Positions 1 to 40,143 of a stretch of DNA of 40,143 nucleotides are shown piece after piece. Every line of letters starts with the position of its first letter. Position 1 is the stretch's first letter. This stretch comes from a virus. A program made the translations under genes and the position numbers. The stretch covers positions 1-40,143 of IMG/VR virus record IMGVR_UViG_3300029268_002483. One strand, given 5' to 3'. Below the pieces are notes generated by a model. The model worked only from the letters and a program-made list of their open reading frames with translations, did not search any database and was not told the DNA's origin.

Positions 1-424
1 AAACGAACCTCCGAAAACAACTTAAAATATTTTACTAATATTAAAAAACAAAATAATAAGAAAAACTTGGATAGATATTTTATTAAAAGCTTGGTCTGGA
101 TAAAATATTTTTGTTGTTTAGATTGTTATGTAGTCATAATAAAAATGATTTTCAAGAGTGCTTTTTAATATTGAAATTATAAACAATCAGACAGAGGAAA
201 TCTCACATTCATATTGATATTCTCCCAATTTTATTTCATATTTTAGTTTATGTCGAAGTTAGAAGATAAGTGATTTGATTGCTAACTATTTGTAAATACC
301 GTTATACAAAATTTGATCACACCTGGTGACAAGAAATTATAAACAGGAAATTTAAGGATTTTTTATATTCGACACAATATAACAAACAAACAACAATTGC
401 GACCAAACACCCTTTCTTAAAAAA

Positions 425-450
425 TTACATTATTATTAATAATAATGTAA
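425..450. repeat. Perfect 26-bp palindrome
   Basis: TTACATTATTATT is followed directly by its reverse complement AATAATAATGTAA with no spacer, centred at 437/438. It contains only two G/C pairs, so part of the symmetry may be low-complexity A/T sequence. The TTACAT/ATGTAA ends are what a dimeric regulator operator could look like. No gene is adjacent. Confidence 0.6.
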
Positions 451-556
451 AATTTTATAAGTATCAACAATATAACGGAATTTTGGAGCAATTTTTATTC
501 ATAATGTCAGAGGCTTGTAAATTAGAAAATAATAAAATGAAAAAATAAGAAAAGCA

Positions 557-612
557 AACCCTTGAAACCATCAGAGTAAGTTACTCATAAGTGGTTCAAG
601 GGTTCTTTTTTT
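557..612 (+). terminator. Rho-independent terminator in the left non-coding region
   Basis: AACCCTTGAAACCA (557-570) pairs with TGGTTCAAGGGTT (592-604) with a single bulged base, followed by a seven-T run (606-612). The loop contains a further small palindrome, GAGTAA-G-TTACTC (574-586), which would extend the hairpin. It insulates the early operon starting at 764 from transcription arriving from the left. Confidence 0.75.
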
Positions 613-702
613 GTGGAAAAAGAGAAAAAATGTAGATTTATGAAAAAAATTGTCAAAAAGTTCTTTTAAAAAATAGAAAAACTTTTCCCGCATTGGCAAA
701 AG

Positions 703-731
703 TTGTCAATGCGACACTGCTAAAGTGTAAA
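703..731 (+). promoter_or_regulatory. Candidate early promoter
   Basis: TTGTCA (703-708), a 17-nt spacer and TGTAAA (726-731) lie 33 nt before the first start codon. A hairpin, GCATTG...CAATGC, covers the -35 side (about 690-712) and could be an operator. An alternative TTGTCA...TAGAAA pair lies about 50 nt further upstream. Both -10 boxes are imperfect. Confidence 0.4.
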
Positions 732-763
732 TGTCAAAATAAAAAGAAAGGAGGTTAACGGTA

Positions 764-1162
764 TTGCAAGTAAAAAGTTCAAGCGTAACAGCGGACATAT
801 TGAATTATATTTCTGATGGCAAAATTCACACATTACAAGAAATTGCCGACGAAGTAGATGTATCAAAGTGGACAGTTCAAAGACATATCAATTCACTTGC
901 ATATCGCTATCCCATCAACACTTTTTGTGGCGGCATAAAAAGAGGTGGTGTAATTCTCGACACCAAATACACAGTGCAAGGGAAAATTATCACACTTGAG
1001 AAACTGCAAATTCTCAAAAACGCACTGAACTTATTGCAGAAGTCAGATTGCAAAGATGTGAACCAAAAGGCACTAAATGAATTGATAAGAGATTTTACTC
1101 CACCTACAAAAAATAAGGAGGATTATTTGAATTATCATGAAAGAAGTAATTATCAATGGTAA
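764..1162 (+). CDS. Winged-helix DNA-binding protein, first gene of the early operon
   Basis: A 132-residue protein. Residues about 8-70 form a DeoR/HTH_11-like winged helix: a first helix (ILNYISDGKIHTLQEIA), then a turn and recognition helix (VSKWTVQRHINSLA), then a basic wing. The rest is helical and lysine rich, without a ligand domain. I chose the TTG start because AAAGGAGG lies nine bases before it and no in-frame ATG is better placed. The gene overlaps the next one by 26 nt, so the two are translationally coupled. Small proteins of this kind usually regulate the early phage operon; whether this one represses or activates is not visible. It is one of the few possible lysogeny regulators here, since no CI-like repressor was found. 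Confidence 0.7.
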   Translation: MQVKSSSVTADILNYISDGKIHTLQEIADEVDVSKWTVQRHINSLAYRYPINTFCGGIKRGGVILDTKYTVQGKIITLEKLQILKNALNLLQKSDCKDVNQKALNELIRDFTPPTKNKEDYLNYHERSNYQW

Positions 1163-1493
1163 AAAATTAGCAAAGTACTTAGAAGACAATCATGTTCAAA
1201 AAAATGAATTTTTGCAAGCAATGAATAGTGGAAATCCATATCGAACCTTTGAAGAAGATGGGCTCGATATAGTTGATGGACAAGATGATGATTTAGGATT
1301 TGAACTATTTGAACTACATGTAAAACTTGAATCAAAAAGTGCAAAAAAGTTTTTCGCCTTTATTGATCTTTTTGGGGCAGAAAAAATAATAGATTGGGGG
1401 TCAATGAAAATTGAAAGAGCAAACTTTAATAGAATTTTCCAAATGCTTGGAATGTTTAAATTGGCGAATGCCAATATCCGTTACGCCATATAA
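1137..1493 (+). CDS. Hypothetical early phage protein
   Basis: A 118-residue acidic protein I do not recognise. It starts inside the end of the preceding gene; GGAGG stands 15 bases before the ATG, which is long, and an in-frame stop (TGA at 1128) excludes an earlier start. It begins with MKEVIINGKKLAKYL and has an acidic centre (EEDGLDIVDGQDDD). Its last 26 bases overlap the start of the interrupted helicase reading frame at 1468. The tight packing between a regulator and a helicase suggests an early function in replication or recombination, but nothing in the sequence shows it. Confidence 0.6.
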   Translation: MKEVIINGKKLAKYLEDNHVQKNEFLQAMNSGNPYRTFEEDGLDIVDGQDDDLGFELFELHVKLESKSAKKFFAFIDLFGAEKIIDWGSMKIERANFNRIFQMLGMFKLANANIRYAI

Positions 1494-1569
1494 ACACCAA
1501 CAAGCAGCTTTTCTTTTCGTATTACAAGTTATGGGATACATTCAAAATGAAAGTGCTTGTACCTTGTGA
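1468..1569 (+). pseudogene. N-terminal fragment of the SNF2-type helicase, cut off by the HNH gene
   Basis: Frame reading gives MPISVTPYKHQQAAFLFVLQ, then VMGYIQNES, and then a stop four codons later. The segment YKHQQAAFLFVL resembles the conserved Q-like motif with which phage SNF2 helicases begin, a few tens of residues before the Walker A motif. The continuation (KSVAILAEMGTGKT) is found 434 bases downstream in another frame. The triplet AGT (1552-1554) reappears as AGT (1986-1988), within a shared AAAGT, so removing 434 bases would rejoin the helicase exactly in frame (QNES-KSVAIL). This is therefore the displaced first 29 codons of the helicase. It may be translated as a short peptide, as part of a split protein, or be dead. 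Confidence 0.75.
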
Positions 1570-1990
1570 TAATTGCCTACAAATAATTGAAAAAGATATC
1601 AAAAAGATTAAGAAATTTAACTTTTGCTCTCATAAATGCAAAGACGAATGGAATTCTAATAGATTTTCAAACTTTAACAAAAATGAAAATCCTATGAACT
1701 ATCCAGGTCGGACAATTGATGAAAGATTTGAGATGCGACAAAGAATGCTTAACTTTAACCAAGAAAATAAAAAAAGATGTAAAAGTTACAACAAATATCT
1801 TGGTGAACCGGAACACAGGAGAATTGCACGTCTTAAATTAGGTAGAGATCTACTTCCCAATGAAGTTGTTCATCACATTGATGGCAACATTCATAATAAC
1901 AAGCCAAACAATATTATGGTGATGTTAAAAAGCGAACACACTCGCCTACACATCTCTAATTATTGGAAAGAAAAACATGCAACAAAGTAA
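1547..1990 (+). CDS. HNH homing endonuclease inserted in the helicase gene
   Basis: A 147-residue protein. It starts with a zinc-binding module (CDNC at residues 7-10, then FCSHKC) and ends with an HNH nuclease motif: LLPNEVVHHIDGNIHNNKPNNIMVM, with the paired histidines HHIDG, the Asn-rich centre and a final His in EHTRLH. The arrangement is typical of phage HNH_3-type homing endonucleases, which cut a specific gene and spread by repair. The reading frame begins within helicase sequence on the left (ATG at 1547) and stops within helicase sequence on the right (TAA at 1988-1990), so it fills the whole 434-base insertion. That leaves no obvious room for an intron ribozyme. GGAAAG near its end can serve as ribosome binding site for the downstream helicase part. 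Confidence 0.85.
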   Translation: MKVLVPCDNCLQIIEKDIKKIKKFNFCSHKCKDEWNSNRFSNFNKNENPMNYPGRTIDERFEMRQRMLNFNQENKKRCKSYNKYLGEPEHRRIARLKLGRDLLPNEVVHHIDGNIHNNKPNNIMVMLKSEHTRLHISNYWKEKHATK

Positions 1991-3302
1991 ATCCGTTGCA
2001 ATCTTGGCGGAAATGGGGACGGGAAAAACCTTGATCACAATTGCTCTTGCCGGTGCGTTATTTAACAATGGAAAAATAAAGAAAATGTTGATAGTTGCAC
2101 CACTTTCAATCGTGCCAGTTTGGAAAGAAGAATTTGACAAGTTCGCAGACTTTGATTATCTCCTTGAAATTCTTGGAGGCAACAGCAAAAAGAAAGAAGA
2201 TACACTTCACAATCTTTTTGGAACAAAACTTCAAGTAGCAGTGGTTAACTATGAATCATGTTGGCGTTTAGAAGAAGAACTATCCAAGTGGCAACCAGAT
2301 TTAATTGTATGCGATGAGAGTTCAAAGATAAAAAATCCACAGGCAAAGCAGTCCAAAGCCTTACATAGATTAGGCAAAAAATCCAAACACAATATCATCT
2401 TAACAGGAACGCCAGTAACAAATAATCCACTTGATTTCTTTTCGCAATACAAATTTTTAGATGAAAGTATATTTGGGTCAAGTTATTATTCGTTCCGTGC
2501 AAGATACGCCATTCTTGGCGGGTATGGGAATTATCAAGTTATTGGATATAAAAATTTGCCAGAACTTGTGGAAAAGGCACACAGCATCGCTTACAGAATT
2601 ACAAAAAAAGAAGCATTAGATTTGCCAGAACAAATTGCCACTATTAGATATGTAAACCTTGAACCTATTGCAATGCAATACTATCGTCAAATAGAAAAAG
2701 ATAGTTATGCAGAACTAGAACAAGGCGAAGTTATCACTCGTAATGTACTCACCAAACTGCTTAGATTATCTCAAGTGGCTGGTGGCTTTATAAAATTTGA
2801 AAACGATGATCAAACACATGAAGTGTCAACAGCAAAACTAGATGCACTAGAAGAGATTATTGATGAGTGCCTTGATGCTGATAAAAAACTTGTTGTCTTT
2901 GTGAGATTTATTGCAGAGATTGATGCGATAGAAAGGTTGCTAAAAAAACGCAAGATTGGATACTCGCTTATTAAAGGCGAAGTAGTAGACCGTGCAGAAC
3001 AAGTAAGTAAATTCCAAAACAATAAAGATATCAAAATATTTGTAGGACAAATTCAAACAACAGGAATGGGGTTGACATTAACTGCCGCCGATACTGCCGT
3101 GTTCTTTTCGCTTGACTATAACTTTTCAAACTATGAACAAGCCAAAGCAAGAATACACCGAATTGGGCAGAAAAATAATTGTACCTACATTCACCTAATT
3201 GCACAAAAGACAATCGATGAGAAAGTCCTTGATGCATTGAAAAAAAAGAAAAGCATAGCAGATTTAGTCGTGGACAATTGGCGTTCACTATTCAACAAAT
3301 AA
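1977..3302 (+). CDS. SNF2/DEAD-box-type phage helicase, main part
   Basis: The 441 residues hold nearly all of an SF2 Snf2-like ATPase: Walker A MGTGKT (residues 13-18), the acidic Walker B-type motif CDESSKIKN (112-120), motif III LTGTP, and the C-terminal lobe with QTTGMGLTLTAAD and the motif VI ARIHRIGQ. Such helicases lie in the replication modules of many Bacillota phages and remodel DNA during replication or recombination. The segment normally preceding Walker A is missing here and found at 1468-1554, beyond the inserted HNH gene. The restart ATG (1977) has GGAAAG about eight bases upstream. ATP binding and hydrolysis motifs are intact, so it could work alone or complemented by the short N-terminal peptide. 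Confidence 0.85.
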   Translation: MQQSKSVAILAEMGTGKTLITIALAGALFNNGKIKKMLIVAPLSIVPVWKEEFDKFADFDYLLEILGGNSKKKEDTLHNLFGTKLQVAVVNYESCWRLEEELSKWQPDLIVCDESSKIKNPQAKQSKALHRLGKKSKHNIILTGTPVTNNPLDFFSQYKFLDESIFGSSYYSFRARYAILGGYGNYQVIGYKNLPELVEKAHSIAYRITKKEALDLPEQIATIRYVNLEPIAMQYYRQIEKDSYAELEQGEVITRNVLTKLLRLSQVAGGFIKFENDDQTHEVSTAKLDALEEIIDECLDADKKLVVFVRFIAEIDAIERLLKKRKIGYSLIKGEVVDRAEQVSKFQNNKDIKIFVGQIQTTGMGLTLTAADTAVFFSLDYNFSNYEQAKARIHRIGQKNNCTYIHLIAQKTIDEKVLDALKKKKSIADLVVDNWRSLFNK

Positions 3303-3312
3303 AGGAGAAATT

Positions 3313-3717
3313 ATGGAACAAAACGAACTATTTGAACTATCAGATAAATATTTGGAAGCAAGAAATCAAAAGCAATTATGCGAAGATGCTTTGAGATTTG
3401 CAAACCAAGCATGTGAAGAACTTGAAATGGAACTTATTCAAGGAATGACAGACAACGAACTAGACAACTTCAAACGAAATGGGGTTCAGTTCACAATGGC
3501 AACTCGTGAGTTTATAAGTGCAGTGCCAGAGAAACGAGATGAACTATATGTTCAACTTAAATCAAACGGCTTTGAACACTTATTCACGGTTAATGCAAAC
3601 ACCCTTTCTGGAACGGTAAAAGCACTCATAGATGAGAGTGAAAATAAACAACTTCCAGAATGGTTAAGCGGACTTATTAAGTCCTATGAAAAACAAACAA
3701 TTAGAGTAAAAAAATAA
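3313..3717 (+). CDS. Hypothetical early phage protein, helical N-terminus
   Basis: A 134-residue protein without a motif I can name. Residues 1-55 are strongly helical and rich in Glu, Leu and Gln, as in a coiled coil. A short basic segment follows (FKRNGVQFTMATREF) and then a motif VNANTLSGTVKAL. Start: AAAGGAG lies eight bases before the ATG. It follows the helicase by 10 nt and precedes the next gene by 16 nt, all in one operon. By position it belongs to the DNA replication/recombination group. Function not determined. Confidence 0.65.
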   Translation: MEQNELFELSDKYLEARNQKQLCEDALRFANQACEELEMELIQGMTDNELDNFKRNGVQFTMATREFISAVPEKRDELYVQLKSNGFEHLFTVNANTLSGTVKALIDESENKQLPEWLSGLIKSYEKQTIRVKK

Positions 3718-3733
3718 AGGAGAACAAAAAACA

Positions 3734-4429
3734 ATGAGTAACGAAATAGTAAAAAAAGAAAAACAATTTATATCAAACAATGTTGGAATGAGTGAAACTC
3801 TTTCCGAAGAAATGGCAGGGCTTAACATTACATTTGACCGCATAAAAGTGCCTTCTGGTGGTGGAATTGCATACGAAGTGCCTAGTGACAATCCAGATGA
3901 ACCAGATCTACAAAAAGAGTTCTCAGCGGTCATCTTGCATCATCACCCTATCCTTTCATATTACAAGGAAAAATACACGGGTGGAAACGAAGCACCTGAC
4001 TGTTCATCAAGTGATGGAATCAATGGATTTGAACGAGAAACTGGTGAATGCAAAGTTTGTAAAGATTGCCCACTCAACAAATTTGGTTCTGGCGAAAATG
4101 GTGGCAAGGCTTGCAAAACAAAACGAAGAATATTCATCATTCGTCAAGGCGAAGCACTTCCAGTCGTTCTCACCTTGCCAACGGGTAGCATAACAGATTT
4201 TAGCAAATACATAATGCGTCTTGTTTCAAAAGGCAAAAAATCAAATCAAGTTGTAACAAAATTTAGTTTGAAAAAAGCACAAAACAACGGTGGCATTGCT
4301 TATAGCAAAGTTGTTCTTAACACCGAACGAGATTTGACACTAGAAGAACAAAAGAACATCAGCAATCTTACCGAACAAGTCAAAGCAATCGCAAACAACC
4401 TACAAGAAAGTTATGAGAGTGAAGAATAA
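3734..4429 (+). CDS. Cysteine-rich early phage protein, possible single-strand DNA-binding protein
   Basis: The 231 residues have a central cysteine cluster: CSSSDG, then CKVCKDCP, then GGKACKTKRR, enough for one zinc site, flanked by beta-rich segments (ALPVVLTLPTGSI, KVVLNT) and an acidic C-terminus ending EESYESEE-like (SYESEE). Acidic tails and beta-rich folds are features of single-strand DNA-binding proteins, and the gene lies between helicase and primase, where such a protein would be useful. This is inference from shape and context only, since I cannot name a family. Ribosome binding site AAAGGAG is 11 bases before the ATG. Confidence 0.6.
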   Translation: MSNEIVKKEKQFISNNVGMSETLSEEMAGLNITFDRIKVPSGGGIAYEVPSDNPDEPDLQKEFSAVILHHHPILSYYKEKYTGGNEAPDCSSSDGINGFERETGECKVCKDCPLNKFGSGENGGKACKTKRRIFIIRQGEALPVVLTLPTGSITDFSKYIMRLVSKGKKSNQVVTKFSLKKAQNNGGIAYSKVVLNTERDLTLEEQKNISNLTEQVKAIANNLQESYESEE

Positions 4430-4455
4430 CAATCAGAAACAATAAGGAGAATTAA

Positions 4456-6561
4456 ATGGACAACAAATATTATAAAATAGCGAACGAAATTAACATTAAA
4501 GATGTGATCACTAGATATGCAACGCTACAAGGCGGAGATGGTAGAAACACATTTAATTGTCCATTTGCAAACCATCTTGATAGGACAGCCTCTTTTCATA
4601 TTTATGAAGAAACAAATACTTATTGTTGCTTTGGTGGTGGCTGTCCTTACAATGGTTCATCTTGTATTGATTTTGTTAGAGATTTTTTTGGAATTGGTGC
4701 TGATGACGCCTGTAAAAAAATATTACAAGACTTCAACATTGGATTATGTGAGAATATAAAACCAAAGCCTATAAAACAAGAAAATAAATCTATACCATTA
4801 AAAGATTACACTCAATTTTATGAGAAGTCCCATAAAAATGTTGGAGAAACAGACTATTTTAAAAGTCGTGGCTTTACTCAAGCAACAATAGAAAAATATC
4901 AATTAGGATATGCACCATGGATGTATGATGGAAAATATGCGGCAATTATTCCAGTCACAAAAAACTTTTATGTTAATAGAACAACGGTCAATGCAATTCC
5001 TAAAACAAAGAATCTTTATAATACCCCAGTTGAGATCCTAAATGAACATTATCTTTATGAAGATGGCGAAGTTTTTGTGGTTGAAGGTTGGGCTGATGCA
5101 TTAAGTATTGATCAATGTGGCGCAAAAGCAATATCACTAAACGGAACACCAAATGTAAGAAAAATAATTGAGATTAAAGACAAAATCAAAGCCAAACTTA
5201 TTGTTATTGGTGATAATGATATTGCTGGAGAAAAGATGAATAATGAATTGAAAAACTCATTAATTTCACCTTATTGTATTGATGCAATACCAAAACCTTT
5301 CAAAGATGCAAATGAATTATTAATAGCTGATGCAAATAAACTAAAAGAATTTGTTCAAATGAAACGTGAATTTGTTGTTAACGAAAAAAAGAATAATAGT
5401 CAAAAAATAACATTAGATATTGAAAACCTTACAGCAAGCACAATTATTTCAAAAGAAGTAAAGGACTATTTATTAAGTTTTAAAGATCTAACAACAAGAA
5501 TGTCAGAAAACAATAAAATTAGTTTAAAAGCAAAAACACTTAAAGTGGGGACAAATTACAATCAGTTTGTAAATACATTTTTACAAAGTAAAGATTTTGA
5601 TAACAATGATACCCTTTCTGTTCTATTACCTATTAACCTTGACAGTGGTTCTTGGAAAATATGTGACAATGGAGTTAGAAGAAATACACCAAAAGGAATT
5701 GAAGAAGCTTGTTCTCATCCAATTACAATAACAAGGATTTTGATGAATCAATCCACAGATGAGAAAAGAGTTGAACTTGCTTTCTTTGTAAGGGGTAAAT
5801 GGAACACAATAATTGTTGATGCAAACACTATAGCAAATCATCAAAATTTACTAGGACTTGCGAACAAAGGAATTATGGTACATACAGGCAATGCTAAATT
5901 GCTTGGAGAATATTTATCAACTTTACAAGAAAGGAATATGAATATTATTCCTTTTGTAAGATCGGTTTCAAGATTGGGGTGGTTTAATCACGATGAAGAG
6001 TTTAGTCCCTACAATAATTGTGTCTTTGATGGAGATAAGGGTTATCAAGCTATTTATGATGCAATAACTACTCATGGTAGTGAAGAATTATCAAAAAAAG
6101 TTGTAAATATGGCAAGAGAAAATAAAGTTTTAAGAATGATGGTTGCTACAAGTCTTATTAGTCCACTTCTTAAACCAATGAATCAACAAATATTTTTCTA
6201 TCATACTTGGGGAGCAAGTGGGCTTGGTAAATCGGTAGGATTGAAAGTTACTATAAGTTTACATGGAAATCCAGAGATACTTCTTCGAACAATGAACAGC
6301 ACAAATGTTGCCTTTGAAAAATTGGCTGCATTTTGTAATTCTCTACCAGTTGCACTCGACGAACTTCAAGGAATGAATTCAAGGGATGAAATCCAATCAT
6401 TACTATATAGATTGTGTAGTGGAATATCAAAAGGAAGGTCAAATAAACAAGGAACGATCGATGTTGCTGATTATTGGTGTTGTACTTTTATAACAACTGG
6501 CGAACAACCTTTAACTTCTGAAAATTTCGCAGAAGGTGCTTTAAGTCTTCAATTGAATTAA
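4456..6561 (+). CDS. Phage primase-helicase, truncated by a frameshift
   Basis: The 701 residues read as a primase fused to a helicase-like domain. Residues 30-75 form a CHC2-type zinc finger (CPFANHLDRTASFH, CCFGGGC). Residues about 205-260 form a TOPRIM fold (VVEGWADALS, then VIGDNDIAGEKM). Residues about 500-700 match the DUF927 helicase type (SRLGWFN, Walker A GASGLGKS near 590, acidic LDELQGM). The reading frame stops after ALSLQLN, in the middle of this domain. The missing part continues in the -1 frame from 6546. A one-base deletion between about 6534 and 6560, or a sequencing error, explains this. AAGGAG stands eight bases before the ATG. If the break is real, the helicase part is damaged while the primase domains stay whole. 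Confidence 0.85.
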   Translation: MDNKYYKIANEINIKDVITRYATLQGGDGRNTFNCPFANHLDRTASFHIYEETNTYCCFGGGCPYNGSSCIDFVRDFFGIGADDACKKILQDFNIGLCENIKPKPIKQENKSIPLKDYTQFYEKSHKNVGETDYFKSRGFTQATIEKYQLGYAPWMYDGKYAAIIPVTKNFYVNRTTVNAIPKTKNLYNTPVEILNEHYLYEDGEVFVVEGWADALSIDQCGAKAISLNGTPNVRKIIEIKDKIKAKLIVIGDNDIAGEKMNNELKNSLISPYCIDAIPKPFKDANELLIADANKLKEFVQMKREFVVNEKKNNSQKITLDIENLTASTIISKEVKDYLLSFKDLTTRMSENNKISLKAKTLKVGTNYNQFVNTFLQSKDFDNNDTLSVLLPINLDSGSWKICDNGVRRNTPKGIEEACSHPITITRILMNQSTDEKRVELAFFVRGKWNTIIVDANTIANHQNLLGLANKGIMVHTGNAKLLGEYLSTLQERNMNIIPFVRSVSRLGWFNHDEEFSPYNNCVFDGDKGYQAIYDAITTHGSEELSKKVVNMARENKVLRMMVATSLISPLLKPMNQQIFFYHTWGASGLGKSVGLKVTISLHGNPEILLRTMNSTNVAFEKLAAFCNSLPVALDELQGMNSRDEIQSLLYRLCSGISKGRSNKQGTIDVADYWCCTFITTGEQPLTSENFAEGALSLQLN

Positions 6562-7271
6562 ATTTAAAAGAACCTGCCTTTACTGATTTTGCATTAGTAT
6601 TGGATCTTGCAAAAGAAAATTATGGATTTATTGGTAAAAAGTTTATTGAAACAATTCAAAAAACAGGGCTTGAAGACATTTATAAGTTACATAAAGAATT
6701 AAGAACATATATCTCAACCTTTGGCTTTGCAAAAAAGCAGTTAAATTCATTAGCAATGGCTTTTCTTGGTGATCTCCTATTTCAAACAATAATAAATAAT
6801 GTTGAAATAGATAAGGCAATTGAAAGCACTAAGAACTTTATAAAAGACATTGAAATGGAACTTCCAAAAGAAATTGATATAAATTTGGGATATAGAATGT
6901 ATGGCGATATATGTTCTTGGGTTGCAAGAAATATTAGTAAGTTTGATGGAACTGATTCTTATGGCGAAGTTTATGGAACTTTACTTTATAAAGAAAATAT
7001 GAATGAAACAAAAGAACCTTCACATGCGATCATTGATTGCGGTGCATTAAAAGAGATGCTAGCAAAGAAAAATGTAAATTATTGCTCAGTACTTGAAGGG
7101 TTAGGTTCTCTTGGATGCCTTGTTAAGTCGAGTAGAGGAAACACAATAAACTATAGAATTAAGTCCGTTCAAACTACTTGTATTAAATTAATTCTTAATA
7201 AAACATTTAAAAAAGAAATACAAGAGCAAATGGAATTAGTTCCAATAGAAGATAAAGATTTGCCATTTTAA
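6546..7271 (+). pseudogene. C-terminal fragment of the primase-helicase
   Basis: Read from 6546 this frame gives SSIELNLKEPAFTDFALVLD and then DLAKENYGFIGKKFIE, which continues the DUF927 domain broken off at 6561. The expected family pattern after the TTGEQPLTSEN segment is such a joined sequence, so both parts were one protein of about 940 residues. A TTG codon at 6600 could start it independently, but no ribosome binding site precedes it. The C-terminus (residues after LKEMLAKKNVNYCSVLEGL) looks like a small winged-helix end domain. I annotate it as a fragment, not a separate gene. Confidence 0.75.
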
Positions 7272-7425
7272 AGATGATTTGTTGCATCGTTGCACTTGTT
7301 GGAACACGAAAATCAATTTATATATAAAAAATAAAAAAATTAAATAAAAATTATTTATTTTTACTCGCACACACACGTAGAACCTAACACATGCAACAAC
7401 ATGCAACAAACTTATAAGGAGAAAT

Positions 7426-7716
7426 ATGAAAGAACAAGATTTAATAAATGAGATAAGAAATTATTTAAATTCAATTAAAGGTTTATTTTACTGGAAAGAA
7501 CACGGCGGTCAATTTGGAACTGCTGGGATTCCCGACTTAATTGTTTGCTATAAAGGAAAATTTATTGCTTTTGAATGCAAACAAATAGGCAGAAAACCAA
7601 CGGTGTTGCAAGCAATAACTATAAGAAAAATACTAAATGCAAGTGGGATTGCCGTTGTTGTCACAGACATTAAACAAGTAAAAGATATTATTGAATCATT
7701 AAACAAGCTTTATTAA
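7426..7716 (+). CDS. VRR-NUC domain nuclease
   Basis: A 96-residue stand-alone VRR-NUC domain of the PD-(D/E)XK nuclease superfamily. Visible active-site pattern: Glu near the N-terminus, GTAGIPDLIVCYKGKFIAFECK with the catalytic Asp and the ExK pair (E-C-K), then LQAITIRKI. Single-domain VRR-NUC proteins are common in phage replication modules, often beside a SNF2 helicase as here, and are expected to cut branched DNA. AAGGAG lies seven bases before the ATG. The 150-nt gap upstream holds two copies of CATGCAACAA and an A/T-rich stretch, possibly the end of the primase transcript or an origin-like element. The next gene follows 11 nt later. Confidence 0.85.
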   Translation: MKEQDLINEIRNYLNSIKGLFYWKEHGGQFGTAGIPDLIVCYKGKFIAFECKQIGRKPTVLQAITIRKILNASGIAVVVTDIKQVKDIIESLNKLY

Positions 7717-7727
7717 AGGAGGCAATA

Positions 7728-8360
7728 ATGGACTTATTGATTCACAAAATAAACATAACCGATGAAGCAAAGTTTGATTACGAAACATCAATAAGCCCAA
7801 ACTTTTGCTTCATACAAAAAGATTTAAAAGAACAATTAGAAACTTACATACAACACAATCTAAAACTATGGTACAAACATTATTTTCGCTTGAAATATTA
7901 TGATGAGATTTCTGACAACTATCTAATGATATTTATAAAGCCAGATAAGGTTTTGCTTTCAATGAAAATGTGGAAAGTTATAGGAATTTGTTTGTATGAT
8001 AATTGGAATGAAGATTTAGAAGAAGATGGTCAAATTAGATCTTGGCTGGATACTTGTCTAATTCCTAATCCAAACGAAAAAGACTGGGTTGAGATTTTGT
8101 ATAGAAACAAAATATTACTTGCACTCGACCTTGTATATGACATAGGAGGTTATAATGACTACATTAGAACTCGTGAAGAACTTGCTAGAAGACTATCAAA
8201 TCAATATAGGAAAAATAAACCTATTGAACCAAGTAGACTTAAATCCTTCATTAAGAAAACAAGTATTGATTCTAAAACAGCAAATGGAATACTTGAATAT
8301 CTCGATGAAATGCTTGAACAAGCAAGAACAAGAATTAACAAAGATGATTTTTATAGATAA
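7728..8360 (+). CDS. Hypothetical phage protein with a long overlap into the next gene
   Basis: A 210-residue protein of unknown function with a good ribosome binding site (AAAGGAGG six bases before ATG). Residues 1-142 look like one compact aromatic-rich domain ending LLALDLVYDIGGYND. The last 68 residues run for 206 bases over the next gene in another frame; they are charged and helical. Because the next gene has its own strong AGGAGG right where the compact domain ends, I suspect that the ancestral stop codon was near 8150 and was lost, adding the C-terminal extension. It precedes the late regulator and so is probably a late-early gene. Confidence 0.55.
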   Translation: MDLLIHKINITDEAKFDYETSISPNFCFIQKDLKEQLETYIQHNLKLWYKHYFRLKYYDEISDNYLMIFIKPDKVLLSMKMWKVIGICLYDNWNEDLEEDGQIRSWLDTCLIPNPNEKDWVEILYRNKILLALDLVYDIGGYNDYIRTREELARRLSNQYRKNKPIEPSRLKSFIKKTSIDSKTANGILEYLDEMLEQARTRINKDDFYR

Positions 8361-8478
8361 GATTTCGCTTGGTAATTGTGCAAAAATGCTTTATATAACC
8401 AAAACACAAATATTTAGAAAGAAATGGAAAATCATTAAAGAACTTTCCAAAATATATGATTCGGTTGTTACAAACTAA
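8155..8478 (+). CDS. ArpU/sigma-70 region 4-like late transcription regulator
   Basis: A 107-residue protein. AGGAGG stands six bases before its ATG. The C-terminal half (LNKQEQELTKMIFIDKISLGNCAKMLYITKTQIFRKKWKII) has the length and pattern of a sigma-70 region 4-type helix-turn-helix, as in ArpU/RinA-type activators that sit at the end of the early operon and switch on the packaging and structural genes. The position fits: directly downstream are two 16-bp direct repeats and a TATAAT box, then the HNH/terminase genes. I infer that this protein activates that late promoter. The start overlaps the previous gene by 206 bases. Confidence 0.7.
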   Translation: MTTLELVKNLLEDYQINIGKINLLNQVDLNPSLRKQVLILKQQMEYLNISMKCLNKQEQELTKMIFIDKISLGNCAKMLYITKTQIFRKKWKIIKELSKIYDSVVTN

Positions 8479-8483
8479 AAAAC

Positions 8484-8520
8484 TAACGAAGTGAAACGAA
8501 AGTATAACGAAGTGAAACGA
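8484..8520. repeat. Two 16-bp direct repeats, 21-bp period
   Basis: TAACGAAGTGAAACGA is present at 8484-8499 and, without a mismatch, at 8505-8520. The 21-bp spacing equals two helical turns, so both copies face the same side of the DNA. They lie just behind the ArpU-like gene and just before a TATAAT box, as expected for activator binding sites. Confidence 0.8.
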
Positions 8521-8535
8521 CCAACCCCATATAAT
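8507..8535 (+). promoter_or_regulatory. Candidate activator-dependent late promoter
   Basis: A perfect TATAAT (8530-8535) lies 27 nt before the HNH start codon. The position 17 nt upstream, where a -35 box belongs, reads AACGAA and falls within the second 16-bp repeat. A good -10 with no -35 but with upstream direct repeats is typical of promoters that need an activator. The ArpU-like protein encoded immediately upstream is the obvious candidate. Confidence 0.5.
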
Positions 8536-8561
8536 AGTAAGTGAAAGGTTAGGAGTTGATT

Positions 8562-8930
8562 ATGCCATATAGACCAAAGAAGCCTTGCAGATATCCAGGG
8601 TGTGCAGAACTCACAAATGAACTATATTGTGAGAAACATAAAAAAGAAATGGACAAAAGATATAACGAATATGAAAGAGATCATTTCAGTAAAACATTTT
8701 ATAACACACCAAGATGGCGAGAAATAAGAAAAAGAAAACTTATACTTTCCCCTTTTTGTGAAGAATGCAAAAAGAACGGAACGCTAGTAAAAGCAACAAT
8801 CGTTGACCATATTCGACCTATAAAACAAGGTGGCGATCCGTATGATATGGAAAACTTACAATCATTATGTTGGAGTTGCCATAGTAGAAAGTCAATTGTT
8901 GAAGGCAGCAGATTTGGTAAAAGAACTTAA
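8562..8930 (+). CDS. HNH endonuclease of the packaging module
   Basis: A 122-residue HNH nuclease: an N-terminal zinc knuckle (CRYPGC...YCEKH), then FYNTPRWREIRK, CEEC, VDHIRPIKQGGDPYDMENLQSLCWSCHSRKS, with HNH residues in DHI, NLQ and CHSRK. Small HNH proteins of this form sit next to the terminase in many cos phages and work with terminase in cutting DNA at cos. I chose ATG 8562 because AGGAG (8551-8555) is spaced six bases from it; an in-frame TTG at 8556 is too close. The gene is directly followed by a GC-rich block, the likely cos region, and then by the small terminase gene. Confidence 0.85.
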   Translation: MPYRPKKPCRYPGCAELTNELYCEKHKKEMDKRYNEYERDHFSKTFYNTPRWREIRKRKLILSPFCEECKKNGTLVKATIVDHIRPIKQGGDPYDMENLQSLCWSCHSRKSIVEGSRFGKRT

Positions 8931-9220
8931 CCCCCAGGGGCGGTCAAATCTCTACAAATTTCACCACCTACAACGGGGCGCTAGTCACGCACGAGTTTTC
9001 GCGTAATCAAAAATCAAAAAATAATCAAAAAATCAAATTAAAAACATAGTGAAAACCTTTATTTTACTGTGTTTTTTAATGGTTTTGATTTCTAAAAGAA
9101 ATAATCAAAAATAATATGTCAAAATCAAAATTTTGACATATAAACCTTCCTCGTTCACAAGTTGGAAAGTAAACTTTCCAGTTTGTTCAACTCGTTGGTT
9201 TATCAAAAAAAGGAGAAGAT
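8931..9220. other. Likely cos region between HNH and terminase genes
   Basis: The first 75 bases (8930-9005) are far richer in G and C than their surroundings and contain CCCCCAGGGGCGG and ACGGGGCGC, followed by ACGCACGAG. GC-rich blocks of this kind directly behind an HNH gene and before the small terminase are the usual place of the cohesive-end site in HK97-type phages of Gram-positives. After it come several AATCAAAAA units (about 9007-9040), an inverted repeat (9114-9141) and a second one (9163-9180, TGGAAAGT-AA-ACTTTCCA), which could be terminase binding sites. No gene is seen in it. Confidence 0.5.
9114..9141. repeat. 12-bp perfect inverted repeat upstream of small terminase
   Basis: ATATGTCAAAAT, a 4-base loop CAAA and ATTTTGACATAT. 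No T-run follows, so it is not an ordinary terminator. It could be a regulator operator, a terminase recognition site or a stabilising leader hairpin. Confidence 0.7.
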
Positions 9221-9706
9221 ATGGCAAGTGGCGGATATCGTGTCAATGCTGGCAGACCGAAAAAGTTGGCAACCGAAAAAATATTAAACGGAAATCCAAG
9301 CAGAAGAACCATTGAAGTGTTGGAGTTTGAAGAAAATGCAAAACTGCCAGACCAACCAGCAAAATGGTTAAGTCCAAAAGCAAAAGAAGTGTGGAAAGAA
9401 GTTTACGATTGGCTAAACAAAATTGGTTGCACAAAAGGAATTCTTCCTTGCAACCTTGATGAATATGCCCATTGCAAAAGCCGATGGCTTGAATGCGAAG
9501 ATGCAATCACCACACATGGAATACTAGTTAAAAATGATAAAGGAAAACCAGTGCAAAATCCTTGTGTGCAAATGGCACAGCAATACCTAAGGCAAACAAA
9601 TGAAGTGTGGAACAAAATTTACATGGTTATAAGAGAAACCAAACTTTCTGCATGGGACGACAATTCACCTAACGACGACATTATGGAAAATTTATTAAGG
9701 AGATAA
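9221..9706 (+). CDS. Terminase small subunit, P27 family
   Basis: A 161-residue protein with the P27 signature: a glycine-rich basic N-terminus (GGYRVNAGRPKK), the LNGNPSRR segment, then the helical part PAKWLSPKAKEVWKEVYDWL and the C-terminal YLRQTNEVWNKI. It recognises the packaging site and passes DNA to the large subunit. AAAGGAG lies nine bases before ATG. Unusually, the large subunit (17051) is 7.3 kb away, with methyltransferases, metK and other cargo between them. Confidence 0.9.
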   Translation: MASGGYRVNAGRPKKLATEKILNGNPSRRTIEVLEFEENAKLPDQPAKWLSPKAKEVWKEVYDWLNKIGCTKGILPCNLDEYAHCKSRWLECEDAITTHGILVKNDKGKPVQNPCVQMAQQYLRQTNEVWNKIYMVIRETKLSAWDDNSPNDDIMENLLRR

Positions 9707-9707
9707 T

Positions 9708-11159
9708 ATGCTGAAAATAATTGAACTATTTGCGGGCATTGGTTCACAAACGCAAGCGCTTAAAAATATTGGAATAGAACACGATGTGATCGCAATTTCG
9801 GACAATGACAAATATGCAGATAAATCTTATCGCGTGATACATAATCCTAATGTTGAAAATTTGTGTGACATAAGAAAAATTGAAAAATTACCAAAAGCAG
9901 ATTTGTGGACTTACTCATTCCCTTGTCAAGATATTTCAGTTGCGGGATTGCAAAAAGGATTTGATAAAGGAAGTTCTACAAGGTCAGGTTTACTTTGGGA
10001 AGTTGAAAGATTACTACTAATAGCAAAACAAACAGACACTCTGCCCAAATATTTATTACTAGAAAATGTCAAAAATTTAATAGGTTCAAAGAACAAAGAC
10101 AACTACGAAAAATGGTTGTCTTTTTTATTGCAGTTAGGATACACCACATATACAAAGGTGTTAAATGCAAAAAACTTTGGTGTACCACAAAACAGAGAAA
10201 GAGTTTTTGGCGTTTCAATACTTGGAAAACATGAACCATTTGTGTTTCCAGAAAATCAAGAGTTGAAGATTAGACTTAAAGATATCTTGGAAACAAATGT
10301 TGATGAAAAATATTACTTAAAAACATCAACAATTATAAGTATCTTAAACACAACTTTCAACCAACGAAAAGGCTTGCTTCATGGCGACAATGATATTTGT
10401 GCAACCCTTTGTGCAAGAGATTACCATGAACCAAAGCTAATAGCAGTTGGGAAGCTTGAAGGCGGCGTTTGGGATAAAAGATATAACCAAATAAGACAAG
10501 TCTTTGATCCTAATGGTATTAGCCCAACCATTATGGCTGGCGGTGGCGGCGGAACGGAAACTAAGATAATTGCAATCCGTGGCAGAAACAACAAACAAGT
10601 TATTGAACCAAATAGCAAAGGGACAAGCAATGCACTTACAACAGTCCAAAAAGACAATTTGGTTATGGAAAAAGAAGATTATATTTCAAGAAAGTATAAA
10701 GATTTTGTTGATAAGAATGGATATATCCCCGAACTTTTTAATCCGTGGAACAAAAAAGAAGTAAACGATATATCTCCAACACAAACAACAAATTGTGGTT
10801 CTAATTCTGCTAGTGCAACAGTCTTAAAAGCAGAAACGCATTGCATTAACAGATATCGAGAAGATGGCAGTGAACGAAGTGTTCAAGAACGAGTGTACGA
10901 TGACAGAGGTGTGAGTGCCGCAGTCATTCCATCGTTTCGTGGAAACATTGCTGAAACAAAAGATATGGAATTAAGCGAGTATTTAAGAATACGAAAACTT
11001 ACTCCAACGGAATGCTGGCGACTTATGGGCTGGAAAGATGAACAAATAAACAAAATCAAAGCAAGTGGAATAAGCAATACACAAATGTACAAACAAGCTG
11101 GAAACGGAATTGTTGTAACAGTGCTTGAAGCAATCTTCAAAAATCTTTTTAAAAATTAG
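9708..11159 (+). CDS. C5-cytosine DNA methyltransferase
   Basis: The 483 residues contain the ordered Dcm motifs: I (IELFAGIGSQTQAL, residues 5-18), IV (SFPCQD, catalytic Cys73), VI (LLENVKNL, 117-124), VIII (QNRERVFGVSI) and the C-terminal motifs IX and X (LTPTECWRLMGW, QAGNGIVVTVLEAI). It transfers methyl groups from SAM to cytosine. The stretch between VIII and IX is long (about 250 residues) and holds the target recognition part, with repeated blocks such as ISPTIMAGGGGG. It starts one base after the small terminase stop and has AAGGAG six bases upstream, so it is transcribed with the late genes. No matching restriction gene is adjacent: probably a solitary enzyme protecting phage DNA. 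Confidence 0.92.
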   Translation: MLKIIELFAGIGSQTQALKNIGIEHDVIAISDNDKYADKSYRVIHNPNVENLCDIRKIEKLPKADLWTYSFPCQDISVAGLQKGFDKGSSTRSGLLWEVERLLLIAKQTDTLPKYLLLENVKNLIGSKNKDNYEKWLSFLLQLGYTTYTKVLNAKNFGVPQNRERVFGVSILGKHEPFVFPENQELKIRLKDILETNVDEKYYLKTSTIISILNTTFNQRKGLLHGDNDICATLCARDYHEPKLIAVGKLEGGVWDKRYNQIRQVFDPNGISPTIMAGGGGGTETKIIAIRGRNNKQVIEPNSKGTSNALTTVQKDNLVMEKEDYISRKYKDFVDKNGYIPELFNPWNKKEVNDISPTQTTNCGSNSASATVLKAETHCINRYREDGSERSVQERVYDDRGVSAAVIPSFRGNIAETKDMELSEYLRIRKLTPTECWRLMGWKDEQINKIKASGISNTQMYKQAGNGIVVTVLEAIFKNLFKN

Positions 11160-11188
11160 TGAATTTAGCAGAAATTTCAAAATTTACA

Positions 11189-11197
11189 TGATATAAT
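11189..11197 (+). promoter_or_regulatory. Extended -10 promoter of the BRO gene
   Basis: TG-A-TATAAT matches the extended -10 consensus exactly, 23 nt before the ATG at 11220. No clear -35 is seen, as expected for this class. The same TGNTATAAT form precedes metK, fic and the HTH-methyltransferase. Confidence 0.6.
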
Positions 11198-11219
11198 AAA
11201 ATTATGTAGGAGAAACTTT

Positions 11220-12053
11220 ATGTCAAACATTAAAATTTTTGAAGATAAAAAAATTCGAACACAATGGGACGCTAAAAAAGAAGAATGGTATTTCAGCGTT
11301 GTTGATGTTGTTGAAATTCTAACAGATAGTCCTCGCCCAAGAAAATATTGGAATGCATTGAAAACAAAATTGAAAAACGAAGGAAGTGAACTGTCCCAAA
11401 AAGTGGGACAGTTGAAACTATATGCACTTGATGGCAAACTAAGAGAAACAGATGTGCTAGACACAAAAGGTGTTCTTCGACTTGTTCAATCAATACCATC
11501 TCCAAAAGCAGAACCTTTTAAAATGTGGCTTGCACAAGTGGGCAGTGAGAGGTTAGATGAAATTGCTGACCCAGAAAAAGCAATAAGACGAGGTGCGGAT
11601 TTTTACCGTGCCAAAGGTTATTCTGAAGGATGGATAAACCAACGACTTCAAACTATTGAAATGCGAAAAAAACTTACAGATGAATGGCAAGAACATGGAA
11701 TAACAAAAGAAAAAGATTATGCAATTTTAACAAACGAAATGACAAAAGCTTGGAGTGGAATGACAGTTCAAGAATATAAAAAACTTAAAGACTTAAAAAA
11801 AGAAAATTTAAGAGATAATATGACCGATATAGAACTTGTTCTTAATATGTTGGCCGAAGTTACCACTACTGCACTTTCACAAAAAGAACAACCCGAAACT
11901 TTTAATGAAAATAAAAAGGTTGCAAGAAGAGGTGGATTAGTTGCAAATACTGCTAAGTTAGAATATGAAAAAGAACTTGGTCAAAAAGTCATTTCTCCAC
12001 TTAATGCAACAAATAAACCATTACTAGAAATAAAAAAGAATAACAAAAAATAA
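11220..12053 (+). CDS. BRO-N domain protein, DinD-like
   Basis: A 277-residue protein. Residues 1-105 resemble the BRO-N DNA-binding domain (WYFSVVDVVEILTDSPRPRKYW, then LRLVQSIPSPKAEPFKMWLAQVG). The remainder resembles the C-terminal part of DinD-type DNA-damage-inducible proteins (GYSEGWINQRLQTIEMRKKL, EYKKLKDLKKENLRDNMTD, ENKKVARRGG). Phage BRO proteins often act as antirepressors or DNA-binding regulators. The gene has its own extended -10 promoter and AGGAG 11 bases before ATG, so it can be expressed from the prophage. No LexA-type box was recognised, so the damage link is by similarity only. Confidence 0.8.
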   Translation: MSNIKIFEDKKIRTQWDAKKEEWYFSVVDVVEILTDSPRPRKYWNALKTKLKNEGSELSQKVGQLKLYALDGKLRETDVLDTKGVLRLVQSIPSPKAEPFKMWLAQVGSERLDEIADPEKAIRRGADFYRAKGYSEGWINQRLQTIEMRKKLTDEWQEHGITKEKDYAILTNEMTKAWSGMTVQEYKKLKDLKKENLRDNMTDIELVLNMLAEVTTTALSQKEQPETFNENKKVARRGGLVANTAKLEYEKELGQKVISPLNATNKPLLEIKKNNKK

Positions 12054-12082
12054 TAAACAATTTATAAAAATCATGTTATAAT
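12054..12082 (+). promoter_or_regulatory. Promoter of the metK riboswitch transcript
   Basis: TG-T-TATAAT (TATAAT at 12077-12082) is an extended -10 box. A weak -35 (TAAACA, 12054-12059) is 17 nt upstream. It lies just before the S-box aptamer, giving metK its own transcription unit. Confidence 0.65.
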
Positions 12083-12089
12083 GTAATTA

Positions 12090-12172
12090 CCTATAAAGAG
12101 TGTGCAAGGGACAGCCCCGTTGACCACACAGCAACCTGCCGTAAGGCAAGGTGCTAAAGGCTGACCGATGGG
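12090..12172 (+). promoter_or_regulatory. S-box (SAM) riboswitch aptamer
   Basis: The conserved S-box core is visible in order: AGAG (12097-12100), AAGGGACAGCCCC, TTGACC, GCAACC, a hairpin TGCC-GTAA-GGCA, then GGTGCTAA. Helix P2a is TGTG/CACA and the closing P1 is CCTAT (12090-12094) with ATGGG (12168-12172). The region after GGTGCTAA (AAGGCTGACC) differs from the commonest SAM-I form, so a SAM-I/IV-type variant is possible. The P1 3' strand can instead pair with CCTATCGG (12196-12203) as antiterminator, so the logic is: SAM bound, P1 forms, terminator folds, metK off. It is followed by metK, the classic S-box target. Confidence 0.85.
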
Positions 12173-12193
12173 AACATTATAAATGATTTTATG

Positions 12194-12220
12194 ATCCTAT
12201 CGGAAACGATGGGATTTTTT
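12194..12220 (+). terminator. Riboswitch-controlled terminator before metK
   Basis: ATCCTATCG pairs with CGATGGGAT (one G-T pair) around a GAAA loop, followed by six T. Its left arm CCTATCGG can alternatively pair with CCGATGGG (12165-12172), which belongs to the aptamer base. The two states exclude each other, forming the expression platform of the S-box. Confidence 0.85.
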
Positions 12221-12242
12221 ATTACATAAAAGGAAGCGAAAT

Positions 12243-13328
12243 ATGAAAAAAGTAATAACAAGCGAAAGTGTAAATATAGGACACCCTGATAAAACATGCG
12301 ACACCATTGCTGATGCATTCTTAGATGAAGCGTTAAGACAAGATCCAAACAGTCAAATGGCTGTTGAGTGCGCCATCAAAAATAATAAGTTATTTGTTTA
12401 TGGCGAAGCAACAACAAAAGCAAAAATTGATTATGATAAAATCGCAAAAGACATCTTAAAAGACATTGGCTATGAGAATGAATTTGAAATTATAAAAGAA
12501 ATATCAATTCAAAGTCCAGATATCAATCAAGCAGTTATTAAAAAAGAATTATGTGCAAACGATCAAGGAATGGTCTATGGATATGCGACTGATGAAACGC
12601 CAGAATATTTGCCACTGCCTATTGTGATTGCACATAAACTTATGAAGAGATATGAGAGTTTTAGAAGAACTCGCCAAGACTTTTTTGCAGATGCAAAATC
12701 GCAAGTATCTATCATTTATGATGATGACGAACCAAAGGCAATTGGGACAGTTCTTGTGAGTGTTTCTCACAGTGAAAAACTTGCAAAAGAAGAAATAAGA
12801 AACATAATTTGCGAAAAAATTATCTCACCCATTCTTTCGCAATATGCACACTTATTAGGCAACGAAACAGAACTGATAGTAAATCCAAGTGGCAAGTTCA
12901 CAATTTGGGGATCGTTTGGTGATAGTGGTTGTGTTGGCAGAAAAATTGTTGTCGACACTTATGGTGGTGTTGGCAGAGTTGGTGGCGGTTGTTTTAGTTC
13001 AAAAAATGCAACAAAAGTTGACCGCAGTGGTGCTTATTACGCAAGATATGTTGCAAAGAATATTGTTGCACACGGTTATGCCCATAAATGCGAAATACAA
13101 GTTGCTTATGGCATAGGACTAGCCGAACCAATAAGTATTTACATAGAAACTTTTGGGACAAACCTAAAAACATTAGATGAGATTGAAGATTATGTAAAAG
13201 ACAATTTTTCTTTCAGACCAAGCAATATAATAAAAGAATTAGACTTATTAAAACCAATCTATAAATCAACCGCTTGCTATGGACATTTTGGTCGTGATGA
13301 GTTTAGTTGGGAAAAGATTAAGAATTGA
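12243..13328 (+). CDS. metK: S-adenosylmethionine synthetase
   Basis: The 361 residues contain the three typical methionine adenosyltransferase signatures: GHPDK (13-17), NDQGMVYGYATDET (106-119; usually GAGDQG) and GGGCFSSKNATKVDRS (247-262; usually GGGAFSGKDPTKVDRS). It makes SAM from ATP and methionine. The ATP- and phosphate-binding lysines and Asp of the last motif (K254, K258, D260) are kept, while the SGKD aspartate is Asn; catalysis is therefore probably intact. AAAGGAAG lies nine bases before ATG. It is shorter than usual host enzymes (about 390) and sits within phage cargo, beside DNA methyltransferases, under an S-box: it is likely to supply SAM for methylation. Confidence 0.92.
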   Translation: MKKVITSESVNIGHPDKTCDTIADAFLDEALRQDPNSQMAVECAIKNNKLFVYGEATTKAKIDYDKIAKDILKDIGYENEFEIIKEISIQSPDINQAVIKKELCANDQGMVYGYATDETPEYLPLPIVIAHKLMKRYESFRRTRQDFFADAKSQVSIIYDDDEPKAIGTVLVSVSHSEKLAKEEIRNIICEKIISPILSQYAHLLGNETELIVNPSGKFTIWGSFGDSGCVGRKIVVDTYGGVGRVGGGCFSSKNATKVDRSGAYYARYVAKNIVAHGYAHKCEIQVAYGIGLAEPISIYIETFGTNLKTLDEIEDYVKDNFSFRPSNIIKELDLLKPIYKSTACYGHFGRDEFSWEKIKN

Positions 13329-13349
13329 AATAATAATAGAAAAATATAA

Positions 13350-13389
13350 CTCTTATTTCAAAATACGACATAAAATTGAAATAAGAGTG
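13350..13389. repeat. 13-bp inverted repeat between metK and fic
   Basis: ACTCTTATTTCAA (13350-13362) and TTGAAATAAGAGT (13377-13389) are perfect complements with a 14-nt loop. No T-run follows directly, so it may end metK transcription weakly or serve as operator for the fic promoter, which begins 11 nt later. Confidence 0.7.
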
Positions 13390-13399
13390 GCACAAATGC

Positions 13400-13427
13400 T
13401 TGATATATTTCAAAATTGTGATATAAT
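13400..13427 (+). promoter_or_regulatory. Promoter of fic
   Basis: TTGATA (13400-13405), a 16-nt spacer and TATAAT (13422-13427) preceded by TG (TGATATAAT). This is the best overall promoter match in the window. It overlaps an ATG at 13428, which therefore cannot be the translation start. Confidence 0.75.
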
Positions 13428-13451
13428 ATGAAACATAAAGGAGATTATATC

Positions 13452-14591
13452 ATGGAAAACAGAGCGGGAAAAACAGCATTAGTGCCAGGAAAAGGATATA
13501 AGGCGTTTGAACCAAACAAACTGCCACCTATTCCAGCACTTGAATTAAAAGAAGAAGTTTTAACAATGATTGGCGAAGCTAACAGATTGCTTGGTAAATT
13601 AGATGGATTGTCTTTAAATATACCAGACATGAATTTGTTCATTGGTTCTTATGTAAGAAAAGAAGCATTAATGAGTAGTCAAATTGAAGGGACACAAACA
13701 TCACTGGTTGATGTTTTAGATCCAAGCAATGAAGAAACTTCCAATATGGATATTTTAGATGTCATAAAATATACTAAAGCATTAAATTATGCGATTGAAA
13801 GATTAAAAACATTTCCGCTTTGTAATTCATTATTAAAAAATACACATAAAGTTTTATTAACAGAAACTCGTGGACACGAAAAAAATCCAGGTGAATTTAG
13901 GACTAGCCAAAATTGGATTGGTGCTGCTGGATGCACTTTAAATAATGCAAGATATGTTCCCCCAACACCAGAATATATGATTGAAGCAATGAGTGATTTG
14001 GAAAAGTATTTTAATAATGATGACAATATTGATCCAATTGTTAAGGCTGCATTGGTACATTATCAATTTGAAACTATTCACCCATTCCTTGATGGCAATG
14101 GTAGAATGGGAAGAATGCTAATTGTGTTAAATTTAATGAATAGTAAAGTTTTAACATACCCAATCTTATACATTTCATATCACTTAAAGAAAAACAGAGT
14201 GGAATATTATGATAGGCTTGAAGAAGTAAGATTAAAAGGTAATTATGAACAATGGGTAAAATTTTTTTTGCAAGCTGTTATTGAAACATGTAAAGATAGT
14301 ATTCAAACAATTGAAGAATTATCTATATTGCGAGAAAAAAACAATAAGTTAATAAAAGATGAAAAAAAGTCAATCTTGCGTGTGTATTCATATTTGGAAA
14401 AAAATCCAATTATAGATATCCAAAAAACTGCAAAAGACTTAGGAATTTCATATAATACAGTTGCAACAGCAGTTAAAAGATTGTGTGAATTAAAAATCTT
14501 AAAACAAGAAACGACCGCTTTAAGAAACAAAGTATTTCACTATGAAAATTATGTTAACATCTTAAAAAGAGATACAGATAATCTTAATTGA
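13452..14591 (+). CDS. Fic family protein, AMP transferase type with C-terminal winged helix
   Basis: The 379 residues carry the Fic active-site motif HPFLDGNGRMGR (210-221), with His210 as the catalytic residue. At residues 75-80 SSQIEG is the inhibitory helix motif (S/T)xxxE(G/N), here N-terminal, so this is a class II Fic that can silence itself. Residues about 300-379 form a winged helix (DIQKTAKDLGISYNTVATAVKRL). Fic enzymes mostly transfer AMP from ATP to protein hydroxyl groups; the target here is unknown. I chose ATG 13452 since AAAGGAG lies nine bases upstream and the earlier ATG overlaps the -10 box. The gene has its own promoter and no antitoxin gene beside it, in keeping with the built-in inhibitor. 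Likely a lysogenic cargo gene. Confidence 0.9.
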   Translation: MENRAGKTALVPGKGYKAFEPNKLPPIPALELKEEVLTMIGEANRLLGKLDGLSLNIPDMNLFIGSYVRKEALMSSQIEGTQTSLVDVLDPSNEETSNMDILDVIKYTKALNYAIERLKTFPLCNSLLKNTHKVLLTETRGHEKNPGEFRTSQNWIGAAGCTLNNARYVPPTPEYMIEAMSDLEKYFNNDDNIDPIVKAALVHYQFETIHPFLDGNGRMGRMLIVLNLMNSKVLTYPILYISYHLKKNRVEYYDRLEEVRLKGNYEQWVKFFLQAVIETCKDSIQTIEELSILREKNNKLIKDEKKSILRVYSYLEKNPIIDIQKTAKDLGISYNTVATAVKRLCELKILKQETTALRNKVFHYENYVNILKRDTDNLN

Positions 14592-14599
14592 AAATAAAA

Positions 14600-14680
14600 A
14601 AATTCGCAACTATATCTCAAAGAGATAAGTTACTGCAACAACAGAGTCATAATGCTCAGTGTGGCAGCCCCAGCGAATTT
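14600..14680 (+). ncRNA. Structured RNA candidate, three-way junction
   Basis: AAATTCGC (14600-14607) pairs perfectly with GCGAATTT (14673-14680). Between them, AACTATATCTC-AAA-GAGATAAGTT forms a second hairpin with one bulge, and CTGC...GCAG with inner ACA/TGT and GAG/CTC forms a third arm. So an 81-nt element with a closed three-way junction and an unpaired CCCCA is predicted by eye. A terminator (14721-14751) follows 40 nt later, then a methyltransferase gene. It may be a cis-regulatory element (aptamer plus terminator) or a small RNA. I cannot match it to a known riboswitch class. Confidence 0.5.
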
Positions 14681-14720
14681 CTATTTCTATTACTATTATA
14701 CGCAAAAAATAAATAAATGC

Positions 14721-14751
14721 AACCATTTGCTGAAAAACAAGTGGTTTTTTT
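14721..14751 (+). terminator. Terminator between the RNA element and the methyltransferase gene
   Basis: AACCATTTG pairs with CAAGTGGTT (one G-T pair) around an 8-base loop, followed by seven T (14745-14751). The methyltransferase ATG follows 19 nt after the T-run. It closes the fic transcript, or acts as a regulated terminator for the methyltransferase gene. Confidence 0.75.
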
Positions 14752-14770
14752 ATGCCTTAAAGGAGATAAA

Positions 14771-16138
14771 ATGCAAATTGAAAAGAAAAAAATATCAGAC
14801 CTAAAACCAGCAGACTACAATCCTAGAATACAACTAAAACCTGGGGACAAAGAGTTTGAAAAACTTAAAAACAGCATTCTTGAATTTGGCTATGTTGAAC
14901 CAATTATTTGGAATAAGAAAACGGGCAATGTTGTTGGCGGGCATCAAAGACTTGAAGTTATGAAATATCTTGGCGAAACAGAAGTTGATTGCGTGATTGT
15001 TGATATAGATGAAAAGAAAGAAAAAGCACTCAATGTTGCACTCAACAAAATTAACGGCGAATGGGACACAAACAAGTTGACTGATTTACTTAAAGAACTT
15101 GATGGCGATGGACTTTCTGCCCTTACGGGTTTTGACCTAAAAGAACTTGATGAAATATTCTCTGGCACAATATACGATGTTAAAGAAGATGACTTTGATG
15201 CTGAAACTGAACTTCAAGAAATACCTATTCCATTTTCAAAACAAGGCGATATTTGGCACATTAAAAACCACAAAGTTATGTGTGGCGATAGTACCAAACT
15301 TAATGATGTTATAAGGTTGTTAGGCGACAAATTTGCCGATTTAATCGTGACTGATCCACCATACAATATTGACTATGGCAATGCCGAATCAGACCGTGCA
15401 AAAGCAATGGGAAAAGAAGTTCAAGCCGTTAGAAATATATTAAACGATAATATGGACGATGAAAACTTTTACACTTTCCTTTTAGATTTTTTCAAGGCTA
15501 GTTATCAAGTGATTAAAGGTGGCGGGGTTGTCTATGTATTCCACTCAACAAAAGAATCAGTCAACTTTATTTCTGCAATGAAAAATGCGGGGTTCAAAGT
15601 ATCTCAAACCTTAATATGGGCAAAAGACCATTTCACTCTTGGCAGAAACGATTATCAATGGCAACACGAACCAATTCTTTATGGTTGGAAAGTTGCAGAA
15701 GGTAAGCCCCATTATTTTATTCACGATAGAACTCAATCAAATATTTTTGATAATAGAAATGACTTTACAAAGTTAAAGAAAGAAGAGCTTGTGAAACTGC
15801 TTGAAGACATTTTTGCAAACACTCAAAGCGATATCATAAACGATAACAAACCACTTCGAAATACCGAACACCCCACAATGAAACCAATAACATTATGTGG
15901 AAAACTTATTAACAACAGTTCTCGTGAAAGAGAGATTGTTTTTGATGCATTTGCTGGCAGTGGTTCAACACTGATGGCGGCGGAACAATTAAATAGAATT
16001 TCATACAACATTGAACTTGATGAAAAGTATTGTGATGTAATTGTAAAGAGATTTATTAAGTCATTTGGCGATAGTGAAATAACCCTTGAAAGAGATGGGA
16101 AAATAATACCTTTATGTGAAACAAAATTAGCAAATTAA
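14771..16138 (+). CDS. ParB-like domain fused to an adenine/N4-cytosine DNA methyltransferase
   Basis: The 455 residues start with a ParB-like domain (1-130; LKPADYNPR, GGHQRLEVMKYL at 56-67) and continue with a methyltransferase: motif IV DPPY (195-198), motif I FAGSGST (about 394-400) near the C-terminus. IV before I marks the beta class; DPPY fits amino methylation of adenine or N4-cytosine. Such fusions are common in phages beside terminase. Start: AAAGGAG lies eight bases before ATG 14771; an in-frame ATG at 14717 is inside the terminator region and has no ribosome binding site. No partner restriction gene. Target sequence unknown. Confidence 0.9.
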   Translation: MQIEKKKISDLKPADYNPRIQLKPGDKEFEKLKNSILEFGYVEPIIWNKKTGNVVGGHQRLEVMKYLGETEVDCVIVDIDEKKEKALNVALNKINGEWDTNKLTDLLKELDGDGLSALTGFDLKELDEIFSGTIYDVKEDDFDAETELQEIPIPFSKQGDIWHIKNHKVMCGDSTKLNDVIRLLGDKFADLIVTDPPYNIDYGNAESDRAKAMGKEVQAVRNILNDNMDDENFYTFLLDFFKASYQVIKGGGVVYVFHSTKESVNFISAMKNAGFKVSQTLIWAKDHFTLGRNDYQWQHEPILYGWKVAEGKPHYFIHDRTQSNIFDNRNDFTKLKKEELVKLLEDIFANTQSDIINDNKPLRNTEHPTMKPITLCGKLINNSSREREIVFDAFAGSGSTLMAAEQLNRISYNIELDEKYCDVIVKRFIKSFGDSEITLERDGKIIPLCETKLAN

Positions 16139-16170
16139 AACAATATTTGTTTCATATTCTTTTGGCTTTT

Positions 16171-16202
16171 CACTGGACTTATTGAGTTCTTTACGGCTTA
16201 AT
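16171..16202 (+). promoter_or_regulatory. Bipartite 12-9-11 motif, copy A
   Basis: CACTGGACTTAT, nine unrelated bases and TACGGCTTAAT. The same two blocks at the same distance occur at 33344-33375. Inside, TGGACT and CTTAAT are 17 nt apart, like an altered -35/-10 pair (four of six matches each). The copy lies 23 nt before the start codon of a three-gene group leading to the large terminase. Confidence 0.55.
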
Positions 16203-16225
16203 CTTGTTAACCAAAAGGAGAAAAA

Positions 16226-16492
16226 ATGAACAAAGAAATTTACTTCACAAAAGGCATACAAGTTGAGTGTGAGAAAAATCAAAAATTCTTTATAGACATA
16301 CTTAAATATGTTAAGAAATTCTCACAATGCGATTGGGGTGACACCTGCGAAGATGATTGCAAATTAAATCAAAAAGCACTTAAAACCAAAGACAGAATAG
16401 TTGCATTATACAACACTAATAAAGGAAAAGTATTTATCATAAAAGAAGCAGAAGATGGAATAACAACAGTTCTATTTGGCAGTGAGTATTAA
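16226..16492 (+). CDS. Small conserved phage/plasmid protein
   Basis: An 88-residue protein with the pattern CDWGDTCEDDCKLNQKALKTKDRIVALYNTNKGKVFIIKE, a central WGD followed by acidic residues, and ending TTVLFGSEY. I recognise this as a family seen in phages and mobile elements of Bacillota, often named plasmid-related protein, of unknown role. AAAGGAG is seven bases before ATG. It is the first of three closely spaced small genes behind the bipartite motif. Confidence 0.65.
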   Translation: MNKEIYFTKGIQVECEKNQKFFIDILKYVKKFSQCDWGDTCEDDCKLNQKALKTKDRIVALYNTNKGKVFIIKEAEDGITTVLFGSEY

Positions 16493-16501
16493 GGGGAAAA
16501 T

Positions 16502-16750
16502 ATGGAAAGAGAAAAATTGGAAATTGACTTTAACGGACAAGAAGGAAATGTGTTTTATATCTTAGGTCGAGTGGCTGAAATTCTTAAAAAACAAAACAGA
16601 ATAAATGAAGGCAAAGAACTTTGGCAAAAAATAACAAAAGGTACATATAGCCAAGCCCTTGTGGAAATCAACAAGTATGTTGATCTTGTAGATGTGGGCA
16701 AACCAAAAACATTAAAGGGATACCTAAAAATAGGAGAAAATCATGAATAA
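16502..16750 (+). CDS. Hypothetical small phage protein
   Basis: An 82-residue acidic protein with NGQEGNVFYILGRVAEILKKQ at residues 10-31, a pattern found in small phage proteins of unknown role. GGGGA stands six bases before ATG, 9 nt after the previous gene. It overlaps the next gene by eight bases. Function unknown. Confidence 0.6.
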   Translation: MEREKLEIDFNGQEGNVFYILGRVAEILKKQNRINEGKELWQKITKGTYSQALVEINKYVDLVDVGKPKTLKGYLKIGENHE

Positions 16751-16994
16751 AAAAACTGCAACAAAAAATTCAAAAAAGTTTACTCAAACGCTGATAGATT
16801 TGTTCTTTAGGTGGCTTGAAGAAAATCAATTTGAAGACATTGAAGATTACTTAAAAGTGATGCAAAGAGTTGAGCCACGAGCTATTGAAATGACAACAGA
16901 ACCTTTTGGGGTAAAAGTTAGAATTGAAGATAAAATAAAACACTTCTTCATTGATGTCCAAGAAGACAAATTAAGCATTGGAATAATTGAATAA
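16743..16994 (+). CDS. Hypothetical small phage protein
   Basis: An 83-residue protein: a basic N-terminus (NKKTATKNSKKF), a helix (TQTLIDLFFRWLEENQ) and a short beta-rich C-terminus. Translationally coupled to the gene before it (eight-base overlap, AGGAG just upstream). Located 56 nt before the large terminase. Not recognised. Confidence 0.6.
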   Translation: MNKKTATKNSKKFTQTLIDLFFRWLEENQFEDIEDYLKVMQRVEPRAIEMTTEPFGVKVRIEDKIKHFFIDVQEDKLSIGIIE

Positions 16995-17050
16995 AACTTT
17001 TATGGAAAGAAAAAACACTTTCCTTTTTTGTTGCAAAAATGAGGTTATAA

Positions 17051-18613
17051 ATGAAAGATGAAATGCAAATTAAAGGACAAAATCTTGCAGACAGAGCAAT
17101 TGCATTCATCAATTCCTTGAAACATACAAAAGGAGTTTGGTATGGAAAAAAATTTGAATTACTACCTTGGCAAGAGAAAATTGTCCGTGAATTATTTGGA
17201 ACATTAAAACCAAACGGATATAGAAAATATAACACGGCCTATATTGAAATACCGAAAAAGCAAGGCAAATCCGAACTTGCCGCCGCCATAGCACTATATC
17301 TAACGTGTGCGGATAATGAATATGGCGCAGAAGTATATGGTTGTGCAAGTGACCGCCAACAAGCTTCAATTGTGTTTGATGTTGCAGTTGAAATGATAAA
17401 ACTATGTCCGGCACTTATGAAAAGAACTAAAATAATAGCATCACAGAAAAGAATTGTATATTTGCCCCTTAATTCTTTTTATCAAGTATTGTCAGCGGAA
17501 AGTTACACAAAACATGGGCTAAATGTGCATGGCGTTATATTTGATGAATTACATGCCCAACCAAATCGTGCTTTATATGATGTTATGCTTCACGGTTCTG
17601 GGGACGCAAGAAAGCAACCCCTTTTCTTTTTGATTACAACTGCTGGAACAGATAAAAATAGCATTTGCTATGAAGTGCATCAAAAGGCAGATGACATATT
17701 AAAAGGCAGAAAAATTGATGAAACATTTTATCCAGTAATTTATGGAATTGATGAAAAAGATGATTGGACTGATGAAAAGAATTGGTACAAAGCAAATCCT
17801 AGTTTAGATGTAACGGTTGATATAGACAAACTAAGAACTGCCTTTATTAGTGCAAAAGAAAATCCAGCAGAAGAAAACTTGTTTAGGCAACTTCGACTTA
17901 ATCAATGGGTCAAACAATCAATAAGATGGATGCCTATGGATAAATGGGATTTATGTTCTTTTGAAATTGATAAAGAAAAATTAATTGGACGCACTTGTTA
18001 TGCAGGACTTGACCTTTCAAGCACAACAGATATTACCGCACTTGCACTTGTGTTTCCACCAGAAAATGAAGAAGACAAATATATCGTTTTGCCTTTCTTT
18101 TGGTTGCCAGAAGAAACTGTGGATTTAAGAGTTCGTAGAGATCATGTTCCCTATGATACTTGGAAACAAAAAGGACTAATAATGACAACCGAAGGAAACG
18201 TTGTTCATTATGGCTTTATAGAAAAGTTTATTGAAGAACTTGGCAAGACATACAACATAGAAGAAATTGCTTATGACCGTTGGGGTGCGGTTCAAATGGT
18301 GCAAAATCTTGAAGGAATGGGGTTCACAATTGTTCCATTTGGTCAAGGCTACAAAGATATGAGCCCACCAACAAAAGAACTTATGAAACTTGTGCTTGAA
18401 CAAAAAATTGCACACGGCGGAAATGAAGTTCTTAGATGGATGATGGATAATATCTTTATCAAAACCGATCCAGCCGGAAACATAAAGGCAGACAAGGAAA
18501 AATCAACTGAAAAGATTGATGGTGCAATTGCTTTAATTATGGCACTTGACAGGGCTTTGAGAAACAAAAATGCGGACAGTATTTACAATGACCGTGGAAT
18601 TTTAATTTTGTAA
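17051..18613 (+). CDS. Terminase large subunit
   Basis: The 520 residues form a two-domain packaging motor. ATPase: WQEKIVRELFG, Walker A-like PKKQGKSE (about 70-77), Walker B VIFDELHAQ (about 161-169), coupling motif LITTAGT. Nuclease: GLDLSSTTDITAL (about 318-330) with acidic residues, ending with DGAIALIMALDRAL. The sequence type is Terminase_1, which goes with HK97-like heads and P27 small subunits. GAGGT lies six bases before the ATG. Its small-subunit partner lies 7.3 kb upstream, beyond the cargo island. Confidence 0.93.
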   Translation: MKDEMQIKGQNLADRAIAFINSLKHTKGVWYGKKFELLPWQEKIVRELFGTLKPNGYRKYNTAYIEIPKKQGKSELAAAIALYLTCADNEYGAEVYGCASDRQQASIVFDVAVEMIKLCPALMKRTKIIASQKRIVYLPLNSFYQVLSAESYTKHGLNVHGVIFDELHAQPNRALYDVMLHGSGDARKQPLFFLITTAGTDKNSICYEVHQKADDILKGRKIDETFYPVIYGIDEKDDWTDEKNWYKANPSLDVTVDIDKLRTAFISAKENPAEENLFRQLRLNQWVKQSIRWMPMDKWDLCSFEIDKEKLIGRTCYAGLDLSSTTDITALALVFPPENEEDKYIVLPFFWLPEETVDLRVRRDHVPYDTWKQKGLIMTTEGNVVHYGFIEKFIEELGKTYNIEEIAYDRWGAVQMVQNLEGMGFTIVPFGQGYKDMSPPTKELMKLVLEQKIAHGGNEVLRWMMDNIFIKTDPAGNIKADKEKSTEKIDGAIALIMALDRALRNKNADSIYNDRGILIL

Positions 18614-18624
18614 AAGGAGTGAAA

Positions 18625-19908
18625 ATGGGATTATTTAGCAGAAAAAATAAAGAAAAACGAGATATCAATCAACAAACTGCTGACTTTATTAAAGGCGTTG
18701 ACCTTGATGTTTATGGCGTTAGTAATAGCGGAATACAGGTTGATGAAGAATCATCACTTAAGATTTCAGCTGTTTATGCTTGCGTTAAAGTAATTTCTGA
18801 AACAGTGGCGAGTTTGCCATTAAATCTATTAAAAGAAGTTAGCAATAACAACAGCGAAAAAGCAAAACAACATCCGCTCTATTCCGTTCTGCATGATGTC
18901 CCCAATAGTGAAATGACAAGTTTTACATTTAGAGAAATGCTAATGACAAATCTTTTACTTTGGGGAAACGCTTATGCACTAATTAAGCGAGATAAAAGTG
19001 GGCATGTTGTGGAACTCTACCCACTGAAAAGTAAAAATATGACAGTGGAAAGAGATGCCGTAACCGACAACATAAAATACACTTACACAAACGGTGTCAA
19101 AACAAAAATATATAGTCCAAAGCAGGTACTTCACATACCTGCTTTTACTTTTGATGGAGTGCTGGGTGTTAGTCCAATCACCTATGCAAGAGAGGCTATG
19201 GGTCTTGCACTCGCAACCGAAGAATTTGGGGCTCGGTTCTTTGGCAATGGTGCAAGGCCTGGCGGAGTCCTTGAACACCCTGGGATTGTAAAAGATCCAG
19301 AAAAATTAAGAGAGAGTTGGAACAAAGTCTATCAAGGAACAAGAAATTCACATAAAGTTGCTGTCCTTGAAGAAGGAATGAAATACCATGAAATTGGTAT
19401 GAGTCCAGAAGACTCTCAATTCTTGCAAACACGAAGTTTTCAACTAACTGAAATTTGCAGAATATTTCGAGTGCCACCCCACATGATTGGAGATCTTTCA
19501 AGATCAACCTTCAGCAACATAGAACATCAATCAATAGATTTTGTTGTACATACAATTCGCCCTTGGCTAGTTCGTTTAGAACAAGCCATTGCAAAGTCGC
19601 TTTTAAATGATGAAGAGCGAAGTATTTATTATGCAAAATTTAATGTTGATGGACTTATGCGTGGAGATTTTAATTCGCGTATGAGTGGTTATGCAATTGC
19701 CCGTCAAAATGGTTGGATGAGTGCAAATGAAATCCGAGCATTAGAAGATATGAATCGAATATCAAGCGATCAAGGTGGAGATTTGTATTTGCTAAACGGG
19801 AATATGATTTCGGCTACTCAAGCAAGTCAAAATGTAGGAGGTGTGCAAAACAATGAAAATCAAAAAATAGAAGGAGAAACAAATGGAACAAACGAAACGG
19901 GAATTTGA
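18625..19908 (+). CDS. Portal protein, HK97 family
   Basis: The 427 residues show the phage portal pattern: LKISAVYACVKVISETVASLPLNL near the start, then NLLLWGNAYALIKR, LYPLKSKNMTV, and RIFRVPPHMIGDLSRSTFSNIEHQS. It forms the 12-mer ring at the capsid vertex through which DNA enters. ATG 18625 was chosen, as AAAGGAG lies just upstream; an in-frame GTG six bases earlier sits within that site. The C-terminus overlaps the protease gene by 26 nt. Confidence 0.93.
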   Translation: MGLFSRKNKEKRDINQQTADFIKGVDLDVYGVSNSGIQVDEESSLKISAVYACVKVISETVASLPLNLLKEVSNNNSEKAKQHPLYSVLHDVPNSEMTSFTFREMLMTNLLLWGNAYALIKRDKSGHVVELYPLKSKNMTVERDAVTDNIKYTYTNGVKTKIYSPKQVLHIPAFTFDGVLGVSPITYAREAMGLALATEEFGARFFGNGARPGGVLEHPGIVKDPEKLRESWNKVYQGTRNSHKVAVLEEGMKYHEIGMSPEDSQFLQTRSFQLTEICRIFRVPPHMIGDLSRSTFSNIEHQSIDFVVHTIRPWLVRLEQAIAKSLLNDEERSIYYAKFNVDGLMRGDFNSRMSGYAIARQNGWMSANEIRALEDMNRISSDQGGDLYLLNGNMISATQASQNVGGVQNNENQKIEGETNGTNETGI

Positions 19909-20527
19909 AAGACGCTGTGTTGTGATGAAAGAACTTCGAGTAGTCGAAGCAAATGACACAACAAATGAACCGTGCATCGAAGGATATGCATCAGTTTTTG
20001 ATAGTTGGAGTGAAGAACTTGGCGGTTTGGATACTTTTAAAGAAAAGGTAATCAAAGGCGCATTCACTCAAACAATTAAAGAAGATGATATTCGTGCATT
20101 ATTCAATCATGATCCAAATTATGTTTTGGGACGAAACAAGGCTGATACTTTACAACTGAAAGAAGACGATAAAGGTCTTCATGTTCGAATAATTCCACCA
20201 AACGCACAATGGGCAAAAGACTTAATTGTGAGTATAAACCGTGGTGACATCACACAAATGTCTTTTGGATTTACAGTTGAACTAGACAAATGGGGTTTTG
20301 AAAATGGTGTTGATGTTAGAGAACTTTTGAAAGTTAAATTATTTGATGTCAGTCCAGTCACTTTTCCAGCATATTCAGAAACGGAATGTGCTGTTAGGTC
20401 GCAGAAAGAAGTTTACAAAAAAAGACAAGCACAAAAACAAGAACAAGAAAGAGTTGAAAGCGAAAAACGAAAGCAACAACTTTCTCTTAAAAAACAAAAA
20501 ATTAATTTATATAAGGAGAATAATTAA
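19883..20527 (+). CDS. Prohead protease, HK97/U35 family
   Basis: The 214 residues show the HK97 protease fold: GYASVFDSWSE, catalytic His76 in FNHDPNYVLGR, catalytic Ser127 in QMSFGFTV, then FDVSPVTFPAYSET. A basic, Gln-rich tail follows. It trims the capsid protein and scaffold during maturation. AAGGAG lies eight bases before ATG. The stop codon overlaps the start codon of the capsid gene. Confidence 0.92.
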   Translation: MEQTKREFERRCVVMKELRVVEANDTTNEPCIEGYASVFDSWSEELGGLDTFKEKVIKGAFTQTIKEDDIRALFNHDPNYVLGRNKADTLQLKEDDKGLHVRIIPPNAQWAKDLIVSINRGDITQMSFGFTVELDKWGFENGVDVRELLKVKLFDVSPVTFPAYSETECAVRSQKEVYKKRQAQKQEQERVESEKRKQQLSLKKQKINLYKENN

Positions 20528-21837
20528 TGAAAACAGTACAAGAAATGAAAGCCCGCAAAGAAGATTGCAGATTAAAAGCAATCAAAATTATTGAACAAGC
20601 GGAAAAGGAAGATAGATTTCTATCAGATAATGAGAATAAAGAAATCTCAAAACTTGAAGGCGAAATGAAAGGTTGGGAAGAACAAATTGTTCGAGTTGAA
20701 ATCTTTAAAAAACCAAATGAAACAGATGAAAAACCAAAAGAGAAAATTGATACAGATACAAAAACAGAAGATAACGCAGAAGCCCTAAAAGATGATCCAA
20801 ACAAAGAAGAAACAAAGAGATTTAGAAGTCTTGGCGAACAAATGATGGCAGTATATAGGGCTTCAAATCCAGCAGGAAAAATTGATGCAAGATTAACCAC
20901 CAGATCAGCAAACGGATTGAATGAAACAAATCCTAGCGATGGTGGTTTTTTAGTGCAAAAAGATTTTGTGACCGACCTTTTGAAAAGAACTTACGAAACC
21001 GGTGTGCTTGCTTCCAAGGTTAAGAAAATTCCACTAACAACCAATGCAAACGGAATTAAAATCAATGCAATTGATGAAGACTCTCGTGCAAACGGTTCTC
21101 GTTGGGGTGGAATACAAACTTATTGGGAAAACGAAGCAGACCAAATCTCTGGAAGCAAACCAAAATTTAGAACAATGGATTTAAGTTTGAAAAAACTAAC
21201 AGGGCTTTGTTATGTTACAGATGAACTTATGCAAGATGCAGCCGCACTTGAAAATGTTATTCGTGAAGGGTTCGCAGAAGAATTTGGCTTTAAAATTGAT
21301 GACGTTATTTTAAGCGGATCTGGTGCGGGACAACCCCTTGGAATTTTAAACAGTGGTTCACTCGTAACCGTTGCAAAAGAAACAAATCAAACTGCTAAAA
21401 TCACAGTTGAAAATTTGGTTAAAATGTGGTCTAGATTGTGGTCAAGATCAAGGGCAAGTGCCATTTGGTATATTAACCCAGAAATTGAACCTTATCTTTA
21501 TACATTAACCGTTGGAGATAGACCAGTTTATATTCCAGCAGGCGGACTAAGTGAAGCGCCTTATGCAACACTATTTGGTAGACCAGTTATGCCACTTGAA
21601 CAATGTTCAGCATTAGGACAAGTTGGAGATATTATCCTTGCAGACTTTGGTCAATATTTGCTTATTGATAAAGGTGGCGTAAATGCGACAAGTTCAATTC
21701 ATGTTAGATTTTTATACGATGAAAATGTGTTTAGATTTATTTACAGAGTTGACGGTCAACCAGTTTGGAATAAAGCGCTAACCCCATACAAAGGATCAGC
21801 ATCAGTGTCACCTTTCGTAACACTAGCAACAAGATAA
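20527..21837 (+). CDS. Major capsid protein, HK97 fold
   Basis: The 436 residues begin with a charged coiled-coil of about 95 residues, which is the delta scaffolding domain usually removed by the protease. The shell domain follows, with SDGGFLVQKDFVTDLLKRTYE, GIQTYWENEADQI, TDELMQDAAALE, ILSGSGAGQPLGIL, and the C-terminal DFGQYLLIDKGG. The start ATG shares one base with the protease stop. Expected to build the icosahedral head. Confidence 0.93.
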   Translation: MKTVQEMKARKEDCRLKAIKIIEQAEKEDRFLSDNENKEISKLEGEMKGWEEQIVRVEIFKKPNETDEKPKEKIDTDTKTEDNAEALKDDPNKEETKRFRSLGEQMMAVYRASNPAGKIDARLTTRSANGLNETNPSDGGFLVQKDFVTDLLKRTYETGVLASKVKKIPLTTNANGIKINAIDEDSRANGSRWGGIQTYWENEADQISGSKPKFRTMDLSLKKLTGLCYVTDELMQDAAALENVIREGFAEEFGFKIDDVILSGSGAGQPLGILNSGSLVTVAKETNQTAKITVENLVKMWSRLWSRSRASAIWYINPEIEPYLYTLTVGDRPVYIPAGGLSEAPYATLFGRPVMPLEQCSALGQVGDIILADFGQYLLIDKGGVNATSSIHVRFLYDENVFRFIYRVDGQPVWNKALTPYKGSASVSPFVTLATR

Positions 21838-21865
21838 AAATTAAAAGAAATAAGGAGAATAAATT

Positions 21866-22303
21866 ATGATTCAAACAAATTTAGCAAAAATAAAAGTTTT
21901 ACAAAATCCAGGCGCAATATTTGCGTCTGCGATTGAAACCGATGCGTTGGACTTTTCCAACCATCAACTAGCACAAATAATAATAAACACAGATGCACCT
22001 ATTGGTGAAGATGAAGAAAAGATAACTGCCAAAACAACTTTGACAGTATGTACTACTGACGGAACAACTGATACGGCAATTCCTTTTGTCTTAAAAGATA
22101 AAAATGGAATCGCAGAAGAAATCAGTAAAGACGGCAAAGAAATTACCATTGGTGATGGCGCACTTTATGTGATAAAAATTGATGCTGACATAACTCACAA
22201 AAATGGACTCAAAAACATTGTAATCAAAACAACAGCAGTAACAAGTTGCACCATAAATGGTTCAATTATTGCAGTACTTTCAAGTCCACGATACAGTGAT
22301 TAA
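21866..22303 (+). CDS. Putative head decoration or structural protein
   Basis: A 145-residue, beta-rich protein with many Thr, Ile and Asp, no signal peptide and no catalytic motif. AAGGAG lies nine bases before ATG. The position between the capsid and connector genes is where head fibre or decoration proteins are encoded. I do not recognise the family; the role is inferred from position and composition. Confidence 0.55.
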   Translation: MIQTNLAKIKVLQNPGAIFASAIETDALDFSNHQLAQIIINTDAPIGEDEEKITAKTTLTVCTTDGTTDTAIPFVLKDKNGIAEEISKDGKEITIGDGALYVIKIDADITHKNGLKNIVIKTTAVTSCTINGSIIAVLSSPRYSD

Positions 22304-22323
22304 AAAATAAGGAGTGATGAGTA

Positions 22324-22608
22324 ATGACATTAGAAGAAGCAAAACTTTATTTAAGAATTGATGGAAGTGATGAAGATTTACTTATCACATCACTTATCAA
22401 AACATCACAGGAATTGGTAGAAGGCATAATCCGTAAAAATCTTACGGATTATGAAACTCTGCCAGAAACAATAAAACAAGCAATTCTTTATTCAGTAGCA
22501 ACCATGTATGAATCAAGACAAGTTGGGAAAGAAGGCGGGATATCAATTGATGAACTGCTAGACACTTTGAAAAAAGTGCTTTTCGCTTATCGAGAAGAGA
22601 GGTGGTAA
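22324..22608 (+). CDS. Head-tail connector, gp6-like
   Basis: A 94-residue, mainly helical protein. MTLEEAKLYLRIDGSDEDLLITSLIKTSQELVEGI is the typical start of the phage connector 1 (HK97 gp6-like/DNA packaging) family. It forms the adaptor ring below the portal. AAGGAG lies ten bases before ATG. It ends one base before the next gene. Confidence 0.88.
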   Translation: MTLEEAKLYLRIDGSDEDLLITSLIKTSQELVEGIIRKNLTDYETLPETIKQAILYSVATMYESRQVGKEGGISIDELLDTLKKVLFAYREERW

Positions 22609-22938
22609 ATGGATATTGGCAAATTAAATCGTAGGATAACGATTAAAGAATTTGAAAACCTAAAAGATGAATATGGTGGCGAAAGTGGAAGTTGGCAAAA
22701 TGTGAAAACAGTATGGGCAAAGATTGAAGAAAGTTTAGGTGGCGAAGTTTATGAAAATGACCAACAGAAAGCAGTTATCAGCATAAAAATTGTGCTCAGA
22801 TATCTATCGTGGTTAACTGAGAAACACCGACTTTCAAATGGCAATCACCTATATGAAATCAATTCAATAGTAAATGTCAACAATGGTAATTATATGAACA
22901 TTGTAGATTGCAAAGAGATTAAAGATGGGCTCGTATAG
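22609..22938 (+). CDS. Head closure protein
   Basis: A 109-residue beta-barrel type protein: MDIGKLNRRITIKEFENLKDEYGG, WAKIEES and the second half (HLYEINSIVNVNN) follow the SPP1 gp16-like head-tail joining family. It plugs the connector after packaging. Starts directly after the previous stop (AGAGGTGGTAA upstream) and overlaps the next gene by 14 nt. Confidence 0.87.
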   Translation: MDIGKLNRRITIKEFENLKDEYGGESGSWQNVKTVWAKIEESLGGEVYENDQQKAVISIKIVLRYLSWLTEKHRLSNGNHLYEINSIVNVNNGNYMNIVDCKEIKDGLV

Positions 22939-23329
22939 TGCAAAGCAACGAAGAGAAAGTGTTTCAATGCAAGGTGCAAAAGAATTAGCAAAGGACTTAA
23001 AAGATATGGGCGAAGGTGCAAGTGATATTTTGTCAGAAGCCGCAATGGCTGGTGGAAATATTTCACTTGTTGACGCTAGAAACAATTGTCCTGTTAAAAC
23101 TGGCACACTTAAAAATAGTTTAAAAATAAAAGTAAACAAAGTGTCAGAAGTGAAAGCAGATGTAATCGTTGATTATGATAAATCGCTTTACTATGGCACT
23201 TTTGTTGAACTGGGAACTAAAAAAAACAAAGCACACCCTTTTCTTCGAAATGCTGTTGATAACAATATTGAAACAATCAATCAAGCAATCTTAAATGCTG
23301 TTGCAAAAGGAGTTGATAAAGGACTATGA
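22925..23329 (+). CDS. Tail component, HK97 gp10-like
   Basis: A 134-residue protein: AKELAKDLKDMG, ARNNCPVKTGTLKNSL and YYGTFVELGTKKNKAHPFLRNAV are the family's usual blocks. It works in tail completion and head-tail joining. Translationally coupled on both sides (14-nt overlap upstream, four bases downstream). Confidence 0.9.
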   Translation: MGSYSAKQRRESVSMQGAKELAKDLKDMGEGASDILSEAAMAGGNISLVDARNNCPVKTGTLKNSLKIKVNKVSEVKADVIVDYDKSLYYGTFVELGTKKNKAHPFLRNAVDNNIETINQAILNAVAKGVDKGL

Positions 23330-23748
23330 TAAAAGATTTTTTACAATGCCTATATGAACATTTAACTAATAATCAAGAGTTGACTGCAATTGTTGGGCAA
23401 AACATATTTCCACTTTTCATTCCACAAAACGAACAGATTCCAGCGTTGATTTATTACCCTATATCAACAAATTATGATATAGCCTTGCAAAAAGATACGG
23501 GCTTTGTTAGAACAATAATTCAATTTGATTGTCATGACAAAACATTCAAAAAAGCAAGGCAACTATCAAGATTAGTTAAAAAAATATTTCAAAATTTTAG
23601 TGGCGACATGAACGGAATCCATGTTGAAGCCACTTTTATTAAATCAGACTTAGTAATTAACGACAGCACAAACAACAAGTTTGACGCAAAAGACACAATT
23701 CATATTATTGAATTTGAATTTTATTTTATAGAAAATAAGGAGGAATAA
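23326..23748 (+). CDS. Tail terminator-like protein, DUF3168 type
   Basis: A 140-residue protein with LYEHLTNNQELTAIVGQNIFP, PALIYYPIS and a beta-rich second half, as in the DUF3168/gp11-like tail terminator family. It caps the tail tube on reaching full length. Start overlaps the previous stop (ATGA). Confidence 0.8.
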   Translation: MIKDFLQCLYEHLTNNQELTAIVGQNIFPLFIPQNEQIPALIYYPISTNYDIALQKDTGFVRTIIQFDCHDKTFKKARQLSRLVKKIFQNFSGDMNGIHVEATFIKSDLVINDSTNNKFDAKDTIHIIEFEFYFIENKEE

Positions 23749-23749
23749 C

Positions 23750-24151
23750 ATGGCAATAGCAGGAAAAAACGGAAAATTGTCTATTGGCACAAACAAAGTG
23801 ATCGGTATTAAAAACTGGTCACTTTCTTTAAGTGTTGACACGTTAGACACAACAACACTTGGCGAAGATTGGAAGTCCTATATTTTAGGACTAAAAGAAT
23901 GGACAGCAACAAGTGATGGCGATTATGAAATTGCAACAGAAGGCAATGAAAATGTTCAAGGCGGACTTCAAACAGCATTTCTTAATGGTTCAATCGTAAT
24001 CGTTAAAATGTATGTTGATGCAACACACTACTACACTGGCAACGCGGTAATAACAACACTTACAATTGATGATCCAGTTAGTGATGTTGTAGGAATATCA
24101 ATTGGCTTCACTGGTTGTGGGGCTTTAACTTTTGAAACAGAAGGAGAATAA
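23750..24151 (+). CDS. Major tail tube protein
   Basis: A 133-residue, beta-rich protein: MAIAGKNGKLSIGTNKV, IKNWSLSLSVDTLDTTTLGEDWK, then LTIDDPVSDVVGISIGFTGCG. This matches the TP901-1-like tail tube family. It polymerises around the tape measure. AAGGAGG stands five bases before ATG. Directly followed by the chaperone genes. Confidence 0.88.
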   Translation: MAIAGKNGKLSIGTNKVIGIKNWSLSLSVDTLDTTTLGEDWKSYILGLKEWTATSDGDYEIATEGNENVQGGLQTAFLNGSIVIVKMYVDATHYYTGNAVITTLTIDDPVSDVVGISIGFTGCGALTFETEGE

Positions 24152-24153
24152 AC

Positions 24154-24483
24154 ATGAAAAAATCAGTAACAGTTGAATTAGACAAAGCAAGGAATTTAAG
24201 GTATGGAATAAATGCCTTATGTACAATCGAAGAACTTTTAGGCAAGCCAATTACAACACTAGACTTAAATCAAATATCAATAAAAGATTTAAGAACAATT
24301 TTGTTTGCGGGTCTTGTGCATGAAGACGCCGAATTAACACCAGAAAAAGTTGGTGCTTTGATTGATGATTATACAGATATGGTCACAATCACAAATAAAC
24401 TAGGTGAAGCCTTCACCCTTGCCTTTGGTAACAACTCAAAAAACAAGAAAAGTCCTCAAACGACAACCAAAATTGGGGACTAG
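24154..24483 (+). CDS. Tail assembly chaperone, gpG-like
   Basis: A 109-residue protein, mostly helical (YGINALCTIEELLGKPI, KDLRTILFAGLVHE) as in the phage tail chaperone family. It binds the tape measure protein during tail assembly. The reading frame ends after KIGD in an unstructured tail, and the -1 frame (24432-24770) overlaps this end. An AAAAAAC slippery heptamer lies at 24438-24444, so part of the ribosomes should make the longer product. Confidence 0.88.
   Translation: MKKSVTVELDKARNLRYGINALCTIEELLGKPITTLDLNQISIKDLRTILFAGLVHEDAELTPEKVGALIDDYTDMVTITNKLGEAFTLAFGNNSKNKKSPQTTTKIGD
24438..24444 (+). other. Programmed -1 frameshift site
   Basis: In the gpG-like frame the codons are TCA AAA AAC, giving the ideal slippery heptamer A AAA AAC. 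A slip by -1 continues with CAA GAA AAG into the open second frame. This is the standard way to make gpG-gpGT proteins in long-tailed phages. Confidence 0.85.
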
Positions 24484-24770
24484 ATAAACTATATCAATTA
24501 GCGGTTGTGAAATTAGGAATAGATCCGATAAAAGCATGGGATTATACCCCTTGTGAAATTGGTTTAATGTGTGATCAATTTATTGAAAAAAAGAAAAAAA
24601 ATGTTGATGAATTGTTATTTATTGCATGGCATACAGAAGCATTTGCAAGGCAAAAAAGATTGCCAAGTTTTGAGAGAATAATTAAAGATGCACACAGACC
24701 AAAAGACAACGCTATATCAGACGCAATCCTAAAAGCAATGGCTAAAGAGAAAGGCGTAATAATTGAATAA
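24444..24770 (+). CDS. Second frame of the tail chaperone (gpGT extension)
   Basis: Joined by -1 frameshift to residue about 97 of the upstream protein, it adds QEKSSNDNQNWGLDKLYQLAV and then KLGIDPIKAWDYTPCEIGLMCDQFIE, giving a fusion of about 205 residues. The segment WDYTPCEIGLMCD has the pattern of the GT part of other phages. A GTG at 24507 could start it alone, but no ribosome binding site is near. It ends 16 nt before the tape measure gene. Confidence 0.82.
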   Translation, partial: QEKSSNDNQNWGLDKLYQLAVVKLGIDPIKAWDYTPCEIGLMCDQFIEKKKKNVDELLFIAWHTEAFARQKRLPSFERIIKDAHRPKDNAISDAILKAMAKEKGVIIE

Positions 24771-24786
24771 AGGGGGGTGATAAAGA

Positions 24787-27327
24787 GTGGCAGTTATTAG
24801 AAATCTAGTTGTTAAAATTGGTGCTGATATTAGTGGACTTTCAAAAGGCTTAAAAACAGTGCAACAGCAACTAGATAAAGTTTCTAAAAAGATGAGTAAG
24901 GTTGGTAAATCACTAACCGCTTCAATCACTATTCCCCTATTGTCGTTTGCAACACTGGCTGTTAAAGCAAGCAGTGATATTGAAACAAGTATGCAATCAG
25001 TTGAGAAAAGTTTCAATGCAACTGGCAAGCAAATGGAAGAACTTAAAGCGATAGCAAAGAAAATGAGTTCTTCAACAATTTACAGCATAAGTGAAGTTGC
25101 AAGTGCTATGAATTATTTGAAGTCGGCCGGATACTCAGTCGCACAAATGGAAAGCTCGCTTGCAACACTCACAAATTTAGCAACAGCATCAGAAGTTGAA
25201 CTTGAAACAGCAACTTCAAGTGTTGTAAAAGTTTTGGGGCAATTTAATTTAGGGGCAGACCAAACACAAAGCGTTGCAAATGTTATGTCGGCAACAATTA
25301 GCAAAACATCTCTTACACTAGATGGCTTAACAACCGCACTTGCACTTGTTGGAAAAACATCTTCAAGCGTTGGTTATTCAATTGAAGAAACATCTGGTGC
25401 AATAGCAATGCTATCAAATGCGGGTTTCTCAGCTGAAAAATCTGGCAGTTACTTAAAATCAATTTTATTGCAATTGCAATCACCAACAAGCCAAATGATA
25501 AAAGAATTAGAAAACTTAGGCTTAACAGTTGATGATATAAATCCAAAAACAAATAGTCTAACGTCAATTCTTAAAAAGTTTGCTGATGCGGGGCTAACTT
25601 CAACGCAAGCAACAAAATTGTTTGGCGATGAAGTTGACAGTGCTTTTATGTCACTTGTAAGTCAAGGTTCTGACGAATTAGATAATTTAATTTCATCAAT
25701 AACAGACACAAACTCTGCCGAAGATGAAGCACAAAAGAAATTGTCAACACTTTCAAACCAACTTAAAATTATTAAAAATCAATTAACAGAAATAGCAACT
25801 GAGTTTGGCGATGTGCTACTTCCTATGATAATAGAATTTTTGCAAAATTCTATTATGCCATTACTTGAAAAGTTCTCAAATTTAAGTGATAAATCAAAGA
25901 AGTTGATAATTAAAATTGGTGCAATAGCGGCGGCAATCGGCCCAGTTATTTTGATAGTTTCAAAACTAATAAAAGTAATAAGTTCATTAAGTGGGGTTTT
26001 CTCTTTACTTACTGGACCAGTTGGGCTTGTAATTCTTGCAATAGCGGCGGCAATTACAGTGCTTGTAACTCTTTACAAAACAAACGAAGAATTTAGAAAT
26101 AATGTTCAAGTTATTTGGGAAAAGATTAAAGACATTGTTTCAACGGTTATAAGCGATTTGAAAGCCTTTTGGGACAAATACGGGCAACAAATCCTTGATG
26201 CAGTAATCACGGTTTTTAAGGCAATTTGGGCGGTAATTTCGGCAGTTTTCAACTCAATAATGAACGGTGTTAGTGTGCTTCTTAATTACATGAAGCCTAT
26301 TTGGGAACAATTAAAAACATTGTTTATGTCATTGTGGGACGTAATAACCGAATTATATGAGTTGTTAAAGCCTATTTTTGACGTAATCGGTGCAGTCGTT
26401 GTGACTTGTTGGGCTGTTTGTAGTGGTGTTTTAGAAGGTGCAATCTCAGCCTTAGGGCCATTTATTCAAGCCATTTTGAATGTTTTGCAAATTATTACTG
26501 ATGTTATTGGTGCAATTGTTTCACTATTTAAGGGCGACTTTTCTGGTGCTTTTGAACATTTAAAAAGTATTGGAACAAATTTTGCAGACTTCTTTTCAAA
26601 TTTGTGGCAAGGTATACTCAACTTTGGCAAAGGATTTGTTGATGGTTTTGTCAATTTGTTTAATTCTCTTGGAATAAATATTGTTGGAATTTTTAATAAC
26701 GTGTTTGGTAAAATTGGAAACTTTTTTAGTAACCTTTGGTCTGGAATAAAAAATGTTACAAGCAATATTTGGAATGCCATTGTAGACACATTTGGCAACA
26801 TTGGAAATTGGTTTTCAAATTTATTTAAAGATGCGTTTAACTGGGGCAAAAACTTAATTACTATGATTGGCGATGGAATAAAATCTGCTTGGGAATGGGT
26901 TAAAGATGCGTGTAGTAATGTTATAAACACCATTAAAGGTTGGTTGGGATTTGGATCTCCCACAGAAGAAGGTCCAGGAAGATATTCAGATGAATGGGCT
27001 CCTAATTTAATGAAAATGTACACAGAAGGCATTGAAGAAGGTCTTCCCGATATTCAAAGCGCTGTAAACGATGTTGCAAGTGCATTAACAGGAATTAATG
27101 GCTCTGAACTTTCAACAGATGTTTCCACTGGCGACACTTCGGTTGGTTCAGATGTCCTTAATGGCTTGTTGCAAGCAATAAGTGTTAAAGAAAACACCAC
27201 TCAAACTCAAACTGACAAGCCAATTGAATTAAGCATTGACGGAACAGTGTTTGCAAGACTTATTTATCCATCACTAACAAAAGAATTTAAGAGAAATGGC
27301 GTTCTCATTAAAGAAGGAGGATTTTAA
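24787..27327 (+). CDS. Tail tape measure protein
   Basis: The 846 residues start with LVVKIGADISGLSKGLKTVQQQLDKV and continue with the TP901-type core (ASSDIETSMQSVEKSF, GYSIEETSGAIAMLSNAGF, QLKIIKNQLTEIATEFGDVLLPMI). Hydrophobic membrane-like segments at about 375-435 are followed by Trp-rich amphipathic repeats (FSNLWQGI, FSNLWSGIKN, WFSNLFKDAF). It sets tail length. By the rule of about 0.15 nm per residue, the tail would be about 125 nm. GTG start with GGGGGTG upstream. Confidence 0.93.
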   Translation: MAVIRNLVVKIGADISGLSKGLKTVQQQLDKVSKKMSKVGKSLTASITIPLLSFATLAVKASSDIETSMQSVEKSFNATGKQMEELKAIAKKMSSSTIYSISEVASAMNYLKSAGYSVAQMESSLATLTNLATASEVELETATSSVVKVLGQFNLGADQTQSVANVMSATISKTSLTLDGLTTALALVGKTSSSVGYSIEETSGAIAMLSNAGFSAEKSGSYLKSILLQLQSPTSQMIKELENLGLTVDDINPKTNSLTSILKKFADAGLTSTQATKLFGDEVDSAFMSLVSQGSDELDNLISSITDTNSAEDEAQKKLSTLSNQLKIIKNQLTEIATEFGDVLLPMIIEFLQNSIMPLLEKFSNLSDKSKKLIIKIGAIAAAIGPVILIVSKLIKVISSLSGVFSLLTGPVGLVILAIAAAITVLVTLYKTNEEFRNNVQVIWEKIKDIVSTVISDLKAFWDKYGQQILDAVITVFKAIWAVISAVFNSIMNGVSVLLNYMKPIWEQLKTLFMSLWDVITELYELLKPIFDVIGAVVVTCWAVCSGVLEGAISALGPFIQAILNVLQIITDVIGAIVSLFKGDFSGAFEHLKSIGTNFADFFSNLWQGILNFGKGFVDGFVNLFNSLGINIVGIFNNVFGKIGNFFSNLWSGIKNVTSNIWNAIVDTFGNIGNWFSNLFKDAFNWGKNLITMIGDGIKSAWEWVKDACSNVINTIKGWLGFGSPTEEGPGRYSDEWAPNLMKMYTEGIEEGLPDIQSAVNDVASALTGINGSELSTDVSTGDTSVGSDVLNGLLQAISVKENTTQTQTDKPIELSIDGTVFARLIYPSLTKEFKRNGVLIKEGGF

Positions 27328-27695
27328 TGATAATTTTTAAGATAAACTCAAAAACATTTGATAGAAATCCTACTTCAATCACACAGTCAAAAACAAAAAT
27401 ATTAAACAAAGATAGAACGTTAGACGGAACAATGGTCGTCGACATTGTTGCAATAAAAGATGTCATAAATGTTGAATGGTCACTTATGTATAATGCAGAT
27501 TTTAGAAAATTGATAAATGAAATTTCTATTAGCGGTTTTTGCACAATTGACTATTTTGATGGCGATACCACCATAGCCACTACAATGAAAAGTATAACAG
27601 CAATGCCTAGTGATATAACCTACGAACAGTTCTATGACTATTTAACAAATATGATAATTTGGAAAAACGTTAAAGTTTCGTTCACAGAGAGGTAA
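27327..27695 (+). CDS. Tail protein of unknown family, distal-tail position
   Basis: A 122-residue, beta-rich protein (FKINSKTFDRNP, DGTMVVDIVAIKDVINVEW). Its ATG overlaps the tape measure stop. Small proteins in this place are distal tail or tail-hub proteins. I do not recognise the family. Confidence 0.65.
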   Translation: MIIFKINSKTFDRNPTSITQSKTKILNKDRTLDGTMVVDIVAIKDVINVEWSLMYNADFRKLINEISISGFCTIDYFDGDTTIATTMKSITAMPSDITYEQFYDYLTNMIIWKNVKVSFTER

Positions 27696-27697
27696 AT

Positions 27698-29512
27698 ATG
27701 GGATATGAAGATCAAGTAAGAAAGTTGCACGGCAAAGTTAAGATAATTTATCAAGATGCAGATGCATCATATGAAATTGCGATTTCAACTTCTGGCAATT
27801 CCCGTTTATCTTTTCCCGTTCAAACTTATCAAGGCAATATATCGCCCACAGTTAAAGCGTGTACGATGGAAGGCAACTCAACGATGAATGGCGAGTTTCA
27901 AATGATGGACTATGATTGCATAATTGGTTGGTGGTCAGACACGTTGTGTAATAGTAATGGTGAATATTTAGAAGGCAGTTATCCTTATCTTGAAATGGAC
28001 TTTATCAAACGACCTATCAATCAATGGACAGTTATTGGCGATGGAAAATTAAATCAATATCCAGTAGATTTTGACATCATTCTTTACGATGAAAATAGCG
28101 AGATTTTAGTTTCAAGAAGTGTAACAAATAACACCGAAGTTCAAGTCACAATTAAATTTGACCAAACCTATACTGATGTAAAAATAATTAAACTAATAAT
28201 AAAGAAATGGTCAACACCAAATGCTGTAGTAAAAATACTACAGTTTTTTGACATTTTGGAAGAGTTTTACGAAGGCACAGACATAAAAGAATTTGAAGTG
28301 CTGGAAGAACTTGCAACTGATGGCGAAGGTGTTAGTTATGGAATTAACTCAAACACAATGTCGGTTAGTATTTACAATAGAGAAAGAAAGTTTGATATTG
28401 GCTACTTAAAAGACTTTTTGTTGCTTGATAGAAAGGTCATTCCTTATATCGGGATTGAAGATGAACAAGGTAATATAGCATACTCTCAACTTGGTGTGTT
28501 TTACTCTGATGAATGGAGTGTTCCACAAAACCAACAATGGGTAAAATTGAAATGCCTTGATAGATTGTTAAAGTTTCAAAAAATGACCTATATTGGCTTT
28601 CCATTTAGTCAAAATGTTTCATTAAAAACAATAACTGCTGATATTTTAGACAATGCTGGTTTAAGCGGAAATGAATATGAGATTGATGATGCACTAGATT
28701 TAATGTTAGTGTCTTATGCTTTTCTTGGCAAAAAATCGGTTTGGGACGCACTTCAAGATGTTTGCAATGCGGGGCTTTGTCGAGTTTATACAACAAGAGA
28801 AAACAAAGTAAAAGTTTCGGTGGAAAATTTAACGGTGGAAAATTGTGACATAACAATAACACCAAACAAGATGTTTGAATTTGAAACACAAACAAGGAAA
28901 ACAGACTTTTCAAACCATATTGAAGTTGATTATTCAGACATTAACGCAAGTTTAAGTGAAACAACAAGGCAAGTGGTTTATTCAAACATAATCACAATTG
29001 ATGCTAACTCAAAAAGAGCAATGATAGTTGACTTTTCGCAAGATGTTATAGACGCATATATGACCTATTTACCGATAACAAACATTCACTTAAATTATTT
29101 TAATTCAAGCATAAATTGTGGAAAGTTTGAACTGGAAAATCTATCAAATGAAACGGCAACGGTAAGCATAGAGATAACCGGTCTTGCAATTTCGGTAAAC
29201 AAGCAAACGGTTATTATAGAAGATGAAGTATCGGTTTCAAACTATGGTGTTATGTCTTTCAAACACACTTCAAGTGATTTGATTCAAACTTATGCAAGAG
29301 CGGTTGAAATTGGCGACTATTTTATGAGTATTCTTAATCAAGGCGCAGGAACACTGAGAATAAGTTTTAGGGGCAATCCACAGCTATTTCTTGAAGATAA
29401 GTTCACATGCGTTGATAGATTTGGAATTTCAAAAGAATATATCGCCACTTATAACCGATTTACATTTAACGGTGGATTAAAACAAGAAACAAAAGCAAGG
29501 GAGGTAACCTAA
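27698..29512 (+). CDS. Tail tip/baseplate hub-like protein
   Basis: The 604 residues have no enzyme motif. Residues 1-190 are beta-rich and possibly carbohydrate-binding like (GEYLEGSYPYLEMDF, LIIKKWSTPNA). Residues about 200-450 resemble hub domains (SVSIYNRERKFDIGYLKDFLLLDRKVIPYIGIEDEQGN, then ADILDNAGLSG). The C-terminus ends TFNGGLKQETKAREV. The gene follows the small distal tail gene by two bases and lies before the fibre genes. Probably forms the tail tip. Confidence 0.75.
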   Translation: MGYEDQVRKLHGKVKIIYQDADASYEIAISTSGNSRLSFPVQTYQGNISPTVKACTMEGNSTMNGEFQMMDYDCIIGWWSDTLCNSNGEYLEGSYPYLEMDFIKRPINQWTVIGDGKLNQYPVDFDIILYDENSEILVSRSVTNNTEVQVTIKFDQTYTDVKIIKLIIKKWSTPNAVVKILQFFDILEEFYEGTDIKEFEVLEELATDGEGVSYGINSNTMSVSIYNRERKFDIGYLKDFLLLDRKVIPYIGIEDEQGNIAYSQLGVFYSDEWSVPQNQQWVKLKCLDRLLKFQKMTYIGFPFSQNVSLKTITADILDNAGLSGNEYEIDDALDLMLVSYAFLGKKSVWDALQDVCNAGLCRVYTTRENKVKVSVENLTVENCDITITPNKMFEFETQTRKTDFSNHIEVDYSDINASLSETTRQVVYSNIITIDANSKRAMIVDFSQDVIDAYMTYLPITNIHLNYFNSSINCGKFELENLSNETATVSIEITGLAISVNKQTVIIEDEVSVSNYGVMSFKHTSSDLIQTYARAVEIGDYFMSILNQGAGTLRISFRGNPQLFLEDKFTCVDRFGISKEYIATYNRFTFNGGLKQETKAREVT

Positions 29513-29514
29513 AA

Positions 29515-29715
29515 ATGGCAACAGTAAATAATCAATGGTCAGAACCAAAAAGTGATTATATAAGCACTGATCAAGTGCGACCAGAAATATTCAATACTTT
29601 GGCAACAAATGAAAAGCATTTAAAAGAAATAGCTTGCATGGTTATTGTGAAAAAAGTAGTTAATTCAGCCGAAGTTGAAACGATAGCAAATAGCATTGTT
29701 TTAGTGGAAGAGTAA
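29515..29715 (+). CDS. Small protein between tail tip and fibre genes
   Basis: A 66-residue protein (KSDYISTDQVRPEIFNTLATNEKHLKEI). GGGAGG lies 11 bases before ATG. The pattern YISTDQVRPEIFNTLA resembles N-terminal parts of tail fibre connectors. Function unknown. Confidence 0.6.
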   Translation: MATVNNQWSEPKSDYISTDQVRPEIFNTLATNEKHLKEIACMVIVKKVVNSAEVETIANSIVLVEE

Positions 29716-29727
29716 AGGAGAAATAAA

Positions 29728-30240
29728 ATGGCATATAAACCATACATAAAAAATGCTGATGATACCTTAACAGAGATACCATTGGTTGCAGAAAAGGCCA
29801 CTAAAGATGGCAATGGCAACAACATTGTAAACACTTATGCAACAAAAAGTGGAACAGAAGCATTAACAAACAAAACCTACAATGGTTATACATTAAAAAA
29901 TGCATGTGCTAAGGACATTGCGGATAGTTCATCGGCCGAAGCAATTGGCACGGGAACAAACTTGTCAACAGAAAGAGATATCTATAACGGACTGCCTACC
30001 ATTAATGGTTCACATTCGTATAACAAAGACACGAACATTTATGCACCTAGTTCGCAATTATCAGCATCAACTGAAAAAAGATATTTGGTTGGTTCAAGTT
30101 CTCAATCTTCTTTGGCAAGTGAGAATACAAATGCAAATTGCTACATGGAAAATGGGCATTTGTTTAGTAATGGTAACAAGGTTGTAAATAGTGCAATGTT
30201 TGTTTTGAATGGCACAACTTTAACAATAACAACTAATTAA
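29728..30240 (+). CDS. Tail fibre-like protein
   Basis: A 170-residue protein rich in Asn, Thr, Ser and Gly. It starts MAYKPYIKNADDTLTEIPLVAEKATKDGNGNNIVNTYATK (split here by eye into a fibre-type connector and repeats) and ends with a small Asn-rich beta part. No signal peptide. It lies before the large adhesin and may be a side fibre or its adaptor. AAAGGAG lies eight bases before ATG. Confidence 0.6.
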   Translation: MAYKPYIKNADDTLTEIPLVAEKATKDGNGNNIVNTYATKSGTEALTNKTYNGYTLKNACAKDIADSSSAEAIGTGTNLSTERDIYNGLPTINGSHSYNKDTNIYAPSSQLSASTEKRYLVGSSSQSSLASENTNANCYMENGHLFSNGNKVVNSAMFVLNGTTLTITTN

Positions 30241-30249
30241 GGAGAAAAT

Positions 30250-32685
30250 ATGAGTTTAATTGTAAATGAAACTGAAATAGAAAAAGTTATATACAATGGT
30301 ACAGAACTAGATTCAGTTTTTCATAATGGTTTAGAAGTGTTTTCTTCTGCAAGAGATGTTACCTATTTGCTTACAAACTTAATTCAAGTTTTGTGTCCAA
30401 CAAAAGTAAAAAGTGGTGGAACTTTGGTTGCAACCATTACGGGTTCAACGGGTTATTTAACACCAGAAACAATAAGTGTAACTATGGACGGGACTGCACT
30501 AACAACTACAACAACTAACAATTCATATTTTACTTATGATGCAAACACAGGAACAATTACCGTTGTAAATTGTGTCGGTATAATCAACATAACTGCAACA
30601 ACAAATCTTATATATACCACATTGTGGACATTTTCTTCTAATTCAGTTACAAGATATAACGGATCTGAAAACACAGTCGTAGTGCCTTATTGCTACAAAG
30701 CATATACTAGAAATAATACAAGTTATTATGTTATTGCAAGTGCAAGTACTAGCGGATACACAAACATAACAAAAATTGCAGATAGTATGTTCTATGGCGT
30801 TACTACACTTAGGGCAATAACATTCCCTAGCGTTTTAACAACAATAGGAACAGAATCCTTTAGGGGTTGCACAAACTTGCAAACGGTTACTACAACGGGT
30901 GTGACAACTATTGGTTCATCAGCATTTTATGGTTGCATTTCACTTACCTCATTTAGTAAATGTGCAACAACAGTTGGAAATTATGCTTTCTATAATTGCT
31001 ATAATTTATCCGTTTATGGATCAGCAAGTGGTTCACTTACCTTTTATCATGTCGGTCAATATTCATTTTGGAATTGCACTAGTTTGACTGGAACAGCAAC
31101 GGAATCGGGGGCAATAGCCGCATCGGTGGCATATTCAATTGGCACTTTTGCTTTTGCAAAAACAAACATTACAAGTTTTGTTTTATTAAATGTAAATTCC
31201 AAAGCAAATGCATCATATGGAAGTGGTTGTTTCTCAAGCAATTCTTTGTGGACAATAACTTTAAACACGTCAAATTCTTACAATCCTTACACTTTGGTTA
31301 TTCATTCGTCTACTGCAAGTAGCGATGGTGGAACATACAAATATATCTACGGCGGTTATGTTACAAGTGGTAGCGGAAAAATTGTTTCTGGTGATTATGT
31401 TCCATATACTTATGTTTGGGTTTATTGGCATAACTATAGTGCATCATCTTATTGCAGTAATATCACAACAGGTGGCGGAAACTTTGGACATGCTTTCATT
31501 GAACCATCAAGCTCAGCATCAGCCGGATTTACATTCCATGCAAATTGCGTAAATGCAACAACAAGCACTAGCACTTTCAAGTCAGCATATGCAAATGTTA
31601 GATATTACACAATGAAAGAAGATCACACCGCAGTATCTGCTAAAAATGAAACAATTTATACAGAAACGGGGTCAGTAACGCCAACTCATGGTGTTGGTTA
31701 TTGGTGGTATCCATATTCTTATGTCACAGCACAAAGTTCGGGTTGCGTTGCCTTTGACACACCAATCACTTTGGCAGATGGAACAACAAAACTTATTCAA
31801 GATGTAACATTCAAGGATAGAATTTTAAGATTTAATCATGACACGGGTAAAATTGACACGGCCTATTGTCATTGGATGAACAAAGATGAAACTGCTGATA
31901 AATATTACAAAGTTACATTTAGTGATGGTTCGTTTATTAAATTTATATATCCACATGCAATGTATAGTTTGGACGCAAATGCCTATGTTCAAATAACAGA
32001 TGAAAATAACTTCCATGTTGGAACAAGAGTTGCAAAACAAAACTTTAACAATGGAAATCCAGTTATCACAGAAGCATCGGTTGTTTCAATCGATATAGTT
32101 TTTGAAACAATTCATTTCTGTGAAGTTGTGACAAACGGATATTTGAACTGCTTTGCAAGCAATATGCTTATAACAGAACCATTTACAACTTTATTTCAAA
32201 ATATGTATGGATTTAATGAAGATATGATTTACAAATCAGAAGAACGAAAACAATATCTTGATGGAACATATCAAGGATATTTGTTCTCGCACGATTACAT
32301 TAAAGATGATTTGAGAATTACATACAAAGATGACTATGGATTTAGGGCTGAAGAATGGGGAATGCTTGTGGAAAACAATTTGATTGATGCTGATGCAATT
32401 CACCAAATGATTGATGGATTTGTTAACAGTTCAGAACATAAAGTGGAAACATTAAAAGATATTGATGGCGATAACATATGGCCAGTAACCACTGACCTTG
32501 ATGGTGCATCAAATATTGATAACTTAATGTTTAAAGAAGCAACGGAATACACACTTCCAGCAAACAACGATGTTGATTTTGTCGGCTGGTGTTGTTCTGC
32601 TGACAATAAACTATATCAATCTGGCGAAAAGTATATAGTAAAATTTGGAACGCACTTCACAGCCAAATATAACAAGGGGGAATAA
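30250..32685 (+). CDS. Large tail adhesin with BspA-type leucine-rich repeats and a Hint domain
   Basis: The 811 residues, in order: connector (1-40; IEKVIYNGTELDSVFHNGLEVF), a Thr-rich Ig-like part (to about 120), BspA/LRR_5 repeats (about 180-310: MFYGVTTLRAITFP, SFRGCTNLQTV, AFYGCISLTSF), a Ser/Tyr-rich part, then a Hint (intein-like) domain at 499-638: GCVAFDTPITLADGTTKLI starting with Cys499, block B-like FIYPHAMYSLD with His, and ETIHFCEVV...NCFASNMLI. The last part ends with an InlB B-repeat-like segment (VDFVGWCCSADNKLYQSGEKY). LRR and InlB-type repeats bind surfaces. The Hint domain suggests self-cleavage at Cys499. AAGGAG lies five bases before ATG. Confidence 0.8.
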   Translation: MSLIVNETEIEKVIYNGTELDSVFHNGLEVFSSARDVTYLLTNLIQVLCPTKVKSGGTLVATITGSTGYLTPETISVTMDGTALTTTTTNNSYFTYDANTGTITVVNCVGIINITATTNLIYTTLWTFSSNSVTRYNGSENTVVVPYCYKAYTRNNTSYYVIASASTSGYTNITKIADSMFYGVTTLRAITFPSVLTTIGTESFRGCTNLQTVTTTGVTTIGSSAFYGCISLTSFSKCATTVGNYAFYNCYNLSVYGSASGSLTFYHVGQYSFWNCTSLTGTATESGAIAASVAYSIGTFAFAKTNITSFVLLNVNSKANASYGSGCFSSNSLWTITLNTSNSYNPYTLVIHSSTASSDGGTYKYIYGGYVTSGSGKIVSGDYVPYTYVWVYWHNYSASSYCSNITTGGGNFGHAFIEPSSSASAGFTFHANCVNATTSTSTFKSAYANVRYYTMKEDHTAVSAKNETIYTETGSVTPTHGVGYWWYPYSYVTAQSSGCVAFDTPITLADGTTKLIQDVTFKDRILRFNHDTGKIDTAYCHWMNKDETADKYYKVTFSDGSFIKFIYPHAMYSLDANAYVQITDENNFHVGTRVAKQNFNNGNPVITEASVVSIDIVFETIHFCEVVTNGYLNCFASNMLITEPFTTLFQNMYGFNEDMIYKSEERKQYLDGTYQGYLFSHDYIKDDLRITYKDDYGFRAEEWGMLVENNLIDADAIHQMIDGFVNSSEHKVETLKDIDGDNIWPVTTDLDGASNIDNLMFKEATEYTLPANNDVDFVGWCCSADNKLYQSGEKYIVKFGTHFTAKYNKGE

Positions 32686-32979
32686 ATGGTAGCAATAATA
32701 ATCAGTATTGGTTCATCAGTAGTTGCAGGAATGGTTTTATACTTCCTGCAACACTATTTTAAAAAGAAAGAAAAGAATGATGAAACAAGAGAAAAAATTC
32801 AAAATGACAAGGATAAACTTGTTATCAAAAGTATCAATGCCGTTGGCAATCTCACCGTTGCAAATTCCATTGCTTTAAGAGATGGAAAGACAAATGGTGA
32901 AATGCATAAAGCATTAAACGATTATAAAAAAGTTGAAACAGAAATGCTAAACTTTTTGATTGAAAATTCTAATAAATAA
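32686..32979 (+). CDS. Small membrane-anchored phage protein
   Basis: The 97 residues have one N-terminal membrane helix (VAIIISIGSSVVAGMVLYFL), a basic stop-transfer (KKKEK) and a helical, charged remainder. Position between adhesin and the holin-like gene suggests a lysis accessory protein, similar in shape to XhlA-type or holin-partner proteins. GGGGG lies six bases before ATG; it starts one base after the adhesin stop. Confidence 0.65.
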   Translation: MVAIIISIGSSVVAGMVLYFLQHYFKKKEKNDETREKIQNDKDKLVIKSINAVGNLTVANSIALRDGKTNGEMHKALNDYKKVETEMLNFLIENSNK

Positions 32980-32991
32980 GGAGAGAAAAAT

Positions 32992-33327
32992 ATGTTAGAA
33001 ATAATTTGTGTGCCAGTGATTGTTTCACTGGTTTTTTCATTAATGGAACTTTACAAAAAATTCATTGCAAAAGACAGTGAAAAACTTGTTAGGATAATTC
33101 CTATTATTGCTTGCGTTGTTGGAATTGCATCTGGGATTGTTTGCTTTTATGCTTTCCCCACAATAATTTCAGCCACAAACATTTTTGTGGCAATTCTAAT
33201 TGGTGGCGCAAGTGGTCTTTCTGCAACAGGTTGCAATCAAATCTTTAAACAACTTGCCAAATTCGGCATAGAAGTCAAAGAAACCGAAAGCACAACAGAC
33301 AAAGAAATAGATAATACAAAAAAATAA
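32992..33327 (+). CDS. Holin-like membrane protein
   Basis: A 111-residue protein with three hydrophobic helices (residues 3-20, 36-58, 60-85) and a charged C-terminus (EVKETESTTDKE). The segment GGASGLSATGCNQIFKQL resembles the end of several phage holins. It probably makes the lysis pore. AAGGAG lies nine bases before ATG. The lytic enzyme usually encoded beside it is missing. Confidence 0.75.
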   Translation: MLEIICVPVIVSLVFSLMELYKKFIAKDSEKLVRIIPIIACVVGIASGIVCFYAFPTIISATNIFVAILIGGASGLSATGCNQIFKQLAKFGIEVKETESTTDKEIDNTKK

Positions 33328-33343
33328 GGAAGTTATCAAATTA

Positions 33344-33375
33344 CACTGGACTTATCCAAGAACATACGGCTTAAT
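33344..33375 (+). promoter_or_regulatory. Bipartite 12-9-11 motif, copy B
   Basis: CACTGGACTTAT, nine bases and TACGGCTTAAT, the same blocks as at 16171-16202, with a different middle (CCAAGAACA). Here the downstream flank can pair: AACAT/ATGTT and CCAAG/CTTGG form a hairpin with loop ACGGCTTA. Located 41 nt before the excisionase-like gene. Confidence 0.55.
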
Positions 33376-33416
33376 GTTATTGCCTTGGGAAAAGTTCGGT
33401 TTTACAAGGAGTAATA

Positions 33417-33674
33417 ATGAGAATAAGTCAAGAGCAAAACCGAATGGAGATTTTAGAGTTGGTGCAATTAGAAACGAAAAGATTGTGTTGCAAATATAAT
33501 AAAGACTTTCTAGATTGTGAAGACCTAATGAAAATCACTAACCTTGGCAGAGATAATGTTACCACTATGATGAAAAGAAAAGATTTTCCATTATTAAAAG
33601 TAGGTAAGCGAAACATTGTCAATATAGCAAGTTTTGTCGAATGGCAAATAAGACAAACATATAAGGAGGTGTAA
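33417..33674 (+). CDS. Excisionase-like HTH protein
   Basis: The 85 residues contain a helix-turn-helix of the MerR/HTH_17 type: FLDCEDLMKITNLGRDNVTTMMKRKDFPLLKVGKRNIVNIASF. This is the usual form of phage excisionase/AlpA-like proteins that steer the integrase. AAGGAG lies eight bases before ATG. The integrase starts two bases after its stop, so both are made together. Confidence 0.8.
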   Translation: MRISQEQNRMEILELVQLETKRLCCKYNKDFLDCEDLMKITNLGRDNVTTMMKRKDFPLLKVGKRNIVNIASFVEWQIRQTYKEV

Positions 33675-33676
33675 AT

Positions 33677-34876
33677 ATGCCAAAAAAATTTACAACTAGG
33701 CGCGGAAACAATGAAGGGACTATCTTTCAGCGAAAAGATGGTAAATGGATGGGACAAATAACGGTTGGATATAGTGAAAATGGTAAGATTAAAAGGAAAA
33801 GTTATTTTGGACACACTAGAGCGGAAGTTGCACTAAAAATGACAACAGATCTAAGTGCGGTGATGAAAAATGGTTATCAAACAGTGTCCAATGAGAAGTT
33901 TGAAACCTTGTTTATGGAATGGCTATTGATATTTAAGAGAAATACGGTCTTGCCAAGAACACTTGAGAGAATACTAAACAATGCAAAATGTCATATAGTA
34001 CCAGAAATAGGTCAATATACATTGTCAGAGATATCACCGCAAGTAGTTCAAAAACTTATTAATAAAATGTATTTGCAAGAAATGGCACTTGATACAATTA
34101 AGAAAACAAAACAAATAATAAGTCAATTCTTTGAGTATGCAATAGATAATGAAATGGTTCAAAAAAATCCAACCACAAAACTTAGAATACAAAGGAATGA
34201 GAAACATATAAAAGATGCACAGAAATATAAAGCAATTCCTGTAGATGTTAGAGAAAGATTTATGCAAGAGTTAGAGAAAAATATGTTCCTAAAAACTCTT
34301 TGCACAACAATGTTGTTTTGCGGACTTCGCATAGGCGAAGCACTCGCATTAACTTGGCGAGATATTGATATTGAAAATAAAATAATAAAAATAAATAGAG
34401 CAACAACAGTTGATGTAAAAATAGATAAAATGGGCAAATCAATTTCAAGAAAAACGGTTATAGGAACAACAAAAACGGCATGTTCGGTAAGAATTGTTCC
34501 AATGCCAGAAAGACTTTTACCGATACTTGAAAACTGGAAAGAAGAACGCTGGGTAATGGGAAAGAAAACTGGTTGTGACCTAATATCACTTGATAGTTTA
34601 GTGTTTGGTGATAAAGAAGGTAATGTAAGAACTTATTATGGAACAAGTACTATATTCCAAAAGTTTATAAAATCTCACGGACTTAGCGGATATGGACTTC
34701 ACCTACACGGACTAAGACAAACATTCTCAAACATATTATTTGAAAACAATGTTAATCCAAAAGTGATACAAATGCTACTTGGCCATAAAGATGTAAAAAC
34801 TACCATAATGAACTATAACAGTGTCGACCAAACCTACTTTGCCAAAACCTCAAACATTATAAATAATTCACTATAA
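33677..34876 (+). CDS. Tyrosine recombinase, phage integrase
   Basis: The 399 residues: an AP2-like arm-binding domain (10-60: GNNEGTIFQRKDGKWMGQIT), a core-binding domain (70-170), and the catalytic domain with Arg218 (CGLRIGEAL), Lys near 265, His344/Arg347 (HLHGLRQTF), His370 (LLGHKDVKTT) and Tyr380 (MNYNSV). It joins phage and bacterial attachment sites. AAGGAGG lies eight bases before ATG. The likely bacterial site is the tRNA-Thr gene 2.7 kb downstream, but the restriction genes lie in between. Confidence 0.93.
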   Translation: MPKKFTTRRGNNEGTIFQRKDGKWMGQITVGYSENGKIKRKSYFGHTRAEVALKMTTDLSAVMKNGYQTVSNEKFETLFMEWLLIFKRNTVLPRTLERILNNAKCHIVPEIGQYTLSEISPQVVQKLINKMYLQEMALDTIKKTKQIISQFFEYAIDNEMVQKNPTTKLRIQRNEKHIKDAQKYKAIPVDVRERFMQELEKNMFLKTLCTTMLFCGLRIGEALALTWRDIDIENKIIKINRATTVDVKIDKMGKSISRKTVIGTTKTACSVRIVPMPERLLPILENWKEERWVMGKKTGCDLISLDSLVFGDKEGNVRTYYGTSTIFQKFIKSHGLSGYGLHLHGLRQTFSNILFENNVNPKVIQMLLGHKDVKTTIMNYNSVDQTYFAKTSNIINNSL

Positions 34877-34883
34877 AAAAAAA

Positions 34884-34899
34884 TATAGGAAAACCTATA
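34884..34899. repeat. Inverted repeat between integrase and HTH-methyltransferase
   Basis: TATAGG-AAAA-CCTATA, 16 nt. It lies 30 nt before the extended -10 box of the HTH-methyltransferase gene. As this enzyme carries its own helix-turn-helix domain, the repeat could be its operator for self-control; it is too A/T rich to be a strong terminator. Confidence 0.55.
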
Positions 34900-34925
34900 A
34901 AATTAATATCATTTTTAAAAAAGTA

Positions 34926-34934
34926 TGATATAAT
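34926..34934 (+). promoter_or_regulatory. Extended -10 promoter of the restriction-modification operon
   Basis: TG-A-TATAAT, 22 nt before the ATG at 34956, without a good -35 box. Same form as the promoters of the BRO, metK and fic genes. Confidence 0.6.
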
Positions 34935-34955
34935 ACATTTGAGGTTAGAGAACAA

Positions 34956-36164
34956 ATGACGATATCACAAATAATAGAAAATATTATGAAAAACCAGAAA
35001 TTAAATCAAACTAAATTTGCTAATTCAATAAATAGCACCCAGGCACAAGTAAGTGACTGGATATCTGGTAAAAGTAAACCAAATTATGATAATTTAAAAT
35101 CTATTTGTGAAAATTATAATATAGATGGAAATGTCATTTTAAATGTTGGTAATAAAAAAAGAAAATTTACTAATATAGAATTATTTGCTGGTGCTGGCGG
35201 GCTTGCTTTAGGATTAGAACAAGCAGGATTTGACAATTTGTTATCAAATGATTTTGATAACAATTCTTGTTTAACATTAAAAGCAAATAGACCTGAGTGG
35301 AATGTTGTATGCGAACCAATAGAATTATTAGCAGAAAGAAATTTATTAACTTTTTTAAACTTAAAAGAGGGCGAACTTGATTTATTGTCTGGTGGATATC
35401 CATGTCAATCTTTTAGTTATGCAGGCAAAAGATTAGGATTAAATGATATTCGCGGTACAATGTTTTATTACTATGCTGAAATATTAAAACAATTAAAGCC
35501 TAAAATGTTTTTAGCAGAAAATGTTAAAGGATTAGTAAGTCACGATAAAGGGAAAACGCTTCAAACCATGATAGATGTATTTCAAGAAATTGGTTATAAA
35601 GTTAAATACAAAGTATTAAATGCATGGGATTATGGAGTTGCAGAAAAAAGAGAAAGAATTGTAATGATTGGAGTAAGAAATAATCTGGATATAGATTTCG
35701 AATATCCAGAACCTCACATTTATAAGCCAGTTTTAAGAGATGCATTAAAAAATGTTCCATTATCAGAAGGTGCTTTGTATCCACAAAAGAAAAAAGAGGT
35801 GTTTGATTTAGTCCCTCCAGGTGGATGTTGGAGAAGCTTGCCAGAACAAATTGCAAAAGAGTATATGAAAGGCTCTTATGGTTTAGGTGGCGGGAAAACA
35901 GGTATGGCACGAAGAATATCATGGGATGAGCCGAGTTTAGCAATACTTTGTTCTCCTTGTATGAAACAAACTGATAGATGTCATCCAGATGAAACTAGAC
36001 CATTTACAGTTAGAGAAAGTGCAAGAATACAATCTTTTCCAGATGATTGGAAATTTTGTGGGAATATGTTAAACCAATATAAACAGATTGGGAATGCAGT
36101 TCCAGTTAATTTTGCAAAAGAAATCGGTTTGGCTATAATTAAAGCATTAAAGGAGATAAAATAA
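34956..36164 (+). CDS. C5-cytosine methyltransferase with N-terminal HTH domain
   Basis: The 402 residues: an XRE-type helix-turn-helix (1-60: NQTKFANSINSTQAQVSDWISGKSKP), then the C5 methyltransferase with motif I (ELFAGAGG, 75-82), motif IV (GGYPCQSF, Cys150), ENV motif (LAENVKGL), EKRERIV, target part (GGGKTGMARRISW) and IX/X (RESARIQSFPDDW, QIGNAVP). Such HTH-fused enzymes (as M.SsoII) repress their own promoter, replacing a separate controller protein. The Eco47II-like endonuclease starts at its stop codon, so this is the modification half of a restriction-modification system, probably for GGNCC. Confidence 0.92.
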   Translation: MTISQIIENIMKNQKLNQTKFANSINSTQAQVSDWISGKSKPNYDNLKSICENYNIDGNVILNVGNKKRKFTNIELFAGAGGLALGLEQAGFDNLLSNDFDNNSCLTLKANRPEWNVVCEPIELLAERNLLTFLNLKEGELDLLSGGYPCQSFSYAGKRLGLNDIRGTMFYYYAEILKQLKPKMFLAENVKGLVSHDKGKTLQTMIDVFQEIGYKVKYKVLNAWDYGVAEKRERIVMIGVRNNLDIDFEYPEPHIYKPVLRDALKNVPLSEGALYPQKKKEVFDLVPPGGCWRSLPEQIAKEYMKGSYGLGGGKTGMARRISWDEPSLAILCSPCMKQTDRCHPDETRPFTVRESARIQSFPDDWKFCGNMLNQYKQIGNAVPVNFAKEIGLAIIKALKEIK

Positions 36165-36916
36165 TGGCATATTTAAAATTTATTAGTGATATAGATTTAG
36201 AAAATCACATTAAAAATACCCTATCTACATATTCAAATACTATTAAAAGTATTAATTTATCAAAGTTTAATAGCAATATTATAGATCCTATAAAACTAAC
36301 ATTTGATAGTAATGTCTATTCAAAAAATATGGAAACAATTATAAAAGAAGAAATTGTTCGTCAAAGAGATAAAACTAATACAAATGCAATAGGTTGTTTC
36401 CATCAAAACATCTTCAATTATGTAAAGAATTGTGAAGTTCCAAAACATGGTTTTGATATTATTTACACAAAACCTGACAAAACAAAAATTTATGTTGAAT
36501 TAAAGAATAAGCATAATACTATGAACTCTAGTTCATCACAAAAGACATACATGAAATTATCTTCCAAAGCATTACAAGAGCCTTCTTGTGAATGTTATTT
36601 GGTTGAAATTATAGCAAAACACAGTCAAAATATTCAATGGTCAGTATCTTTAGATGGTGAAAGGGTTGGCAACGAAAAAGTAAGAAGAGTGTCTATTGAT
36701 AAATTTTACGAAATAGTTACTGGCGAGAAGGATTCTTTTTTCAATTTATGCCAAATATTGCCTTCGCTTATTAAAAAAATTATAGATTCTAATGAACAAT
36801 TGGTAGTAGAAGAAGATACAGTTATACAAGAATTAAGAGATAAAAATAAAGATTTACTTAAAGCGATGTATCTGCTTGCGTTTTCGACTTATGAAGGATT
36901 CGATAATTTAAAATGA
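36164..36916 (+). CDS. Type II restriction endonuclease, Eco47II-like
   Basis: The 250 residues have the pattern LKFISDIDLENHIKNTL, FNSNIIDPIKLTFDSNVY, EEIVRQRDKTNTNAIGCFHQNIFNYV, and FDIIYTKPDKTKIYVELKNKHNTMNSS. The FDII...YVELKNK stretch is a PD-(D/E)XK active site. I recognise this as the Eco47II/Sau96I-like family, which cuts GGNCC. The start codon overlaps the stop of the methyltransferase, ensuring that protection is made first. AAGGAG lies eight bases before ATG. It overlaps the next gene by four bases. Confidence 0.85.
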   Translation: MAYLKFISDIDLENHIKNTLSTYSNTIKSINLSKFNSNIIDPIKLTFDSNVYSKNMETIIKEEIVRQRDKTNTNAIGCFHQNIFNYVKNCEVPKHGFDIIYTKPDKTKIYVELKNKHNTMNSSSSQKTYMKLSSKALQEPSCECYLVEIIAKHSQNIQWSVSLDGERVGNEKVRRVSIDKFYEIVTGEKDSFFNLCQILPSLIKKIIDSNEQLVVEEDTVIQELRDKNKDLLKAMYLLAFSTYEGFDNLK

Positions 36917-37248
36917 ATGCATTAATTGTAAAGAAACCCTGGCTCGATTTGATATTGTCTGGTAAAAAAAATTGGGAAATACGTGGTTCAAATACTAAAA
37001 TCCGTGGGAAAATTGAGTTGATTCAGAGTGGTAGTGGAACTATAGTTGGTTGCTGTGATATTGTGGGCTGCAAGGAAATAAATATCGAAATGTATCAAAA
37101 CAACGTAATAAATCATCAAATAACCGACACAAAAAAATTACCATATAAGAAAACTTTTGTTTGGATAATACAAAATGCTCAAAGGTACAAAGAGCCTAGA
37201 CAATATCAACACCCTAAGGGTGCAATAATTTGGGTGAAAATAAGATAA
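36913..37248 (+). CDS. ASCH domain protein linked to restriction-modification
   Basis: The 111 residues show the ASCH fold: ALIVKKPWLDLILSGKKNWEIRGSNTKIRGKIELIQSG, then VWIIQNAQRY and HPKGAIIWVKI. ASCH domains are of the PUA-like superfamily and bind RNA or modified bases; some are nucleases or deaminase-like enzymes. It overlaps the endonuclease by four bases, so it is the third gene of the system. A role in recognising modified DNA is possible but not shown. A terminator follows at 37373. Confidence 0.8.
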   Translation: MNALIVKKPWLDLILSGKKNWEIRGSNTKIRGKIELIQSGSGTIVGCCDIVGCKEINIEMYQNNVINHQITDTKKLPYKKTFVWIIQNAQRYKEPRQYQHPKGAIIWVKIR

Positions 37249-37372
37249 ACAAAGAAGATAATGAACTTACTAAGCAAAATCAATATAACTGTTGCAATAG
37301 GTTGCAAATGTATGCAACGCACTCCGTTTTAGGCAAATTTAGACCGATTTAGAACGAAAATTAAATATTTTT

Positions 37373-37408
37373 GACTGAGAGTTTTAACAGAACTTTCAGT
37401 CTTTTTTT
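37373..37408 (+). terminator. Terminator of the restriction-modification operon
   Basis: GACTGAGAGTT (37373-37383) pairs with AACTTTCAGTC (37391-37401; one G-T pair), with a 7-base loop and seven T (37402-37408). It stands 125 nt after the ASCH gene. Confidence 0.85.
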
Positions 37409-37493
37409 ATGACTATTGTTTGCCAAAAATTTGGTTGCAAATGTGAGAAAAAATACAGCAAATATTTTTTTGGGCGATTTTGGTCAAAAAAAT

Positions 37494-37536
37494 AAAACCC
37501 GTAGAAGTGCCTAAATTAAAGAACTTTACGAGTTTT
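37494..37536 (-). terminator. Terminator of tRNA-Thr
   Basis: Minus strand: AAAACTCGTA (37536-37527) pairs with TACGGGTTTT (37503-37494; one mismatch), followed by A and a T-run ATTTTTTT. Directly downstream of the tRNA. Confidence 0.65.
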
Positions 37537-37540
37537 TATT

Positions 37541-37615
37541 TGGAGCTAATGGTGGGAATTGGACCCACGACCCCGTCCTTACCAAGGACGTGCTCTACCA
37601 CTGAGCCACATTAGC
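37541..37615 (-). tRNA. tRNA-Thr (anticodon GGT)
   Basis: Minus strand. Acceptor GCTAATG/CATTAGC, D-arm GCTC...GAGC, anticodon stem CGTCC/GGACG with loop TTGGTAA (anticodon GGT), variable GGGTC, T-arm GTGGG/CCCAC, discriminator T and encoded CCA. The T-loop reads TCCAATT, with C at position 55 where nearly all tRNAs have T. Its 3' end points toward the prophage, as expected if the phage used this tRNA as integration site and restored its 3' half. Confidence 0.9.
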
Positions 37616-37619
37616 ATAA

Positions 37620-37640
37620 CGGCATTTCTGCCGATTTTTT
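37620..37640 (+). terminator. Short hairpin with T-run between the tRNA and its partial copy
   Basis: CGGCA-TTTC-TGCCG, then A and six T. It would stop plus-strand transcription from the phage side. On the minus strand it lies between the tRNA fragment and the complete tRNA. Confidence 0.6.
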
Positions 37641-37675
37641 ATTCAATTTTGAGTTTGGTCGAGTTTGACTGATTT

Positions 37676-37716
37676 GTCCTTACCAAGGACGTGCTCTACC
37701 ACTGAGCCACATCAGC
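37676..37716 (-). pseudogene. 5' half of a second tRNA-Thr
   Basis: On the minus strand it reads GCTGATG, TG, the D-arm and the complete anticodon arm, and then loses all similarity exactly at the end of the anticodon stem. The stretch 37676-37712 is identical to 37575-37611 (37 nt, offset 101). The acceptor strand differs by one base (GCTGATG against GCTAATG), so it may come from another tRNA-Thr copy. A break at the anticodon stem is where many integrases recombine, so this is probably a scar of another integration or an att relic. Confidence 0.7.
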
Positions 37717-38259
37717 AAAGGCAACTTGCGTTGCAATGAAGAATGAAAAATGAAGAATTGTGGTTAATTTTAAAAAATGAGCATTTCCAAGCCTCTGCTT
37801 TACATTCTTCGCACTTTTACACAAAAAAATTTGCCAAAAAAATATTGACAAGGAAAATATAGCACAATTGAAAAAGAATTGCAACTGAACAAAAGTAAAT
37901 TTTGTTAAAAAAAGAAACTACAATAAAGGGATTTTTCAAGCGGGACAATTCAATTAAATTGCGGTAAATTTGGTGTTTGATAAAAGAAAACTGAATAAAT
38001 GTAATAAATGCAAATAATTCAACACATTAAAAATAATTTTAAGCCAAACAATTTACTTTAATGGTGGTAAATTTGATGTTTGATAAAAGAAAACTGAACA
38101 AATGTAAAAATTATCAAAAAAAATCACTACCTAAGTAAAAAATTTTTATGTGAGAAAATTCTCAAAAAAGCGGTGAGTTTGGTGCCAAAAAAAAGCCCAA
38201 AAAGAATGTGAAAAAATGTTGATGAAAACGAGGCTTCAAACACAAGTTGGTCAAATTGT
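37717..38259. other. Non-coding host region with direct repeat
   Basis: No convincing gene. It contains two 42-nt direct repeats with two mismatches (37963-38004 and 38066-38107, offset 103; shared block GTTTGATAAAAGAAAACTGA), and A/T-rich sequence. It separates the tRNA genes from the host surface protein gene. The repeats may be short duplications rather than a functional element. Confidence 0.6.
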
Positions 38260-38288
38260 TTGACTTTTTTTCGTGATATTATTATTAT
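38260..38288 (+). promoter_or_regulatory. Promoter of the host surface protein gene
   Basis: TTGACT (38260-38265), a 17-nt spacer and TATTAT (38283-38288): a good host-type promoter 53 nt before the ATG at 38341. Confidence 0.7.
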
Positions 38289-38340
38289 GAAAGGGAATAG
38301 TTTAAGCGTTTTTTTAGATAATACTTTTGGGGGTGAACAA

Positions 38341-40143
38341 ATGATTAGTTCAAAAGGTGTTTTGTCTGTAAAATTGAGATTTGCGGTTGTTTTTTTTGCA
38401 TTTCTAAGCATTTTTTATTTGGCGATTTTGAGTCCAAGTCTAACAAACGCATATGCCGATAATATTGAGGATTACATCATCGCCGCCACAGAAATAAAAG
38501 CCACTCAATTCTACCCATATGAAGAGTCGCAGCAGGCTTCTGTCGACACAAAAATGGAAACTTACATAGACGCAAAGGCAGGGGTTTCAAGTGAGGAATA
38601 TGACAGCGACGCCGAGGCAAAATACACAACTCTTTTAACTCAAAAAACAAATCTTGACGCCTACTACACCGCCTCAAACGCCATTTGTTGCATCATTTGT
38701 TACGCGGATAGTCCCACGTTAGCGACTGTTGCTATGACAGCATATTCCATTGCAAAACAGAGCCTTATAACCAGTTACGGCGACACATATATAATGCTTT
38801 ATGTGAACAGTAATTCCGCCGATTCAAAATATGCACTTTTGCTTTCACAGAAGTCAAGTTATGTGACCTACATATACAACCCAATTCAACCTGCCTCAAA
38901 GATTTATGATGGAAGCGAACAGACCTTTCGTCCAATAGGTTTTGACTCCAACACAATGACCATAACTAACAACAAAAAAACGAACGCAAATGAAGCGGGT
39001 TATGACGTCGTTGTGTCGCTAAAAGACAAGTTAAATTACAGGTGGAACGACGGAACGGTGAACGATTTGCACTATAATTTTGTCATTCAAAAACTTGCTT
39101 TCACGGAAAGTGAATTAAGCGGAATTTTGTTTAACAGCAGGACTTTTATATTCACAAACACCTCTCACAGCGTTGAAATTTCCTCCTTGCCAACGGGGCT
39201 TTCTGTGGACCACCTCACCGTGAATAGTGAAACAAAAACCGGCACAAGTTTTTCAGCAATAAATGCAGGGAAATACACAGTCATCGCCCACTTAGTTGTT
39301 GATAACAACCACATAATTGTTGCCGAAGATAACGAACGCCTCACATCAATGGAACTCACTTCCATTCTCACGATCAAACCTCTTGAACTAGCTTCAAACA
39401 GTGTCACCACGAGCACGGAAAATGGCTTTGATGCAGAGATTTCCCTATATGTCCTCTGTGCAAGTGCCACTGAAAAAGGGAATGTGACTGAAATTCTTTT
39501 GGAACAAGACCTTTTGGCCGAAAACGAGGCTGTTTTAAGCATGTATCAAGCGTATTTTGTTAAAGACGGCGAGGAAGTGCAACCAGACGAGATGGTCACG
39601 GTTACAATGCTAATTCCACAGGCGGTGCGAGGAGTGAATTTTCGCTTAATCCATATTCACAACATCAGTGCAAATGTGAATGAATTTTCACAGGTTGACT
39701 TTACCACAAGCGGAGATTATGTCACTTTTGAGACGGACACTCTGTCCTCGTTTGCTTTTATCGCCGACTCCAATGCCAGCAATATCAGTGTCGGGAGCAT
39801 AATTGCAATAGTTTCTGTTAGCATCGCCCTCATCATTTTAATTGCACTGTTTGTCCTCTATTTTCTCTGGAAAAATTATGATAATAAAAAGATAAAATTT
39901 CTCGTGCCTTGTTTTAAAAAAATAAACAAAATTTTCCACGGCACAGCGCTTAATGATGTCGAACTTGTGGAAGAGGGTAAAAAACTCTTGAAAAAGGCAA
40001 ACGAGCGTCAAAAAATCGAGGTGGAGAAGATGACTATAACTTCACAAAAAGAAAACGAAAATAAAAAAGATAAAATAAAAACCAATGTTGTCGCCAATAA
40101 AAATGTTAAAAAAGACGATAAAAACGCAAAAAATAAGAAATAA
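38341..40143 (+). CDS. Membrane-anchored surface protein of the host
   Basis: The 600 residues start with a signal peptide (basic KLRF, then VVFFAFLSIFYLAILSPS, probable cleavage after NAYA-D). The outer part is beta-rich; the segment NPIQPASKIYDGSEQTFRP followed by NKKTNANEAGYDVVVSLKD has the pattern of MBG-like repeats of Bacillota cell-surface proteins. A transmembrane helix lies at about 487-515 (IIAIVSVSIALIILIALFVL) and a strongly basic, Lys-rich tail follows to the stop at the window end. ATG 38341 has GGGGGTGA upstream; earlier in-frame starts overlap the promoter. Base composition is less A/T rich than the phage. Function unknown, likely host. Confidence 0.75.
   Translation: MISSKGVLSVKLRFAVVFFAFLSIFYLAILSPSLTNAYADNIEDYIIAATEIKATQFYPYEESQQASVDTKMETYIDAKAGVSSEEYDSDAEAKYTTLLTQKTNLDAYYTASNAICCIICYADSPTLATVAMTAYSIAKQSLITSYGDTYIMLYVNSNSADSKYALLLSQKSSYVTYIYNPIQPASKIYDGSEQTFRPIGFDSNTMTITNNKKTNANEAGYDVVVSLKDKLNYRWNDGTVNDLHYNFVIQKLAFTESELSGILFNSRTFIFTNTSHSVEISSLPTGLSVDHLTVNSETKTGTSFSAINAGKYTVIAHLVVDNNHIIVAEDNERLTSMELTSILTIKPLELASNSVTTSTENGFDAEISLYVLCASATEKGNVTEILLEQDLLAENEAVLSMYQAYFVKDGEEVQPDEMVTVTMLIPQAVRGVNFRLIHIHNISANVNEFSQVDFTTSGDYVTFETDTLSSFAFIADSNASNISVGSIIAIVSVSIALIILIALFVLYFLWKNYDNKKIKFLVPCFKKINKIFHGTALNDVELVEEGKKLLKKANERQKIEVEKMTITSQKENENKKDKIKTNVVANKNVKKDDKNAKNKK

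Follow-up and report, generated by a model that had tools for sequence, protein, structure and literature searches.

Homing genes and apparently skipped inserts in phages

A close known counterpart of the locus presented here is nrdA of Aeromonas phage Aeh1, which is split by the HNH gene mobE and for which a functional split enzyme was reported (PMC2988022). In phage T4, the HNH homing gene mobA also splits a phage gene, and a nearby insert skipped by ribosomes may protect from cleavage, according to a 2016 review (PMC5009743, citing its reference 158). In the same review, short counterparts of the gene 60 bypass are described as long presumed to exist; synthetic stop-hops work and no natural in-frame stop-hop was known (PMC5009743). 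In the open-access literature searched, which leaves most subscription journals outside, no report was found of hopping in phage helicases or of a later natural stop-hop. To our knowledge, ribosome hops over an insert are so far known from one phage gene, yeast mitochondria and synthetic constructs.

The window analysed is a whole virus record of 40,143 bases. It is similar to Aeh1 mobE/nrdA in that an intron-less HNH homing gene is found within an essential phage gene, two polypeptides probably replacing one. In contrast to Aeh1, the target is a helicase gene, interrupted before its Walker A motif, and splits at this one site are seen on several branches, with HNHs that differ widely, and even after loss of the HNH gene. 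Relatives of the window pair an HNH gene with a nearby and apparently skipped insert, as does T4 with mobA and the 50-nt gene 60 bypass, whereas the helicase gene of the window is split and carries no micro-insert.

Organization of the split helicase locus

All features of the locus are located on the + strand. The helicase N-piece (1468-1569, 33 aa) begins with MPISVTPYKHQ, the start of the Q motif (PYKHQ) typical of SNF2 helicases, and is homologous with the N-terminus of intact relatives up to about codon 23. The translation of 1468-1554 is MPISVTPYKHQQAAFLFVLQVMGYIQNES and the open frame continues to a TGA at 1567-1569. The HNH homing endonuclease gene (1547-1990, 147 aa) starts within the N-piece frame. 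Its product matches the Pfam HNH_3 profile (E 7e-8; 32.4 bits for a cut-off of 24.8) and the PHROG HNH endonuclease (E 3e-12), and carries the catalytic motif, whose HH...N...H columns are invariant in the alignment of HNHs. The TAA stop of this gene is drawn from the target's own AGT AAA codons (the Ser-Lys of the helicase, read AG-TAA-A). The C-piece (1977-3302, 441 aa) has its own ATG, located 6 bases after a GGAAAG (1965-1970) that lies within the HNH gene and is, from its sequence, the probable ribosome binding site. It matches SNF2-rel_dom (E 2e-36) and Helicase_C (E 1e-14) in Pfam and the PHROG DNA helicase (E 1e-137). With SNF2-rel_dom, Helicase_C and the Q motif all found, the protein is identified as an SNF2 helicase; an intact relative matches the solved Rad54-family structure 1z63 over residues 8-453. 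The Walker A codons (M G T G K T, 2013-2030) are unbroken in the window, at a position that is the site of 1-16 nt insertions in most HNH-bearing relatives.

The original prediction described 1468-3302 as an SNF2 helicase split by an HNH gene. This observation is confirmed, and Pfam identifies the helicase C-piece and the HNH domain at these positions. Deletion of 434 bases (1555-1988) does fuse both helicase frames, and the HNH gene fills the insertion, beginning in the left part and ending in the right part. As also proposed, the end of the HNH gene supplies a start signal for the C-piece (GGAAAG followed by ATG): an ATG or GTG is present 14-16 codons before the Walker lysine in all 19 loci of the split class that were checked (19/19), in a purine-rich context inside the HNH gene.

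The presence of AAAGT on both sides of the insertion had been pointed out as well. Both copies exist (1550-1554 and 1984-1988) and the repeat is not conserved. The left copy forms part of HNH codons 2-3, and relatives such as L002, L005 and L006 do not have it; the repeat is therefore no evidence of a target duplication, an explanation that was discarded. For the same reason the ancestral junction can be placed only to within a few codons, and the N-piece may owe its tail to the insert.

Several other features of the record are worth mentioning. A SAM-I riboswitch (56 bits, 12088-12174) is found directly upstream of an S-adenosylmethionine synthetase gene (12243-13328). Three DNA methylase genes are present (9708-11159, 14717-16138 and 34956-36164), the last of which, a cytosine methylase, has an Eco47II-type restriction endonuclease (Pfam E 9e-87) as its neighbour; the two (34956-36916) look like a complete restriction-modification pair. 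At 6480-6660, a DUF927 primase-helicase gene stops early in frame (LTSENFAEGALSLQLN*) and its homology resumes in another frame, which may reflect a sequencing error, decay or recoding. This gene was absent near the locus in the close relatives examined here.

Empty sites and recurrence of the split

Uninterrupted relatives of the joined protein were found, in agreement with the original prediction. A related helicase was identified in 44 viral loci and is uninterrupted in approximately half of them; in most of the interrupted ones, an HNH gene separates the Q motif from Walker A. Of the 3,292 records of the phage collection that match, 2,925 span 80% or more of the joined protein in a single place, and the uninterrupted helicase is therefore the norm. 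An empty-site pair is provided by L042 (intact) and L021/L022 (split), whose helicases are about 76% identical and form one fully supported clade. Their DNA can be aligned as far as approximately where the Q-motif helix ends; the alignment resumes at the Ser-Lys codons, and the HNH gene occupies the space between. The HNH gene is thus seen as a present/absent polymorphism at a fixed site of a conserved helicase gene.

In 17 deduplicated loci, the HNH stop lies exactly 34 nt upstream of the codon for the Walker A Lys, and in one more the distance is 37 nt. Since the arrangement is found in 18 deduplicated loci, it is not due to chance. The HNHs of this split class diverge down to 25% identity, and the split without micro-insertion is found on at least three branches of the helicase tree, where it requires three changes, each of them forced by starred branches. 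Taken together, this suggests that the same helicase site was probably hit more than once; a single gain of the split followed by losses is compatible with the change counts alone. The helicase tree shows 32 changes in whether the HNH gene is present, indicating that this gene is mobile.

A probable two-polypeptide helicase

Both pieces appear to be kept by selection. Across nine split loci the N-piece has a pN/pS of 0.16, a rough ratio with synonymous sites near saturation. The values for its codons 10-23, a stretch that the upstream gene does not overlap (0.22), and for the 60 codons of the C-piece that follow Walker A (0.25) are equally rough, for the same near-saturation. Because the N-piece shares sequence with neighbouring genes, its conservation could be due in part to these overlapping frames. 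The split also persists where the HNH gene has been lost. In L009/L010 the HNH gene is absent and the N-piece and C-piece are still separate, in overlapping frames; in Faecalibacterium phage FP_Epona it is also gone, and other genes occupy the approximately 1.2 kb that separate the N-piece from the C-piece downstream. All these HNH-less split loci still encode a separate Q-motif N-piece upstream. Persistence of the split after HNH loss, together with selection on the small piece, fits an enzyme made of two polypeptides and not splicing.

HNH genes are often carried by introns, and the joined helicase frame is intact, so that a small self-splicing or otherwise removed intron carrying the HNH gene might yield one continuous helicase. 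However, the HNH open reading frame takes all 434 nt, leaving no space for a ribozyme, and neither the gathering nor the permissive thresholds of Rfam gave a match to an intron or RNA family in 1100-2500; the folded intron ribozyme that the original prediction named as contrary evidence was not detected in this search of the locus, and the intron was rejected on these grounds. In addition, a C-piece start codon with a purine-rich site is found in every member and the split remains without any insert in L009/L010, which leaves the intron very improbable. Helicases starting near MQQSKSVAIL, the other contrary case that had been foreseen, do occur, but only in split loci. The C-piece might also work alone, the N-piece being a remnant: it includes Walker A and the downstream SNF2 and Helicase_C domains. 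This possibility is unlikely, though less so than the intron. It is at odds with the selection measured on the N-piece across the nine loci and with the retention of this piece in FP_Epona despite the intervening genes; selection on the N-piece and a split outliving the HNH gene make a dispensable N-piece improbable. The best reading of these sequences is a two-polypeptide helicase. The proposal that the homing gene made it is thus backed by uninterrupted relatives, the lack of an intron match, the start signal of the C-piece and selection on the N-piece.

A wider HNH family beside SNF2 helicases

Loci were collected with HNH and helicase queries, and the frequencies given here describe this sample and not all phages. 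Scanning with the window HNH protein as sole query gave just one distant relative, and a second scan with the window-type HNH alignment brought back the close split loci and added no close member to them. Wider relatives were gathered with a profile of these HNHs, in viral contigs and bacterial genomes. Beyond the original prediction, the split recurs at one nucleotide, and its HNH comes from a large family linked to the Walker A codons of SNF2 helicases, most members of which accompany a device other than the split.

About 125 distinct loci have a family HNH directly in front of an SNF2 helicase. The bacterial genomes are mostly those of Bacillota, some of them from isolates (Hespellia stercorisuis DSM 15480, Youngiibacter fragilis and Lacrimispora defluvii); the phages include Paenibacillus phage Pd_22F and two Ruminococcus phages. 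Breaks of the helicase frame within Walker A are seen in 81 of the 126 deduplicated HNH-bearing loci (L281 and L121 being doubtful) compared to 8 of 96 without HNH. Two of these eight, L009/L010, are in fact splits, leaving six real breaks, among them that of Fusobacterium phage phiPaco. Many loci are related, so that locus counts exceed event counts, and tree-based tests correct for this only partly: in independent pairs of the helicase tree that differ in HNH, the insertion differs the same way in 12.8 and the opposite way in 1.1 (averages; median p 0.002). Some loci are metagenome assemblies; the same insertion is found in the separately sequenced Pd_22F and Paenibacillus sp. 2.1. Among HNH-bearing helicases that are neither split nor broken, 14/25 have Cys for the Met preceding the first Walker glycine, against 5/88 without HNH. 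The split and a micro-insertion occur together in some loci (e.g. L019, L037, L106-L112).

Walker A breaks beside an HNH gene are also observed in more distant helicases (L235 and L276); L276 has a separate N-piece plus CTT TGA CTA. L316 and L317, whose helicases are 96.7% identical, differ by a 4-nt Walker A insertion present in just one of them, with HNH in neither; the insertion therefore comes or goes quickly. HNHs of the same kind are found in Mycobacterium phages Mantra, ShiLan and Bipolar (H141-H150), where they lie under genes with a DNA methyltransferase annotation; this might be a further target that is split or fused.

Short insertions in the Walker A motif

Automatic minimal-insertion calling misplaced many insertions and was replaced by a profile-anchored method, with which 65 distinct insertions of 1-16 nt were placed. 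In 46/65, the presumed take-off and landing codons encode the same amino acid and have their first two bases equal, compared to about 16% of simulated random insertions (maximum 29% in 500 runs). Two of three pairs are kept in all 65 (65/65; 37% for the null). A stop codon follows the take-off codon directly in 58/65, where 6-10% are expected. Representative breaks are ATG GGC TTA GGT TA GGT AAA (Pd_22F), GGT CTT TAG CTT GGA AAA (L105), GGA CTT TAA CTG GGC AAA (L103) and GGC GTC TAG GTC GGC AAA (L102). The four-base class (GGT TAGC, GGT TGAC; one landing mismatch) could instead correspond to a +1 shift, by which the P-loop would gain a residue. Three helicase genes contain two successive breaks, each flanked by matching codons: GAA TAGCCCC GAA then GGT TA GGT in L095, GAA TGACGCCCCATA GAA then GGT TGAAAACC GGA in L155, and GAG..GAG then GGC TAGCGA GGC in L164.

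These micro-insertions look like natural short ribosome hops that would shield the target of the nuclease; we infer both hopping and cleavage from the sequences. They differ from T4 gene 60 in their length (1-16 nt), their position inside a catalytic motif and their dozens of forms, and also in that no 5' or 3' RNA structure signal accompanies them: folding z-scores around the micro-insertions are near control values on both sides, and RNA structure was not retained as a stimulator of the hop. Synthetic short hops define no need for such a structure. Compared to the synthetic E. coli stop-hops and the Magnusiomyces mitochondrial bypass elements, the inserts are natural, tied to a nuclease gene and found in phages and prophages of many bacteria.

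Insertions at a presumed target beside a nuclease gene might also be scars of HNH cuts in destroyed helicase genes, with no bypass. However, the helicase after the insertion is under purifying selection in seven groups (pN/pS 0.10-0.49) and, since selection continues downstream, dead genes cannot explain the breaks. The flanking codons, which match far beyond chance, and the stop following take-off in most cases also make scars improbable. Stop and restart inside Walker A, giving two polypeptides, is still less probable. A possible TTG start is present at the break in some loci, and phiPaco is annotated in this way, but only 16/74 offer a possible start (ATG, GTG or TTG) upstream of the lysine in the open frame, with 9 within four codons. 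Restart thus cannot account for the breaks and was rejected, start codons being mostly missing; it would also leave the matching codons unexplained. We consider it likely, with somewhat less confidence than for the split of the window, that one HNH family targets the SNF2 Walker A and that its carriers are protected by the split, by the Met-to-Cys change or, mostly, by a hopped insertion of 1-16 nt. The latter, crossed between matching codons over a stop, would make short stop-hops a large class in nature, acquired together with the nuclease on many independent occasions.

Proposed origin and maintenance of the split

For the window, we favour the following scenario, with a probability of roughly 80%. 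An HNH homing endonuclease gene without intron would have entered the gene of a phage SNF2 helicase after the Q motif and before Walker A, splitting it into two pieces that together would form the enzyme; Walker A would be the target and the carrier would be immune. The gene order, the overlap, the empty site, the recurrence at one nucleotide and the selection on both pieces can be read from the DNA. The remaining steps are predicted. A polycistronic message would give three proteins by coupled starts (N-piece, HNH and C-piece), and the small N-piece, with the Q motif and the first helix, would assemble with the C-piece into a working helicase. The nuclease would recognise the conserved Walker A region of insert-free helicase genes, and repair of the break from an insert-bearing phage would copy the HNH gene into them. 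The carrier is proposed to be immune because the insertion parts the two halves of the target. Relatives of the family would gain immunity otherwise, by a Walker A insertion of 1-16 nt hopped by ribosomes or by the Met-to-Cys change at the target.

Implications

The helicase of the window adds a second kind to the phage enzymes that homing genes have split, and the independent and HNH-free examples are numerous enough to study how a two-piece P-loop helicase works. Helicases with Walker A insertions are currently annotated as fragments or separate small proteins (e.g. in phiPaco and Pd_22F). If the interpretation of these insertions is correct, many natural short hops would take place in ordinary bacterial translation, varying in distance (1-16 nt), codon and stop, and would fill a gap for the recoding field, that of natural short ribosome hops. 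The most conserved codons of an enzyme would then be the target of a nuclease and would be defended by recoding.
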